This document shows positions 1 through 63,369 of a stretch of DNA of 63,369 nucleotides, piece after piece. The position numbers and the translations under genes were made by a program. Position 1 is the first letter of the stretch. Each line of letters starts with the position of its first letter. Origin of the DNA: an uncultured Alphaproteobacteria bacterium (GTDB lineage: Bacteria; Pseudomonadota; Alphaproteobacteria; Rickettsiales; CAIJLX01); the NCBI GenBank assembly GCA_903821695.1, contig CAIJLX010000074.1, positions 1-63,369 on the forward strand. The letters are read 5' to 3'. Below the pieces are notes generated by a model, which saw nothing but the letters and a program-made list of their open reading frames with translations, made no database searches and had not been told where the DNA came from.

Positions 1-30
1 AATCGGATTTTTAACGGTAATTTTGGCCAT
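1..30 (-). CDS. icd: NADP-dependent isocitrate dehydrogenase, N-terminal fragment (runs off the left edge)
   Basis: The reverse strand from position 30 reads ATG followed by codons for MAKITVKNPI. This matches the start of the monomeric-fold NADP isocitrate dehydrogenases of alphaproteobacteria and mitochondria, which begin MAKIKV-NPVVELDGDE. A GGAGAG sequence lies about 12-17 nt upstream. Only ten codons are visible, so the call rests on N-terminal resemblance and a plausible ribosome-binding site. The enzyme would oxidise isocitrate to 2-oxoglutarate in the TCA cycle. It follows rpsD on the same strand after an 82-nt gap. Confidence 0.55.
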   Translation of the reverse strand, partial: MAKITVKNPI

Positions 31-112
31 AAGCTTAAGTATAACTCTCCAAACCAAAAAAAGAAATTAGTTTAGATAAATCAATGTGCTGCGCTGCACC
101 TAAGCTTGACAA

Positions 113-733
113 TTAACGTGAGTAGAATTCCACTACCAGGTTTGGCTGCATGATCACAGGGTATGGCACTTCCGCGAGTTTAGGAGTGCGGACGAATTTG
201 CCTTTGAATTCTTTGTGATCTACTTCCAGATAATCTGGCACACTACGCTCTTGCGTTTGTGCGGCTTCGATTACCAGTGCCATCGATTTTGATTTCTCGC
301 GGATTTCGATAGTGTCGCCTTCTTTTACGCGATAGCTAGCGATGTTCACCGACTTGCCATTTACTTTTACGTGTTTGTGGCTGATCAATTGACGAGCAGC
401 GAACACGGTAGGAACGAAGTTCAAACGATATACTACGGAATCCAGGCGGCGCTCTAGCAGACCGATCAGGGTTTCAGATGTATCCCCACGGCTCGCGAAC
501 GCTTCTTGGTATGCTTTGCGGAATTGTTTTTCCGACATATTGGCATAATAACCGCGCAATTGCTGTTTCGCACGCAGCTGATTACCGTAATCTGAGGTCT
601 TTTTACGACCCGCAGCGCTACCATGCTGCCCCGGAGGGGTAGTTTTGGTGTTCATCGGGTCTTTTGCACGACCCCACAAATTTACGCCCAAACGACGGGA
701 AATCTTATATTTTGCCTGCAAACGTTTCGTCAC
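113..733 (-). CDS. rpsD: 30S ribosomal protein S4
   Basis: This 206-residue protein has the length and sequence of bacterial S4, a primary 16S rRNA-binding protein that nucleates assembly of the small-subunit body. The N-terminus ([16 protein letters not shown]) and the S4 RNA-binding domain at about residues 94-155 ([26 protein letters not shown]) are typical. It stands apart from the alpha operon (rpsM-rpsK-rpoA), as is usual in alphaproteobacteria, where rpsD is monocistronic. A good sigma-70-type promoter lies directly upstream (767-794), overlapping the trmJ stop codon, so it is probably transcribed independently. No early stops or frameshifts are seen. Confidence 0.98.
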
Positions 734-766
734 GGAGTTACCTATATTGATTTACAAAGAGGCGGG

Positions 767-794
767 AATATAGACAAGCTTCGGCCCATGTCAA
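767..794 (-). promoter_or_regulatory. sigma-70-type promoter of rpsD
   Basis: On the reverse strand a perfect TTGACA (794-789) is followed by a 16-bp spacer and TATATT (772-767), about 34 nt before the rpsD start. The -35 hexamer overlaps the trmJ TGA stop, so trmJ and rpsD are separated only by this promoter. The assignment is by consensus match. Confidence 0.65.
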
Positions 795-1489
795 CCCTTT
801 TTGCTGCTAATCGCTTTGAATATTCCGCGGAGGCTACGGACCTCTTGTGGTTTGAGCCGGGCACGAGTGAAAATATTGCGCACATTTTGGTCCATTTTTG
901 GCTTTTTATGCGGCACTTGATAGAAATTGGCATCGGTCATCAACCCCTCCAAATGCCCCAGCATTCCCTCGACTTCCTCTTGGGTCGCCAATTCCTCGGC
1001 ATTAGAGGGCAGGGCCGCCCGCTGGCTCACAAACCACTCATAAGCCACCACCCCCACCGCCTGGGCAAGGTTCAGCGATTGGTATTCCGGATTCACCGGA
1101 ATAAAAATATGCGCCGCCGCCCGCACCATATCGGGGTTTTCTAACCCTGTGCGTTCTGGGCCGAACATAATGCCGGTACGGATGGATGGGTTTAGTTGGG
1201 GGATCAATTCGCGTGGGGTAACCACGGGCTTTTCCATATCCCGCATACGGCAGCAAGTGCCGTAAACCAGCTCTAAATCAGCCACCGCCTCTTCCGTAGT
1301 CCCATATACTTTCGCCGCATCCACAATATGCGTCGCATGCGCCGCCACCGCCTGCGCCTGAAAATTCGGCCACCCATCCCGAGGGGCGACAAGCCGCAAT
1401 TCCGATAGGCCAAAGTTTGCCATCACTCGTGCGGTAGCGCCGATATTCTCACCCATTTGGGGGTGAACCAAAATAATGATAGGGGACAT
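791..1489 (-). CDS. trmJ: tRNA (cytidine/uridine-2'-O-)-methyltransferase TrmJ-like (SPOUT family)
   Basis: A 232-residue SPOUT (SpoU) methyltransferase. The N-terminal IILVHPQMGENIGATARVM segment, the central GPERTGLENPDMV loop (about residues 108-122) and the C-terminal knot motif PVNPEYQSLNLAQAV form the three conserved SpoU motifs that bind S-adenosylmethionine. TrmJ methylates the ribose of nucleotide 32 in the anticodon loop of several tRNAs. Length and motif order fit TrmJ better than TrmL, which is shorter, or TrmH. It lies 4 nt downstream of proA and is probably the last gene of murJ-proA-trmJ. Confidence 0.85.
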   Translation of the reverse strand: MSPIIILVHPQMGENIGATARVMANFGLSELRLVAPRDGWPNFQAQAVAAHATHIVDAAKVYGTTEEAVADLELVYGTCCRMRDMEKPVVTPRELIPQLNPSIRTGIMFGPERTGLENPDMVRAAAHIFIPVNPEYQSLNLAQAVGVVAYEWFVSQRAALPSNAEELATQEEVEGMLGHLEGLMTDANFYQVPHKKPKMDQNVRNIFTRARLKPQEVRSLRGIFKAISSKKG

Positions 1490-1493
1490 ATTA

Positions 1494-2771
1494 TTAGTTC
1501 GGACGAATCTGGCCGTTGCCTTCGACTTTGTATTTATAAGTCGTGAGCTGTTCGACGCCTACAGGGCCACGGGCGTGGAGTTTGCCGGTGGAGATGCCGA
1601 TCTCGGCGCCCATGCCAAATTCGCCACCATCGGCAAATTGGGTCGAGGCATTGTGAACGGCGATGGCGCTTTCAACGCCGTTTAAGAATTGCTCTGCGGC
1701 TTTGGTGCTTTCGGTGATGATCGCATCGGTATGTTGTGAGCCGTGGGTGTTGATATGCGCGATTGCTTCTTCCACTCCGTTCACCACTTTCACCGATAAG
1801 ATCGCATCGAGATATTCCGTATCCCAATCTTCAGCCGTTGCTTCTTTCATAGGGAAAATCGCACGGGCTTCTGCATCACCACGCAGTTCACAGCCTGCTT
1901 TTACTAGTGCTTCGGCGATATTGGGCAACATGGTTTTTGCTATTGCGCGATCGATCAATAATGTTTCCGTCGAACCACAGACACCCGTACGGCGCATTTT
2001 GGCATTGAGCGTAATCTCGCGTGCCATGTCAGGTTTTGCATCGGCATGAATATAGGTATGGCAAATACCATCCAGATGCTTCACGACAGGAATGCGGGTT
2101 TCTTCCATGATGCGGCGGATAAGCCCTTTGCCGCCACGGGGAACGATAATGTCGATATATTTATCCAGCTTCAGCAATGCACCAACTGCTTCGCGATCTG
2201 TCGTAGGAATAGATTGAATCGCATCTTCTGGCAGACCTGCAGCCTTCACACCCTGTTGCAAGCAACGCAGAATCGCTTGTGAAGAATGGAAGCTTTCAGA
2301 ACCACCACGCAAGATAACCGTATTGCCGGATTTGAGGCACAGAGCACCTGCATCGGCCGTCACATTTGGGCGTGATTCGTAGATAACCGCGATGACGCCG
2401 ATGGGCACAGATACACGTGAAATAGTTAAGCCATTGGGGCGCTTCGCAGAAGAGAGCACTTTGCCAACAGGGTCGGGCAAGGCAGCGATATCTTCTAAAC
2501 CTTTGGCCATGGATTCGATACGTTTTTGGTCGAGCAATAAGCGATCTAGCATCGCAGCGCTGATACCATTTTGTTTGGCGAGCTCGGCATCTTTTTGATT
2601 GGCTTTCAGAATGTCTGCGCTGTGTTCGCGCAGGGCTTTTGCTGCTTCCGTGAGCGCTTTATTTTTGGCGGCTTCTGGGGCGAGGGCGAGGGCGTTTGCG
2701 GCACGCTTCGCACGTTCTGCGATTGCGAGAACTTCTTTATTTACGTCCATCTTCTGTGCCGTTTGTCCCAT
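1494..2771 (-). CDS. proA: gamma-glutamyl phosphate reductase (glutamate-5-semialdehyde dehydrogenase)
   Basis: A full-length 425-residue ProA, the NADPH-dependent second step of proline biosynthesis, reducing gamma-glutamyl phosphate to glutamate-5-semialdehyde. The aldehyde-dehydrogenase fold shows the nucleotide-binding IYESRPNVTADA region near residue 130 and the catalytic cysteine in RRTGVCGSTET (about Cys265). The start at 2771 is preferred because GGAG sits 8 nt upstream; it overlaps the end of murJ by 35 nt, suggesting translational coupling. proB is not in the window, although many alphaproteobacteria keep proB and proA together. Confidence 0.97.
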   Translation of the reverse strand: MGQTAQKMDVNKEVLAIAERAKRAANALALAPEAAKNKALTEAAKALREHSADILKANQKDAELAKQNGISAAMLDRLLLDQKRIESMAKGLEDIAALPDPVGKVLSSAKRPNGLTISRVSVPIGVIAVIYESRPNVTADAGALCLKSGNTVILRGGSESFHSSQAILRCLQQGVKAAGLPEDAIQSIPTTDREAVGALLKLDKYIDIIVPRGGKGLIRRIMEETRIPVVKHLDGICHTYIHADAKPDMAREITLNAKMRRTGVCGSTETLLIDRAIAKTMLPNIAEALVKAGCELRGDAEARAIFPMKEATAEDWDTEYLDAILSVKVVNGVEEAIAHINTHGSQHTDAIITESTKAAEQFLNGVESAIAVHNASTQFADGGEFGMGAEIGISTGKLHARGPVGVEQLTTYKYKVEGNGQIRPN

Positions 2772-4326
2772 TTTTCTTTCTCCGCTTTAGCCAGCTTTTA
2801 AGCTCGGTCAGCGTATATATTTTAAACACGTAGCCAAGGCCGAAATATAGCAGAATTGCGGCTCCAAGCAAGCCCGAGAGGTAAATCGGGCGCACGATTT
2901 TTGGTGCTCCTACAAACTGCAAACTAAGCACCCAAATCACCGCTCCCATAAATAGGGCTAGCAGCAGAGTAAAAAACACATTCCGGCGGGTTTGTGATAA
3001 TAAAGTGAGTCGGCCATGGCGCTTTAATAATACGAACAAAGTTCCGGCGTTAATCCAGGCACTTATGGTCGTCGCTGCAGCAATCCCCGTGGCAGAATTT
3101 AGGCCGATCAGCGGGAAATAATGTACAAAAAACCAGGTGAGCGGCAGGTTCACAAAAATACAGAAGGTTGCGATTTTTACAGGCGTTTTGGTGTTCTCGG
3201 CGGCGAAGAAACCGGGCACTAATACTTTGATGAGGACGAAGGCGGGTAGGCCAAAACCATAGGCGATGAGGGGTTGGGCGCTGGCCAAACTATCCGCCGC
3301 CGTAAACGCTCCGCGCTCAAAAAGAGTCGCCATAATAGGGTAAGCGATGCCCAAAAATCCAGTCGCGGCGGGCAGGGTAAAAAAGAGTGCCACGAAGATC
3401 GCCTCGTTAATCGTCTTATTGGCATCCTCTAATTTACCTTCGCGCATTTGGCGGGAAAGCAGGGGGAGGATAGCGGTGCCAAGTGCAACGCCGATAATGG
3501 CGAGCGGCAATTGGTTGATGCGGTCCGCGTAATAGAGTGTGGAAACGGTGTTGGGCACGAGGGTGGCGATTAAGGTGCTGATCCATAAATTGATTTGCAC
3601 TGCACCTGCAGCAATGATGCCAGGCACCATCAGCTTCAATGCTTTTTTGACTTCCGGCGGCATAGTTGGCGAGCGCGGCTTAATCCAAATACCTTCGCGT
3701 ACACAGTTATAATAGAGCCATATGAATTGCACGACACCGGCAATTGCCACGCTCCACGAAAGCGAGTGAGCTGGCGTCGCGGTGTATTTATCTAATAGGA
3801 GAGGTGCAAGGATTAGGGTGAGATTTAGAAAAATCGGAGCGGCGGCGGCGGCGGCAAATTTGTTCAGACTATTTAAAACGCCACCAAGCAATGAGACGAG
3901 TGAAATGAATAATAAATAGGGGAAGGTGATGCGGGTGAGGTAAACCGCCATATCGAATTGTGCTGGGTTTTTGGTAAAGCCAGGGGCAAGGCCTAGCATC
4001 ACAAATGGCATCGCGATTTGCATGATGATGGTGAAGATGAGCAAAACCCATAACATTACTGCGAACATTTTTTCGGCGAACTTGATAGCGTTTTCGCGGC
4101 CATCTTTACTCAGCACGCTGGTGAAAGTTGGGACAAAGGCGGCGCTGAAGGCGCCCTCGGCAAACAATGTGCGGAAGAAATTTGGTAGGCGGAAGGCGAC
4201 GAAGAATGTGTCTGCAAGTGCGGTGGTGCCTAGCAAAGCGGCGATGGTGATATCACGCGCAAAGCCCAATACACGCGAGATGAGCGTGAAAAAAGCGATG
4301 GTCGAAGCAGATTTAAGTATAGACAT
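2737..4326 (-). CDS. murJ: lipid II flippase MurJ (MviN)
   Basis: A polytopic inner-membrane protein of the MOP exporter family that flips lipid II to the periplasmic side for peptidoglycan synthesis. The N-terminus MSILKSASTIAFFTLISRV is diagnostic, followed by GFARDITIAALLGT and RLPNFFRTLFAEGAFSAAFVP. Hydrophobic stretches through the rest of the 529 residues fit 14 helices. I take Met at 4326 as start because the 13 residues an earlier start would add are not part of the family. It heads the murJ-proA-trmJ operon and is divergent from secF, with only 41 nt between the two starts. Confidence 0.96.
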   Translation of the reverse strand: MSILKSASTIAFFTLISRVLGFARDITIAALLGTTALADTFFVAFRLPNFFRTLFAEGAFSAAFVPTFTSVLSKDGRENAIKFAEKMFAVMLWVLLIFTIIMQIAMPFVMLGLAPGFTKNPAQFDMAVYLTRITFPYLLFISLVSLLGGVLNSLNKFAAAAAAPIFLNLTLILAPLLLDKYTATPAHSLSWSVAIAGVVQFIWLYYNCVREGIWIKPRSPTMPPEVKKALKLMVPGIIAAGAVQINLWISTLIATLVPNTVSTLYYADRINQLPLAIIGVALGTAILPLLSRQMREGKLEDANKTINEAIFVALFFTLPAATGFLGIAYPIMATLFERGAFTAADSLASAQPLIAYGFGLPAFVLIKVLVPGFFAAENTKTPVKIATFCIFVNLPLTWFFVHYFPLIGLNSATGIAAATTISAWINAGTLFVLLKRHGRLTLLSQTRRNVFFTLLLALFMGAVIWVLSLQFVGAPKIVRPIYLSGLLGAAILLYFGLGYVFKIYTLTELKSWLKRRKKNGTNGTEDGRK

Positions 4327-4329
4327 AGA

Positions 4330-4358
4330 TTGACAATCCTTAGTGTGTAAGGCTAATT
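4330..4358 (+). promoter_or_regulatory. possible promoter of secF
   Basis: TTGACA at 4330-4335 is followed 17 nt later by CTAATT (4353-4358), a weak -10. The predicted transcription start falls within a few bases of the secF ATG at 4368, and no Shine-Dalgarno sequence is visible, so the mRNA could be nearly leaderless. The -35 match is good and the -10 poor. Confidence 0.3.
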
Positions 4359-4367
4359 CGCACAACT

Positions 4368-5267
4368 ATGTTTCCACTTCGTTTCATTCCCCGCCAACCA
4401 AAACTGAAATTCATGGCTCGCCGCTGGATCGCATTTGTGCTCTCTGGTGCGATGGCCGTGGTCACGTTTGTGCTGCTGTTTACGCAAGGGCTCAATCTCG
4501 GAATTGATTTTACGGGCGGGATTGTCATGGAAGTGCGTTTACCAAAAGTGACAGAGCTGCACCAAGTGCGCACCGAACTTGGCAGGCTGAACCTTGGCGA
4601 TGTGACGCTGCAAAATTTTGGTACGGAGCGTGATATTTTAATTCGCCTGCCACAGCAACATGGCGGAGCCAATGCGCAAAACGCAGCGATTGCAAAAATA
4701 AAAGCAGCCTTAGGTGAGGGCGTGGAATATCGCAAGATTGAGCAAGTGGGCCCGCTAGTGGGCGAAGAGTTGGCAACCGGCGCAATATGGGCGATGCTGC
4801 TCTCATTCGCGGCGATCATGGTCTATATATGGATACGCTTTGAATGGCAGTTTGGTATCGGTGGATTATTAGCGCTGGTGCATGATGCAATCATTACACT
4901 CGGTTTTTATGTGGTGACACAAATCGAATTTAACCTGACATCGGTTGCGGCGGTGCTCACCATTATCGGTTATTCGGTGAATGACTCCGTAGTAATCTAT
5001 GACCGTATCCGCGAGAACCTTCGCAAATATAAAAAGATGCCGATTTCCGAATTGCTCGATCTCAGCATTAACGAAACATTATCACGCACCATCATGACCG
5101 TGATGACAACCTTACTTGCCTTGCTCGCGCTTATTCTGGTGGGTGGTGAAGTGATCCGCGGGTTCTCGCTGGCGATGTTCTTCGGGATTTTGTGGGGAAC
5201 CTATTCCTCGGTTTATATCTCTGCGCCAATACTTATTTATTTCAAGCTTCGCCGGAATAAAGATTAA
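4368..5267 (+). CDS. secF: protein translocase subunit SecF
   Basis: A 299-residue inner-membrane protein, standard SecF length. It carries the first transmembrane helix, the conserved GLNLGIDFTGGIVMEV motif at its periplasmic end (about residues 43-58), and the five-helix RND core with TIIGYSVNDSVVIYDRIREN and the TLSRTIMTVMTTLLALLAL segment. With SecD it uses proton motive force to help late stages of Sec export. secD is not next to it; the upstream neighbour is the divergent murJ, so secD must lie elsewhere. A palindromic repeat separates its 3' end from convergent bioA. Confidence 0.97.
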   Translation: MFPLRFIPRQPKLKFMARRWIAFVLSGAMAVVTFVLLFTQGLNLGIDFTGGIVMEVRLPKVTELHQVRTELGRLNLGDVTLQNFGTERDILIRLPQQHGGANAQNAAIAKIKAALGEGVEYRKIEQVGPLVGEELATGAIWAMLLSFAAIMVYIWIRFEWQFGIGGLLALVHDAIITLGFYVVTQIEFNLTSVAAVLTIIGYSVNDSVVIYDRIRENLRKYKKMPISELLDLSINETLSRTIMTVMTTLLALLALILVGGEVIRGFSLAMFFGILWGTYSSVYISAPILIYFKLRRNKD

Positions 5268-5275
5268 CCCAAATT

Positions 5276-5344
5276 CGTCATTTCGAACGAAGTGAGAAAT
5301 CTGTGGACTAGTGCTTCAGATTTCTCACTTCGTTCGAAATGACG
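5276..5344 (+). repeat. palindromic dispersed element, copy 1 (overlaps the 3' end of bioA)
   Basis: Two 28-nt arms, beginning CGTCATTTCGAACGAAGTG and ending with the exact reverse complement, flank a 13-nt loop. In reverse orientation the apex reads CTGAAGCA-CTA-GTCCACAG. The same apex with a different central triplet occurs in copies at 42018-42092 and 63038-63108. The arm of this copy has GAACGAAGTGAG where the others have GAACCGCAGGTGAG, and both strands change together, so pairing is kept. It lies between convergent secF and bioA and could act as a bidirectional terminator. Confidence 0.93.
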
Positions 5345-6600
5345 GCAAGTAATGTCTCGAGATCTTCTTTCGCAATCGTGAAAGCTGGCGTCAGGTAAAT
5401 GATATTACCGAAGGGGCGCAACCAGCATCCTGCTTCCGCAAATTTTTGACGCAATAAGAACATCTGCTCCCACGTCGCGTTTTTGAGTTCGACAACACCA
5501 ATCGCACCCATCACACGCACATCTTCCACTTGTGGTAAATCGACCAGCGATTTTAAACCTGCCCACATTTGCGCTTCGATGGCTTCGATTTGTTTTAGGC
5601 GTGGTTCTTTTTCAAATAAATCGAGCGATGCATTAGCGGCGGCACATGCGAGAGGATTAGCCATATAGGTTGGGCCATGCATCAGCGCTTTGGTTAATTC
5701 TTCGCCTAAGAAGGCATTGAAAATTTCTTCGGAGGCGAGCGTTGCGGCGAGTGTCATCGTGCCGCCGGTAAGTGCTTTGCCGACACATAATAAATCTGGT
5801 GAGATGCCTGATTGTTGATACGCAAACATTGATCCGGTGCGGCCAAAGCCAGTTGCTACTTCATCTGCAATAAACAAAATTTCGTGCTCTTTGCAGAGGC
5901 GATAAATCTCAGCCACGATATCTGGCGAATGGAATCGCATGCCGCCTGCGCCTTGCACGAGCGGTTCCATAATTAATCCAGCAATCGTTTTTTTGTTATC
6001 TTTTAATACGGCTTCAAATTCGGCGAAGCTATATTCATCGGCTGGCAGATCGACGACATATTGCATAGGCATATAGGGGGCATAGACATGATGCATTCCG
6101 TTTTCCGGATCCGAAACCGACATCGCACCCATCGTGTCGCCGTGATAGGCATTATGAAATGATACGAAGCGAGTTTTGGTTTTGCGATGTTGGTTTGCCC
6201 AATATTGCACGGCCATTTTCATCGCCACTTCAACTGCAGTCGAACCCGAATCGCTGAAAAAAACTTTTGGTAATCCAGTGAGTTTGGAAAGTCTGGTCGC
6301 GAGTTTGAACGCTGGTTCATGCGCAAGGCCAGCAAACATTACATGCGGCATTTGGCCGAGCTGTTGTTGCATGGCGGAAAGAATATGCGGGTGGTTATAG
6401 CCATGGCAGGCGCTCCACCAACTAGCGATGCCATCGATTAATGTTTCGCCGTTACTAAGAGTAATGCGGGTGCCTTCGGTGCTGATGACGGGCAGGGGTG
6501 CAAAGCCATTTTGCATCTGAGCATAGGGCAGCCAAATATGCTGCAACCCTTCCTCCAGCCATTTAGGTGCGGGGAGTTTAAGAAGCGACTTTAAGGGCAT
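5308..6600 (-). CDS. bioA: adenosylmethionine-8-amino-7-oxononanoate aminotransferase
   Basis: A PLP-dependent class III aminotransferase that converts KAPA to DAPA with S-adenosylmethionine as amino donor. It shows [52 protein letters not shown] and the PLP-lysine segment VGKALTGG. I prefer ATG at 6600 (GAGG nine bases upstream) over a TTG five codons earlier; either start overlaps the end of bioB. The last eleven residues ([11 protein letters not shown]) and the stop codon come from palindromic element copy 1, so the native C-terminus has been replaced or extended. Confidence 0.96.
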
Positions 6601-7546
6601 GAACAGGTGCCTCAACGTGCATGCCTAAACGCTCTAACAATTCCAGGTCTTTATCTTTGCCGGGGTTCGCAGTGGTGAGCAGTTTTTCACCATAGAATAT
6701 CGAATTGGCGCCAGCGAGGAAGCATAGCGCTTGCGCCTCATCACTCATCTGCTCGCGACCAGCAGAAAGACGCACATAGCTCTTCGGCAGTAAGATTCGC
6801 GCGACAGCAATAGTACGAATAAAGTCAAAAATATCGACAGCCTGAACACCCTTAAGCGGTGTCCCTTCAACCTGCACCAACATATTAATAGGCACGCTCT
6901 CGGGATGCTTCGGCAGCTGGCTCAACACCTGCAACATTTTTGCCCGGTCTTCGATTTTCTCGCCCATGCCAACAATCCCTCCACAGCAGGTTTTCATGCC
7001 GGCATTGGCCACCCGCTCTAGCGTATCGAGGCGTTCCTGATAGGTGCGAGTCGTAATAATATTGCCATAGAATTCCGGCGAGGTATCGAGGTTGTGGTTA
7101 TAATAATCGAGGCCGGCTTCGCTCAAATCATCGGCCTGTTTATCGCTCAACATGCCGAGTGTCATACATGTCTCTAAGCCAAGAGCTTTCACCTCACGGA
7201 TCATCTCTGTCACCGCTGGCATATCCCGTTCTTTTGGTTCGCGCCAGGCGGCACCCATACAGAAGCGGCTCGCCCCCGCCGCCTTTGCATTTTTAGCCGC
7301 AGTGATGACTTCATCGAGTGGCATCAGCTTGCTGGCTTTGAGGCCGGTGTCATATTTTGCGCTTTGTGGGCAATAGCTGCAATCTTCGGCGCAGCCACCT
7401 GTCTTAATACTGAGCAGGGTCGAGGCTTGCACGCTATTAGCATCCCAGTGTTGCCGGTGCACTTGCTGGGCCTTAAACAACAGGTCATTGAAGGGCAGGG
7501 CAAACAGTGCCATTACTTGGGGTAATTGTGAGTAATCTTCTTTCAT
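6578..7546 (-). CDS. bioB: biotin synthase
   Basis: A radical-SAM enzyme that inserts sulfur into dethiobiotin. The CxxxCxxC motif is CAEDCSYC (about Cys52, Cys56, Cys59), ligating the [4Fe-4S] cluster, and the [12 protein letters not shown] and [16 protein letters not shown] segments are typical. I choose the Met at 7546 because the protein then aligns end-to-end with well-known BioB ([25 protein letters not shown]). An earlier ATG at 7576 abuts the bioF start and lies upstream of the predicted TATAAT. It is first in a bioB-bioA unit divergent from bioF, with bioA overlapping its 3' end. Confidence 0.97.
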
Positions 7547-7576
7547 GCCGCCGCTTATAACATTATAGTCTGCCAT
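7540..7576. promoter_or_regulatory. compact divergent promoter between bioB and bioF
   Basis: The octamer ATTATAGT at 7562-7569 contains TATAGT on the plus strand (7564-7569) and TATAAT on the minus strand (7567-7562), so two -10 elements overlap. The plus-strand start would fall at or next to the bioF ATG (7577), predicting a leaderless or nearly leaderless bioF mRNA. The minus-strand start would leave about 8-10 nt before the chosen bioB ATG (7546). The AT-rich block CTTATAACATTATAG could also be an operator, but it does not match the BirA or BioR consensus. Confidence 0.5.
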
Positions 7577-8674
7577 ATGCCAAGCCTTGAAGCCTTCGCC
7601 CAGCAACAGCTTGAAAAGCTGGAACAATCTGCGCAAAAACGTGCCCTAAAACCCCATTTTCAGGCCGATGGTCTTTACGTGGAGGAAGCCGGCCGGCGCT
7701 ATCTCTCCTTCGCCAGCAACGATTATCTCGCCCTCTCGCACCACCCGAAAGTGATCGCAGCTGCCGAAAAAGCCCTCAAAAAATACGGCACCGGCGCCAC
7801 CGCCAGCCGCCTAGTCGTCGGCAACCACCCATTATATAGTGAATTAGAATCCGCGCTCGCCAAAGCCAAAGGCAAAGAAGCCGCCTTAGTGTTCGGTAGC
7901 GGCTATCTCACCGCCATGGGCGTTATCCCAGCTTTGGTCGGGAAGTGCGATTTAATCTTAGCGGATAAACTGATCCACGCCTGCATGCTAGACGGCGCCA
8001 AAAATTCCGGCGCAACCCTTAAACGCTTTCACCATAACGATGCTGCACATTTGGAGCGTCTGCTAAAAGAGTTCAGAAAAAAACATAAGCGATGCCTTAT
8101 ATTGACGGAGCATGTATTTAGCATGGATGGCGATACTGCTCCGCTAGATGAAATGCTAAAGTTAAGTGATAGATACGATGCTTGGTTGATGAGCGACGAT
8201 GCACACGGGCTCATCACACCAAAAGCGTCGCCACATATTATTATGGGTACATTGTCCAAATCGCTAGGCAGTTATGGTGGCTATGTGGCCAGTTCAAAAC
8301 CCGTTATCGACTATCTGCAATCCTCCGCCCGCAGTTTAATTTTCTCAACCGGCCTTCCACCCTCCGTGATTGCCTCCGCATTAGCCGCCCTCAAAATCGC
8401 CGAGCCATCACGAGCAAAAAAGGCAATCGAGAACGCACATTATTTTGCAAAGAAACTCGAGCTCCCTATTTATAATTCCTCCATCGTCCCCTATATCGTC
8501 GGCGATTCAACCAAAACATTAGCGCTCTCCGCAAAACTCAAAAAAGCCGGCTTCTGGGTTCCAGCCATTCGCCCGCCGACAGTGCCCAAAGGCAAAGCAC
8601 GTTTGCGATTTTCATTTACGGCGGCGCATGAAAAAAAGCAGATCGATGAGGTCATCCAATGTCTGATATCCTAA
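7577..8674 (+). CDS. bioF: 8-amino-7-oxononanoate synthase
   Basis: A PLP-dependent alpha-oxoamine synthase that condenses pimeloyl-ACP with L-alanine to KAPA. Visible motifs are [43 protein letters not shown] and the PLP lysine in [11 protein letters not shown] (about Lys228). At 365 residues it is a little shorter than usual; the segment between the DDAHG motif and the PLP lysine is compact, lacking the usual glycine-rich stretch after DEAHG. It starts the bioF-(esterase)-bioC-bioD operon and overlaps the next gene by 16 nt. Confidence 0.95.
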
Positions 8675-9354
8675 CCATCAGCGGCTGGGCACAAAAATCA
8701 GATTCGCTCATGCGTGCAGTTCCAGCTGGCTACAATGCAACCTATATCGATTATCTGCCCTGCCAAGATTTTGCCGAAATGGCGGCGACGTTATTACCTC
8801 CGTTTAAAGATACGCCAATCGTTATGGGCTGGAGTTTAGGTTCGCAACTCGCTGTGCGTGCAGTCGCATCCGGATTTTTGAAGCCAAAATTACTCGTGCT
8901 GTTTTCTGCGCCTTACCAATATGTAAATGGTGACGGGATTGATTGCGGCGCACCGAAGCTCGTGTTCAAAGCATTCTCACAAGTATTCAAACTCACCCCG
9001 AAAAAAAGCTTACAGAATTTTGCCGAAATGATGGCGGGTAAAGATAGTTCACTCAAATATGTATTCGAGACAATTGAAGATAATCCCATGCGCATGAAAG
9101 AATGGGTGCGTTGGCTAAAAATCCTCGGCGACTTCTCGTGCGAGACATTGGACTTCGAACATTTTCCACGCACGATTTTATTTCATAATGAGCCTGATCC
9201 GGTAACACCAGCAGATCAATCAAGGCTCTATCACCAGCATCTGCCGGAATCACTGTTGGAAATTATTCCCGTCGAAGGCCATGCCCCACATCTGCAAGCG
9301 GCAGAGCAGGTGCAGGCATTATTAAAAAAGGAGTTCGCTCTTGTCCTCCGTTGA
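8659..9354 (+). CDS. alpha/beta hydrolase, probable pimeloyl-ACP methyl ester esterase (BioH-like)
   Basis: A 231-residue alpha/beta hydrolase with nucleophile elbow GWSLGSQ (Ser59), a likely acid in NEPDPVTPADQ (Asp180) and histidine in VEGHAPH (His208). Its place between bioF and bioC points to the demethylation step that ends the BioC-initiated pimelate pathway: removing the methyl from pimeloyl-ACP methyl ester before BioF acts. That is the role of BioH, and of its non-orthologous replacements BioG, BioK, BioJ and BioV. The sequence resembles BioH in layout, but I cannot decide the subfamily. It overlaps both neighbours (16 and 14 nt). Confidence 0.8.
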   Translation: MSDILTISGWAQKSDSLMRAVPAGYNATYIDYLPCQDFAEMAATLLPPFKDTPIVMGWSLGSQLAVRAVASGFLKPKLLVLFSAPYQYVNGDGIDCGAPKLVFKAFSQVFKLTPKKSLQNFAEMMAGKDSSLKYVFETIEDNPMRMKEWVRWLKILGDFSCETLDFEHFPRTILFHNEPDPVTPADQSRLYHQHLPESLLEIIPVEGHAPHLQAAEQVQALLKKEFALVLR

Positions 9355-10123
9355 AAAAAATCGCCTCAAGCATGATTTTAATCGTGCCGCCGGTCATTAC
9401 GACGAGCATGCGTTGCTGCAAAAAAATGTTGCGCATAATTTATTTTCGATGGCGTTAGAGCGCTGGCCCAACGGCGCTCATGTGTTGGATGCGGGGGCAG
9501 GCACCGGTTTTTTTAGTCGCTTTTCGAAACTCAATAATAAGGGCTTTCATATTATCGCACTGGATATTGCCTGGCGCATGTGCGAACTCTCTTCGCATGA
9601 GCCGCATACCATGGTGGTGAATGCGGATATGGAAATGCTGCCGCTTCAATCGGCGAGCCTCGACTTCATCTTTTCATCGCTTGCTTTGCAATGGGTAGGT
9701 TCTTCCGCTGCAGTGTTTAAGGAGTGTCATCGAGTACTAAAAGGTGATGGCGAAATATTATTTGCGACCATCGTGGAAGGAACGCTTGCTGAATTAGAAG
9801 AAAGTTTCGCCGCTATAGGTGAGCCGCATCGTGTTGGTAGTTTTACGACCGAAGAAGCATTGCAGCAGGATATCTCACAAGCAGGCTTCACCAACATTTC
9901 GATTTCATTGCAGCCTATCGTTTTGCATTACCCGGATGTTTTAAGCCTGCTCCATTCGATCAAACAAATTGGTGCCGCAAGCAAGCTTGAAGACCGCAAC
10001 CGCGGAATGTTAAAACGCAGTAGCCTTCGCCAACTTGAAAACATATATAAGTCAAAGTTTATGGAAGAAGATCGCCTGAAAGCAACCTGGAACATCGTCT
10101 ATATCAACGCGAAAAAATCATGA
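9341..10123 (+). CDS. bioC: malonyl-ACP O-methyltransferase
   Basis: A class I SAM-dependent methyltransferase with motif I VLDAGAGTGFFS (about residues 45-56), acidic loop IIALDIAW and the BioC-type N-terminus FNRAAGHYDEHALLQ. BioC methylates the free carboxyl of malonyl-ACP so that fatty-acid synthesis can extend it to pimeloyl-ACP methyl ester. The start is TTG at 9341, supported by AAGGAG seven bases upstream; no suitable ATG exists. It overlaps the esterase gene by 14 nt and shares an ATGA with bioD, so the four genes are translationally coupled. Confidence 0.93.
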   Translation: MSSVEKNRLKHDFNRAAGHYDEHALLQKNVAHNLFSMALERWPNGAHVLDAGAGTGFFSRFSKLNNKGFHIIALDIAWRMCELSSHEPHTMVVNADMEMLPLQSASLDFIFSSLALQWVGSSAAVFKECHRVLKGDGEILFATIVEGTLAELEESFAAIGEPHRVGSFTTEEALQQDISQAGFTNISISLQPIVLHYPDVLSLLHSIKQIGAASKLEDRNRGMLKRSSLRQLENIYKSKFMEEDRLKATWNIVYINAKKS

Positions 10124-10746
10124 GCACCTATTTCATCACAGCGACCGGAACCGGCATCGGCAAAACCTACATCAGCGCATCACTCGCAAAGCAATCGCCA
10201 AGCCTACAGGTGCTAAAACCCATTATCAGCGGCTATAATGACAGCGAAGAAACCGACACCCACATCTTACTAAAAGCCCAAAACAAAAAAGACCCAAACG
10301 AGATCAGCCCCTGGCGCTTCGCCGCACCCCTTTCACCCGATGCGGCCGCACGACGCGAGGGCAGAGAAATAGTGTTCGAAGAATTAATCGAATGGTGCCG
10401 CGAACAAATGTTACAGAGCGAAGCCACGCTCATCGAAGGCGCTGGAGGTATTATGACACCAGTCACCGAACGCCATACGATGCTCGATTGGATGGCTACA
10501 CTTCGAGCGCCAGTGATATTGGTGGCGGGAAGTTATCTCGGAGCGATTAGCCATACGCTGAGTAGTATCGTCGCACTCAAGGCGCGTAATGTTCCGGTGC
10601 ATAAAGTGGTGATAAATGAATCGATCGAAAGCCCAATGCCATTGGAAGAAACTGCCGAAACAATTGAGCGGTTTAGTGGGTTCAAACCCATGATTGTGAA
10701 GCGAAATCAGTCAGTGCCGCTTAGTGTTTTAACGTCCGGGCTTTAG
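10120..10746 (+). CDS. bioD: ATP-dependent dethiobiotin synthetase
   Basis: A 208-residue P-loop enzyme that closes the ureido ring of dethiobiotin from DAPA, CO2 and ATP. The N-terminal TATGTGIGKTYIS is the BioD Walker A; LKPIISGYND and IEGAGGIMTPV are further BioD signatures. It ends the bioF-esterase-bioC-bioD operon, starting within an ATGA overlap with bioC. Its 3' end overlaps convergent thiE by 26 nt, so the two transcripts must be antisense to each other at their ends. Confidence 0.95.
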   Translation: MSTYFITATGTGIGKTYISASLAKQSPSLQVLKPIISGYNDSEETDTHILLKAQNKKDPNEISPWRFAAPLSPDAAARREGREIVFEELIEWCREQMLQSEATLIEGAGGIMTPVTERHTMLDWMATLRAPVILVAGSYLGAISHTLSSIVALKARNVPVHKVVINESIESPMPLEETAETIERFSGFKPMIVKRNQSVPLSVLTSGL

Positions 10747-11428
10747 CGCGTTCGATTTCATTGAGAAAATCTTTAACGGCTTCGCGTGGGGAATCGGCAG
10801 CAGTCCAGATGGAGGAAATGGTGGCAATAAAATCAGCGCCAGAGCGGACTAAGTCTCCGCAGTTTTCGGGTGTGATGCCGCCGATAGCAACGCAAGGGAT
10901 CGTCGTATAAGTTGACCACCATTCTAAAATTTCTTTGCTTGGCTTTCCTTTGGGATCTTTCTTTGTCGTGGAAGGATAGAATGCGCCGAAGGAAACGTAA
11001 TCGGCACCTTCTTCGGCAGCTTCCATAGCGAGGTGGCGTGAGTCATAACAGCTTACACCAATGATGGCTTTTTCGCCGAGCATCTTGCGGATTTCAGCAA
11101 CATAACCTGGGCGGCCTGCGCCATCTTCTTCGCCGATATGTACGCCATCGGCTTCCGTTTTTGCCACCAAATCAGCTCGATCATTTAAGAGGAAGACGAC
11201 ACCGGCATCGGCGCAGATACGTTTCATGCGTTCGGCGGCACGCAAAATATCATCGTCATCACCTTGTTTGAGGCGCAATTGGAAGGCGGCGTTTTGGCCT
11301 GCGCCAGGCACTTCGTTTAAACCCTCGATTGCTGATTTTAGCAAATCGGTGAAGGTGAGAAGTTTGAAATGCGGCGGCGAGATAATGTAGAGCCCGCAAC
11401 TATTCGTGCTGGGTTCTCGCTTGGCCAC
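10721..11428 (-). CDS. thiE: thiamine-phosphate synthase family protein (ThiE-like)
   Basis: A 235-residue TIM-barrel protein with ThiE signatures: LYIISPP near the N-terminus, VVFLLNDRADLVAKTEADGV (about residues 75-94), HIGEEDG, IIGVSCYDSRHLAMEAAEEG, DYVSFGAFYPSTTK and the phosphate-binding PCVAIGGITPEN. ThiE couples HMP-PP with thiazole phosphate. The standard VHLGQ-D motif is VHIGEEDG here, and YPSTTKKD replaces the common TPTKTK, so it may be a divergent paralogue. The start is GTG directly after the fba stop. It is the last gene of tkt-gap-pgk-fba-thiE; a thiamine gene fits because transketolase needs thiamine diphosphate. Confidence 0.82.
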   Translation of the reverse strand: MAKREPSTNSCGLYIISPPHFKLLTFTDLLKSAIEGLNEVPGAGQNAAFQLRLKQGDDDDILRAAERMKRICADAGVVFLLNDRADLVAKTEADGVHIGEEDGAGRPGYVAEIRKMLGEKAIIGVSCYDSRHLAMEAAEEGADYVSFGAFYPSTTKKDPKGKPSKEILEWWSTYTTIPCVAIGGITPENCGDLVRSGADFIATISSIWTAADSPREAVKDFLNEIERAKARTLKH

Positions 11429-12358
11429 CTATGCTTTACCGAGGTAAATTTGGGTGATCTTATCGAGCATCTTCAGCGCATCTTCACGTGGGCGTTGGAA
11501 GGTGTTACGGCCGATGATCGAGCCATTGCCGCCACCATCACGAATCGCCCGTGCTTCATCGTAAATGCTGTTTTCATCTTTGCTCGCACCGCCGGAGAAG
11601 ACCACAATGCGGCGACCGTTAAAGCAAGCTTGCACCACATGCGCGATACGTTCTGCCATGTTCTTATTCGGAATGCCGAATTGCTCATATACTTTTTTCG
11701 CTTCGCTTTGCTCCAAAAAGTCTGTCGGCGGTTTTACTTTGATGATGTGTGCACCGAGCAGGGCTGCCATATGCGCCGCATACGCACAAATGTCATACGC
11801 CGTTTCGCCATTCTTCGAAATATCAGCGCCACGTGGATAGCTCCAGATGACAACAGCAAGGCCTAGTGCTTTTGCTTCTTCCGCCATTTCACGAATTTCT
11901 TCCATCAGGTCGAGTGCTTGGTCTGAGCCAGGGTAAATCGTAAATCCAATGGCCGAGCAACCTAAGCGCAGCGCATCACCAACTGAAGCGGTGATGGCTT
12001 GGTCAGGTGCAGTCGTTTTCGGAGTAAGGCTATTGGAGCTGTTTACTTTAAGGATTGTTGGGATCGCGCCGGCGAATGTATCAGCACCTGCTTCGATCAT
12101 GCCTAGCGGTGAAGCGAATGCGTTTAGGCCAGCATCAATCGCGAGTTGGAAATGATAATGTGGGTCATACGCCGCAGGGTTTGCGGCGAAGCTGCGAGCT
12201 GGGCCGTGTTCGAAACCTTGATCAACGGGCAGGATCACCAATTTGCCGGTGCCACCGAGTTTGCCTTGCATCAAAATGCGGGCGAGGTTGGCTTTTGTGC
12301 CGGGCGAATCGCTTTCATAATTGGCGAGAATTTTTTTAACGGTACGTGAAATTTTCAT
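11429..12358 (-). CDS. fbaB: class I fructose-bisphosphate aldolase (DhnA/FbaB type)
   Basis: A 309-residue aldolase of the DhnA/FbaB (archaeal-type class I) family, not the zinc-dependent class II enzyme. It contains VILPVDQGFEHGP near residue 40, IYPGSDQALDLMEEI, VVIWSYPRG, the likely Schiff-base lysine in HIIKVKPPTD and the phosphate-binding end segment FSGGASKDENS plus GGNGSIIGRNTFQRP. It cleaves or forms fructose 1,6-bisphosphate. It sits between pgk and thiE. Its Shine-Dalgarno lies inside a hairpin (12362-12381). Confidence 0.93.
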   Translation of the reverse strand: MKISRTVKKILANYESDSPGTKANLARILMQGKLGGTGKLVILPVDQGFEHGPARSFAANPAAYDPHYHFQLAIDAGLNAFASPLGMIEAGADTFAGAIPTILKVNSSNSLTPKTTAPDQAITASVGDALRLGCSAIGFTIYPGSDQALDLMEEIREMAEEAKALGLAVVIWSYPRGADISKNGETAYDICAYAAHMAALLGAHIIKVKPPTDFLEQSEAKKVYEQFGIPNKNMAERIAHVVQACFNGRRIVVFSGGASKDENSIYDEARAIRDGGGNGSIIGRNTFQRPREDALKMLDKITQIYLGKA

Positions 12359-12361
12359 GGT

Positions 12362-12381
12362 CCTATCCTTTAGATGATAGG
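12362..12381 (-). promoter_or_regulatory. hairpin overlapping the fbaB ribosome-binding site
   Basis: The leftward transcript reads CCUAUC, then AUCUAAAG, then GAUAGG, ending 4 nt before the fbaB AUG. The AAGGA ribosome-binding core is in the loop and 3' arm, so a six-pair stem would mask part of it. It is small and AU-rich, so regulation is only a possibility. Confidence 0.4.
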
Positions 12382-12409
12382 TCTTTCTAGCAAGCTATCA
12401 GCTTTGATT

Positions 12410-13630
12410 TCAAGCTTTTAATGCGGCAATCCCTGGCAATTCTTTGCCTTCGACCCATTCTAAAAACGCACCGCCGGCGGTGGAGATATAGGTAAATTGT
12501 TCGGTAACGCCAGCCGAAGCAATCGCCGCATTCACATCGCCGCCGCCTGCGATGCTGCTGATTTTGCCTTGTGCTGTGAGGCTCGCGAGCATGCGTGCGA
12601 CGGTGCTAGAGCCGCTATCAAATGGCGGATGTTCGAATGCACCAACGGGGCCATTCCAGATCACGGTTTTGATGCCTTCTAACTCACGTGCGAATTGGAC
12701 TAATGTATCGGGGCCGATATCAAGCATCATCTCATCTTTGCCAATTTGGCTGATGGGTGCGATGCGGCAGGTTTTGCTGGTGATGCTTTCGGCGATGGCT
12801 GCATCGGTCGGTAATAAAATGGTGCAACCGGCGGCTTCTGCTTTTTTCAAAATTTCTTGTGCGATACTGATCAGATTTTTTTCGACAAGCGATTTTCCAA
12901 GCGAATGCCCTTTGGCGAGCAAAAAGGTGTTTGCCATGCCGCCACCGATGAATAATTTTTCAACGCGGGTGATGAGGGTTTGCAGCAAATCGAGCTTCGT
13001 CGAAATTTTGGAGCCACCTACAATTGCGGCCATCGGCTTCTTTGGCGCGGAGAGATATTTTTCTAAATTTTCCACTTCTTCTGCGAGCAAAAAACCAGCG
13101 AAGGAAGGCAAGCGTTCGGCAAGGCCGACGATTGAACTATGTGCGCGATGAGAGCAGGAGAAGGTATCATTCACATAAAACTCACCAAGTGCCGCGAGCC
13201 GATCAGCGAAGGCTTTTTCTTTTTTCTCTTCGCCCGTATGGAAGCGTAAATTTTCGAGCAATAACACTTCGCCATCAGCGAGTGCATGCACTGCTTCAGT
13301 GGTCGATTTGCCAACACAATCGACAGCGAATTTTACAGGTTTGCCATCGAGGCTTTCTGAAAGTGCATCCGCGATTGGTGCAAGAGAAAGCGAGAGGTCA
13401 TAGCCCTCGGTTGGTCTGCCGAAATGGGACATCACGACAACACGTGCACCTTTTTTATAGAGGAATTCTAACGTTGGTTTGAGGCGGGTGATGCGGGATT
13501 TATCGAGAACTTTGCCATGGGCCATTGGCACGTTTAAATCCACTCGCACTAATACTGTTTTGCCGGCGAGTGCAGGCATATCTGCCAAGGTTGGCAGAGC
13601 AGCTTTTGACGATTTCTTCACGGCTTGCAT
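12410..13630 (-). CDS. pgk: phosphoglycerate kinase
   Basis: A glycolytic kinase that interconverts 1,3-bisphosphoglycerate and 3-phosphoglycerate with ATP. It shows VLVRVDLNVP, SHFGRPTEGYDLSLSLAP, VNDTFSCSHRAHSS (usually DAFG/DAFS; here DTFS), GGSKISTKLDLL, GGGMANTFLLAKG, VIWNGPVGAFEHPPFDSGS and the GGGDVNAAI end motif. I use the Met at 13630, giving 406 residues and a 13-nt overlap with gap; a start 13 codons earlier adds residues not found in the family. It belongs to the tkt-gap-pgk-fba operon. Confidence 0.96.
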   Translation of the reverse strand: MQAVKKSSKAALPTLADMPALAGKTVLVRVDLNVPMAHGKVLDKSRITRLKPTLEFLYKKGARVVVMSHFGRPTEGYDLSLSLAPIADALSESLDGKPVKFAVDCVGKSTTEAVHALADGEVLLLENLRFHTGEEKKEKAFADRLAALGEFYVNDTFSCSHRAHSSIVGLAERLPSFAGFLLAEEVENLEKYLSAPKKPMAAIVGGSKISTKLDLLQTLITRVEKLFIGGGMANTFLLAKGHSLGKSLVEKNLISIAQEILKKAEAAGCTILLPTDAAIAESITSKTCRIAPISQIGKDEMMLDIGPDTLVQFARELEGIKTVIWNGPVGAFEHPPFDSGSSTVARMLASLTAQGKISSIAGGGDVNAAIASAGVTEQFTYISTAGGAFLEWVEGKELPGIAALKA

Positions 13631-14592
13631 AGGCCAGCTACATCCAACATGCGGAGCGAAAAGCCCCATTCATTATCATACCAAGCCGCTACTCGACCGA
13701 GTTTATCACCAACAACAAAAGTCTGCGTTGCATCGAAGATGGAGGAAAAAGGCGAGTGATTATAATCGATCGATACCAACTCTTCTTCTGAATAACCCAG
13801 CACATTGCTCGCCGCTTTTTTCATCGCCGCATTAATGCTTTCTTTGGTGATCGGTTTCTTCGCGTTAAAAGTTAAATCGATCATCGACACATTCGGCGTT
13901 GGCACACGAATCGACGTGCCATTTAATTTGCCAACCAATTCTGGAATTACCAAGCCAAGTGCTTTCGCCGCACCGGTTGAAGTTGGCACCATTGAGAGGC
14001 CGGCCGCACGTGCGCGGCGCATATCTTTATGGCTGCCGTCATGAATATTTTGATCGCCGGTATAAGCGTGAATTGTGGTCATGAATCCGCTCTCGATGCC
14101 GAATGTATCGTTCAATACTTTCGCAACGGGTGCGAGGCAGTTTGTGGTGCATGAGCCGACGGAAATAACCGTATGTTCTTTTTTGAGCGCCTCATTATTT
14201 ACGCCGAATACGATGGTTGAATCCGCATCAGGTGAAGGGGCGGAGACTAATACTTTTTTGGTGTTACCTTTGAGGTGCAGCAACGCATCGGCTTTTTTGG
14301 TGAACTTACCGGAGCACTCAAGCACAACATCAACATCCCAATTAATTTTCGTCGGGTCTTTTTCCTGGGTGAGGGCGAAGCGGTGACCGTTGATGATGAG
14401 TGCATCGGCTTCGGTTTTAACATCACCACGGAAAGTGCCATGCAGCGAATCATATTTAAACAGGTGCGCATGCTGTTCGGGCGTTGCAGGACCATTGATG
14501 GCGGTTATCTGAAAATCCTTGCGTGGGTTTTCAATATAAGCGCGCAGCACCAATCTTCCGATGCGTCCAAATCCGTTAATCGCCACTTTCAT
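13618..14592 (-). CDS. gap: glyceraldehyde-3-phosphate dehydrogenase, predicted NADP-capable
   Basis: A 324-residue GAPDH with Rossmann motif INGFGRIGRLVLRA, catalytic SCTTNC (Cys148), His in TTIHAYTGDQ and the C-terminal WYDNEWGFS. Two coenzyme sites differ from classical NAD enzymes: the Asp at the end of strand beta-2 (N-D) is Gly34 (AINGPAT), and the LP pair before HKD is Gly186-Ser187 (DGSHKD). Both changes are of the type found in NADP-using chloroplast and cyanobacterial GAPDHs. So it may serve gluconeogenesis or NADPH supply rather than, or as well as, glycolysis. It directly follows tkt with no gap. Confidence 0.95.
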   Translation of the reverse strand: MKVAINGFGRIGRLVLRAYIENPRKDFQITAINGPATPEQHAHLFKYDSLHGTFRGDVKTEADALIINGHRFALTQEKDPTKINWDVDVVLECSGKFTKKADALLHLKGNTKKVLVSAPSPDADSTIVFGVNNEALKKEHTVISVGSCTTNCLAPVAKVLNDTFGIESGFMTTIHAYTGDQNIHDGSHKDMRRARAAGLSMVPTSTGAAKALGLVIPELVGKLNGTSIRVPTPNVSMIDLTFNAKKPITKESINAAMKKAASNVLGYSEEELVSIDYNHSPFSSIFDATQTFVVGDKLGRVAAWYDNEWGFSLRMLDVAGLCKP

Positions 14593-16500
14593 TTATAGTC
14601 TTTCCTTTACTTTCTTCACGATATTATCAGCCGTAATGCCGAATTGCTTATAGAGCTCAGGGGCAGGAGCAGAGGCACCAAAGCCCTCCATCCCGATAAA
14701 AATACCATTCTCGCCGAGATAACTTTCCCAGCCCTGCTTTAGCGCGGCTTCAACGCCCACGCGCAGTTTAGCACGTAATACAGACTTTTTATAGGCCTCA
14801 GGTTGCTTATCAAACAACTCAAAGCAAGGCAGCGACACCACATCCGCCGCAATCCCCTCAGCCTTCAGTTTTGCCTGGGCTTCGATCGCAATCGCGACCT
14901 CAGTTCCAGTCGCCATGATGGTCACTTTAGGATTTTCAGCAGGCGAAATAATATAGCCACCTTTAGCCGAAAGATTCTCCGAACCGTCTTTGCGAATCGC
15001 CGGAACCGCCTGGCGGGAAAGGGCGAGGATAGATGGTGCTGTCGTTGATTCGAGCGCAATCTGCCAGCATTCCAATGTTTCGACTGCATCTGCAGGACGC
15101 ATAACCAGGAGGTTTGGAATGACGCGCAAGCTTGCAAGATGTTCGACAGGTTGGTGGGTAGGCCCATCTTCGCCAAGGCCGATGGAGTCATGCGTCATTA
15201 CATATATAACGCGCTGTTGCATGAGCGCCGATAGGCGAATCGCGGGGCGGCAATAATCAGTAAATACTAGGAATGTACCGCTGTAAGGGATGAATCCACC
15301 ATGCAGCGCGATACCATTCATGATCGCACCCATCGCATGTTCGCGGATGCCATAATAGATATAGCTGCCAGAATAATCCGGAGCTTTTACAGCCTGCATC
15401 GCTTTGGTTTTTGTGAGGTTCGAGCCGGTCAAATCTGCCGAGCCACCGATTAGTTCTGGCAGAGCTGCGCAGAGCATCTCGAGGGCATTACCTGAAGATT
15501 GGCGGGTTGCTTCTTTAGGCTGTTTCGCAAACAGTTCAGCCTTATATTTCGCGACAGCTTCCTTGATATCGATCTTGTCTTTTTGTGGATAGGACTTCCA
15601 AGCTTTATACGCATCAAGGCTACGTTCGCCGGCTTTGCGCCATGCGGCTAGAATATCTGCTGGAATATCGAAAGGCTCATACGACCAGTTCAGTTTTTGA
15701 CGAGCACCTTTGATTTCTTCAGCGCCTAGTGGTGAGCCATGGCAGCCGGAGGTCCCCGCTTTTTTCGGTGCGCCATAGCCGATCACGGTTTTGCAGGCGA
15801 TCATGATGGGCTTATCGGATTTTTGGGCTTTGGTGAGGGCGTCGCGGATTTGGTCTTCGTTATGGCCATCAATCGCGAGCGTATTCCAGCCAGCAGCTTG
15901 GAAACGTTTCAGCTGATCTTCAGAGCTGCTTAATTCTACTGCGCCATCAATCGAGATGCTGTTATCATCCCACAACACAATCAGCTTATTGAGTTTGAGG
16001 TGCCCAGCGAACGAAATCGCCTCCTGGCTAATCCCTTCCATCAAGCAACCATCGCCTGCGATTACATACGTATGGTGATCAACCGAACCTGGGTGACGTG
16101 CGGCGAGCATACGTTCCGCCAGTGCCATACCAACTGCGTTCGTAATGCCTTGGCCGAGTGGGCCGGTGGTGGTTTCGATGCCTGTGGCGTGGCCGAATTC
16201 TGGGTGGCCAGCGGTTTTGGCGCCCCATTGGCGGAAGTTTTTGATTTCGTCCAATGTCATATCCGGATAACCGGTGAGATATAACAAAGAATAAAGCAGC
16301 ATCGAACCATGGCCCGCCGAGAGCACAAACCGGTCACGATCCGGCCAATGCGGATCCTTCGGGTTGAACTTCAGGAATTCGGTGAAAAGAACCGTCGCCA
16401 CATCCGCCATACCCATAGGCATTCCGGGGTGGCCAGAGTTAGCTTTTTCAACCGCATCCATCGACAGGGCGCGTATCGCATTCGCAAGGGGCAATTTCAT
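14593..16500 (-). CDS. tkt: transketolase
   Basis: A 635-residue thiamine-diphosphate enzyme of the pentose phosphate pathway. Visible features: NSGHPGMPMGMADVATVLF at the N-terminus, HGSMLLYSLLYLTGY, the ThDP motif GDGCLMEGISQEA running to WDDNSISIDG (GDG-N), GCHGSPLGAEE and the second-domain GIREHAMGAIMNGIALHGG with THDSIGLGEDGPTHQP. It is slightly shorter than the common 655-670 residues, mostly in loops. It heads the tkt-gap-pgk-fba-thiE run, an order reminiscent of cbb/gap operons, though no RuBisCO or phosphoribulokinase is present. Confidence 0.97.
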   Translation of the reverse strand: MKLPLANAIRALSMDAVEKANSGHPGMPMGMADVATVLFTEFLKFNPKDPHWPDRDRFVLSAGHGSMLLYSLLYLTGYPDMTLDEIKNFRQWGAKTAGHPEFGHATGIETTTGPLGQGITNAVGMALAERMLAARHPGSVDHHTYVIAGDGCLMEGISQEAISFAGHLKLNKLIVLWDDNSISIDGAVELSSSEDQLKRFQAAGWNTLAIDGHNEDQIRDALTKAQKSDKPIMIACKTVIGYGAPKKAGTSGCHGSPLGAEEIKGARQKLNWSYEPFDIPADILAAWRKAGERSLDAYKAWKSYPQKDKIDIKEAVAKYKAELFAKQPKEATRQSSGNALEMLCAALPELIGGSADLTGSNLTKTKAMQAVKAPDYSGSYIYYGIREHAMGAIMNGIALHGGFIPYSGTFLVFTDYCRPAIRLSALMQQRVIYVMTHDSIGLGEDGPTHQPVEHLASLRVIPNLLVMRPADAVETLECWQIALESTTAPSILALSRQAVPAIRKDGSENLSAKGGYIISPAENPKVTIMATGTEVAIAIEAQAKLKAEGIAADVVSLPCFELFDKQPEAYKKSVLRAKLRVGVEAALKQGWESYLGENGIFIGMEGFGASAPAPELYKQFGITADNIVKKVKERL

Positions 16501-16551
16501 AGATGCCGCTTGTTAACCCAAAGCCCCAGAGAACGCAATAATAGATGTTAA

Positions 16552-16947
16552 TTATCGCTTATTTTTCTGTGAAGCGTTCGGATCCTTGCGCCATTTGCAA
16601 TCTTGGCGGATGGCTTTGTGGGCGCGCTCGAACACATAATCAGCGTCTAAACCAGCCAATGCGCAGACCAGTTGAAAATCGGGGTTACGCTTCGAAAACC
16701 AGGCGATCGCCTGTGCTCGATGGAACTTTGCTTCACGTTTGGCGGATTTGCTGCCAGCATCCATTCGGGCCTGCGTAATCACTGCCCGCCAGAGGCCTTG
16801 TTCGCCGGAAATGGTGCAATCTTGGTTATAGCCAGAGGCGATTTCTTTACGCCGTTCTATAGTGGAGGCATGTACTTTGCGGGGAGGGGGAGGAAGCACT
16901 TCTTTCTCAGGCGCAGGCATAAAATGAGACTCAACTAACTTTAGCAT
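16552..16947 (-). CDS. conserved hypothetical protein, 131 aa
   Basis: The protein has a short proline-rich N-terminal part (PAPEKEVLPPPPRK, about residues 11-24) and a compact helical domain at about residues 45-115 containing LWRAVITQARMDAGS, a Lys/Arg-rich helix, AIAWFSKRNPDFQLVCALAG and LDADYVFERAHKAI. I have the impression that this helical domain recurs as a short protein of unknown function in alphaproteobacteria, sometimes in prophages, but cannot name it. A good ribosome-binding site (AAAGGGG) precedes the ATG. It lies 51 nt upstream of tkt on the same strand and may be cotranscribed. Confidence 0.65.
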   Translation of the reverse strand: MLKLVESHFMPAPEKEVLPPPPRKVHASTIERRKEIASGYNQDCTISGEQGLWRAVITQARMDAGSKSAKREAKFHRAQAIAWFSKRNPDFQLVCALAGLDADYVFERAHKAIRQDCKWRKDPNASQKNKR

Positions 16948-17148
16948 AAAAACCCCTTTCTGTTATATCCAACCCAAACGAAGGAAATTCGGATGTATCA
17001 GAATGAAGCAAGGTCCGGGAGTGCTTTTTTCGCATATTTTAATTTTTAATGAATTTGGGTGGGCTTTATCCCTTAGAAATACAGTATCAAATCCATGAAA
17101 ATCTGCTATTTCCTGTGCTCTCAAATTTTTTGGAATTAGTAACCGAAC

Positions 17149-18489
17149 ATGACCATTATCACCCGTTTCGCTCCTTCTCCCACTGGCTATTTACATATAG
17201 GCAGTGCTCGCACCGCATTGTTTAGTTGGTTATATGCAAGAGCCAATGGCGGTAAGTTTTTATTGCGCGTAGAAGATACAGATCGCGAGCGTTCGACCCA
17301 ACCTGCCATTGATGCTATATTTTCCAGCATGAAATGGCTTGGTATGGATTGGGATGGTGAAGCAATCATGCAATTCGCCCGTGCTAATCGCCATGCCGAA
17401 GTTGCGCATCAGATGGTCGCTGCTGGCAAAGCCTACCCGTGCTATACATCCGCCGAAGAATTAGCTGCATTCCGTGCTGCAAACCAACATGCGAAATATC
17501 GCAGCCCATGGCGTGAAGGTGGAACACCTCCCGCTGGCGCAAAACCCGTCATTCGCCTAAAAGCACCACTCACCGGCGAGACAATCGTTGAAGATAAAGT
17601 AAAGGGCAGGGTCTCCGTACAGAATGCAGAAATGGATGATATGGTGCTGCTGCGCTCGGATAATACACCTACTTATATGTTAGCCGTCGTGGTTGATGAT
17701 CATGATATGGGCGTCACCGATGTTATCCGCGGAGACGACCATTTTACCAACACATTCCGCCAATTGCAGATCTATGATGCGATGGGTTGGATCGCACCAA
17801 ACTTCTGCCATATCCCAATGATTCTAGGTGCCGATGGTGCCAAACTCTCCAAACGCCATGGCGCGTTGGGTGTTGGCGAATATGAGAAAATGGGCTTCCT
17901 ACCCGAAGCGATTTGTAATTACCTATTGCGCCTAGGCTGGAGCCATGGCGATGATGAAGTCATCTCCCAACAACAAGCCATAGAGTGGTTTAATCTAGAC
18001 CACCTAAGTGCATCACCCGCACGATTTGATATGGATAAACTCAAAAGCGTGAACGCACATTATATCCGGACGATGGATGAAAAGAAGTTAGCCGCCATGC
18101 TAAATTTCCCTGCTGGAATGGAGAACAGGGTGCAATCCATGTTGCCACATTTAAAAGAACGTGCAGATACATTGGTGGAATTGGCGGCCTCTGCTGCATT
18201 CTTATTCGCGCAACAAAATCCGGATGAAAAAGCGCTGACGGCGCTTTCGGAAATAGGCAAGGGGCATATCAAAGCATTGCTGCCAAAACTTGAGGCTACG
18301 AATTGGGCGGCGGCGGATTTGGAGACATGCATTAAAGCTTATATTACTGAATCTGGTGCAAAATTCCCAGTAGTCGGAATGCCGGTTCGGGCAGCACTGA
18401 CGGGCACAACGAATGCACCGGCGGTGCATGAAATTATGGTGGCGTTAGGGAAAACAGAAACAATTGCACGGCTGAAGGCTGTGCTTTAG
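17149..18489 (+). CDS. gltX: glutamyl-tRNA synthetase
   Basis: A class I aminoacyl-tRNA synthetase of 446 residues. The HIGH motif is in PSPTGYLHIGSARTALF, the KMSKS motif is KLSKRHG (about residue 240), and VEDTDRERST is typical. Alphaproteobacteria commonly carry two GluRS and no GlnRS, one charging tRNA-Gln with glutamate for the amidotransferase route; which type this is cannot be decided here. The 201 nt upstream (16948-17148) hold no gene. No strong Shine-Dalgarno is seen. def follows 9 nt after its stop. Confidence 0.97.
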   Translation: MTIITRFAPSPTGYLHIGSARTALFSWLYARANGGKFLLRVEDTDRERSTQPAIDAIFSSMKWLGMDWDGEAIMQFARANRHAEVAHQMVAAGKAYPCYTSAEELAAFRAANQHAKYRSPWREGGTPPAGAKPVIRLKAPLTGETIVEDKVKGRVSVQNAEMDDMVLLRSDNTPTYMLAVVVDDHDMGVTDVIRGDDHFTNTFRQLQIYDAMGWIAPNFCHIPMILGADGAKLSKRHGALGVGEYEKMGFLPEAICNYLLRLGWSHGDDEVISQQQAIEWFNLDHLSASPARFDMDKLKSVNAHYIRTMDEKKLAAMLNFPAGMENRVQSMLPHLKERADTLVELAASAAFLFAQQNPDEKALTALSEIGKGHIKALLPKLEATNWAAADLETCIKAYITESGAKFPVVGMPVRAALTGTTNAPAVHEIMVALGKTETIARLKAVL

Positions 18490-18498
18490 AATAGGGTT

Positions 18499-19044
18499 AT
18501 GACCGTATTACCTCTTGTTATATGTCCTGACCCTCGGCTGAAGAATATGTCGAAGGCTGTCGAGAAAGTGGATGATGCCACCCGTGATTTTTTGGATAAC
18601 ATGGTTGAAACCATGCATGCCATGAATGGGATTGGTCTGGCCGCGATTCAAGTAGGCGTGCCTAAGCGCATATTGGTGATGGATTTGGGCAAAGGCTCTA
18701 GCCGTTATCCAGATGAGGGGCAGGGGAAATCCTCGCCACTTTATTTGATTAACCCGAAAATTATTGACGCTTCCGAAGAGCTGAGTCCTTACGAAGAAGG
18801 CTGTCTTTCATTCCCTGGGCAATATGCCGAAGTGTGGCGGCCGGCGAAGGTGAAGGTGCAATATTTGGATTATTTAGGTAAGGAGCAGGTGCTGAAAGCA
18901 GAAGGGTTGCTCGCAACCTGTGTGCAGCATGAGATGGACCATTTAGATGGAATCACGTTTGTTGATCACCTCTCGGCATTGAAGCGCGATATGATTATTC
19001 GCAAGGTGAAGAAAAGCCAACGCCTCAAAGACGACGATCTTTAA
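18499..19044 (+). CDS. def: peptide deformylase
   Basis: A 181-residue iron/zinc hydrolase that removes the formyl group from nascent proteins. All three motifs are present: GIGLAAIQVG, EEGCLSFPG and the metal site QHEMDHLDG. It is likely cotranscribed with gltX. The C-terminal tail is basic (KVKKSQRLKDDDL). Its stop codon overlaps that of convergent mgtE within the tetranucleotide TTAA (19041-19044). Confidence 0.97.
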   Translation: MTVLPLVICPDPRLKNMSKAVEKVDDATRDFLDNMVETMHAMNGIGLAAIQVGVPKRILVMDLGKGSSRYPDEGQGKSSPLYLINPKIIDASEELSPYEEGCLSFPGQYAEVWRPAKVKVQYLDYLGKEQVLKAEGLLATCVQHEMDHLDGITFVDHLSALKRDMIIRKVKKSQRLKDDDL

Positions 19045-20468
19045 AGCATTACACCGCGTAGGAACAGGATGCTGATGCTGAAGTAAAGAATCAGCCCAGT
19101 GACATCCACCAATGTTGCGATAAAGGGTGCAGATGATGTGGCAGGGTCAAGGCCTAAACGGCGCAACAATAGTGGCAACATAGAACCTGCTAATGTACCC
19201 CAAAGCACGATGCCAATAAGTGTGAAGCCGACGGTAAAGCCAAGGCGTAACCAATGTGGTCCATACACATCCGTGAAGGTGGACCAGGCGCCGATGCGCA
19301 AGAAGCCGATGCTTCCAAGAATGCCGCCTAATACAGCGCCCGTTGCAAGTTCACGGCGCATCACTTTCCACCAATCGCTAATACGTAACTGGCCCAAGGC
19401 CATTGCACGAATAACCAGGGTTGCAGCCTGCGAGCCGGAGTTACCACCGCTCGATATAATAAGTGGAATAAAGAGCGCAAGTATCACTGCTTTTTGCAAT
19501 TCATGTTCGAAGAAACCCATCGCGCTGGCGGTCAGCATTTCGCCTAAAAATAATACGACCAACCAGCCTGCACGTTTCTGTACCATCTGCCAGAAGGGAA
19601 CCTGCATATAGGGCTGTTCCATTGCTCCCATACCGCCTAACTTCTGGAAATCCTCCGTGGCCTCTTCACCGAGTACGTCTACGATGTCATCCACCGTAAT
19701 CACCCCGACGAGCTTTAAACTTTCATCCGCCACAGGTGCCGACACCAACCCATATTTGCGGAACAAGAACGCGACTTCTTCCTGATCCATATAAGGTGCA
19801 ATCAGCCGCAAATTTTTGCGCATGATATCTTTAATTGGAATATTGCGATGCGTACGCAACAGGCGGCTAACCGCAACACCACCCACTGGGCGGTGCTCTT
19901 TATCGGTTACATAAATTTCATGGAAGTCATCAGGCAGTTCGGCGGCAGAACGCATGTAATCAATGGCCTGGCCCACGCTCCAATCATTTGGAACGGCGAC
20001 CACGATATTGTGCATCAAGCGGCCAGCGGAATGTTCTGGGTAGGAGAGACCTTCTTCAAGATCGGCCCGCACTTCTTTATCAGAAATATTTTCGAGAACT
20101 TCTTGCTGATCTTTTTCGTTCAGGTTTTCGATTACATAAACGGCGTCATCAACATCCAGCTCCGAAATAGCCTCGGCGGTTTTTTCCATCCCGAGTTCGG
20201 CCATGACTTCATCAACAACGCCCGGCTCGAGATCTGCCAATACTTCTGGGTTAAAGTTTTTATCTAATAAATGAACAATCTGTTTACGTTGCTCAACATT
20301 GGCCTGGTTCAACAACTCAGCCATATCCTGCGCATAAAGGCGTTTCAGCAAATTAAGTGCACGTGGTGAATCACCAGCCTCAAGCGCTTCATAAATGAAG
20401 TGCACAGCATCAGCGCTCAGGCTCGTGGTGCCTGTTGCATGCTTTTTCTGGCTGCTTTCTTCTTCCAT
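19041..20468 (-). CDS. mgtE: magnesium transporter MgtE
   Basis: A 475-residue Mg2+ channel with the full domain order: cytosolic MgtE_N superhelix (about residues 30-130), paired CBS domains (about 135-265, with VGGVAVSRLLR and LVGVITVDDIVDVL) and a five-helix membrane domain (about 285-475) with the pore signature IISSGGNSGSQAATLVIRA. CBS domains gate the pore by sensing cytosolic Mg2+. It faces def and shares a 4-nt stop overlap with it. No Mg2+-responsive leader is evident. Confidence 0.97.
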   Translation of the reverse strand: MEEESSQKKHATGTTSLSADAVHFIYEALEAGDSPRALNLLKRLYAQDMAELLNQANVEQRKQIVHLLDKNFNPEVLADLEPGVVDEVMAELGMEKTAEAISELDVDDAVYVIENLNEKDQQEVLENISDKEVRADLEEGLSYPEHSAGRLMHNIVVAVPNDWSVGQAIDYMRSAAELPDDFHEIYVTDKEHRPVGGVAVSRLLRTHRNIPIKDIMRKNLRLIAPYMDQEEVAFLFRKYGLVSAPVADESLKLVGVITVDDIVDVLGEEATEDFQKLGGMGAMEQPYMQVPFWQMVQKRAGWLVVLFLGEMLTASAMGFFEHELQKAVILALFIPLIISSGGNSGSQAATLVIRAMALGQLRISDWWKVMRRELATGAVLGGILGSIGFLRIGAWSTFTDVYGPHWLRLGFTVGFTLIGIVLWGTLAGSMLPLLLRRLGLDPATSSAPFIATLVDVTGLILYFSISILFLRGVML

Positions 20469-20526
20469 GCCTTAACCTGTAATTATATATTTATAGATTG
20501 TCTTCGCGTAATCGAGAGCGAAAAAG

Positions 20527-20611
20527 TGGTGCGGCCAAGAAGACTCGAACTTCCAAGGGTTGCCCCACTACCACCTCAAAGTAGCGTGTCTACCAATTCC
20601 ACCATGGCCGC
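20527..20611 (-). tRNA. tRNA-Leu (anticodon GAG)
   Basis: On the reverse strand the acceptor arm GCGGCCA pairs with TGGCCGC, followed by discriminator A and an encoded CCA. The anticodon stem-loop CTACTTTGAGGTGGTAG gives anticodon GAG, reading CUC and CUU. The long variable arm (AGTGGGGCAACCCTT) identifies a class II leucine tRNA, and GTTCGAGTC forms the T loop. Length is 85 nt. A plausible promoter (TTGATA, 17-bp spacer, TTAATA) lies upstream at 20651-20623. Confidence 0.95.
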
Positions 20612-20622
20612 ACTTGGGCTCG

Positions 20623-20651
20623 TATTAATAGTAGTTTTACTTTTTTATCAA
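20623..20651 (-). promoter_or_regulatory. probable promoter of tRNA-Leu
   Basis: TTGATA (20651-20646) and TTAATA (20628-20623) are separated by 17 nt on the reverse strand, 12 nt before the mature tRNA 5' end. This is a consensus match only. Confidence 0.4.
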
Positions 20652-20677
20652 GCAAGAATTGGCTACAGCTTAAAGAT

Positions 20678-21289
20678 ATGCAGTGGAAAACGACAAAAAC
20701 GCCGGTGCCTTACCCCAAAGCCATGGCGCAAATGGAAGCACGGGTAGAGGAAATTATTGCTGGAAAGGCTGAGGATCTCACTTGGTTATTGGAGCATCCA
20801 CCGCTTTATACCAGCGGCACTTCCTCTAAAGCCGAAGACTTAATCAATGAGCAACAATTTCCGGTTTATGAAGCGGGCAGGGGCGGGCAGTTTACTTATC
20901 ATGGGCCTGGGCAACGTGTTGCGTATGTCATGAAAAAACTAGAGCACCAGGATATCCGTAAACATGTGCAGCAATTAGAGGAATGGATCATTCAAACCCT
21001 GCATTTGCTTGATATTAAAGGCGAGCGACGCAAAGACCGCATCGGCATTTGGGTGCAGGATCCGAAGCTGGGTGAAGCGAAAATTGCGGCGATTGGTGTG
21101 CGTGTAAAGAAGTGGGTGGCCTATCACGGTATCGCGATTAATGTGAACCCCGATCTCAGTCATTTTAGTGGGATTGTTCCGTGTGGCATTCGTCAGTTTG
21201 GGGTTACGTCACTATGGCAGATGGGCAAGCAAATTGAGATGAATGAGTTGGATAAAAAACTAAAGTCAACAGCTCAACATATATTATAA
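20678..21289 (+). CDS. lipB: octanoyltransferase LipB
   Basis: A 203-residue transferase that moves octanoate from ACP to lipoyl domains, the first step of lipoate biosynthesis. Signatures are RGGQFTYHGPGQRVAYVM (about residues 68-85), the central KIAAIGVRVKKWVAYHGIAIN segment with the catalytic Lys, and GIVPCGI, whose cysteine carries the acyl group. It lies between the divergent tRNA-Leu and the HU-like gene and is probably monocistronic. Confidence 0.96.
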   Translation: MQWKTTKTPVPYPKAMAQMEARVEEIIAGKAEDLTWLLEHPPLYTSGTSSKAEDLINEQQFPVYEAGRGGQFTYHGPGQRVAYVMKKLEHQDIRKHVQQLEEWIIQTLHLLDIKGERRKDRIGIWVQDPKLGEAKIAAIGVRVKKWVAYHGIAINVNPDLSHFSGIVPCGIRQFGVTSLWQMGKQIEMNELDKKLKSTAQHIL

Positions 21290-21380
21290 CCCCGTATTTC
21301 ATGTGTTTTAATGTATTGCGTTATCCCAAATATATATTATCTTGGGGGCGGACTTATTTTTAACCAAGAAGGAGCAGAGC

Positions 21381-21743
21381 ATGGCTACAAAGAAAAAAGT
21401 AACAAAACCAACCGTCGTAATTCGCCCAGTGAAAGAGAAACTGACAAAGTCAGGTCTTCTCGGTTTGATCGCTGAGAAAAACGGTATCAGCCGCAAACAA
21501 GCTGGTGATATCTTCGGTACGTTGGAAGAAGTAATGCTCGGTTCGGTTCATCCAAACGGTTCAGGCGAATTCCAAATTCCTGGCCTGTTGAAAGTTTCCC
21601 TGCGCAAAGTTCCTGCTCGTAAAGCTGGTGCACTCATCCGCAACCCAGCAACCGGCGAAATGATGAAAGCTTCCGCGAAACCAGCTTCGGTTCGCGTTAA
21701 AATCCGCGCTCTTTCAAAACTGAAAGCAGCTGCAACGAAGTAG
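21381..21743 (+). CDS. HU-family DNA-binding protein, divergent
   Basis: A 120-residue basic protein. The start at 21381 is fixed by AAGGAG six bases upstream. The HU fold is recognisable: helical part LTKSGLLGLIAEKNGISRKQAGDIFGTL, then strands, then an arm region with RNPATGEMMKASAKPASVRVKI (compare RNPxTG in HU/IHF). A Lys-rich extension of about 20 residues precedes the core and a Lys/Ala tail follows. It would bend or compact DNA. The sequence is more diverged than canonical HupB, so it may be a secondary nucleoid protein. A strong terminator follows. Confidence 0.85.
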   Translation: MATKKKVTKPTVVIRPVKEKLTKSGLLGLIAEKNGISRKQAGDIFGTLEEVMLGSVHPNGSGEFQIPGLLKVSLRKVPARKAGALIRNPATGEMMKASAKPASVRVKIRALSKLKAAATK

Positions 21744-21764
21744 TTTTACACTTCGACGAAATAG

Positions 21765-21796
21765 AAACAGGCCCGAGAAATCGGGCCTGTTTTTTT
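21765..21796 (+). terminator. rho-independent terminator after the HU-like gene
   Basis: A GC-rich perfect inverted repeat (arm AAACAGGCCCGA, loop GAAA) is followed by a run of T. It lies 22 nt after the stop codon. It also sits 18 nt from the 3' end of leftward phaR and, having A-runs on the other side, may serve both strands. Confidence 0.93.
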
Positions 21797-21813
21797 ATAT
21801 CTATCAATGTTTT

Positions 21814-22347
21814 TTAAGAAGAAGCGGGTTTATTTTTTTCTTCTTTTTTCGCAGCTGGATGCTGCATATGTTTTGGCAGGAACATCATAGGGTTCATCTG
21901 CATCATGGTGTCGAATGTTTTCTCGAAAAACTCTATATTACGGCGGCTGATTTCTTCAAAGCCTGGAATAACGGAGGAAAAAGGTTGTGTGCCTTTTTGC
22001 ATGAGATCGTTCATCTTGGCCTTGTTCTGGTGGAACATTTCCATCATGCCTTCAAGATAGCCGGGCAGGGTGGTGTTGAGGTTATCATCATAATAACGGA
22101 TGAGGTTACGTAGGAAATTTGGTTGGAACAGGGGCATGCCTTTTGATTCTTGCTCGAAGATAATTTGCACTAGCACTTGGCGGGTTAGATCTTCGCCGGT
22201 TTTGGCATCTTCCACTTTGAACTCTTCACCTTTTTTTACCATCTCGCTCAAATCATCGAGCACTACATAGGTGCTGGTTGAAGTATCATAAAGCCTGCGA
22301 TTGGCATATTTTTTGATGATGACGATTTCTTGTTTGCCCTTAGCCAT
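21814..22347 (-). CDS. phaR: polyhydroxyalkanoate synthesis regulator PhaR
   Basis: The N-terminal PHB/PHA accumulation regulator DNA-binding domain is clear: VIIKKYANRRLYDTSTSTYV (about residues 8-27) then LDDLSEMVKKGEEFKVEDAKTGED and LTRQVLVQIIFEQE. PhaR represses phasin and PHB genes and is released by binding to PHB granules. The C-terminus is charged and Met/Lys-rich (TMMQMNPMMF, then a Lys-rich tail). I use ATG 22347, giving 177 residues, rather than an earlier start overlapping ubiA. No phaA, phaB or phaC lies in the window, but the gene implies PHB metabolism. Confidence 0.93.
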   Translation of the reverse strand: MAKGKQEIVIIKKYANRRLYDTSTSTYVVLDDLSEMVKKGEEFKVEDAKTGEDLTRQVLVQIIFEQESKGMPLFQPNFLRNLIRYYDDNLNTTLPGYLEGMMEMFHQNKAKMNDLMQKGTQPFSSVIPGFEEISRRNIEFFEKTFDTMMQMNPMMFLPKHMQHPAAKKEEKNKPASS

Positions 22348-22358
22348 ATTATTATTCC

Positions 22359-23216
22359 TTAACCCAGTAAAATGCCGGCGAACACGACGGCGCCAGCCCA
22401 ACCGTTTGATTTGAATATTGCCATAGCAGCCTGTGGTTGCGCAAGGTTAACCGTCTGTACTTGCCATAATAATTGCGCCGCGAAAATAAAAACTGCTCCT
22501 AAATAAGGCAAAGAATGTTCCGCCAGCAGTAGGAAAAAAACTGTCAGCCCATAACATCCAGCCACAATCGGCCGCACATTATTGCCAAACAATCGCGCTG
22601 AAGAATGCACTCCAATCCGCTCATCATCAGCCTTATCCTGCACCGCATAAATCGTATCATACCCCACCGTCCAACTAATCGCGGCGAGATACACCCACAC
22701 CATAGGCCAATCAAAACTATTGGTGACAGCCGTCCATCCCATCAATGCTCCCCAACTAAAGGTAAGGCCGAGAAATAATTGTGGCAGAGGGAAGATACGT
22801 TTCATGAGTGGATATAAAGCGACCGGTATCAACGAGCATACACCAAGAATTTGTGTGGTGGTATTGAGCTGTAGGAGGAGTAGAAAACCGGCTACTAATA
22901 ATAGACCTAAAAATAGGATCGCTTGTTTCGGGCGAATTTGTCCGCTGGCTAGGGGGCGGTTTTTTGTGCGGGTGACTTTGGCGTCGATATCTTTATCCCA
23001 TAAATCATTTACAATACAGCCAGCACCACGCATCAAGATTGCACCTACGCAAAAAATAGCTAAAAGCGAGAGATCAGGCCATTGATGGTGTGGGGTCGCA
23101 AGCGCAATGCTCCACCAGCAGGGCCATAGCAATAACAAAATGCCAGTAGGCTGGTGTAGCCGGATGAGTTTTAAATAAGGAGTGATGCCTTGAAGCCGAA
23201 TCGAAAAGCGCTGCAT
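22359..23216 (-). CDS. ubiA: 4-hydroxybenzoate polyprenyltransferase
   Basis: A 285-residue integral membrane prenyltransferase of ubiquinone biosynthesis. The first Asp-rich motif is GCIVNDLWDKDID (about residues 65-77, NDxxDxxxD) and the second YDTIYAVQDKADDERIG (DxxxD). PTGILLLLWPCWW near the N-terminus is typical of UbiA. It is followed by phaR after 11 nt. Its 5' end overlaps divergent rsmE by 27 nt, so each promoter must lie inside the other gene or one start is further in. Confidence 0.95.
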   Translation of the reverse strand: MQRFSIRLQGITPYLKLIRLHQPTGILLLLWPCWWSIALATPHHQWPDLSLLAIFCVGAILMRGAGCIVNDLWDKDIDAKVTRTKNRPLASGQIRPKQAILFLGLLLVAGFLLLLQLNTTTQILGVCSLIPVALYPLMKRIFPLPQLFLGLTFSWGALMGWTAVTNSFDWPMVWVYLAAISWTVGYDTIYAVQDKADDERIGVHSSARLFGNNVRPIVAGCYGLTVFFLLLAEHSLPYLGAVFIFAAQLLWQVQTVNLAQPQAAMAIFKSNGWAGAVVFAGILLG

Positions 23217-23954
23217 ATTCGCCTCTATACCACAGAAGCCCTCGCAGCAGGTAACCCGATTTTGTTAACCAAAGATCAGGTGCATTACCTCGCCCAAGTC
23301 ATGCGCCAAAAAGTGGGCGATCAGTTCACGCTGTTTAATGGTAGGGATGGTGAATGGATTGCGGAGCTCACCTCTGTCCAAAAAAACCATGCGGATATCC
23401 ATCTGGTAGAGCAAGTGCGCCCCCAAAGAGCCGAGCCAGATATCTGGTTTCTCTTCGCCCCACTCAAACATCAGAAAAATGAACGCATCATCGCCCAAGC
23501 AACGGAATTAGGTGTTTCTAAAATCATTCCCGTGCTGATGAAGCACGGAATCGTCGATAAAATTCACCAAGAACGTTGGCAATTATGTGCCGCCGAAGCC
23601 GCCGAACAATCGGAGCGTCTAACAGTACCAATTATCGAGGAGTTGACGCCGCTAACATTATTGCTCTCAAAGTGGGATAACACCCGCACACTTATCGTCG
23701 CAGACGAATCCGGAGCAGGTAAAACCACAGCCGAGATATTAGGCACCCTAAAAGCTCCAATCGCCATGATTACAGGCCCAGAAGGCGGCTTTGCGCAGGC
23801 GGAATTGGCGCTCTTAAGGGGCTTTCCGTTCGTGCGGGGAGTAGGGTTGGGTCCACGTATTTTGAAGGCTGATACAGCAGCAATCACGTTGCTTTCTTTG
23901 TTGGCGAATCAATGTGGGGATTGGAACTTACAGCCGGAATTTCGGTCAGCTTAA
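23190..23954 (+). CDS. rsmE: 16S rRNA (uracil1498-N3)-methyltransferase
   Basis: A SPOUT-class enzyme of 254 residues with an N-terminal PUA-like domain (VHYLAQVMRQKVGDQFTLFNGRDGEW) and C-terminal knot (MITGPEGGFAQAELAL, VGLGPRILKADTAAITLLSLL). It methylates N3 of U1498 in 16S rRNA. The start is TTG with AAGGAG seven bases upstream. Its stop codon overlaps the stop of the convergent pilU-like gene in TTAA (23951-23954). Confidence 0.94.
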   Translation: MKPNRKALHIRLYTTEALAAGNPILLTKDQVHYLAQVMRQKVGDQFTLFNGRDGEWIAELTSVQKNHADIHLVEQVRPQRAEPDIWFLFAPLKHQKNERIIAQATELGVSKIIPVLMKHGIVDKIHQERWQLCAAEAAEQSERLTVPIIEELTPLTLLLSKWDNTRTLIVADESGAGKTTAEILGTLKAPIAMITGPEGGFAQAELALLRGFPFVRGVGLGPRILKADTAAITLLSLLANQCGDWNLQPEFRSA

Positions 23955-25147
23955 TTCATCTGCGAGTCGAACTCTGGCTCATCGAGGAACGCACTTGGAT
24001 CACGTCCAGTACTACCGATAGCAGTGCTATGTGATGAATCGACTTTGTCGGACAATAATTTATCCATACCCTGGCTACGGGCGATGGCTTGTGTGTGGCG
24101 TAGTTTGAGGTTACCCGGATTATCCGATTCTCGCATCGCCACTTCATTCGTAATGTCACCCTTCATCAGAAGATCAAGCAGTGCTTGGTCGAAGCTTTGC
24201 ATTCCTTGGTCACGGCTTTTTTCGATGACGTCTTTAATTTCTTTGATTTTGTTTTCTTCAATATAGTGGCGAATCAAGCCCACGTTTTTCATGATCTCGG
24301 CGATCAATGTCCGCTGTTTTTTTACGTTTTCGACCAATCGCTGACAGAAGATCGCTCTCACATTTAGCGCAAGCGAACTAATCACCTGACGATGCATTTC
24401 TTCAGGGAAGAAGTTAATCACGTGCTCCAACGCTAATACCGAGTTATTGGCGTGGATGGTAGCAAGCACAAGGTGACCCGTCTCTGAGAAGTGCAGCGCA
24501 TTTTCCATTGTTTGGCGATCACGAATCTCACCGATTACAACGATATCAGGGCTTTGGCGCAATGCGTTTTTGAGTGCGGCGGGGTAGGAAACTGTATCAA
24601 TTCCCACCTCGCGCTGCATAAACACGCAGCCTTTATTTTCGTGCACATATTCGATTGGATCCTCGATGATCACAATATGCCCCGAACCATGTAAATTCCT
24701 ATGGTTTAGCATAGAGGCGAGCGATGATGATTTACCGGCTCCGGTTGGCCCCGCCACTAACACCAAACCGCGTTTTTCCATTACTACATCGGTGTAATAA
24801 GACGGCAATCCGAGATCGGCAGCTATTGGAATATCTGTTTTAATTCGGCGAATAACGGCACCCGGATATTGCTGCTGGCGATAGAGATTGGTACGGAAAC
24901 GCTGGCCTTGATCAGAAATCAACGTCAGGTTCAGTTCCATTTCTCTGTCGAAAGTTGCCTTTTGTTCGGGCGTTATAATTTGCTCTAACATGAATTCAAA
25001 ATTGGAGTGATTAATCTCCTCAAACGGACTCAACGTCACCTTACCATGAATGCGCGCACTGGGTGCCATGCCTGAATTTAAATACAAGTCAGAGGCTTCG
25101 GCCTTAACCATATAATCGAGCAGATCCTGGAAAAGGGAGCGCGACAT
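23951..25147 (-). CDS. pilU: PilT/PilU-family retraction ATPase (PilU-like)
   Basis: A 398-residue secretion ATPase. N-terminal PAS-like domain (LDYMVKAEASDLYLNSGMAPS), then Walker A GPTGAGKSSS (about residue 132), Asp box IIEDPIEYVHENKG, Walker B VVIGEIRDRQTM and His box ATIHANNS. The Asp/Glu-rich tail after the core is typical of PilU rather than PilT. PilU boosts pilus retraction together with PilT. It starts directly after the pilT stop. No pilin, PilB or PilC is in the window. Confidence 0.88.
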   Translation of the reverse strand: MSRSLFQDLLDYMVKAEASDLYLNSGMAPSARIHGKVTLSPFEEINHSNFEFMLEQIITPEQKATFDREMELNLTLISDQGQRFRTNLYRQQQYPGAVIRRIKTDIPIAADLGLPSYYTDVVMEKRGLVLVAGPTGAGKSSSLASMLNHRNLHGSGHIVIIEDPIEYVHENKGCVFMQREVGIDTVSYPAALKNALRQSPDIVVIGEIRDRQTMENALHFSETGHLVLATIHANNSVLALEHVINFFPEEMHRQVISSLALNVRAIFCQRLVENVKKQRTLIAEIMKNVGLIRHYIEENKIKEIKDVIEKSRDQGMQSFDQALLDLLMKGDITNEVAMRESDNPGNLKLRHTQAIARSQGMDKLLSDKVDSSHSTAIGSTGRDPSAFLDEPEFDSQMN

Positions 25148-26281
25148 TTAGAAATCCTGACTGTTTTGGATACCCATAGCAGCCACCTGGTTTTTGACTT
25201 TTTGTTGTGGTGCTTTTGGTACATTGAGCATTGCCTGCTCTAATTCTCTTGGATCCTGAATATGCAGAACTGTTTTTGCTGCTTCTTCATCAATCACACC
25301 GGCTTCAAGCAATTCATAGACGTGATCTTTCATCGTGCGCATGCCAACGTTTTTACCAACCTGCATCAAGGAATAAAGCTGTGGTGTTTTACCTTCACGA
25401 ATCATGTTTCTTACACCCGAAGTGCCTAACATAATCTCTAAGCCAGCTACTCGTCCGCCACCGCCTTTACGTTTAATCAGCGTCTGCGCAATAATGGCCT
25501 CAATAGAGCTCGCCAGCATCGACATCACCATCTGCTTATCATTGCCCGGGAACACGTCGATAATACGGTCGATGGTTTTAGCGGCAGAGTTCGTATGCAA
25601 GGTGCCCATCACTAAGTGACCGGTTTCAGCAGCGGTCAGTGCCAGCTGAATCGTTTCCAGATCGCGCATCTCCCCCACCAGAATCACATCTGGATCTTCG
25701 CGCAATGCACTTTTTAGAGCCCGGGCAAATGAGTTCGTACTGGTATTTAACTCGCGCTGGTTCACCAAGCAGCGTTTCGATTTATGCATAAACTCCACCG
25801 GATCTTCGATGGTCAGAATATGCTTGGACATGTTCTCGTTGATGTAATTCACCATTGAGGCCAGCGTCGTAGACTTACCGCTACCCGTTGGTCCGGTGAC
25901 CAGAATCAAACCTTTCTGCAAACCGCAGAGGCGGGTGAATACATCAGGCAATTGCAGCTCCGCCATCGTTGGTACTTTGGTCGGAATATGGCGGAAGGCG
26001 ATCGCCGGGCCGTGCACGGTGTTAAAGGCGTTAGCTCGGAAACGCATATCGTCACCGAACTGTACTGAAAAGTCATGCTCCAGCTCGCGTTCAAATTCGG
26101 CCCGTTGGCTTTCCGTCATCACCGCATAGATCATGCTCTTCACTTGATCTGAGGACAATTTATCAACCTTCAGCGGCATCATATCGCCGTGAATACGCAG
26201 TACAGGAGGGTGCAGCGCTGAGATATGTAAATCAGAAGCGCTATTTTTACGGGCAAAGGCCAAAAGTTCGGTGATATCCAT
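25148..26281 (-). CDS. pilT: twitching motility ATPase PilT
   Basis: A 377-residue hexameric ATPase that retracts type IV pili. ATG 26281 gives the canonical start MDITELLAFARKNSASDLHIS. Walker A is TGPTGSGKSTTLASM, the Asp box LTIEDPVEFMHKSKRC, Walker B VILVGEMRDLETIQLALTAA and the His box GTLHTNSAAKTIDR; AGLEIMLGTSGVRNMIREGK is the AIRNLIRE-type motif needed for retraction. The tail (residues about 340-377) is extended. It forms an operon with the downstream pilU-like gene and perhaps the upstream TPR gene. Confidence 0.93.
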   Translation of the reverse strand: MDITELLAFARKNSASDLHISALHPPVLRIHGDMMPLKVDKLSSDQVKSMIYAVMTESQRAEFERELEHDFSVQFGDDMRFRANAFNTVHGPAIAFRHIPTKVPTMAELQLPDVFTRLCGLQKGLILVTGPTGSGKSTTLASMVNYINENMSKHILTIEDPVEFMHKSKRCLVNQRELNTSTNSFARALKSALREDPDVILVGEMRDLETIQLALTAAETGHLVMGTLHTNSAAKTIDRIIDVFPGNDKQMVMSMLASSIEAIIAQTLIKRKGGGGRVAGLEIMLGTSGVRNMIREGKTPQLYSLMQVGKNVGMRTMKDHVYELLEAGVIDEEAAKTVLHIQDPRELEQAMLNVPKAPQQKVKNQVAAMGIQNSQDF

Positions 26282-26329
26282 GAAACCCACTATAGTGCAA
26301 ATGTATTAACAAATCGTTACCAAGGCGGC

Positions 26330-27331
26330 TTAGTTTTTGGTTGGCGCTTCCTGAGAGCGGATATGTGAGAGCCGCTCCTGTATTTTCTCAGCTGATTCAG
26401 GCAAAGCCTTGCCATTCTGCGCCTGTTCCAGCAATTGCATGTAAAGCCGCCCAGCCTCTCGCGAGCGCCCCAAATGGTCATAAATCACGGCAAGATTATA
26501 GCGGTAGGAAAGGTTGGAGGGATCGAGCTGAATCGCCTTAATCAGATAATTCGCCGCATCATCATATTTCTTCTGCTTGTAATAGATCATCCCAATCTGC
26601 GCCGGTATCGGTGCAAATTCCGGGTTGGTTTGCATCAGCCGCTTAAACTCCTCAATCGCGTGATCGGGCGCTTCTTCGGCCGCCAATACCAAGAAATTAT
26701 TCATCGCTGGCCAGTTTTCGGGGTCTAGGCTTAAGAGCTTCGAATACATCGCCCGTGCCTGTGGCAATTGCCCTGTCCGCTGATACACACTCGCTAAACC
26801 AAACAACGCATCTTTGTTTTCCGGTTCCGCATAAATAATGCGTTTATAGAGCATTCCTGCGGCTTCTAACTGTCCTGCCTCCATCGCCCGATAAGCATTT
26901 TCAATTGCCTCAGGCACGTTCTCATCCGCCAATTTGCTCTTCAAATCAAAGCGCACATCCCCACGTCTGTTCGCGTTTTTATCCTGTTGATCCGCTCCTC
27001 CAAATACGCTGCCACCCTGTGCACCATGAGTAATGTCCACGTCCTTTTTCGGTTCGAGATTGCGCTGATCGGTCTTCAGACCATAAGGCTGAATTTTTTC
27101 AAGCAAATCCTTGGTTTCTGGCGAAAGCTGGTTCTCGTTTTTGAGTGAATCCAGCAGGTGATTGATGTCCTTCACCAAATCAGGGTTGGTCGTATCTTTG
27201 TTATATTCCTGCACCACCTCCTGCCCAAGCGTGATGCCTTGTTGTTGCGTGCCCTGGATCGATTCCTGCCCGTAAGCAAGCCCCGAAATCAGCGAAAATA
27301 GAGCAAAACTGAAGGTGTGAAGGCGTTCCAT
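26330..27331 (-). CDS. secreted/periplasmic TPR-repeat protein
   Basis: A 333-residue protein with a probable signal peptide (FSFALFSLISGLAYGQ, cleavage near residue 22). A low-complexity region of about 110 residues follows (TQQQG, DITHGAQGGSVFGGADQQDKN). From about residue 140 there are at least four tetratricopeptide repeats, e.g. EAAGMLYKRIIYAEPENKDA, QARAMYSKLLSLDPENWPAM, DAANYLIKAIQLDPSNLSY. TPR lipoproteins such as PilF act as pilotins, but no lipobox is visible and PilF is shorter. Its place 48 nt upstream of pilT-pilU suggests, without proving, a role in pilus function. Confidence 0.85.
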   Translation of the reverse strand: MERLHTFSFALFSLISGLAYGQESIQGTQQQGITLGQEVVQEYNKDTTNPDLVKDINHLLDSLKNENQLSPETKDLLEKIQPYGLKTDQRNLEPKKDVDITHGAQGGSVFGGADQQDKNANRRGDVRFDLKSKLADENVPEAIENAYRAMEAGQLEAAGMLYKRIIYAEPENKDALFGLASVYQRTGQLPQARAMYSKLLSLDPENWPAMNNFLVLAAEEAPDHAIEEFKRLMQTNPEFAPIPAQIGMIYYKQKKYDDAANYLIKAIQLDPSNLSYRYNLAVIYDHLGRSREAGRLYMQLLEQAQNGKALPESAEKIQERLSHIRSQEAPTKN

Positions 27332-27398
27332 TGATCGAAAAACCGTATTTTACTGGATATAACAATAGTTTAGGTCTAAACTCGCCAAAATACAAGCT

Positions 27399-28472
27399 AT
27401 GGCTTCTTATTCTCTATTGCGACCATTATTATTCCAATTAGACGCTGAAAAAGCGCATCACTTAGCCATCTCCGCTCTCCGGTTCGGCCTCTATCCTTGG
27501 TGCAATTCCCGCCAGAATTTCCCTAATTTGCACCAAACTATAGCGGGAATAGATTTCGAGAACCCAATCGGCCTAGGCGCTGGTTTTGACAAAAATGCCG
27601 AGTGTATTCCCGCCCTCTGGAAGGCCGGTTTCGGCTTCCTTGAAGTGGGCACCGTGACTCCAAAACCGCAAGCCGGAAATCCAAAACCGCGTTTATTTAG
27701 GCTCGAGTCAGACCAGGCCATCATCAATCGCCTTGGGTTTAATAATAAGGGCGAAAATGAGTTCAAGCGTAACATAAACAATTGCTTGCAAGCTTCTGAA
27801 AATAAAAGGATTTTTGGAATTAACATCGGCAAGAACAAAACGACGGAAGATCCGGTTTCTGATTATCTTCATCTATTACATGAAGTATGTAACCTAAGTG
27901 CGTATATCACTATTAACATCTCCTCCCCCAATACCCCCGGGTTGCGGTCTATACAGTCGGCGGAGATGCTGGATGATTTCTTGGGGAAAATCAGTAAGGT
28001 CAGTAATCAACTTCAAGTCGAGCATGCGAAACGCACACCTCTGTTCCTGAAGATTGCCCCAGATGTCTCGATGGAGGAATTACGCGATATCTGTACCCTA
28101 TCTTTAAGCCACGGGCTAGATGGCCTGATAATCACCAATACCACCCTCTCACGGCCCGCTAATTTGAAATCTCGCCATAAATACGAGGCCGGTGGCTTGA
28201 GCGGGCGGCCATTATCTGCACTTTCGACCGAAACTCTGCGCCAGGCCTATCGTTTTACCGAAGGCAAAATCCCATTGATTGGGGTAGGGGGCGTTTCGAG
28301 TGCTGAAGATGCGTGGGAAAAAATAGCGGCGGGGGCAAGTTTGGTGCAAATCTATTCGGCCCTTATATATCAAGGCCTTGAGATGGTTCCGAAGGTCATT
28401 CAGGCGCTGTCGGAGCGGGTAGAGCGTGAGGGTTTTGCAAATATTAGTGAAGTTATTGGCAAATCTAGTTGA
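27399..28472 (+). CDS. pyrD: dihydroorotate dehydrogenase (quinone), class 2
   Basis: A 357-residue FMN enzyme of pyrimidine synthesis, membrane-associated and quinone-dependent. The N-terminal helical segment (LLRPLLFQLDAEKAHHLAI) marks class 2. Signatures are GLGAGFDKNAE, EVGTVTPKPQAGNPKPRLFRL, NISSPNTPGLR with the catalytic Ser, and the FMN-phosphate site GVGGVSSAEDAWEKIAAGAS. It is divergent from the TPR gene. rpmB follows 53 nt later. Confidence 0.96.
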   Translation: MASYSLLRPLLFQLDAEKAHHLAISALRFGLYPWCNSRQNFPNLHQTIAGIDFENPIGLGAGFDKNAECIPALWKAGFGFLEVGTVTPKPQAGNPKPRLFRLESDQAIINRLGFNNKGENEFKRNINNCLQASENKRIFGINIGKNKTTEDPVSDYLHLLHEVCNLSAYITINISSPNTPGLRSIQSAEMLDDFLGKISKVSNQLQVEHAKRTPLFLKIAPDVSMEELRDICTLSLSHGLDGLIITNTTLSRPANLKSRHKYEAGGLSGRPLSALSTETLRQAYRFTEGKIPLIGVGGVSSAEDAWEKIAAGASLVQIYSALIYQGLEMVPKVIQALSERVEREGFANISEVIGKSS

Positions 28473-28525
28473 CTTAAAAGCCAGCGTTATGCATATTCCG
28501 CGCCTATTTTAAAACGGAGCCTTTT

Positions 28526-28870
28526 ATGTCACGCGAATGCGAACTCACCGGGAAAAAAGTCCTCTACGGACACAAAGTATCCCACTCGAACATCAAAACC
28601 AACCGCCGGTTTGAACCAAACCTGCAGGTCGTTTCGCTCTATAGCGATGCGCTGAAAAAATTTGTATCGCTCCGCGTTGCTACAAGCACGATCCGTTCGG
28701 TTGATCATAATGGTGGCCTTGATGGTTTCCTCGTGACCGCAAAAGCGCTCAGCCTGACACCAGAAGCAGTGAAGCTCCGCCGTCAAATCAAAAAGACGCT
28801 CGGCGACACCTTCGTGCCAAAGAAAAAAGCAGCTCCAAAAGCGAAAGCAAAAAAAGCAGCTAAAGCTTAA
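28526..28870 (+). CDS. rpmB: 50S ribosomal protein L28
   Basis: The first 95 residues are canonical L28 ([20 protein letters not shown], then [23 protein letters not shown]). A Lys/Ala-rich tail ([16 protein letters not shown]) extends it to 114 residues, as in many alphaproteobacteria. The position after pyrD is probably incidental. Its stop overlaps that of convergent clpB in TTAA (28867-28870). Confidence 0.97.
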
Positions 28871-31455
28871 GCTGATTTGCTTTTCTTTTTCTTCTCGAAA
28901 TAAATCCCCAGATCATTCGCGCTGCCGTTAATGCTGTCGCCTTCGGCAAGTGTGCCATCGAGCAGCATGTTAGCCAGCTTGTTCTGCATCTCTTTTTGGA
29001 TGATGCGCTTTAGTGGCCGTGCGCCATACACCGCGTCATAACCCTGTTTTGCAAGCCAAGCGATAGCTTTCTCATCCAGCTTCAGATTGATCTGACGTTG
29101 CAGAAGTTTGTTGATTAGCCCTTGAATATGGATCTTCACAATATCCGCCATATTCACCTGCTGCAGGCGGTTAAAGAGGATAATCTCATCCAGCCGGTTG
29201 ATAAATTCTGGGCGGAAGGTATGCCGCACAATCTCCATCACCTGATCGCGTACTTTGGCTGTCGATTGGCCTTCCGGCAGCTCTGTCAGTAATTGCGAGC
29301 CGAGGTTGGAGGTGAGGATGATAATCGTATTGCTGAAATCCACCGTACGGCCCTGGCCATCGGTCAAGCGGCCATCATCGAGCACTTGGAGCAGAATGTT
29401 AAACACATCCGGATGGGCCTTCTCAACCTCATCAAACAAGATCACTTGATAAGGCCGGCGGCGAACTGCTTCGGTCAATGCTCCGCCTTCCTCATAACCA
29501 ACGTAACCGGGAGGCGAACCAATCAGCCGCGCAACGGCGTGCTTTTCCATATATTCGCTCATATCGATTCGCAGCAATGCCGATTCATCATCAAACATGA
29601 ATTCCGCTAACGCCTTTGAAAGCTCAGTTTTGCCCACACCCGTTGGGCCCAAAAAGAGGAAGCTGCCGAGTGGTCGGTTTTCTTCCTGCAAGCCTGCCCG
29701 GGCACGACGCAATGCTTCGGAAACAGCGGTTAATGCCTCTTCTTGCCCCACGACACGGCCACGCAAATGCTTCTCCATCTGGAGCAGTTTTTCACGCTCG
29801 CCTTCCATCATTTTTTCAACCGCGACGCCTGTCCAGCGGGCGACGATGGCGGCGATATCGTTTTCGGTAACGGCTTCATTCAGCATATCGGATTTAGCGA
29901 CCTTTTCGCTTTCGACCAGATCCTTTTCTAACTGCGGAATAATGCCATAAGAAAGCTCGCCGGCACGTGTCCAGTTGGCATCGCGTTGGGCTTGCTCCAT
30001 CTCTTTGCGGGCTTCTTCGAGCTTGGTTTTTAGCTGTTGGGATTTGTTGAGTTTTGCCTTTTCCGCCTGCCATTTTTCGGTCAATCCAGAGGATTCTTTT
30101 TCGAGGGTGGTCAGCTCATCCTGCAATTTTACCAGGCGATCTTTGGAGGCTTTGTCAGATTCTTTCTTCATCGCCTCGCGTTCGATTTTGAGCTGGATAA
30201 TTTTGCGGTCAAGCTCATCAATCGCTTCAGGCTTACTATCAATAATCATCCGCTGACGGCTAGCCGCCTCATCAATTAAATCGATGGCTTTATCAGGCAA
30301 AAAGCGATCCGTAATATAGCGGTTGGAAAGCGTGGCGGCTGAGACCAATGCTGAATCCGTAATCCGCACACCATGATGCAACTCATATTTTTCCTTCAAT
30401 CCGCGCAGAATCGAAATCGTATCTTGCACCGTCGGCTCGCTGACAAATACGGTTTGGAAACGGCGGGCGAGGGCGGCATCTTTTTCGATATATTTGCGGT
30501 ATTCGTTGAGGGTGGTGGCACCTATGCAATGGAGTTCTCCACGAGCAAGAGCTGGCTTTAAAAGATTCGATGCATCCATCGCGCCTTCGGAGGCGCCAGC
30601 ACCAACGAGGGTATGGAGTTCATCGACGAACAATACGATTTCACCGGCGGCGGCACCGATTTCGTTGAGCACGGATTTGAGACGTTCTTCAAATTCACCA
30701 CGGAATTTCGCACCGGCGATGAGGGCGCCGAGATCGAGCGACATGAGGCGTTTGTTGCGGAGGTTTTCAGGGACGTCGCCGGCGATCATGCGTTGGGCAA
30801 GGCCTTCGACGATGGCGGTTTTACCGACGCCAGGTTCGCCGATCAGCACCGGGTTATTTTTGGTGCGGCGGGAGAGCACTTGCATCGTGCGGCGGATTTC
30901 TTCATCGCGGCCGATGACGGGGTCGAGCTTGCCATCGCGAGCGGCTTGGGTGATGTCGCGGGCGTATTTTTCAAGGGCTTGGTAGCTGCTTTCAGCGTTG
31001 GGCGAATCGGCTTTGCGGCCCTTGCGTAAATCTTGGATCGCTTTTTCCAAGGCTTGAGGTGTTATATTCGCATTACGTAATATAGTGGCGGCGGGGTTAC
31101 CTGTGCTGAGGGCGATTGCTTGCAGCAGGCGTTCGGAGGTGACATAGGTATCGCCCGCTTTATCGGCCAGCTGGCTTGCATTTCCGAATACAACGGAGAG
31201 TTTTGGGTCGAGGTAAAACTGGCCGTTGCCTTCGATTTTTGGCAGCTTATCTAATTCTGCGGCGAGGCTGCGGGTGATTTGGCTTTCGCTGCTGCCGCAG
31301 GCTTTGATGAGTTTCTCGGCGATTTTTTCCTGGTCTTCGAGCAAGGCCTGTAGCAAATGTTCGGGGGTTAATTGCTGGTTTTTGCGTTTGCGGGCAATTT
31401 CCTGCATTTGGCCTAAAATGGCCTGGGCACGTTCGCTAAATTTTTCTAGATTCAT
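28867..31455 (-). CDS. clpB: disaggregase chaperone ClpB (Hsp104 family)
   Basis: A full-length 862-residue AAA+ disaggregase. In order: Clp_N repeats (residues 1-150), AAA1 with Walker [10 protein letters not shown] and Walker [14 protein letters not shown], the coiled-coil M-domain (about 400-530, rich in Glu/Lys), AAA2 with [10 protein letters not shown] and [13 protein letters not shown], and the C-terminal ClpB_D2-small. The pore loop [12 protein letters not shown] is present. It works with DnaK/DnaJ to resolve aggregates after heat stress. AAGGAG precedes the start; I did not find a convincing sigma-32 promoter. Confidence 0.98.
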
Positions 31456-31496
31456 AATTGCTCCTTAATAACCTCTAGGTGATATATAGTAACGCT

Positions 31497-32255
31497 ATGA
31501 TACGAATTCAATGTGGGTTTCTCATTTGGCTCTTGTTGGCGCAGACTGCTGTTGCTGCACCACCACCGCCACAGGCACTTTATATGAAAGTGCTATGGAA
31601 TGGGTTTCATGTGGGCAGCTTGATTGTTGGCTGGCATAAGCGCAAAGATGGGCTGCTTGAGACCCAAGCTGTTGTCCGCACCTATGGGATTGCGAAACAG
31701 GTTAGCCGTTATAAAAGTGATTCAACTTCGTTGACCAAAGATGGGGTGCCGATCGAGTTTCGTACCAATTTTTCGCATAGTAAAAGCAAACGCGAAATTC
31801 GGTTAAATTGGGATAAATTTAAAATCACCAAAGAATATAATCAGCCACCTGAAAAGCCTGGTAAGCGCACTCCGGTTTCAGCTAAAATGAAGGAGGGCGC
31901 CTATGATCCGCTCTCCGCATTTTTCGCAGCGCGGGCGAAAGTGATGGCGGGGAAGAAGAAATTCGCGATACCGATGTATGATGGCCGTCGCCGTTCGGAG
32001 CTGCAATTTGAAGTTGCGGGTAAACAGGCGGATGGAAATATATTGGTCAAGATGCGCGAAATTTTCCTGGCTGGTTATACGCTGCGCGAACAAGAAGAGC
32101 GGGCTAAACGCAATATCACCATTAATATATATGTCGATCCAAAAACCTATATTCCAGTGGGCGGCATGGGCCAATCGCCGATAGGAACGGCGGTAGGTAA
32201 ACTCGCGGCGACGTGTAAAACGATTGAGGAATGCTTAGCGCGAGCAGATGATTAA
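31497..32255 (+). CDS. DUF3108-like secreted protein
   Basis: A 252-residue protein with a signal peptide (CGFLIWLLLAQTAVA, cleavage near residue 21). The mature part is beta-rich, with LYMKVLWNGFHVGSLIVGWHK at the start and ITINIYVDPKTYIPVG near the end, resembling the DUF3108 family of periplasmic proteins, whose function is not established. ATG 31497 is preferred to a GTG six codons upstream. It is divergent from clpB and shares a 4-nt stop overlap with convergent sixA. Confidence 0.72.
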   Translation: MIRIQCGFLIWLLLAQTAVAAPPPPQALYMKVLWNGFHVGSLIVGWHKRKDGLLETQAVVRTYGIAKQVSRYKSDSTSLTKDGVPIEFRTNFSHSKSKREIRLNWDKFKITKEYNQPPEKPGKRTPVSAKMKEGAYDPLSAFFAARAKVMAGKKKFAIPMYDGRRRSELQFEVAGKQADGNILVKMREIFLAGYTLREQEERAKRNITINIYVDPKTYIPVGGMGQSPIGTAVGKLAATCKTIEECLARADD

Positions 32256-32782
32256 TCGGCTGCTTTGCCTTCGCTAGCGCGGAAATAATGGGTCAATAAC
32301 CCGCCATCGAATGCGGCGTCTTTCCAGCTTTTAATATCGAATTCATATTCGACCAAAGTGGGCGGCGAGAACTGGTTTTTTAATTCTTTCTGCAATTTCT
32401 TCTCGCTTTTACGGGCCATGATTTGCAGGCAGAATTCATGCAAGCCAGGGTTATGCCCGATGAGAAGTACCGAATCATAATCATTGTTCAGTTTACGCAG
32501 TTGCTTGATGATTTCCATCGCATCCGCCAGATAAAGCTGGGAGGAAGTTTCGAGCGGGCAATTCAAGGAATGAAACGGTTTTAGGCCTTCGTAGGTTTCG
32601 ATGCAGCGTTTGGCGGTGGAGCTGAAAACAACATCCGGCTTCGCTTTGATACGCTTCAAATCTTCCGCAATTAACTTACAAAGGCGGATGCCTTTTTCGG
32701 TCAAAGGACGCTCATGGTCATCCAATATGCTTTTATTGGTTTGCCCCGCCTTTGAGTGTCTCAAAACATAGAGCGTTTTCAT
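32252..32782 (-). CDS. sixA: SixA-type histidine phosphatase
   Basis: A 176-residue member of the histidine-phosphatase superfamily. The catalytic motif is LRHSKAGQ (RHS in place of RHG, as in SixA), with arginine in SSTAKRCIET and second histidine in LLIGHNPGLHEF. SixA removes phosphate from phosphohistidine on HPt domains or the PTS protein NPr. It lies 7 nt downstream of ctrA on the same strand. CtrA receives phosphate through the CckA-ChpT relay, so a phosphohistidine phosphatase cotranscribed with it is suggestive. Confidence 0.85.
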   Translation of the reverse strand: MKTLYVLRHSKAGQTNKSILDDHERPLTEKGIRLCKLIAEDLKRIKAKPDVVFSSTAKRCIETYEGLKPFHSLNCPLETSSQLYLADAMEIIKQLRKLNNDYDSVLLIGHNPGLHEFCLQIMARKSEKKLQKELKNQFSPPTLVEYEFDIKSWKDAAFDGGLLTHYFRASEGKAAD

Positions 32783-32789
32783 GAAATCC

Positions 32790-33512
32790 TTAAGAAGCTT
32801 CTAGAACCTTTACTTTAGTGTCCTTGGCTTCGGTAGCTAATGGATCACGCAACATATAGCCGCGTCCCCACAGGGTTTCAATATAATTATGACCGCCAGT
32901 TGCATCAGACAGCTTTTTACGCAGCTTACAGATGAACACGTCGATGATTTTAAGCTCGGGCTCATCAATGCCACCATAGAGGTGATTGAGGAACATTTCT
33001 TTGGTCAGCGCTGTACCTTTGCGTAAGGAAAGCAGCTCAAGAATACCATATTCTTTGCTGGTCAAATGGAGCGGTTTACCGCTGAGTTCAACAGTGCGCT
33101 CATCAATATTCACCACCAAAGAACCAGTGCGAATCAGAGATTCCGAATGGCCTTTCGAACGGCGAACAACCGCTTGAATGCGCGCAATCAGCTCACCACG
33201 GTTAAATGGCTTCGTCACATAATCATCGGCGCCAATACCAAGGCCACGGATTTTTTGTTCGGAACCGGAAAGACCGGAGAGAATCAGAATAGGGGTTTTA
33301 ACACGGCCCGCGCGGAAACGGCGCAGAACCTCAAAGCCATCAATATCCGGCAGCATCATATCCAAAATGATGATATCGTAATCATAAAGCTGGCCAATCT
33401 CGAGACCCTCTTGCCCGAGCGCTGCGGTATCGCATATAATACCTTCGGTTGCCAGGGCGAGCTCTATCGAGCGTGCTGTGGATGGATCATCTTCAACTAG
33501 TAATACCCGCAT
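32790..33512 (-). CDS. ctrA: cell-cycle response regulator CtrA
   Basis: An OmpR-type regulator of 240 residues closely matching alphaproteobacterial Ctr[21 protein letters not shown], phosphoacceptor Asp51 in [46 protein letters not shown], and DNA-binding wing ending [17 protein letters not shown]. CtrA controls replication, division and flagellar or polar genes. A TTAA-N7-TTAA box 48 nt upstream implies autoregulation. The C-terminus is LEAS rather than the AA-type end that targets Caulobacter CtrA to ClpXP. Confidence 0.96.
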
Positions 33513-33560
33513 GTGCCTTACTCCCTGTTAACTAATTAACCTTAACGCCGTTCAATAAGC

Positions 33561-33575
33561 TTAACCAATCGTTAA
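33561..33575 (-). promoter_or_regulatory. CtrA-binding box in the ctrA/fliI intergenic region
   Basis: TTAACCAATCGTTAA is a perfect TTAA-N7-TTAA site, 49 nt before the ctrA start and 78 nt before the divergent fliI start. Four further TTAA half-sites lie within 50 bp (33528, 33536, 33542, 33576). It could serve autoregulation of ctrA and control of fliIJ. Confidence 0.75.
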
Positions 33576-33616
33576 TTAATATTCCATCCCTAAATAAAAA
33601 TAAGGTGAAAATCAAG

Positions 33617-33631
33617 TTAAAAAATGGTTAG
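33617..33631 (+). promoter_or_regulatory. near-consensus CtrA box before fliI
   Basis: TTAAAAAATGGTTAG fits TTAA-N7-TTAG, one base from the full consensus, 22 nt before the fliI GTG. At this distance it would overlap a promoter core of fliI, so CtrA could act as a repressor or a direct activator. One mismatch in AT-rich DNA makes a chance match possible. Confidence 0.35.
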
Positions 33632-33652
33632 TACTAGAAAAAAAGGTTTTAA

Positions 33653-34987
33653 GTGAAAGACTTAGTAGAAGAGATTGTGGGTCAGGTCGAAAGGTTAACA
33701 GCCTTGGAGATCCGCGGAACCATTAGCGCAATCCGGGGGCAACTGATTGAATGTGGTGGTATTTCCAGCATCGCCTCCATCGGCTCCCCCTGTCGCATAA
33801 TCGGCCGCTCCGGCCGGGAAGTGAAGGCCGAAATCATCGGTATGCAGGACGGAAAAGCCTTCCTCATGCCCTTCCAGGAGATTGATGGATTAGGGGTTGG
33901 CTGCACGGTTATCCTCGAATCCAAGGAATCCGCTATCTATCCTCACAAGCGTTGGCTCGGAAGAGTTATTAACGCATTTGCAGAGCCGATCGATGGCAAA
34001 GGCCCGCTCTTAAAAGGTGAAGAAGCCTATCGTTTGCGCAACACCCCACCACCGGCTCATCAACGCCAGCGTGTAGGCGAGAAGATCGATTTAGGTGTGC
34101 GGGCAATCAATACATTTGCCTCCTGCTGCCGTGGTCAGCGTTTGGGTGTATTCGCCGGTTCCGGTATCGGTAAATCCGTATTGCTCGCCATGATGACCAC
34201 CTATTCCAACTTGCCGATCAAAGTCATCGGGCTCATCGGTGAACGGGGCAGGGAGGTGCAAGAATTTATCGAAGAATATCTCGGCGAAGAAGGCTTGGCC
34301 CAAGCTGTCATTATTGTGGCGACTTCCGACGAATCCGCCCTCATGCGTAAACAAGCTGCTTATCTCACCATGGCCGTCGCCGAATTTTTCCGCGACCAAG
34401 ATGAAGATGTCCTCTGCCTGATGGATTCCGTCACCCGCCTCGCCATGGCCCAACGCGAAATCGGCCTCTCCGCCGGCGAACCGCCAGCCAGCAAAGGTTA
34501 CACCCCAACCGTATTCGCCGAACTGCCAAAAATTCTCGAACGAGCCGGCCCAGGCGTCACCGGCCGAGGCTCCATCACCGGCCTCTTCACCGTATTGGTC
34601 GAAGGTGATGACCATAACGAACCAATCTCTGATGCCGTCCGCGGAATCATCGACGGCCACATCATGCTTGACCGCACCATCGCCGAACGTGGTCGTTATC
34701 CGGCCGTGAATGTCTTGCGCAGCGTGTCGCGAACCATGCCGCAATGTAATACCAAAGAAGAAAATGAATTAGTGGTGAGAGCTAAACGCTTGCTCTCAAC
34801 CTACAATGATATGGCCGAATTGATTCGCTTGGGTGCGTATCGTGCAGGTTCAAATGCCGAAGTGGATGAAGCGATTTTCTATAATCCATTGCTAGAAAAA
34901 TTCTTGAGCCAAGCTCCTAAAGAACGCTCCACCTTGGCCGAAGGCTATCAAGGCTTAGCTGAAATCCTCGCCACGAAACCGAAATGA
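33653..34987 (+). CDS. fliI: flagellum-specific ATP synthase FliI
   Basis: A 444-residue F1-beta-like ATPase of the flagellar type III export apparatus. Walker A is GSGIGKS (residues 169-175), followed by IGLIGERGREVQEFIE and LCLMDSVTRLAMAQREIGLS, the FliI/YscN signature with SAGEPPASKGYTPTVFAELP. The start is GTG with only a weak ribosome-binding site. It is divergent from ctrA, and its last four bases overlap fliJ (ATGA). The rest of the flagellar genes lie outside the window. Confidence 0.97.
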   Translation: MKDLVEEIVGQVERLTALEIRGTISAIRGQLIECGGISSIASIGSPCRIIGRSGREVKAEIIGMQDGKAFLMPFQEIDGLGVGCTVILESKESAIYPHKRWLGRVINAFAEPIDGKGPLLKGEEAYRLRNTPPPAHQRQRVGEKIDLGVRAINTFASCCRGQRLGVFAGSGIGKSVLLAMMTTYSNLPIKVIGLIGERGREVQEFIEEYLGEEGLAQAVIIVATSDESALMRKQAAYLTMAVAEFFRDQDEDVLCLMDSVTRLAMAQREIGLSAGEPPASKGYTPTVFAELPKILERAGPGVTGRGSITGLFTVLVEGDDHNEPISDAVRGIIDGHIMLDRTIAERGRYPAVNVLRSVSRTMPQCNTKEENELVVRAKRLLSTYNDMAELIRLGAYRAGSNAEVDEAIFYNPLLEKFLSQAPKERSTLAEGYQGLAEILATKPK

Positions 34988-35403
34988 AATCCATCCAAAC
35001 TCTGATCAAGTTACAGCAACGGCAACTCGATGAAAAACGCCGTGTATTGAAACAGCTGCTTGATCAAGAAGAGATGCTTAAAGCCAAAAAAGAAGCGCTA
35101 AAACAATCCATCATAGATGAGCGCAAACGTGCATTAGAAGATGTTCAAACTGCCTATACCTTGGCCGCTTTTATCAAAATGACTGAACATCAGATTGAGG
35201 CAATCGGCGAGGAAATAATCCAAACCCAGCAAAAGATAGAAACCATCCGCCAAGAGATTGCCGAAATTTTTAACGTGCTAAAGCGCTATGAAATTTACGA
35301 CAAAATGAAAGAGGACGAAATCATCTTTGAAGAAAACAAACGTGAACAAAAAGACATGGACGAAATGGGGCTACGCGGATTTATCTACAAAGATCAAACC
35401 TGA
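34984..35403 (+). CDS. fliJ: flagellar export chaperone-like protein FliJ
   Basis: A 139-residue, strongly charged, all-helical coiled-coil protein starting in an ATGA overlap with fliI. Size, composition (LIKLQQRQLDEKRRVLKQLL; EEIIQTQQKIETIRQEI) and position match FliJ, the central stalk of the FliI ring. Sequence similarity within FliJ is weak, so the call rests on context. Its last 10 nt overlap the convergent sugar dehydratase gene. Confidence 0.85.
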   Translation: MKSIQTLIKLQQRQLDEKRRVLKQLLDQEEMLKAKKEALKQSIIDERKRALEDVQTAYTLAAFIKMTEHQIEAIGEEIIQTQQKIETIRQEIAEIFNVLKRYEIYDKMKEDEIIFEENKREQKDMDEMGLRGFIYKDQT

Positions 35404-37280
35404 TATTCCGGCACCAAATGCCGCAAGCTTTGAATGAGTGCTTTATGCTCCTGCCGCTCCGCAGCTTTGAGTAATTTTCGTAGATAATTATCCACCTCGA
35501 CATACGAAACTTTACGAGGCGCTGAAAGCATTACGCCCGGGCAAGAAGTAGGGTCTGGGGCTTCCTCACCATAGAATAATTCTTCGTATAATTTTTCACC
35601 CGGGCGCAAGCCGACAAACTGAATCGCGATATCTTTATCGGGCTTCAAACCAGCCAACCGAATCATCTGTCGTGCGAGATCCACAATCTTCACCGGTTCA
35701 CCCATATCGAGCACATAGATCATGCTTTTTTCTTCTACTTCCATCGCAAGAGTCGCCGCTTGCAACACCAGCTCCACCGCTTCCCGCACCGTCATAAAAT
35801 AACGCGTCATGTTCGGATCGGTTACTGTGATCGGCCCGCCAGCATTTAGTTGTTTTTGGAAGAGTGGAATAACCGAGCCCGAAGAGCCCAACACATTTCC
35901 AAACCGCACTGTAATAAATTTAGTCTCAGAACTATTCGGAAGCTGCCCCAGAGACTGACAATATTTTTCCGCCACGCGTTTGGTAACGCCCATTAAGCTA
36001 CTTGGATTGACTGCTTTATCAGTTGAAATCAAGACCATCGCTTTGAGATTAAATTCCATCGCAAGGTCAGCGATGTTTTTAGTACCGAACACATTCGTCA
36101 TCACCGTTTCTTCAACATTCATTTCCGCAAGCGGAACATGTTTTAATGCAGCGGCATGGAACACAATTTGCGGTTTTTCCTCTGCAAAAATTGCCTGCAT
36201 GCGATTTTTATCTCTCACATCGGCAATCACTGCACGGCGAGAAATACCCGGATTAGTTTGGCTGAGCTCTTGATCGATCTGATAGAGATTATGCTCCGAC
36301 GATTCGAGCAATGTTATATGCACCGGTTTGCATGCAATAATCTGGCGAACCAATTCGCTACCGATCGTTCCGCCTGCACCAGTAATAATAACACGTGCAC
36401 CTTGCAGCAGTTGTTTTACTTTAGTGAGATCATGCGCGCGTTGGTGTCTGCCTAGCAGATCTTCAATATCCATTGGGCGCATTTCAAATTTAGATAATCT
36501 TGCGTTGTCCGTTTTTTTCAAATCAGTGATCCGTGGCAGTCGCGCAACGGTTAAACCTTCGGCTGTTGCGAGCGCTACTATTTTAATCAGCGTTTCATTG
36601 GTGATAGATTCATCAGCGATCAATAATTTTTGTGGTAACTGATCTTTGCGTTTTAGTTTGGATATAATTTTATCGAGGATGTTGAGGTCACAATAGACTC
36701 GTACACCGCGAATTTTTCGCCCATCTTGTGTTTTATCATCGGCGACAATTCCGACTACACGATAATCGGCATCCGCTGCATGTTCCATCTGGCGCAGGAA
36801 ATGTTCGGTCTGATCATTCATGCCGATGAGTAATACTGGAATGCGTTCCAGGCCTTCGCGTTTCCATTCGAGGGAGAGACTACCTTCGCTTAAATAACGG
36901 AAGAGAAGGCGAGGGCCAGCGAGCATCGCGACCAGTACAAACCAGTTAATGAGAAATACGGAGCGTGGAAAGCCTTCGAGTCGCAAGACCAAAAACATGA
37001 GAAGTAAGAAAGCGAGGATGCTGACTGTCACCGCCTTCATGATTTGGATGAGGTCTTGCAACGAGGTATATCGCCAGATGCCTTTGTAGAGTTTCATGCT
37101 GGCGAATACGATGGCGCTGATGACCGTGAAGCTGATGACGCCTTCGACCCAATAATGGGTAATGGTTTCGATTTCGTCGCCCATGCGCAGATAGAGCGAG
37201 AAGAAAAAGCTGAGGCCCGCCATGAATATATCATGGATGGCGGGGAGGTAGGCTCGGCGATAGATCAAATTCTTTTTCAT
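35394..37280 (-). CDS. nucleoside-diphosphate sugar 4,6-dehydratase (CapD/WbpM/PglF type)
   Basis: A 628-residue membrane-bound SDR enzyme. Four N-terminal transmembrane helices (residues 1-120) lead to a Rossmann-like CoA-binding segment (about 140-260), then the dehydratase domain with IITGAGGTIGSELVRQI. The active site reads ISTDKAVNPSSLMGVTKRVAE: the usual Tyr of YxxxK is Met, as is typical of this large family, leaving Ser-Met-Lys. FlaA1/WbpM relatives make UDP-4-keto-6-deoxy-GlcNAc for O-antigen, capsule or glycoprotein sugars. It overlaps the preceding GT4-type transferase (ATGA) and probably provides its substrate. Confidence 0.92.
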   Translation of the reverse strand: MKKNLIYRRAYLPAIHDIFMAGLSFFFSLYLRMGDEIETITHYWVEGVISFTVISAIVFASMKLYKGIWRYTSLQDLIQIMKAVTVSILAFLLLMFLVLRLEGFPRSVFLINWFVLVAMLAGPRLLFRYLSEGSLSLEWKREGLERIPVLLIGMNDQTEHFLRQMEHAADADYRVVGIVADDKTQDGRKIRGVRVYCDLNILDKIISKLKRKDQLPQKLLIADESITNETLIKIVALATAEGLTVARLPRITDLKKTDNARLSKFEMRPMDIEDLLGRHQRAHDLTKVKQLLQGARVIITGAGGTIGSELVRQIIACKPVHITLLESSEHNLYQIDQELSQTNPGISRRAVIADVRDKNRMQAIFAEEKPQIVFHAAALKHVPLAEMNVEETVMTNVFGTKNIADLAMEFNLKAMVLISTDKAVNPSSLMGVTKRVAEKYCQSLGQLPNSSETKFITVRFGNVLGSSGSVIPLFQKQLNAGGPITVTDPNMTRYFMTVREAVELVLQAATLAMEVEEKSMIYVLDMGEPVKIVDLARQMIRLAGLKPDKDIAIQFVGLRPGEKLYEELFYGEEAPDPTSCPGVMLSAPRKVSYVEVDNYLRKLLKAAERQEHKALIQSLRHLVPEYQV

Positions 37281-38206
37281 GCAGGCTTACGGAAATGCCA
37301 CAGGCAGATCATAACCGCAAGCATTGCGACAAAAATCGCAAGCCCCGGATGCGAGAAACTTTCAAAAGCACAGATAATTAGAAACACGTTTAAGCCTGCG
37401 ACCGTAAGCATCACCCGCTTATGGGAAAAGCCTTTTTGAATGGCTTGTTGATAATAATGCTGGGAGTGCGCTTGCCATATTTTTTCGCGCCGCCATATGC
37501 GTTTGCAAAGTGTGATGGTTGCATCCATCGTGAAATAAAGTGGCAAGATGAAAGCCGGGATCATCGAAAAATTAATGGCGAATAAAAGTAATAGGAAGCC
37601 GAGCAAGAAGCCGATCGGGATGCTTCCGACATCGCCCGAAAAAACTTTTGCCGGTGGCCAATTGAAGCATAAAAAAGCGAATGTTGCGGCAGCGAGTGAG
37701 AGTGGCAATAGGCTGTGCGAAAGAAGGGCGAGGCCGATGGAGATAGCGATGGTTTCGACAGCCATGATGCCATCGGAGCCATCCATGAAATTATACAAAT
37801 TGGTGAACCATAATAGGGCGATGAGGAAGAAAGGGAGTAACCACCACGGAACGAGGGGCAACAGCAATAAAAGACAATAACAGGCGGCGAGTGTTTGGGC
37901 GCCCAAGCGAACAGAGGCGCGCACATCTACTTTATCATTCCACCAGGAAAGGGCACCTAAAGCGAAGCAAGTAATGTATAATGAAATAACAATGTTGGAA
38001 TGCACCTCTTGCATAAAAGGCAGGCTCAGCCCGACGCCCAAAAGGATGCCGATGCCGCCGCCCAGTGGAACGGGAATTTTGTGGGCACTACGGCGATTAA
38101 CTTGGGCGAGGATGATGAGTGGTTTGATGAGGTTATGCGCCAAGGCATGGTTTATGCACCATGAGACGCCGAACGCAGTAAGCAGTGAGAGAGGCAGCAT
38201 TTCCAT
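37277..38206 (-). CDS. WecA/WbpL-type undecaprenyl-phosphate sugar-1-phosphate transferase
   Basis: A 309-residue protein with about ten membrane helices, of the MraY/WecA superfamily (GT4). The signatures are HKIPVPLGGGIGILLG (residues 42-57), FTNLYNFMDGSDGIMAVE and VFSGDVGSIPIGFLLG. Such enzymes start O-antigen or capsule repeat synthesis by loading a sugar phosphate on undecaprenyl phosphate. WbpL-like partners are often adjacent to WbpM-like dehydratases, as here. It follows the acyltransferase after 39 nt. Confidence 0.9.
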   Translation of the reverse strand: MEMLPLSLLTAFGVSWCINHALAHNLIKPLIILAQVNRRSAHKIPVPLGGGIGILLGVGLSLPFMQEVHSNIVISLYITCFALGALSWWNDKVDVRASVRLGAQTLAACYCLLLLLPLVPWWLLPFFLIALLWFTNLYNFMDGSDGIMAVETIAISIGLALLSHSLLPLSLAAATFAFLCFNWPPAKVFSGDVGSIPIGFLLGFLLLLFAINFSMIPAFILPLYFTMDATITLCKRIWRREKIWQAHSQHYYQQAIQKGFSHKRVMLTVAGLNVFLIICAFESFSHPGLAIFVAMLAVMICLWHFRKPA

Positions 38207-38245
38207 TCTCCGCTTCTTTTAATGAAAATTTTGCACCCACGCAAG

Positions 38246-40168
38246 TTATTGCAGGAACGGCGCCAGCAAGTGCTTCACTTGAAATCTGCTACCAGCGACG
38301 GATAAATGATCGTCATCGGAATAAAGCAAACTGCCATCCTCAAAAACGATGCATTTGTTTTCGGGACAAAATGCCTTGGTGCTATTTATAATCGTGACAT
38401 GTTGCAGTTGGGTTAGGGCATTGAGATAGTCTTTTTGTCTGGCCATAACTTGTGCTTTTTCGGGGCGGCAATCTCTAGCGTTCAGCCTAAAGGGGCGGGT
38501 TATGCAAGAGGGGGCTGTATAACTGAGCTCGGGATTTTCGGTGACGTAAAACACCTTTTTCCCGGCCTGAGTTAAGCTGTTGATCGTGCGTTGAATGCCA
38601 AGGTCAATATCGGCTTGCGAAAGAATGTGGTGCTCTGTTGGATCGATTGTTGGGAGCGGTTCAACTCCGGTGACATAGATGGGCCCACGGGTGAAGAAGA
38701 ATATTTTTTGGATATCTTTATGAGCGAGCACGACATGAATCAATTCTTCCATACGAAGCTTGCATGCTTCTTTCTCTGCATCATTTTTCCTGGTGGGTGC
38801 GCCTAGATAGGGTGGGCAGCCGCTATTAGCGAGTAAGACTGTATTTTTGCCCTTTGCTTTCACATATTCGGCGATGCCCGGATAGGCAGCATAGGCATGG
38901 CTATCACCAATCACGGCTATGGTTTCAGTGGAGTTCGCATCGGTGAAGCGGCATAATGGAAATAAGGGCGTTTTATTGTTAATGTACTTAAAGCATGCCT
39001 CATCGGTATAAGGCGTTCGCACCAACTCATTTTTATTATTTTTAAAATCTTTGATGGAGGCTCTGGAGCCATATCCATCGTGACTAAAAATTAGATAACC
39101 GGTGCCGCCAACCAAGCCCATCAACACCACTAATGCCATCACCTTCTTTGTGCGCCGAATCGGCTTTTCTAAAAAGCGATAGGTTAGCCAGGCAAGCGCA
39201 ATGGAGAGCAAAACGGCAGCTAAACGAATAGCCTTATGCGGCATTTCGCTTTCGATAATTCTGGCGAAGGAGAGCAATGGCCAATGCCACAAATATAAGG
39301 GAAAGCTTATTAAGCCGAACCACACTGCAAGTCGGTTGGATAAAAGCTCGCGATTGATCCAGCTGTTGGGTCCGGCGGAGATGAGCAACATCGCACCCAA
39401 AACCGGAATGGTGGCCCATAGACCGGGGAAGCCAGAATCTTTATTAATACATAAAAATCCGTACGCTAGTAGCAATAAGCCGGCGATGGAAAATAGGTTG
39501 GGGGAGGGTTTGAATTCTTTTTTATAGAGGCTTACCCATGCCAATAAACTGCCAGCTAATAATTCCCAAAAACGGGTGAGTGGCGAATAAAAGGTGGCGA
39601 TAGCATCTTGTTTTATGCCTTTTAGGTTCAAGTAAAAAGAGACGACGCCAATGATTAGTATGAGATGAAATTTTCGTTTCCTGGCGAGCCAGAGTAAGGG
39701 TGGCCAGATGATGTAGAATTGCTCCTCGATACCTAGGCTCCAGAGATGGAGCAGCGGTTTTGTTTCGGCGGAGTTGTCGAAATATCCGGCCTCACCCCAG
39801 AGCACGAAGTTTGAAATAAACCCGGCACCGGCGGCGATGTGTTTTCCGAGTTGTTTATATTCATCGGCGAATAATGCGAACCAACCGAAGGCAAGGCAGG
39901 CGGCTAGAACAAGCAGCAGCGCCGGGAAAATACGGCGGATGCGGCGTGTATAAAATTCGGTGAAGCTAAAAGTGCCTTTATCTACATTCTCAAAGATGAT
40001 GGTAGAGATAAGGAAGCCGGAGATAACAAAGAAGATATCAACCCCGATAAACCCACCCTTTACCCAACCTGGAAAAGCATGGAAGGCGACGACAGATAAA
40101 ACCGCAATCGCTCTTAAACCGTCTATATCAGGGCGGTATTTAGGATGTAACAAGCTACTCCCATTCAA
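38246..40168 (-). CDS. acyltransferase 3 (OafA-like) with C-terminal SGNH domain
   Basis: A 640-residue fusion. Residues 1-370 form the ten-helix acyltransferase-3 domain, with [32 protein letters not shown] and [17 protein letters not shown]. Residues 400-640 form a periplasmic SGNH domain, with [14 protein letters not shown] and [11 protein letters not shown] (catalytic Asp/His). Such proteins O-acetylate LPS O-antigen or other glycans. Together with the next two genes this suggests O-antigen synthesis and decoration. Its start overlaps the end of guaA by 14 nt. Confidence 0.93.
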
Positions 40169-41693
40169 TGGTAGAAGGTGGTTTGCTGGTGACGTCGTAT
40201 AAAATTCGGTTCACACCACGCACTTCGTTGGTGATGCGGTTGGAGACTTTGGCTAGGAAATCATAATCGAAATGGAAGAAATCAGCGGTCATGCCATCGG
40301 TGGAAGTAACCGCACGTAATGACACAACATAATCATAGGTTCTGCCATCGCCCATCACGCCGACAGAGCGCACGGGGAGCAATACGGCGAAGGCTTGCCA
40401 GATTTTGGAATAGAGGCCCGCTTTGCGGATTTCTTCAATATAGATGGCGTCGACATTTTGCAGGATGGTGACTTTTTCGGGCGTGATATCGCCAGGAATG
40501 CGAATGCCGAGGCCAGGGCCAGGGAAGGGGTGACGGCCAACCATGTTTTCTGGCATGCCGAGGAGTTTGCCAAGGATGCGGACTTCATCTTTGAACAATA
40601 AGCGGACGGGTTCGACCAACTTCATATTCATGCGTTCGGGCAGGCCACCTACGTTGTGGTGCGATTTGATGACGGCGCTTGGGCCACCGAAGGCTGAAAC
40701 GGATTCTACGACATCGGGATAGAGGGTACCTTGTGCGAGGAACTCTGCGTCGCCGATTCTTTTAGCTTCTTCCTCGAAAATATCGATGAAGGTTTTGCCG
40801 ATGATTTTGCGTTTGGTTTCGGGGTCGCTGACATCTTTGAGCCGCTCATAATACATGGGGCCTGCGCTCACAGTGTGTAGTGGCACATGGAAATCATCTC
40901 TGAACATGGCCTGCACTTGGGCGGCTTCGTCTTTGCGCAATAGGCCCGTATCAACGAAGATGTTGGTCACTTGGTCGCCGAGCGCCTTATATAATAATGC
41001 AGCCACGACGGAGGAATCTACCCCACCACTTACAGCACAGATCACACGTTTGTTGCCGACGGTTTTGCGCACTTCAGCTATAGCGTTTTCGAGGAATGAA
41101 TCCATGGTCCAGGTTGCTTTGATGCCGGCGATATCGACCAGGAAGTTGCGTAGCATCGCGAGGCCATCCGGCGTATGGGCTACTTCGGGGTGAAATTGCA
41201 CGCCGTAAAATTTCTTCGCTTCGTTGGCTATGGCGGCATAGGGGGTTGTATCGGTGGAGGCTAAGGTCACGAAACCGTCTGGCAGTTTTGTCGCTTTGTC
41301 GCCATGGCTCATCCAGACTTGTTTTTGCCCGGTGAGGCCTTTGAAGAATGGGGATGATGTTTTGATGTCGATGAAGGCGCGGCCGAATTCGCGCTCGCCA
41401 GAGACTTGGACTAAGCCGCCCAGCAATTGGCACATAAGTTGTTTGCCATAGCAGATGCCGAGGATCGGGATACCGAGATCAAAAATTTCTTTCGAGATCG
41501 TGGGCGAATCACCTTCGGTGACGGAGGCGGGGCCGCCGGAGAGGATGATGGCGGTGGCGCCGAAGGCTTTGATTTCGGCCATCGGGATGTGATAGGGGCG
41601 GATTTCGGAGAAGATGTTGAGCTCGCGGATGCGGCGGGCGATCAGTTGGGTGAGCTGCGACCCGAAATCGAGAATTAATACTTTATTGCTCAT
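40155..41693 (-). CDS. guaA: GMP synthase (glutamine-hydrolysing)
   Basis: A 512-residue two-domain enzyme converting XMP to GMP. The GATase has Cys81 in GICYGKQL and QFHPEVAHT; the synthetase has the PP-loop [14 protein letters not shown] and the C-terminal dimer domain ending [19 protein letters not shown]. It starts in an ATGA overlap with cutA and runs into the acyltransferase, so a housekeeping gene is embedded in a surface-polysaccharide transcription unit. Confidence 0.98.
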
Positions 41694-42007
41694 CTAGTTT
41701 CCTGTTCTATCCAATTGAGATAGGGGGCATAACCTAATTCAATGGGAAGTGCAATAATGCAAGGGCATTTATAAGGATGCAAGGACTGAATACGGGCCTC
41801 TAACCGCTCAAAACATTCCCGGCGGGTTTTGGCGATAAACACTACCTCCGTGGCGGAATCGACCTTGCCCTCCCACCAATAAAAAGACTGTATTCCCGGC
41901 AGAATATTGGCGCAGGCCGCCAGTCGCTCGCTAACCACGGTCTGGGCCGTTTGCTGCGCAGAGGCCGCATCCGGGAAGGTTACATAAACAAATATCGTGT
42001 CGGTCAC
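41690..42007 (-). CDS. cutA: divalent-cation tolerance protein CutA
   Basis: A small trimeric protein of 105 residues with [37 protein letters not shown], the [17 protein letters not shown] strand and [15 protein letters not shown]. CutA proteins bind divalent metals; their function is debated. The start is GTG at 42007, with GGAG eight bases upstream. An earlier ATG would add residues encoded by the palindromic repeat and is rejected. It leads into guaA through an ATGA overlap. Confidence 0.93.
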
Positions 42008-42017
42008 TTTAAACTCT

Positions 42018-42092
42018 CCGTCATTTCGAACCGCAGGTGAAAAATCTGAAGCACATGTCCACAGATTTCTCACCTGCGGTTCGAAATGACGG
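42018..42092 (+). repeat. palindromic dispersed element, copy 2
   Basis: The arms start CCGTCATTTCGAACCGCAGG and pair with the right-hand arm except at one base (GGTGAAAAATC against GATTTCTCACC). The apex reads CTGAAGCA-CAT-GTCCACAG. It lies between the 3' end of the MCP gene and cutA, only 10 nt before the cutA start codon and next to its ribosome-binding site, so it may end the chemotaxis transcript. Confidence 0.93.
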
Positions 42093-42104
42093 GTTATAGA
42101 GGGG

Positions 42105-43163
42105 TCACTTTAGCTTCAGGCTTCTCTCTATCTGCTCATTAGATACAGGTTTTTGGACAATAACGCCATACCATCCAAGCCCATCATATTCCTGATAGCC
42201 AATCGTCTTTGCAAATGCGACCACATTGCCGTTGGGGTCGATATAGGAACCCTTAGTATTTCCGCTGGTTTTTAAGTCAAATGGCTGCAGCAACCCATCA
42301 TTATCAGAAGCCGCAATCACCCGGAAATTATTATCCAAAAGCATCACCCGAGTGCGGCTTTTTTCCTCCGGCGAGAGGGTAGGTTCATCCTGCACAATCG
42401 CTCGAGATTGATCACCCCAATCGAAATAGACCCCTAATACGCCCAGCACCTCACCATTAAGCTCACCACCCCGACGCACCGAAGCCCCATAGACCGCCAC
42501 GGGTTTATTATTATGCATGTCACAATTATAGATATCGTCGACCGAATACAGATCTCCACTCGCATGGTTCGCCGCCTGCCGAAACCACTTCGTGTTGCCG
42601 ACATTCGATCCCATCGGTGCCGAAAACATATCCGGCCGGGAAGTTGCGATGATTTTGCCCATCCGATCGGTCAGCAGTAAGTTAAGGTAAACCGTATAAA
42701 ACCGATTAATCACCCCCAGCCGAGCCGTCGCATGGGCCGCCGCAGCCTCACTCGGATTTTCGAGGCATTTATAAAATGCCTCATCCGTCGCCCACCAACG
42801 GCAATCCGCCGTGCGTTCATAAAGATTGCGTACAATCAGCTGCACCAGAATTTGGTATAACTCAACGAGACGTATGCCTTCGATGCTGTTCACCAACTCA
42901 TCGGTAATAGTAAGAACTTGCTGGATGCGAGATAAAACGGCATGGCGGAAGCTGGTCGAATTATCGGCGGCTTGTCTCGCCAAATTTTTGACCTCCGAGG
43001 CGACAATCGCGAAGCTTTTCCCGGCCTCTCCCGCACGTGCCGCTTCGATAGTAGCGTTGAGCGCTAGCAGGTTGGTTTGGCCAGCGATTTTCTCGTTGGT
43101 GCGGGCGAAGCGTTGCACTTCTTCCTCCACATTTTTCATCAACACTAAAATACTGCGTGGCAT
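42105..43163 (-). CDS. soluble methyl-accepting chemotaxis-type receptor with C-terminal sensor domain
   Basis: A 352-residue protein with reversed domain order. Residues 1-70 are the MCP signalling hairpin tip ([20 protein letters not shown], then [20 protein letters not shown]). A helical linker follows, with [20 protein letters not shown] near residue 115. Residues about 150-340 resemble a PDC/Cache sensor ([38 protein letters not shown]). No transmembrane helix is visible, so it should be cytoplasmic. The start is supported by GGAG six bases upstream. The hairpin is short, and no CheR or CheB is encoded nearby, so adaptation by methylation may be absent. Confidence 0.82.
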
Positions 43164-43174
43164 AGTAACTCCAG

Positions 43175-43588
43175 CTATGTTTGTCGGGATAAGAGCAAAA
43201 TGGTTAAGTCATCAGCGATCAACTCATTGCAATGCGCCTTAAATTTTTCGAGGATGGTCTTGAACGGGTTTTTAGTGATGAGTGCGTTTTCCATCATCTT
43301 CGACGTAAACACATCGCCCTTTTTATTCGGTGTTTCAATCAGAGCATCGCTATATAAGAATAATGCATCTTCCGCCTTAAACGGCACCACTCGAGTTTTA
43401 TAAACTGTCTTATCATGTGCCTCGAGTGGCAACCCACTACCATCGAGCCATTCGATACTCTTGCCACGAATCACAATTGGGTGCGTAGAGCCAGCCGCCG
43501 CATAGCTTATGAGACTTGAGAACAGCGCTCGATGCATTCGGCGGAAAACTATGCGACGCAAACCGCATAATAATTGTCCGCCCACCAT
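43175..43588 (-). pseudogene. C-terminal fragment of a SpoIIE-type PP2C phosphatase
   Basis: From about residue 25 the reading frame matches only the second half of a SpoIIE phosphatase domain: ALFSSLISYAAAGSTHPIVI (compare L-YANAGHP), LFLYSDALIET (compare LYTDGL-E) and the end motif [11 protein letters not shown] with metal-binding Asp residues. The first half, with the N-terminal metal Asp, is missing; upstream sequence is the end of a HATPase in another frame. It could not be an active phosphatase. It lies 11 nt before the MCP gene. Confidence 0.75.
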
Positions 43589-43961
43589 CAGTTATATCAA
43601 CCGTATCGCAGCACTCCCGAATAATTGCCATGCCACGCCCATGCAGGGCACTTTCACCCGGCGGTACTATGGCGTGCTCTGAGAAGCCGCTACCTTGATC
43701 GGTGACAGAGATAATAATTTCATCCGGCGTAAATTCTAATTGAAGCGTAATGGTTTTTGGCTCTTTCTTATGCAAGAGCATGTTACTAATCGCTGCGAAG
43801 TGGTCGAACATTTTATACGCATTATTATAATCACTATGCGCACCCAGATTGCCATGAATGAGTGCATTCAATAATGCCTCATGCAATGCCGTGATGATAT
43901 TTTCTTCCTGACCCTTGGTTAAGGTGCGGCGTGTTTTGATGAATAGGAACAGACACTGCAA
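43437..43961 (-). pseudogene. HATPase_c (RsbW/anti-sigma-like) domain, truncated and out of frame with its neighbours
   Basis: The frame encodes a complete Bergerat fold: N-box EALLNALIHGN, G1 VTDQGSGFSEH, G2 HGRGMAIIRECCD and end GGRTIIMRF. These are serine-kinase anti-sigma-type ATPases that phosphorylate STAS antagonists. The only start is TTG at 43961, immediately after a TGA in this frame. Upstream DNA encodes a membrane anchor in another frame (from 44055), and about 50 residues after the ATPase are out-of-frame readings of the PP2C fragment. The domain might still be made, but the gene looks rearranged. Confidence 0.7.
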
Positions 43962-44055
43962 TAGGCATCACCCCCGCCAGCGGTAATAATCCAAAAACCA
44001 GTAATAATAACGTGAGCTTGGTACGGATTTGCAGGCGGGAGATGATCGACGGCAT
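43879..44055 (-). pseudogene. N-terminal membrane-anchor fragment of a sensor protein
   Basis: A perfect AAAGGAG five bases before ATG 44055 marks a real translation start. The first 36 residues (RLQIRTKLTLLLLVFGLLPL within them) are a basic N-terminus plus transmembrane helix of the kind that opens chemoreceptors and membrane SpoIIE phosphatases. The frame then runs into HATPase-coding DNA out of frame and stops after 58 codons. This looks like the surviving 5' end of a larger sensor gene that lost its middle. Confidence 0.65.
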
Positions 44056-44069
44056 AGAGGCTCCTTTGG

Positions 44070-44765
44070 TTAGTTTTGCAGGATCTTTCGATCGCCTTGG
44101 GGTTGAATAGCGCGGGCGTTATTACCCAACACTTTTTTAAACGCAGCGAGTTGGTCTTTGCCCAATTCGACATAGGATTTCAGCACATACCACTGCACAT
44201 CTTCAGTGCATGGCGGTGTGGTGAGTGAGCCGGTATAGGTGTAATAACCAAGGTCTGCCGGCAGCAATGTTTGCGGGCTAAAGAACACATCGCTGATGAT
44301 GGTTGGCTCGGTCGTATCGGTTTGTGGGATTTTGGAAACGAGGGTGTTGAGCGCGAAATTGCTGAAGCCCTTTTTCATCATCAGGCTGACGACAGCGATT
44401 TTGCCATCGGCATCTTTATGTTCCATCTGCACTTCAAGATCAAATTTCTGTCCGCGAAGGCTATGCTCTGACGGGCTATGAAACGTGATGCGGCTTAAAT
44501 GATATTTCTTATCGCCGATAGTGAGCTCACTACCTTCAGGGTAATGAATCGCAAATAGCCCTGCTTTGCGTTCAACAGTAAGTTCCACATCTTTATAATC
44601 AGCTACCAAAGCGGGCAGGGTGGCTTTGCTTGCTTTGCCAAGGGAGACGGGCGATTGTTGTTTGCCTTGCTCACACAATGTCGTATCCGGCTTTTCGTCT
44701 TCGGCGAAAAGTGGGGTAGCAGTTGCAAGAATGGTGGAGAGTAAAATAGCTTGTGTCATGTTCAT
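44070..44765 (-). CDS. alpha-carbonic-anhydrase-like periplasmic protein lacking zinc ligands
   Basis: A 231-residue protein with signal peptide (LLSTILATATPLFA, cleavage near residue 21). The alpha-carbonic anhydrase fold is clear: CEQGKQQSPVSL, RITFHSPSEHSLRG, LEVQMEHKDADGK, GSLTTPPCTEDVQWYVL and NNARAIQPQGDR. Active enzymes have HFH and ELH in the zinc site. Here the first His is Thr94 and the third is Gln113; only His96 remains. The N-terminal WGY-GP-W segment is also missing. It is probably not a carbonic anhydrase but a binding or structural protein. It follows cheW after 10 nt with its own AAAGGAA. Confidence 0.85.
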   Translation of the reverse strand: MNMTQAILLSTILATATPLFAEDEKPDTTLCEQGKQQSPVSLGKASKATLPALVADYKDVELTVERKAGLFAIHYPEGSELTIGDKKYHLSRITFHSPSEHSLRGQKFDLEVQMEHKDADGKIAVVSLMMKKGFSNFALNTLVSKIPQTDTTEPTIISDVFFSPQTLLPADLGYYTYTGSLTTPPCTEDVQWYVLKSYVELGKDQLAAFKKVLGNNARAIQPQGDRKILQN

Positions 44766-44775
44766 GATGCTTCCT

Positions 44776-45255
44776 TTAGATCTGGAATGGTGGTTTTGAT
44801 TGTTTCAGATTCGAACAACTTTCCATATCCAGAAGGATGACCATGCGTTGGTCAACGGAAATCAACCCGCTGACGTATTTTTCATCGATTGAGGTGCTTC
44901 CTTGCATCGCCGGAGCCGCTTTTACCTCTTCGGGCGTGACCGTTAAAATATCAGAAACCGCATCGACCAAGATGCCAATACTGCGTGTTTCGAGCGCAAT
45001 AATGATAATCACATGCTTGCTTTCGGCCTGCGTTAGGCCCAGCCCAAAACGGCAGCGTAAATCAAAAATTGGCAGAATCACGCCGCGCAGGTTCATCACA
45101 CCACGCAAAAACTCTGGCGAATTAGGCAGGCGAGTGACATCCGTCCAGCCTTTAATCTCGCGCACCATCATAATATCGACCCCAAACACTTCTTCACCAA
45201 CGGTGAAGCTGAGATATTGGCTGTTATCGGAATTATTCTGGTTGGTTTCGGTCAT
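44776..45255 (-). CDS. cheW: chemotaxis coupling protein CheW
   Basis: A 159-residue CheW with LSFTVGEEVFGVDIMMVREI, PNSPEFLRGVMNLRGVILPI, DLRCRFGL and GILVDAVSDILTVTPEEV. It couples receptors to CheA in the signalling array. The start shares an ATGA with the end of cheA. The frame appears intact. Confidence 0.96.
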   Translation of the reverse strand: MTETNQNNSDNSQYLSFTVGEEVFGVDIMMVREIKGWTDVTRLPNSPEFLRGVMNLRGVILPIFDLRCRFGLGLTQAESKHVIIIIALETRSIGILVDAVSDILTVTPEEVKAAPAMQGSTSIDEKYVSGLISVDQRMVILLDMESCSNLKQSKPPFQI

Positions 45256-47248
45256 GATCTTCTCCTTAAAGCTGCCATAGGGGTTGCGAGTTGCTGGAAT
45301 TTGCCGACATCTAAAATCAAGGACACTTTGCCATCGCCCAATATCGTCGCCCCGGAAATACCCTCGACTGGGTCCGAATTCGTCTCGAGCGTTTTAATCA
45401 CCACTTGCTGCTGGCCAATCAGCTCATCCACGACTAGCCCAATTTTGTGCCGCCCACTTTCGACCAGCACTACGAGTGCCTCCGTCGCATTCAGCACACC
45501 ACCATGCGCCCCAAACAAATTCGCCAAATACATAACGGGAATAAATTCGCCACGTACATTGATGACATCATTCCCACCCGCGATTTTCTTCACTTCCTGC
45601 GCCTTAGGCCGCATCGTTTCGATGATATTGCCAATCGGGATGATATAATTTTCGCTGCCCACCCGAACGATCATTCCATCCAAAATCGCGAGCGTAAGCG
45701 GAATCGAGACAATAAATCGGCAGCCTTTTCCAGGCGTATTGAGAATCTGCAATGCGCCGCCCAAGCCCTCGATATTTCGTCGCACCACATCCATCCCCAC
45801 ACCACAGCCAGAGATGTTGGAAACTTTATCCGCTGTTGAGAAGCCTGGCAGGAACACGAGGTTATCAATCTCCTCATCCCGCAATTGTGCATCTTTCGGA
45901 ACCAGCCCTTTTTCCTTGGCTTTCTCGAACACTTTGGTGCGATTAATGCCCGCACCATCATCCGAAATCTCAATAATAATCCGCCCACCACGGCTATCGG
46001 CGGAGAGATTAATCGTGCCCTGCGCCGGCTTGCCATTAGCAGTGCGAACTTGCGGTGTTTCAACGCCATGATCGGCCGAGTTGCGGATCATGTGGGTTAA
46101 CGGGTCACTCAACAATTCGATGACCGTTTTATCAACTTCGGTATTCTCACCAATCGTATTTAACTTAATATCCTTGCCCAATTGCACAGCGATATCCCGC
46201 ACAATCCGTGGCATGCGCGAGAACACCGATTTGAGCGGCTGCATCCGCACACTCATCACGGCCTCTTGCAATTCGCGTGTATGTTGCAGCAAATCTTCGA
46301 TGCCCTGAATTAGCTCCTGGTTCTTATCAATCTGCAAATGGCGTGATTGGGCGGCGAGCATCGCCTGGATAATCACAATCTCACCAACCATGTTGACGAG
46401 CTTATCGACTTTATCAATATCCACCCGGATCGAGGTCGTAACATTGCCAACTGAAGAAGCTGCTACTTCCGTTTTTTTCGTCTCTGCCTTAACTTCGGCA
46501 ATAGGCGCTTCTTCAATTTCCGCATCGACACCCGCTTCAATGGTAATTTCCAGCTTACATTCGCCATCTACAAACTCGAATACTTCCTTCACGCCCTCAA
46601 GCGAAGAGGTGCTTTCAAGCTCAATCAGATAGCTAAATAGGCCTGGTCAGGCTCAATCTCATGTAGAGCAGGAACAGTCGAAATATCGGTCTTTACCTTA
46701 ACCTTCCCAAGTTTCTTCAGCTCCCGAATAATAAAAATGGGCTCATTGCCGCTCAATAACATGGAGCGCTCTGGCACAAAGGAGATGTGGTAAAATTTCA
46801 CCACCTCATCATTTTTCTTTGCAGCAGCTCTGCCTTTCGGAACCGCAATCGTCTGCCCACCTGCAACCGCGAGTGCGTTTAATTCCGCCGCCAAATCTTT
46901 CCCCATCTCGGCTGGCACAGGCTTGCCTTCCCGTGCCAGCCGAATCATCTGGCTGGTAACATCAACCGAGCGCAGCAGCGCATCAATGGCACCTTGTGTG
47001 GCGGGCACTTTTCCATCCCGCATCACATCCAGCAACGCCTCGGCTATATGAGTAAAACTAACAATCTCATCCAACCCAAACGCGCCGCCGCCGCCCTTAA
47101 TCGAGTGGATGCAACGGAAAATCGCATTGAGCACCTCTAAATCTGCGCCCGCATCCACATCAATGCCAAGCAGCATCTCTTCCATCTTCGAAAGTAGCTC
47201 AAAGCATTCGTTAAAATACGTATCCTTAAACTGATCAAACCCAGCCAT
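45252..47248 (-). pseudogene. cheA: chemotaxis histidine kinase CheA, interrupted by a frameshift
   Basis: The 5' part (47248-46625) encodes the HPt domain with His48 in IHSIKGGGG and a following domain (FYHISFVPERSMLLSG). It ends at a TGA just after DQAYLAI. The 3' part, open from about 46640 (first ATG 46592) to 45252, encodes EVFEFVDGECKLEI, dimerisation, HATPase (MIRNSADHGVE; DDGAGIN; GCGVGMDVV) and CheW-like domains. One extra A on the coding strand near 46634-46637 would restore AYLSYLIELESTSSLEG across the break. So this is one CheA gene with a one-base deletion. Overlapping starts tie it to cheY and cheW. Confidence 0.88.
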
Positions 47249-47613
47249 TATGGGCACACCTTCTGCACAACTTGCACCAACTTCTCTGGGTTAAACGGTT
47301 TTACAATCCAGCCCGTCGCCCCAACAGATTTCCCCTCCTGCTTCTTGGTGTCATCCGCCTCGGTGGTCAGCATCAAAATCGGTGTGGATTTATAATTCGC
47401 ATCCGCCCGCAATGCGCGAATCAGCTCAATGCCGTTCATATTCGGCATATTGAGATCGGTAATAATCACATCGACCTTGCTGCCGTTTAAAACTGTCAGC
47501 GCATGCTTGCCATCTTCGGCCTCAATCACCTCAAACCCGGCGCCCTTCAGCGTAAACGTCACCATGTCTCGCATGGTTTTGGAATCATCCACGGTCAATG
47601 CGCGCTTACTCAT
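47248..47613 (-). CDS. cheY: chemotaxis response regulator CheY
   Basis: A 121-residue single receiver domain. Phosphoacceptor Asp53 is in VIITDLNMPNMNG; acidic pair LTVDDSKTMRDMV; Thr in LMLTTEADD; Lys in GWIVKPFNPEKL. It relays CheA phosphorylation to the flagellar motor or another target. It starts in an ATGA overlap with the original end of the STAS gene and ends TAATG with cheA. The frame is intact. Confidence 0.96.
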   Translation of the reverse strand: MSKRALTVDDSKTMRDMVTFTLKGAGFEVIEAEDGKHALTVLNGSKVDVIITDLNMPNMNGIELIRALRADANYKSTPILMLTTEADDTKKQEGKSVGATGWIVKPFNPEKLVQVVQKVCP

Positions 47614-47912
47614 GTTTCTTTACCCCATTTTTGAATCAACTCCAGTAGACCAAAATCAGCCAGCGCCTCCTCCATTTCTTGAGAGGGATTATCAACTAAT
47701 AGTTGTCAATCGTTTTTGGTTATGTGGTTCATAAAAGAAACTATAAGTTGTACGGCTGGTGACGTTATCTTCTTAACCGCACTTGCATCAAGGTGAAAAG
47801 AATTGCGATTTTCGCTATTTAATATCAGTTTTTTATGCATTGTTTGTACCATAGAGATGTCAAGCACCTGTGGTAACGCTATTTTTACATCTCCTATAAT
47901 TTTCTCAACCAT
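47610..47912 (-). pseudogene. STAS-domain protein (anti-anti-sigma type) with an in-frame stop
   Basis: From ATG 47912 the frame reads a STAS domain (KIALPQVLDISMVQTMHKKL; FHLDASAVKKITSPAVQLIV) to a TGA at 47708-47706 after ITKND. Beyond it the same frame continues for 31 codons (QLLVDNPSQEMEEALADFGL and on to QKWGKET), which is a normal STAS C-terminus. It ends at a TGA overlapping the cheY ATG. Without the inner stop it would be a 100-residue protein coupled to cheY. A CGA-to-TGA or TGG-to-TGA change would explain it. The truncated 68-residue form lacks the last helix. Confidence 0.8.
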
Positions 47913-48076
47913 AATGCGCGCGCCAGAAAGGATAAAATAATTAACCAACTCAACTATAGATAGCATTCATAACTTCAAATAAGTTCCATTGCAAGAAGAA
48001 ATTTTGGGGCCAAGCATTTCTTCGTTTTCTTCAGGGGCTTGTTGCTTTTTGGCCGAATAAAACGTAACTGTTACCT

Positions 48077-48742
48077 ATGCAGCTGCGCTTTTTTTTATTT
48101 TTGTCGTTGATTGTTCTGTCCTCAGACATGCTAGGGCAGGAGTCTCTCGGCTCACGTGATCGCTGCATTGCCCCGATAGTGGAACTCAAAGCCGATGAAG
48201 CAAAATACCCTGGCGCGAAATTGATCAAAAATACCAGCAATCTCCGTCGCAAAACCGGAATCGCACTCACTGCCACTGGTGACCGCATCTCCTTCACCGG
48301 CAAAATCGTAGACTCCAGCTGTGTCCCCATTCCAGGTGCCCTTATCGAAATTTGGCAAGCTGATATGACCGGCGCATATACATTCCCCGTCAGCGGCAAA
48401 AAAATCTCGACCGATCCGAACTTCGGCGGCACAGGGCGTTTCTATACCGATAACGAAGGCAATTTCTCGTTCCTCACCATTTTTCCAGGAACATACGCCG
48501 ATCGTGCGCCACATATTAATTACCGAATCACACACCCTGATTTTCAAGAAAGCATCGGCGCCGTCTTTTTCGAATATCACCCCTCAAACGCGAAAGATCC
48601 CGTGCTCGCCCAATATAAAGCACAAGAACAGGCGCCACTCATCGCCCAAAAAATGACTCCCGGCAGCGAAGAGCGCCTCACAGACCGCAATTACGGCGTA
48701 AAAATTGTCCTCAAAGGCAAAAGCACCTTCAGGCGTTATTAA
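48077..48742 (+). CDS. secreted intradiol-dioxygenase-like protein
   Basis: A 221-residue protein with a signal peptide (LRFFLFLSLIVLSSDMLG). The core resembles protocatechuate 3,4-dioxygenase: VDSSCVPIPGALIEIWQAD, TGAYTF, DPNFGGTGRFYTDNEGNF, TIFPGTY and RAPHINYRI. Fe(III) ligands in the family are two Tyr and an HIH pair. Tyr101, Tyr140 and His146 are present, but the last ligand is Asn148, so activity is doubtful. It is divergent from the STAS gene. mnmC begins directly after its stop, with a GTG. Confidence 0.82.
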   Translation: MQLRFFLFLSLIVLSSDMLGQESLGSRDRCIAPIVELKADEAKYPGAKLIKNTSNLRRKTGIALTATGDRISFTGKIVDSSCVPIPGALIEIWQADMTGAYTFPVSGKKISTDPNFGGTGRFYTDNEGNFSFLTIFPGTYADRAPHINYRITHPDFQESIGAVFFEYHPSNAKDPVLAQYKAQEQAPLIAQKMTPGSEERLTDRNYGVKIVLKGKSTFRRY

Positions 48743-50470
48743 GTGTTCAAGCCCATCCAACCGGCCAGCATCGAGTGGCAAGGCGACACCCCATTCTCCC
48801 CACAATTCGGCGACATTTATTTCTCCCGCGAAGGTAGCCTAGCTGAAACCCAACATATTTTCCTCCAAGGTAATAACCTTCCAAACCGCTGGAAAAACCG
48901 CCCACGCTTCACCATCCTAGAAACCGGCTTCGGCACCGCCTCCAACTTCCTCAGCACCGCCCAAACCTGGCAAGAAACCAGCCAGAAAGGACAATGGCTC
49001 TATTACATATCCATCGAAAAACACCCCATCCAAAACCTAGAACCACTCCACGCCCACTTACCTGAATCACTAAAACCATTAGCCAAAAAACTAAGACAAG
49101 CATTGCCCCCAGCGATCCCCGGTTTCCACTGGCATGTGTTCGAAGAAGAGCGAATTACGCTGCTGCTCATCCAAGCAGATATAGCTACCGCATTGCCGGA
49201 ACTAGAGGCGAAAATAGACGCCTGGTTCCTGGATGGTTTTGCGCCAGCCAAGAATCCCGAAATGTGGGGTGATGCACTCTATCAAGGTATGAAAAATCTC
49301 TCAGCCGAAGGCGCAACTTTCGCTACATACACCGCCGCAAGCAGTGTACGTGCAGGCGTTGAGAGCGCCGGATTTCAGTGGAAAAAACAATCAGGCTTTG
49401 CGCATAAAAAGCATATGCTCTGTGGGCAGCGACCGGGCACTTATCATGCAGAAAAAAAGCATAAGCGAGCACTTATAATCGGCGGCGGATTGGCGGGGTG
49501 CTTCGCCGCAAATGCATTAGCTCGCCAAGGCGTTCACGTAACCCTCATCGAGCGCCATAAAAAGCTGGCCCAAGAGGCATCAGGCAATAATGCGGCGGTT
49601 ATGAAGCCTTATTTGGCCAAAATGTGGGCAGAGCAAACATTGCTCTATAATCAGGCATTTTACTATGCCCGCAACCAAGCCATCAAAAACAACCTATTTC
49701 ACCTCACCGGTGCCCTGCAATTAGAAAAAGAATCTCGCCATCAAGCACTAGGTTTGCCCAAAAATATGGCGGAAATGGTTGGTATTTCCGAGGCATCCTC
49801 TATCGCAGGTGTCGCTGTGAAGCAACCCGGTGTATATCTGCCTGATGGCGGCTGGATTGAGCCACAATTATACTGTGAAGCGGCTATTTCCTCTCCCAAC
49901 ATCACGACTGTTTTTGAGACAGAAGCGCTCACATTGTCGCGTTCTGGCGATGTCTGGAAAGTGAACAATAAATATGAGGCGCCCATCGTCGTTATCGCCA
50001 ATGCGATGGACGCTCTTTCGTTCCGCCAGCTCTCTCATTTGCCGCTCATTGCAATGCGTGGGCAAATAACTTTTTTCCCAAAAACGCAGCCGCTGAAAAC
50101 TATCGTCAGTTATGGTGGATATGCATTGTCGCACGGTGATGTTCTAACTCTCGGCGCCACTTATGGCAAAAACGATATGGAGCCAGAAGTGCGGGACATA
50201 GATAATGAAAAAAACATATCTTTATATAATGAAGCATTTGTAGATCCCATTCTCGCTAAGCCCATCGGCGCTAGAGTTGCTTGGCGTGTGGTAACACCGT
50301 CTAAGCGCCCGCTGGTTGGCAGGGTAGAGGAGGGGCTTTATGTCTCACTTGGATTGGGCTCTCGAGGGACGATGCTGGGGCCTTATTTGGCAGAGCAGAT
50401 TGCGGCAGAAATTTGTGGCACGCCGCAACCTTTACAAAAATCAGTAAAAATGGTTTTATCTAAATATTAG
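48743..50470 (+). CDS. mnmC: bifunctional tRNA modification enzyme MnmC
   Basis: A 575-residue fusion. Residues 1-230 are the DUF752-type methyltransferase (IYFSREGSLAETQHIFLQGN; LETGFGTASNF; DAWFLDGFAPAKNPEMW). Residues 240-575 are the FAD oxidoreductase (ALIIGGGLAGCFAANALA; GNNAAVMKPYLAK; SLGLGSRGTMLGPYLAEQIA). It completes mnm5s2U34 in tRNA wobble positions. Start is GTG 48743, with zero spacing from the preceding gene. Its stop overlaps that of convergent cobA by 4 nt (TTAG). Confidence 0.94.
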   Translation: MFKPIQPASIEWQGDTPFSPQFGDIYFSREGSLAETQHIFLQGNNLPNRWKNRPRFTILETGFGTASNFLSTAQTWQETSQKGQWLYYISIEKHPIQNLEPLHAHLPESLKPLAKKLRQALPPAIPGFHWHVFEEERITLLLIQADIATALPELEAKIDAWFLDGFAPAKNPEMWGDALYQGMKNLSAEGATFATYTAASSVRAGVESAGFQWKKQSGFAHKKHMLCGQRPGTYHAEKKHKRALIIGGGLAGCFAANALARQGVHVTLIERHKKLAQEASGNNAAVMKPYLAKMWAEQTLLYNQAFYYARNQAIKNNLFHLTGALQLEKESRHQALGLPKNMAEMVGISEASSIAGVAVKQPGVYLPDGGWIEPQLYCEAAISSPNITTVFETEALTLSRSGDVWKVNNKYEAPIVVIANAMDALSFRQLSHLPLIAMRGQITFFPKTQPLKTIVSYGGYALSHGDVLTLGATYGKNDMEPEVRDIDNEKNISLYNEAFVDPILAKPIGARVAWRVVTPSKRPLVGRVEEGLYVSLGLGSRGTMLGPYLAEQIAAEICGTPQPLQKSVKMVLSKY

Positions 50471-51204
50471 GAGTTTAACTTTTGCGCGATCTTGACCACA
50501 TCACCGATCACAAACAGCACGGGCGGTTTAAACTCGAGTTCGGTAATGCGCTTCGGCAATGTTTCAATATTGGCAAAGCAGTAACGCTGCTTCTCGGTTG
50601 TGCCGTCTTGAATGGCTGCTGCAGCTGTCTCTGGAAGTAAGCCGGCCTTAATTAGCTGAGCGGAAATTTCCGGCAAGCTCGTAAGCCCCATGTAAATCAC
50701 CAAAGTCACATCTGGGTTTGCTAGTTCTTTCCAAGGCAAATTTAATGGCTGATCTTTCTTTTTGTGGCCAGAAATAAAACTAACACTACTGCCCAAATCG
50801 CGATGGGTTAAGGGGATCCCCAAAGCTGCCGAAATGCCGCCAGCCGATGTAATACCGGGCACGACCTCAAACGGAATATCGTGATCAAACAAATATTCAA
50901 TCTCTTCACCACCACGTCCGAAAATCATTGGGTCACCACCTTTGAGGCGGGTTACTTTTTTGCCTCGTTTGGCGTGTTTCAATAATGCGGCATTGATTTC
51001 GTCTTGCGAGAGTTCGTGGAAGCCTGCTTCTTTCCCGGCATAAATTTTTTCGACCGTTGCGGGCAACAATTGCAAAATCGCGGGCGAGATCAGGCGGTCA
51101 TAGACGACCACCTCGGTTTCCTTCGTCAAAATCCGATGTGCTTTTAGCGTGAGAAGTTCCGGATCGCCCGGTCCACCGCCAACAATATTCACAGGAAAAA
51201 TCAT
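50467..51204 (-). CDS. cobA: uroporphyrinogen-III C-methyltransferase
   Basis: A 245-residue SUMT enzyme, methylating uroporphyrinogen III to precorrin-2 for siroheme or cobalamin. Signatures are VGGGPGDPELLTLKAHRIL, VVVYDRLIS, RLKGGDPMIFGRGGEE and VPGITSAGGISAALGIPLTHR. No cysG-type oxidase or ferrochelatase domain is fused, and no sulfite or nitrite reductase is nearby. It is last in the kdsD-lpt-rpoN-hpf-rapZ run, one base after rapZ. Confidence 0.93.
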   Translation of the reverse strand: MIFPVNIVGGGPGDPELLTLKAHRILTKETEVVVYDRLISPAILQLLPATVEKIYAGKEAGFHELSQDEINAALLKHAKRGKKVTRLKGGDPMIFGRGGEEIEYLFDHDIPFEVVPGITSAGGISAALGIPLTHRDLGSSVSFISGHKKKDQPLNLPWKELANPDVTLVIYMGLTSLPEISAQLIKAGLLPETAAAAIQDGTTEKQRYCFANIETLPKRITELEFKPPVLFVIGDVVKIAQKLNS

Positions 51205-51205
51205 A

Positions 51206-52066
51206 TTATAAACGGATATCGCGATGCTGGAGACTAATTTTGAACGATTTGCTTTTTAGGAATTTCGCTAGCTCTTCGACAACCGCTACGGAGCGATGTT
51301 TACCGCCCGTGCAACCAATCGCGATAGTGAGATAGCTTTTGCCTTCATCCACATATCTCGGCAGCAATTGCAGCAACATATCCTGCAAATTGTTCGCAAA
51401 CCCATTATACGATTTATCTGACTTTACATACTCGACCACTTCCGGCTGTTGACCAGTGCTATCGCGCAAGTTTTGATCGTAATGTGGGTTCTTTAAAAAG
51501 CGTACATCAAATACCAAATCGGCATCGCGCGGAAGACCATAACGATACGAAAATGAGGTGAGGTGGATAACGAATCCATGCTCTTCTTTCGTGCCATAAT
51601 GTTGCTTCATCCAGCGACGTAAATCAGGAATGCTGAACTCGGAACTATCCATAACCAAATCTGCATGTTTCTTCAGATTTGCAAGGATTTCTCTCTCTTG
51701 CAGAATGCCGTCGCGCACTTGGCGATCTTGCGCGAGTGGGTGTTTGCGGCGTGTTTCGCTGAAGCGACGGCGCAGTACTTCGTCTTCCGCATCCAGGAAT
51801 AAAACTTGTGCGCTTGGGTCTTTTTTCTTCAATGCCGGGATCACGGTTTTGATGAAAAAATCCGTATCAAAATTGCGGCTGCGAACATCCACCCCAAGCA
51901 CCATAGGGCCATGCGTATCTTTATCTTGAAGCAACAAAGGTAGGAAACGAAGCGGCAGGTTATCCACCGCCTCGTAACCCATATCTTCAAGTGTTTTCAA
52001 TGCAGTGGATTTACCTGCACCGGACATTCCGGTGACGATAATGGTTTGCGGTTTTTGCTTGGTCAA
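51206..52066 (-). CDS. rapZ: RNase adapter / nucleotide-binding protein RapZ
   Basis: A 286-residue protein with Walker A GMSGAGKSTALKTLED near the N-terminus, GYEAVDNLP, VDVRSRNFD and the C-terminal IAIGCTGGKHRSVAVVE. In enterobacteria RapZ controls glucosamine-6-phosphate synthase through small-RNA decay; in alphaproteobacteria its partner is unclear. The usual neighbours near rpoN include PTS genes, but no ptsN, ptsH or hprK is seen between hpf and cobA. Confidence 0.93.
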   Translation of the reverse strand: MTKQKPQTIIVTGMSGAGKSTALKTLEDMGYEAVDNLPLRFLPLLLQDKDTHGPMVLGVDVRSRNFDTDFFIKTVIPALKKKDPSAQVLFLDAEDEVLRRRFSETRRKHPLAQDRQVRDGILQEREILANLKKHADLVMDSSEFSIPDLRRWMKQHYGTKEEHGFVIHLTSFSYRYGLPRDADLVFDVRFLKNPHYDQNLRDSTGQQPEVVEYVKSDKSYNGFANNLQDMLLQLLPRYVDEGKSYLTIAIGCTGGKHRSVAVVEELAKFLKSKSFKISLQHRDIRL

Positions 52067-52068
52067 AA

Positions 52069-52662
52069 TTAGCTCGCCTTCACGCCAGAACTGACCCAGG
52101 AAATATTGCCATCTTTGCGATGATACACCACATCCAAATTGCCCGTTTGCTTGTTCACAAAAACGAGGGTTGGCAGATCCGCCAAATCCATCCGCATCAC
52201 AGCTTCGCTTGCGGTGAGGCGATCAATCGATTGTGGTTTCTCGGCGATGATCAACGGTGCATCTTCTTCACCCAACTCTTCTTCTGGTAACGGAGTCATC
52301 ACAAATTTTTTGCCGCCTAGTTGCTTTAATTCTTTCTCTGAAAGGTCGGTCACTTTCTTGGTCGCACGCGAGCGGATTTTGCGTTTATAGCGACGCAGTT
52401 GTTTTTCAATGCGCTCAGCGGCACCATCAAATGCAACATAGATATCGGTGTTTTCCGCCCGGCTTTTAATCATAATCCCGGCGCCGGTGCCTTCGTTGAC
52501 ATGGATATCCGCGCGCATCAAATGTGCTTCCTTGGAGAACACCACTTCGGCATTAATCGCATGTTCAAAATATTTGCTGACGCCCTTAATCAGGCGTTCT
52601 TTCACGTGGGTCGTAAGTGCTTCACCGATGTCCAGTTTTTTACCACTGACCTGAATTTGCAT
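52069..52662 (-). CDS. hpf: ribosome hibernation promoting factor, long form
   Basis: A 197-residue protein. The N-terminal domain (MQIQVSGKKLDIGEALTTHV to about residue 110) binds the 30S subunit. The C-terminal dimerisation domain (about 140-190; DRLTASEAVMRMDLADLPTLVFVNKQTGNL split across it) forms 100S ribosomes. The position after rpoN is conserved across proteobacteria. It begins 74 nt after the rpoN stop. Confidence 0.95.
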   Translation of the reverse strand: MQIQVSGKKLDIGEALTTHVKERLIKGVSKYFEHAINAEVVFSKEAHLMRADIHVNEGTGAGIMIKSRAENTDIYVAFDGAAERIEKQLRRYKRKIRSRATKKVTDLSEKELKQLGGKKFVMTPLPEEELGEEDAPLIIAEKPQSIDRLTASEAVMRMDLADLPTLVFVNKQTGNLDVVYHRKDGNISWVSSGVKAS

Positions 52663-52736
52663 GGAATATCCTTTTCTTTGAGTTTCTTAGAGACGAGTTC
52701 TTATAGTAAACCTTCTAACGGCCAAATTCAACCGAC

Positions 52737-54206
52737 CTAACCACTTGTTGCAGAATGTATTTTTTTGGCACGCCGCCGTTCGGAGGAGCTGGCAATATTC
52801 ATACTTTCCCGATATTTAGCGATTGTCCGGCGGGCGACTTCCATCCCCTTATCCTTGATAAGACCCGCAATTGCATCATCCGAAAGAATGTTATTGGCCG
52901 CCTCATTTTCGATTAATTCCTTGATTAATTGTTTAATCGCCCGACTTGATAAATCTTCTCCATTCGTCGCATCGCCTGCGCCAACGGCGGAGGAGAAGAA
53001 ATAACGGAACTCGAATACCCCCTTGGGCGTACTCATATATTTGCCGCTCACCACCCGGCCAACCGTGCTTTCATGTAATTCGACACGTTCAGCGACAGCT
53101 TTGAGTGTCATTGGTTTTAGGTAATACACACCCTTTTCCAAAAACTCTTCCTGCATCACCACAATTTCACTCGCGACCTTCAAAATGCTTTGTGCACGCT
53201 GCTCTAACGAACGGACTAGCCAGTTAGCAGATTGAGCATATTCGGTTAGCGTTTTGCGCTCAGTCTTATCTTTCGTTTTACCGGTAATTTCGGCATAATA
53301 AGCGCGATGGAATAACACACGTGGCATTGTGTCTGGATTCAATTCCACACGATAGCCTGTGCCCCCACCGATACGACGCACCAACACATCGGGCTGCCAA
53401 TTTTCGGTGGCGGAATGTTCAAAATGCTGTGCGGGTTTTGGGTTTAGTGCGCGTAATTCCTGGCACATTTCGCGAATATCCTCCTCACCGACGCCACAGA
53501 GTTTGGAAAGCTTCTTGAAATCAGCTTGCGCGATTAGTTCTAAATTTTCCATCATGATTTGCATCGCCGGATCCAACCGATCCCGTTCACGCAATTGAAT
53601 CGTCAAACACTCTGCCAGACTCCGTGCAAAAATTCCGAGCGGATCCATTTTTTGTAATTGCAGAATGACTTTTTCCAACGCTTCATCCGTGCAACCAAGT
53701 TGTTTGGAAACAATGGTGTGCTCGGGAGATAAATAACCCGAGGGTTCAATATAATCCATCAGCTGTAATGCAATCAGCCGCTCAGCAGCATCTTCAAAAT
53801 CTAGCGCAATTTGTTGCTCTAAATGTTCTTTGAGGCTGTGTGGTTTGGCGACGGTTTGGTTGATAAAATCAGAGTCATCATCATTATCGCGAGTGTGGTA
53901 AGGCTGCGCTTCTTCGCCGCCACCTTCCCATGCATCCACATTCTGATCTTGCTGTTCGGGGAGGGCGCCGGAAAGCTCACTCACATCTTCCGATTTTTCG
54001 GAAGTTGAAGAATCATGTTCGGGTTCTTGTTGTTGGGTATCGCCAGCTTCATCTAAACCCAGCAACGGGTTTTGTTCGATTTCTTCCATCACCGCTTGCA
54101 TCAAATCGACCGAATTCATCTGCAGCATTTTAAGCGATTGCTGCAGCTGCGGCGTCATCGCCATCTGCTGTGATTGTCGGAGCTGTAATTGTGGGCCCTG
54201 TTTCAT
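52737..54206 (-). CDS. rpoN: RNA polymerase sigma-54 factor
   Basis: A 489-residue RpoN. The Gln/Leu-rich activator region (LQLRQSQQMAMTPQLQQSLK), an acidic region II (about 50-110), the core-binding part, a helix-turn-helix (LKAVAERVELHESTVGRVVS) and the RpoN box ARRTIAKYRE near the C-terminus are all present. It needs an enhancer-binding ATPase, none of which is in this window. I found no convincing -24/-12 promoter here. It follows lptB by 37 nt. Confidence 0.97.
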   Translation of the reverse strand: MKQGPQLQLRQSQQMAMTPQLQQSLKMLQMNSVDLMQAVMEEIEQNPLLGLDEAGDTQQQEPEHDSSTSEKSEDVSELSGALPEQQDQNVDAWEGGGEEAQPYHTRDNDDDSDFINQTVAKPHSLKEHLEQQIALDFEDAAERLIALQLMDYIEPSGYLSPEHTIVSKQLGCTDEALEKVILQLQKMDPLGIFARSLAECLTIQLRERDRLDPAMQIMMENLELIAQADFKKLSKLCGVGEEDIREMCQELRALNPKPAQHFEHSATENWQPDVLVRRIGGGTGYRVELNPDTMPRVLFHRAYYAEITGKTKDKTERKTLTEYAQSANWLVRSLEQRAQSILKVASEIVVMQEEFLEKGVYYLKPMTLKAVAERVELHESTVGRVVSGKYMSTPKGVFEFRYFFSSAVGAGDATNGEDLSSRAIKQLIKELIENEAANNILSDDAIAGLIKDKGMEVARRTIAKYRESMNIASSSERRRAKKIHSATSG

Positions 54207-54243
54207 TGGCCTTAGTTATAGATTCAAGAATGATTCGGCGAAA

Positions 54244-55035
54244 CTATAAAATAAATTTCTCACCGAGATACACTTTCCGTACATCCTGATTGCCGACGAT
54301 ATCTTGCGGTTTGCCTTCCATGAGCACTTTGCCATCGTGGATAATATAAGCGCGATCGACGATGCCTAATGTTTCGCGCACGTTGTGATCGGTAATGAGC
54401 ACGCCGATGCCACGATCTTTTAAATGCGAAATCAAATTCCGCACTTCATTGAGCGCAATCGGGTCAATCCCTGCAAGCGGTTCATCGAGCAAAATAAAAG
54501 AAGGCCGTGACGCGAGCGCACGTGCAATTTCCACCCGGCGACGTTCACCACCCGAAAGTGCAAGGGCAGGCGCGGTGCGTAAATGCGAGATCGAAAATTC
54601 GGCGAGCAATTCATCGAGCAAAATCTGGCGGCGTTCTTGGATGGGTTCGACCACCTCAAGCACGGTCATGATATTTTCTTCCACCGTCATACCACGGAAA
54701 ATAGAGGCTTCCTGCGGCAAATAGCCAATACCTAAGCGAGCACGGCGATACATAGGCAGATCCGTAATATCTGCTTCATCGAGGAAAATTTGGCCGTAAT
54801 CTGGCTCAATCAGTCCTGTGATCATATAGAAACACGTGGTTTTACCGGCACCGTTTGGGCCAAGCAAACCAACTGCTTCGCCGCAATGTACATTAAGCGA
54901 CACATCGCGAATAACGGGGCGTTTGGCATAGCTTTTGCCTAGGTTGGTAACACGCAGGCCACCTTTGCCCACTATCAATTTGGGGGTAAACGCCACTTCC
55001 TTGGCGGTAGGATTGAGATGTGTAATATTCGTCAC
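54244..55035 (-). CDS. lptB: LPS export ABC transporter ATP-binding protein LptB
   Basis: A 263-residue ATPase driving LPS extraction. Walker A LLGPNGAGKTTCFYMI, Q-loop GYLPQEASIFRGMTVEENI, signature LALSGGERRRVEIARAL and Walker B FILLDEPLAGIDPIA. About 25 residues precede the conserved GLRVTNLGKSY start. It forms part of lptC-lptA-lptB-rpoN. Confidence 0.97.
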   Translation of the reverse strand: MTNITHLNPTAKEVAFTPKLIVGKGGLRVTNLGKSYAKRPVIRDVSLNVHCGEAVGLLGPNGAGKTTCFYMITGLIEPDYGQIFLDEADITDLPMYRRARLGIGYLPQEASIFRGMTVEENIMTVLEVVEPIQERRQILLDELLAEFSISHLRTAPALALSGGERRRVEIARALASRPSFILLDEPLAGIDPIALNEVRNLISHLKDRGIGVLITDHNVRETLGIVDRAYIIHDGKVLMEGKPQDIVGNQDVRKVYLGEKFIL

Positions 55036-55074
55036 AATATCTATATCTTATTGAATTAGCAGGAAAAGTCACGT

Positions 55075-55608
55075 TTATTTTGCTTTTTCTGGGACAAAGA
55101 CGCCTTGAACCCTCTGTTTTTTGCCATCATTGCCAACGGTTGCCTCGCTCTTCATTTCACTATGGCCCGTCTTCAGATTATAAATCAACCAAGAACCTTT
55201 TAATATATTTTTTCCACGTGTAACCACAACGTTTTCCGTCAAGGTTACGCTCGATTTATCAACATCATAGACGCCCTTACTGCCCTGCGCCGTTTCGTCT
55301 GGCGTCGAAAGGAATACATTGCCTTGTACGTCAATTTTAGAAACCGAATTGCCACCGGCAGCGGCCATTTTCCCTTGATTTTCGCCCTTTTCTTTATAAT
55401 AGACCCGCATCTCGTCTGCTTTTAGATGCATGGTGCCCTGTTTCGCTTCAACATTACCTTTAAACAGCGCCACTTTATCCTTTTGCACCACCTCAAGGCT
55501 GTCCGCTTGAATTTCAACCGGCTTATCGGCATTTCCCTTAGTGATAATGTCCTGTGCCTGTGCGTTTAGGCCGGCAGCGAGGAGGAAAAAGAATAAAAAC
55601 CATTTCAT
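55075..55608 (-). CDS. lptA: LPS transport periplasmic protein LptA
   Basis: A 177-residue protein with signal peptide (FLFFFLLAAGLNAQA) and OstA-type beta-jellyroll: PVEIQADSLEVVQKDKVALF, KGNVEAKQGTMHLKADEM, then IDVQGNVFLSTPDETAQGSK and NVVVTRGKNILKG. It bridges the inner and outer membrane for LPS. It starts in an ATGA overlap with lptC. Confidence 0.92.
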   Translation of the reverse strand: MKWFLFFFLLAAGLNAQAQDIITKGNADKPVEIQADSLEVVQKDKVALFKGNVEAKQGTMHLKADEMRVYYKEKGENQGKMAAAGGNSVSKIDVQGNVFLSTPDETAQGSKGVYDVDKSSVTLTENVVVTRGKNILKGSWLIYNLKTGHSEMKSEATVGNDGKKQRVQGVFVPEKAK

Positions 55609-56261
55609 GGATGCTGTCCTTCTTGCGGATAAAGCGTTAAATGAATTCTGCCCGTTATGTTGAGCTTTTGCTCATTGAGATCAAGCACAAAACCTGTGCC
55701 AGTTAGCAATCCGAGCGGTCCCTGGATTTGCACGGGCACTGTACTGGTTGCAATTCCCGTATTCAAATCAGCATCAACAGAGGTGCTATTAATTTCATAA
55801 CCCTCACTGCTGTAAAGCCGAACTTTGCCGGTTAAATGTAGAGTTTTATTCTCCGTATTAGCAAGGCCTTCCGTTGCCTCCAGCATCACCCATTGATTAT
55901 TCTGCACCGCCATATCGCCACTAATATTTTTGAGCGCTACCAATGACTCACCCTGCTGCGAAGCATCATCTGCCTTGATATTAAATGGACGGTTAAATTT
56001 ATCGAGCCCATGGAACCGAGGATTCACCATGGTTTTTGGCTGCGCCTCTTTCGTTTCGAGAGCGTTAAATGTCAGTTTTAGTGGCTGGTCGATCGAATAC
56101 AGCAACGGCCATAAAATAAGGCTCGCGAGCAATAACATCACACCCAAACCTAGCAAATATTTGATTTTTGCTACAATTGAGGTACGCTTACCTAATGATA
56201 GAATTGGGTTCTCAGTGGCCGCAGCAATCCATTCATCAAGAAGCTTTGGTTTATCCACCAT
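55605..56261 (-). CDS. lptC: LPS export protein LptC
   Basis: A 218-residue single-pass membrane protein: cytoplasmic N-terminus of about 35 residues, one transmembrane helix (LLGLGVMLLLASLILWPLLY), then a beta-jellyroll with PFNIKADDASQQGE and GLANTENKTLHLTGKVRLYS. It hands LPS from the transporter to LptA. Similarity is mostly structural; the kdsD-lptC-lptA-lptB order makes the call firm. It follows kdsD with no gap. Confidence 0.88.
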   Translation of the reverse strand: MVDKPKLLDEWIAAATENPILSLGKRTSIVAKIKYLLGLGVMLLLASLILWPLLYSIDQPLKLTFNALETKEAQPKTMVNPRFHGLDKFNRPFNIKADDASQQGESLVALKNISGDMAVQNNQWVMLEATEGLANTENKTLHLTGKVRLYSSEGYEINSTSVDADLNTGIATSTVPVQIQGPLGLLTGTGFVLDLNEQKLNITGRIHLTLYPQEGQHP

Positions 56262-57236
56262 TTAAGCAATCCCCGCCCGCAATATATCATGAATATGAAT
56301 GAGGCCCACCGGCTTGCCATCCTCAAGCACAAACAGCGCTGTGATCGCTTTTTTGTTCATGATATCGAGCGCCTGCACGGCAAGCATATCCTTCGTCACC
56401 GTGATGGGATTTTTGGTCATGATCGTCGCTGCGTTGAGCTTCATCAACTCATCACCCATATGCCGACGCAAATCGCCATCGGTAATAATCCCGCTTAAGC
56501 GACCGTCTTTACCAATAACACCAGCGCAGCCTAAACTCTTGCCAGTAATTTCGAGAATAATATCCGCCATCGAAGTCGTTTCATTCACCAGCGGCAAATC
56601 AATACCTTTGCGCATCAAATCCGAAATTTTGATGAAGCGTTTGCCAAGTTTCCCGCCCGGGTGATATTTGTTAAAATCCTCTGCCGAAAAACCACGCATC
56701 TCCAGCAATGCCGCCGCAATGGCATCACCCAAGGCGAGCATCATAATAGTAGAGGTGGTAGGCGCACCGACAGGCGAGGCCTCCGGAATTTCGGGCAGCA
56801 CAAACGCATAATCCGCCGCCTCGACCAACATCGAGCTTTTTCGGCGCACAATGGCGATCAGCAAAATTGAGTGCCGGCGGGTAAAATGAATAATATCCGA
56901 AAGTTCGGCCGTTTCGCCGGAATTGGAGAGTAAAATGACCGCATCTTGCTCCGTAATCATCCCCAAATCGCCATGGCTAGCCTCGCCAGGGTGGACAAAC
57001 ATAGAAGGAGTGCCAGTGGAAGCCAGGGTAGCCGCTATTTTGCGGGCGATATGGCCGGATTTCCCCATGCCACTAATCACCACCCGGCCTTTTAGCCCCA
57101 AAAGTCGGTTGCAGACCTTCTCAAACGTGCCATCCAGCACCCCGTAAAGTGCCTGTAATCCCTCGATTTCTATAGATAAAAGCCGCTCCGCCGCCCCAAG
57201 AGCCACCGATTCATGCTGTTTCGCCGATTTTGTCAT
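56262..57236 (-). CDS. kdsD: arabinose-5-phosphate isomerase KdsD
   Basis: A 324-residue SIS-domain isomerase (KpsF/GutQ family), making D-arabinose 5-phosphate for Kdo. The SIS domain has VISGMGKSGHIARKIAATLAS, TPSMFVHPGEASHGDLGMI and LLSNSGETAEL; two CBS domains occupy residues about 205-324 (LSGIITDGDLRRHM; PVGLIHIHDIL). It heads the LPS/rpoN run and is divergent from the unknown gene at 57320. Confidence 0.95.
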   Translation of the reverse strand: MTKSAKQHESVALGAAERLLSIEIEGLQALYGVLDGTFEKVCNRLLGLKGRVVISGMGKSGHIARKIAATLASTGTPSMFVHPGEASHGDLGMITEQDAVILLSNSGETAELSDIIHFTRRHSILLIAIVRRKSSMLVEAADYAFVLPEIPEASPVGAPTTSTIMMLALGDAIAAALLEMRGFSAEDFNKYHPGGKLGKRFIKISDLMRKGIDLPLVNETTSMADIILEITGKSLGCAGVIGKDGRLSGIITDGDLRRHMGDELMKLNAATIMTKNPITVTKDMLAVQALDIMNKKAITALFVLEDGKPVGLIHIHDILRAGIA

Positions 57237-57319
57237 ATGGCTGGTATAGCAAACAAAAAAACCAATCGCCAGCGAGATTCTGTAACAAATCCTTAATATT
57301 TAAGGAGTATAAGTAAGCT

Positions 57320-58255
57320 ATGACCATCACTAATAACCAACTTACTTATACCAAGGCCGAGGCATTGCAAATGGCTCATGACCTTCATATGAGGGGCGAA
57401 TTGGATCAGATGCGTAGTGGGGCTGGTATGTTTGATCCGATTGTTGCGACTGGGGTCAAAATGTATGGTAACACTCCGGAAGGACGCGAGAAATTGTGGA
57501 AAGACAAAATAAAGGGGCCATTACAGCAAGGTTTAGACGAGAGCGGTAAGGATGTCTTTACGGCAGAAGAACTTGCCGAAATGATCAATACAAAAAATAA
57601 AAAATTCGGCGGTAAGGCGATCTTAACTCCAGAAAAAATTGCAGCCGTTGCGCCTGGTAAAGCAGAGGAAATGGGGACGCCTACTGATCCACAGTCCAAA
57701 ACCATAATCAGGCCTCCATCAGATGTACCACCCGAAGATTCCGCAACAGAAGGTGGGCCAAAAAAGGAAAAAGACGAAAACTATATTCAGCGGTTATTTA
57801 GACGTGCACGAGAAGCCTATGGTGACCAAGAACCAGGTCCTATTACATTGCTCTTTTATGCCCTCTACATGGCGTTGACAGATGGAGCTAATCTTCATTC
57901 CAAATATCAGCATGTATCTCCAAGCGCCTCTGCACTAGTTGATGCCAATCAACAGACAACTCCGATAATTCAGCCAGAACTATCGCGAGAACCGGAAGTG
58001 GCAAGAGACGTGGAACCTGAGATGATCGCTGCTTTGAGGCGGCCACAGCCCGAAGTGATAGTCAGTACAGCTTTGGATCGACAACCAAACACCCCAGATC
58101 TTCTGGCGTTTCAAGAGCAGATGATGAAAATAGCTTCCCGACAAAATATTTCTCCGGCAGAGATTCTCTCCCCATCCTCTACCCCTCAAGTGGCAAAAAG
58201 CCATAGCCAAGACCATGGGCCTAACCCCATGTCCCGTTCTTTGCCGCACGTATAA
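57320..58255 (+). CDS. hypothetical protein, 311 aa, no recognised family
   Basis: I do not recognise this protein. Residues 1-120 look helical and soluble (TYTKAEALQMAHDLHMRGEL; DESGKDVFTAEELAEMI, faintly like a degenerate EF-hand loop). A Pro/Lys/Glu-rich linker follows at about 120-155. A single moderately hydrophobic stretch (ITLLFYALYMAL, about 174-185) follows a basic segment (QRLFRRAREAYG). Residues 195-311 are Pro/Ser/Gln-rich and probably disordered. There is no signal peptide. AAGGAG lies 12 nt before the ATG. It stands alone between divergent kdsD and eno. Confidence 0.7.
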   Translation: MTITNNQLTYTKAEALQMAHDLHMRGELDQMRSGAGMFDPIVATGVKMYGNTPEGREKLWKDKIKGPLQQGLDESGKDVFTAEELAEMINTKNKKFGGKAILTPEKIAAVAPGKAEEMGTPTDPQSKTIIRPPSDVPPEDSATEGGPKKEKDENYIQRLFRRAREAYGDQEPGPITLLFYALYMALTDGANLHSKYQHVSPSASALVDANQQTTPIIQPELSREPEVARDVEPEMIAALRRPQPEVIVSTALDRQPNTPDLLAFQEQMMKIASRQNISPAEILSPSSTPQVAKSHSQDHGPNPMSRSLPHV

Positions 58256-58260
58256 CTTAA

Positions 58261-59610
<1,350 letters not shown>

Positions 59611-59643
59611 GTTTTGTCGAAAAACGCTACAGTTCAGTAACTT

Positions 59644-59970
59644 ATGATAAATTTGGCGCAAAAATCTCTCCGGTTGCGTTACCTATTCTTCTGTGGCCTA
59701 ACCGGATTTTTGATGGTCTATTTCACCTATTACGCCTTGGGCGGAAGCCATGGCCTATGGGCGATGTTAAAACTCCGCAGCCAAGTTGCCGAAGCGCAAG
59801 GGAAGCTTGATATTGTGCGGGCAGAACGGCTGGCGATGGAGGATCGGATTAAGGGGCTCTATAGCCAATCGCTCAATAAAGATTTGCTGGATGAACAAGC
59901 CCGCATTCAATTGGGCTATGCCGCAAAAGACGAGATGGTCATTTATTTAAAGCCGCAAAAAGATGAGTAA
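59644..59970 (+). CDS. ftsB: cell division protein FtsB/DivIC family
   Basis: A 108-residue bitopic protein: short basic N-terminus, one transmembrane helix ([20 protein letters not shown]), then a coiled coil ([20 protein letters not shown]) and a short tail. It fits the septum-formation initiator family acting with FtsL and FtsQ. Its place after eno supports this. It overlaps queF by 8 nt. Confidence 0.9.
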
Positions 59971-60412
59971 GCTCACCCAGCTTGGCAAATCCTCCGAGAT
60001 CGCGAAATCGCCGGAAAAAGCGGTGCTGGAATCGGTGCCGAATCCACATACCGATGTCGATTACCTCATCCGTTTCACCTGCCCAGAATTCACCTCGCTT
60101 TGCCCCATCACCGGCCAGCCAGATTTCGCCCATATCATGATCGATTATGTGCCTGCCAAAAAAATGATCGAGAGCAAATCGCTCAAACTTTATTTATTCT
60201 CCTACCGCAATCACGGAGCCTTCCACGAAGCCTGCACCGTCGATATCGCCAAACGCATCATCAAAGAAATAAACCCCAAATTCCTCCGCATCGGCGGCTA
60301 TTGGTACCCACGTGGCGGCATCCCAATCGACATATTCTACCAGCACGGCAAATTACCGAAAGATGTCTGGCTGCCAGAGCAGGGTGTACCGAGTTATAAG
60401 GGCAGGGGCTAA
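59963..60412 (+). CDS. queF: NADPH-dependent 7-cyano-7-deazaguanine reductase QueF
   Basis: A 149-residue unimodular QueF reducing preQ0 to preQ1 for queuosine in tRNA. The catalytic Cys is in [15 protein letters not shown], and the QueF motif reads [36 protein letters not shown] is the NADPH-side segment. Its stop overlaps that of the convergent DUF4105 gene (CTAA, 60409-60412). Confidence 0.96.
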
Positions 60413-62289
60413 TCAAAATAATAGCCGAAGCTAGCGAGGAAGGTGGTGCCTTTGGCGTTGGTTTCGATGCTCATTCTGTAGTCGATATCTTTGCTTAGGT
60501 TTATACCGAAATTGGCTTTGAGCAGATATTCCGGATGGCCTGAGATGGCGTCTATATTATAGTTGGCGGTCAGCACTAAAATCGTTTTTTCGGAAGTGTT
60601 GATGACAGAGCCGAGCTCTGAAACACCGGTGATGAAATCTTGTTTGCTGTTGGCGGTGGTATGCAGGCGTCCGCCTGCCAGGCCATAAAACATAATTTCT
60701 TTATTGAGGCGGGTGGCGGTGCCGACCTTCCCTTCTATCCCTGCATTTGAACATTTGGAGCATATGTTATTGGGGGCGGCGTAATCGATTTTCATGCCCC
60801 AGGAAAATTCGTTGGTCATGCGCATGGGCAGGGGATTGGTGTTGAGATTTAGTATATCCACCGCGACTAGTTTATTAAGGTGGATGGAGTCATTTTTGAT
60901 CTCGGTTTCTATTTCACCCATGGTAAATTTAGAAACTTCCTGCCCAGGATTTCTCGGGTTTAAAAGATCATTATTAGCGGCGCGAAAGCCAATCTTTATC
61001 GATTCGCCATCTGAATTTTTTTGGTAGCCAATTCGAAGTGCGGAAGCAGGCTGCGAGGATAAAAGTGTATAATTTGGGTCTTTGGGTGGCTCCGGTTTTT
61101 CCGGCACTGGCGGCAAATGCATAAGCTGGGTTAGGGTGATGCCGCGCTGCTTTTCTAAAATCTCCATCTGTCGTTTTAGCTCGGCCTGATCTTTGCTTTT
61201 GATCGTTTTTTTGGCGACGAGCAGGTCTAAATATTCGAGGGCAAGAATAAGATTATTCGCATCTAATTGTGTAACGAGAGTTTCTTTTTCAGTGTCGGTG
61301 GCATCAAAAAAGGCGATGAATTGTTTTTTCTCTTCAGCGGTAAGCTGGCTATATTTGTCAGAGAAAATTTTCTTTAGGGAGGGGTTATAAACTTCCTCTG
61401 CAACCAGCGGAGTTTTTGCAGCTTTACGGACAATAACCATGGGCATCGCCCAGAAGCCGCTACTCTTGGAAAGGTCACGGCCGGTGGCGAGCTCTACAAT
61501 TTTTGCAATCCGGTTGGCGCAGTTGTTGCTGAAGAAATAATAAGTGAATTTTGCGCGTTTTAATTCCCAGCTATGCTCAATGATGAACCACTTTTCTTCA
61601 GGCGTCAGGTTCAGCCTATATTCCCAAATATCTCTGATCTGGCGATTGGTGTAATTGTTGCTGAAGATGAAGTGGTTATTGCGTTGATAGGTCGCGTCAT
61701 AGCCACCGAACAGGCCTTTTAAGATATACAGCACACTGCCCTCATTGTTGGTGGCGGTCGCGCCATAATTCAGGCTCGAATCAAGCGAGGTTTGGTTGTT
61801 TATCTCATCCGGATAATTAAATTTTAGCAGCATATGCCCGTAATAGGAGCTGGGGTTATCGAAGTAACCGCTCGCAAAAAATAGGGAGATGGATTGGATC
61901 GACTCTGGCGGGTTGCTCTCCATATATTCCGGGCAGATGGGGCGATTAGGCTCCTGCACCTTAAGCAATGTTAGCCGGGCAGGAAATTGGCAGAGGGCCT
62001 CTTTGTTGCTGCCATCTTTGAGATAGGCGGTGATGAGGTTTTTGAATGTGTCTAGTTCCGCTTGTGGGTTGGTGCGGCCTTGGGGCGAGACAAAATAATC
62101 GTCGTTGGTGATTTCGCTGGTATAGCCGCCAATTATTCCCGGCTGATAATAATTAATGGCGAGCCATTTTTCAAAAAAAGAATCGGCAATGCTGAAGGTG
62201 GGGTAGAACACCACCAAGGCATAGAGGCAAAACAAAATCAGCCCCTTTCGGGGCTGATTCGTTTTCGTGATAGAAAATAACTGCGCCAA
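60409..62289 (-). CDS. DUF4105-type (Lnb-like) periplasmic protein with C-terminal beta-rich domain
   Basis: A protein of up to 626 residues. An N-terminal hydrophobic signal ([20 protein letters not shown]) leads to a DUF4105/Lnb-like domain (about 60-290): [53 protein letters not shown], with conserved His and Cys like NlpC/P60-type enzymes. The rest (about 400-626) is beta-rich and ends in aromatic F (SFGYYFD), suggesting outer-membrane strands. No ATG is available near the start; TTG 62289 directly follows the upstream stop, and a terminator-like hairpin lies in codons 11-18, so the start is uncertain. Confidence 0.75.
62236..62259 (-). terminator. terminator-like hairpin after the DUF3015-like gene, inside the next ORF
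   Basis: A perfect 10-bp stem (arm AATCAGCCCC, loop GAAA on the leftward strand) is followed by TTGTTTTG. It lies 30 nt downstream of the DUF3015-like stop and inside the first codons of the DUF4105 frame, so it may attenuate rather than stop transcription. Confidence 0.75.
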
Positions 62290-62796
62290 TTAGAGGGCTA
62301 CGGTGCAGGTATTTTTCAATGCTGGTGCAGAAATCACCTCTTTCACGGAGTGATAAAGATCATTCGCACGGTCAATGTTTGACTTCGTGCTATAGGCTTT
62401 ATCGCTCACTACGCTTACATAGGAAGCGCGGAGGTTAGCGTTGATGCTGCCTTGTGCAGTTGCATCGCAGCCCATGGTCTTGTTAAGCGCGGTCAGATAT
62501 TTGCCATTGCCCATAGCGATATCTTTTTCGAGCTCAGGCAAGGTTTCCAGAATCAACTTCGCTGTGTTAACTTTTTTAGCGTTGCAATTTTCCGGTGTGG
62601 TAAGTGCGGAAGAAAGAGCCGTGCTACCCCAATCCCAGACGATGTTAGAGAGAGCTGCAGCCCAACCGATGGTTGGGAATAAGGCCGCGCCAATGCCGCA
62701 TTCGGTATATGGGTTTGCACCACTGCCTTGTGTCTCAGCAGCTGATGAAACGGTTGGTGCAAGAATGAGTAAAGCTAAAATCAGTAATTTCTTCAT
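62290..62796 (-). CDS. DUF3015-like secreted protein
   Basis: A 168-residue protein with signal peptide (KKLLILALLILAPTVSSA, cleavage near residue 19). The mature part begins with TECGIGAALFPTIGWAAALSN and contains ALTTPENC and TMGCDATAQGS, resembling DUF3015 proteins (CGLGSM-F, then a TSGTLGC motif). Four Cys could make two disulfides in the envelope. Function is unknown. DUF3015 and DUF4105 proteins are, to my recollection, often neighbours, which supports both calls. ATG 62796 is chosen over one four codons upstream because of the signal peptide. Confidence 0.75.
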   Translation of the reverse strand: MKKLLILALLILAPTVSSAAETQGSGANPYTECGIGAALFPTIGWAAALSNIVWDWGSTALSSALTTPENCNAKKVNTAKLILETLPELEKDIAMGNGKYLTALNKTMGCDATAQGSINANLRASYVSVVSDKAYSTKSNIDRANDLYHSVKEVISAPALKNTCTVAL

Positions 62797-63037
62797 TGAG
62801 GGCTCCATTAAAATTTTTTCGATAGGTCTAAAAAAATGCTCGAAATATTAATTACTTACATCAGGCATCGGGAGCTATCATTGTCTAATATCCATTTTGG
62901 GTCAACCTAAAATTGAGCCTGGACGCGGAATAACCATATTGACTTTTTATCCGGTCTTGGAGTCAGTCCTGCATAATAGAACACTATTCGCCATATCGGC
63001 GAAGGCCGTTTTTTCATTGAGATGCTTAAAAATTATT
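62797..63037. other. intergenic region left of repeat copy 3
   Basis: No open frame with coding character is seen. A small hairpin (TTCGCC, loop ATATC, GGCGAA; 62987-63003) with GGCCGTTTTTT after it resembles a weak rightward terminator, but no rightward gene precedes it. The part next to 62796 must hold the promoter of the DUF3015-like gene; I see no clear consensus. Confidence 0.5.
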
Positions 63038-63108
63038 GTCATTTCGAACCGCAGGTGAGAAATCTGAAGCATGCGTCCACAGATTTCTCACCTGCGGTTC
63101 GAAATGAC
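63038..63108 (+). repeat. palindromic dispersed element, copy 3
   Basis: Perfect inverted repeat with arms starting GTCATTTCGAACCGCAGG and apex CTGAAGCA-TGC-GTCCACAG. It is nearly identical to copy 2 (42018-42092) and in the same orientation; copy 1 is inverted. It is purely intergenic. Confidence 0.95.
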
Positions 63109-63126
63109 GGAAAATAACTTAGGCCG

Positions 63127-63150
63127 AATAAAGCTAGGGCTGGCTTTATT
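63127..63150. other. small inverted repeat
   Basis: AATAAAGC and GCTTTATT flank an 8-nt loop just upstream of the Pho-box-like sites. There is no T-run, so it may not terminate. Role unknown. Confidence 0.4.
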
Positions 63151-63160
63151 GTCCTCTAAA

Positions 63161-63213
63161 CTGTCATAAAACTGTAACAAATCTGCCGTTTACCTACCTA
63201 CTACTGCTATAAT
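63161..63213 (+). promoter_or_regulatory. Pho-box-like promoter of the right-edge gene
   Basis: CTGTCAT (63161), CTGTAAC (63172) and CTGCCGT (63183) occur at exact 11-nt intervals, the spacing of PhoB half-sites. The first two form CTGTCATAAAACTGTAAC, close to the PhoB consensus. TATAAT at 63208-63213 follows, with no good -35, as expected of an activator-dependent promoter. This predicts induction under phosphate limitation. Confidence 0.65.
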
Positions 63214-63225
63214 GAGGATGTTTTT

Positions 63226-63279
63226 ATGGGCTTTGCTCGACGTTTTTCAGCATTGCCTATTATAGGCTTGCGACGTTGA
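63226..63279 (+). other. possible 17-codon leader ORF
   Basis: Between the predicted transcription start and the partial gene lies ATG GGC TTT and on to TGA (MGFARRFSALPIIGLRR), with GAGG nine bases upstream. It could be a leader peptide or chance. Confidence 0.2.
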
Positions 63280-63311
63280 GTGAAGCAGTCTCTTTACCTG
63301 AAAGGGTTACC

Positions 63312-63369
63312 ATGAGTGTAAAGGTTGACCTGACGTACTACATGACCGATTTAGGCACTGTTAACAAAC
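63312..63369 (+). CDS. N-terminal fragment of an unidentified protein (runs off the right edge)
   Basis: ATG 63312 opens a frame (MSVKVDLTYYMTDLGTVNK) to the window end, with GAAAGGG seven bases upstream. I do not recognise the family from 19 residues; no signal peptide is visible. The Pho-box-like promoter upstream suggests a phosphate-starvation gene. Confidence 0.5.
   Translation, partial: MSVKVDLTYYMTDLGTVNK

Follow-up and report, generated by a model that had tools for sequence, protein, structure and literature searches.

Among the described systems closest to the locus analyzed here are partner-switch modules such as RsbU/RsbW/RsbV and HsbR-HsbA. In Pseudomonas aeruginosa, the HsbR-HsbA partner switch is located beside cheW/cheR and flgM, and HsbR is encoded by a single gene, whereas the corresponding parts are distributed over two genes in the operons described below (PMC5085249). 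A literature search for partner switches within chemotaxis operons of this bacterial group gave nothing direct, HsbR-HsbA being the nearest case. The window, i.e., the whole stretch of 63,369 nucleotides analyzed here, lies on contig C74 of an uncultured alphaproteobacterium of the Rickettsiales. It shares with the described modules the HATPase and SpoIIE families and the linkage to chemotaxis/flagellar genes. However, it contains these families as unlinked fragments only, the phosphatase is not intact and STAS2 is lost. The locus very probably represents a decayed form of the che operon that is standard in this order, including its terminal partner-switch trio, produced by two deletions, a nonsense mutation in STAS and a frameshift in CheA.

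The chemotaxis operon of the order

Operons of relatives were recovered by searching order relatives and named GTDB genomes. The initial annotation of the window had proposed to seek the homologous operon and to align each piece to it; intact operons were found and the deletions became measurable. In L241 (G129) the genes are arranged as STAS-CheY-CheA-CheW-CA-MCP-CheR-CheD-CheB-small MCP-STAS2-HATPase-RR-SpoIIE. L246/L060 (G110) has the same order including the carbonic-anhydrase-like (CA) gene, with the first STAS not scored, and L245 (G150) likewise contains intact homologues at the matching operon position. In L241, L245 and L246, all from uncultured alphaproteobacteria, STAS2-HATPase-RR-SpoIIE forms an intact partner-switch trio that ends the che operon, and the operon order of Azospirillum (L077, L078) is similar.

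The window resembles these operons in gene order and in STAS, CheY, CheA, CheW, the CA-like gene, the MCP N-terminus, the HATPase and the SpoIIE C-terminus. However, it lacks most of the MCP, CheR, CheD, CheB, the small MCP, STAS2, both ends of the HATPase and half of RR-SpoIIE, and both its STAS and its CheA are broken. Along the minus strand, the genes follow in the order STAS, CheY, CheA, CheW, CA-like gene, mosaic and intact MCP-like gene:

47613..47966, minus: STAS-like gene at the operon head, with a premature in-frame TGA at about 47706-47708 and homology extending beyond it, without a change of frame, to about 47613
47248..47613, minus: CheY, intact, 121 aa (PF00072, E=1e-29; 61-83% identity to relatives)
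46625..47257, minus: N-terminal part of CheA (Hpt, start of P2), terminating at the frameshift at about 46630
45252..46620, minus: C-terminal part of CheA in another frame (dimerisation, HATPase, CheW-like; NF007835 positions 249-660; 65% identity to relatives)
44776..45255, minus: CheW, intact (PF01584, E=4e-37)
44070..44765, minus: alpha-carbonic-anhydrase-like gene, open frame, zinc-ligand positions altered (PF00194, E=4.5e-30; alignment to 4xz5)
44061..44067, minus: AAAGGAG ribosome-binding site of the former MCP gene (sequence)
43951..44055, minus: N-terminal remnant of the operon MCP, about 33 residues, first transmembrane segment (multiple sequence alignment, MSA, with the MCP N-termini of L059, L060, L036 and L067; blastp)
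43943..43957, minus: junction 1, MCP N-terminus to HATPase with shifted frame (distances in L060 and L036; gene order in L241 and L246)
43550..43950, minus: remnant of the RsbW-like HATPase domain (PF13581, E=1.1e-13; MSA)
43515..43555, minus: junction 2, end of the HATPase to the middle of SpoIIE (distances in L036 and L038; MSA)
43175..43516, minus: C-terminal part of the RR-SpoIIE phosphatase (PF07228 positions 73-191 of 192, E=2.3e-15; MSA)
42105..43163, minus: MCP-like gene, intact, marking the edge of the decayed stretch (in many genomes of the order, full-length relatives with 339-357 aa and 54-64% identity)

The stretch therefore does not represent a complete chemotaxis operon, since MCP, CheR and CheB are lost and CheA is frameshifted. 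Nor does it contain an adjacent STAS anti-anti-sigma partner, as STAS2 is present in the intact operons and absent in the window. The initial annotation had combined HATPase, SpoIIE and STAS into a partner switch; this agrees with the adjacent STAS2-HATPase-RR-SpoIIE genes at the operon end in relatives, but the STAS left at the head of the operon in the window is linked to CheY, carries the premature stop and is not STAS2. The MCP-like gene at 42105-43163 was considered as a further truncated gene and rejected as such, because its relatives share its length and layout. In its product, the signalling hairpin segment is N-terminal and a sensor-like region C-terminal, which is the reverse of the usual order; such reversed proteins are a conserved family in many genomes of the order and are mostly encoded outside the che operon.

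Three remnants and two junctions

Reading the minus strand from 44055, a membrane anchor is followed by the HATPase and by the C-terminal part of SpoIIE, each out of frame with its predecessor by one base. These three pieces and their out-of-frame collisions had been recognized in the initial annotation, and its breakpoints at about 43960 and 43560 are correct to within about 45 bases. The start with a ribosome-binding site described there is present as well: AAAGGAG at 44067-44061 precedes the ATG at 44055 by five bases, and this ATG opens a 58-aa ORF (43879-44055). The anchor MPSIISRLQIRTKLTLLLLVFGLLPLAGVMPIAVS aligns with operon MCP N-termini, e.g., MLRLTIRAKLTLLLLVFGLLPLATVMPII of L059 (MSA), and its first about 33 residues are 56-74% identical to intact order-level MCP N-termini (blastp, E ~2e-9). 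By sequence comparison, the anchor is identified as the N-terminal end of the MCP, the chemoreceptor of this operon, and not, as had been assumed, as a part of a sensor/phosphatase gene.

The HATPase reading (43961->43437) matches PF13581 with 51.8 bits at a cut-off of 27.4. It can be aligned to the operon HATPase of relatives from just ahead of the conserved core and retains the N, G1 and G2 boxes, while the N-terminal extension and the natural C-terminus are missing (MSA). The earlier description as a complete HATPase domain thus holds for the domain match and the boxes but not for the two ends. An intact HATPase kinase/anti-sigma protein is not encoded, there being no in-frame start with a clear signal; the TTG at 43961 is a possible start for this frame, and nothing else backs its use.

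The phosphatase reading (43588->43175) matches SpoIIE PF07228 with 57.5 bits at a cut-off of 25 and, as already noted in the initial annotation, covers the second half of the domain only. The acidic motifs GGD and DFSGHG are absent and SDALIE and DDLT are kept, leaving two of the four (MSA), so that a complete PP2C/SpoIIE phosphatase, with all its acidic motifs for metal binding, is not present. Considering what is established on the PP2C metal site, the leftover piece should be unable to act catalytically. Neither the HATPase nor the SpoIIE remnant contains an internal stop codon.

The points equivalent to junction 1 are separated by 7565 bp in L060 and by 7514 bp in L036, which implies that about 7.5 kb with six genes were lost here and that MCP codon ~33 runs into the HATPase. 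The implied loss comprises most of the MCP, the start of the HATPase and all of CheR, CheD, CheB, the small MCP and STAS2. For junction 2, the equivalent points lie 814 bp apart in L036 and 848 bp apart in L038; a deletion of about 0.8 kb would imply the loss of the HATPase tail, the receiver domain and the first half of SpoIIE including GGD and DFSGHG. The implied deletion sizes are consistent among relatives (7.5 kb in both cases for junction 1; 0.81 and 0.85 kb for junction 2), the ancestral state being reconstructed at the level of the order from relatives with protein identities of 30-70%. The initial annotation had suggested internal deletions in a sensor/phosphatase gene and an anti-sigma gene within the chemotaxis operon. 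The placement in the operon stands, but the main deletion is not confined to one gene.

Lesions in STAS and CheA

Two further genes of the operon are interrupted. Reading the STAS gene past its TGA gives NPSQEMEEALADFGLLELIQKW, which aligns with the STAS C-termini of relatives (L244 NPSSEMTNAFLVMGLESQFNKW), and the stretch beyond the TGA, QLLVDNPSQEMEEALADFGLLELIQKW, resembles relatives such as L244 IENPSSEMTNAFLVMGLESQFNKW. In CheA, a one-base frameshift within 46600-46640 splits the gene: the frame ending in AYLAI-stop resumes one frame over as LIELESTSSLEGVKEVFEF, matching ..AWDIVLETQAPLAAIKEVFEF of relatives. Orthologous CheA genes elsewhere in the order are open in 37 of 37 cases (36 genomes) and encode 575-785 aa, compared to 464 aa here. 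An alternative genetic code was rejected as an explanation for the STAS codon, because TGA terminates four of 20 solid genes of the window and is thus a normal stop here, and because the break in CheA is a frameshift under any code.

A second chemotaxis cluster in the same genome

The draft genome comprises 2.1 Mb in 111 contigs and is rated 100% complete. Searches for CheR, CheB, SpoIIE, MCP and CheA did not find the lost genes elsewhere in it and returned only a second che cluster and an unrelated MCP. This second cluster (L141 6304-12473; G000:C67) is intact, encodes a CheA-receiver fusion of 888 aa, CheW, CheY, CheB and CheR, and harbors the genome's sole CheR and sole CheB. A gene resembling a histidine phosphotransferase, judged by eye, is also present in this cluster. 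The only SpoIIE match in the genome is a fragment, and there are two MCPs only, neither resembling the missing operon MCP. Flagellin and flagellar genes are present and one transmembrane MCP is intact. As this MCP and the second cluster are preserved, we infer that motility control may continue through them.

Origin of the mosaic

The preferred reading is gene decay in situ. A deletion of about 7.5 kb would have joined the HATPase domain to codon ~33 of the MCP, another one of about 0.8 kb would have joined mid-SpoIIE to the end of the HATPase, and STAS and CheA would have been broken by the nonsense codon and the frameshift. The remaining mRNA would then be translated from the former MCP start into a membrane stub of 58 aa, made up of the MCP's first membrane segment and about 24 unrelated residues, and would not yield a functional HATPase or phosphatase. 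The loss would be tolerable to the cell because the second che cluster, an MCP and the flagellar genes remain. As expected for a pseudogenised operon, intact homologues occupy the matching operon position in relatives and the frames are broken compared to these homologues. Lesions of three kinds (nonsense, one-base frameshift, deletions) occur within one operon, and some 20 further genes of the window have their full length (compared to NCBIfam). Counting against decay, CheY, CheW and the CA-like gene are intact, the remnants are free of stops and the TTG at 43961 is available. The presence of the lesions in the living genome, their temporal order and a takeover by the second cluster are conclusions that we infer. 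If the fragments are leftovers of the standard che operon after two deletions, they represent ordinary gene decay and not a new type of signalling gene. On this account, a flagellated alphaproteobacterium with a genome of 2.1 Mb would have lost one of its two chemotaxis systems step by step, leaving the mosaic behind. The main use of this explanation would lie in annotation and in studies on the loss of redundant chemosensory systems.

An artefact of assembly or strain mixture, in which the operon is complete in the organism and parts of it were skipped in the contig, is unlikely. It would fit to the fragmented draft state of the genome and to the fact that the one other mosaic described below (L064/G142) likewise originates from a metagenome assembly. 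However, the skipped genes are on no other contig of this genome in spite of its completeness rating, the other genes of the window are intact, and a skip accounts neither for the premature TGA of STAS nor for the shifted frame of CheA; one misjoin would not bring about a nonsense mutation, a frameshift and two joints that are out of frame. A misjoin driven by repeats was rejected, as within the window and the fetched part of the genome's own contigs no repeat of at least 13 bases occurs at either joint. Considerably less probable still is a functional rearranged module consisting of a short membrane peptide and a stand-alone HATPase regulator translated by internal initiation or coupling. The good ribosome-binding site of the stub, the intact N, G1 and G2 boxes and the occurrence of lone RsbW-like HATPases of 155-182 aa in relatives speak for it. 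Against it, every piece is out of frame with the preceding one, half of the acidic motifs of the phosphatase are gone, the usual partners STAS2 and RR are lost, and the arrangement is found in none of about 25 operons of the order readable past CheW. In the initial annotation, relatives with the same joined arrangement had been named as what would point to a functional design; none of these operons shares the joints of the window. The more specific proposal that the joined locus is under selection as a minimal module is the least credible of all. In such a module, a free HATPase regulator, no longer coupled to the phosphatase, and a membrane peptide translated from the former MCP start would act together with CheY, CheW and the CA-like protein, which are all intact. 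Decay of the standard che operon thus remains the favored explanation.

A second mosaic in the order

Among the operons readable past CheW, one similar case was found. L064/G142 (MAG 336R_metabinner_139) has a separate out-of-frame deletion mosaic at 4066-5645, at the same operon place, with the layout CA-like gene, TM/HAMP stub, out-of-frame MCP PAS fragment and RR-SpoIIE without the start of the receiver. As in the window, a large deletion from the MCP to the partner switch results in a mosaic right behind the CA-like gene. However, the breakpoints differ, and in L064 the HATPase is gone, the SpoIIE domain is complete and CheA and STAS are intact. Its genus-mates G110 and G129 retain the full operon. 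The che operon of this order thus carries a partner-switch trio, and large central deletions would have arisen in it at least twice. Truncated SpoIIE matches in G117, G156, G094:C75 and G079 were considered as further parallels and rejected, since they are cut by contig ends.

The carbonic-anhydrase-like gene

An alpha-carbonic-anhydrase-like gene adjoins chemotaxis genes in about eight genomes of the order, either between CheW and the MCP or before the small MCP. Apart from the window (44070-44765, minus strand), it is found in L060 (11898-12722), L064 (3260-4066), L191, L194, L195, L197 and L199, and its position in the window is that in L060 and L064. The third zinc ligand is Q in the window and in L064, and the first zinc-ligand histidine is replaced in all seven CA-like genes with a readable motif (T, R, M-R-M, E, L-A-F and similar); the true carbonic anhydrases L203 and L206 retain QFHFH. 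The CA-like protein may serve the receptor as an accessory that is catalytically dead or functions in sensing or binding.
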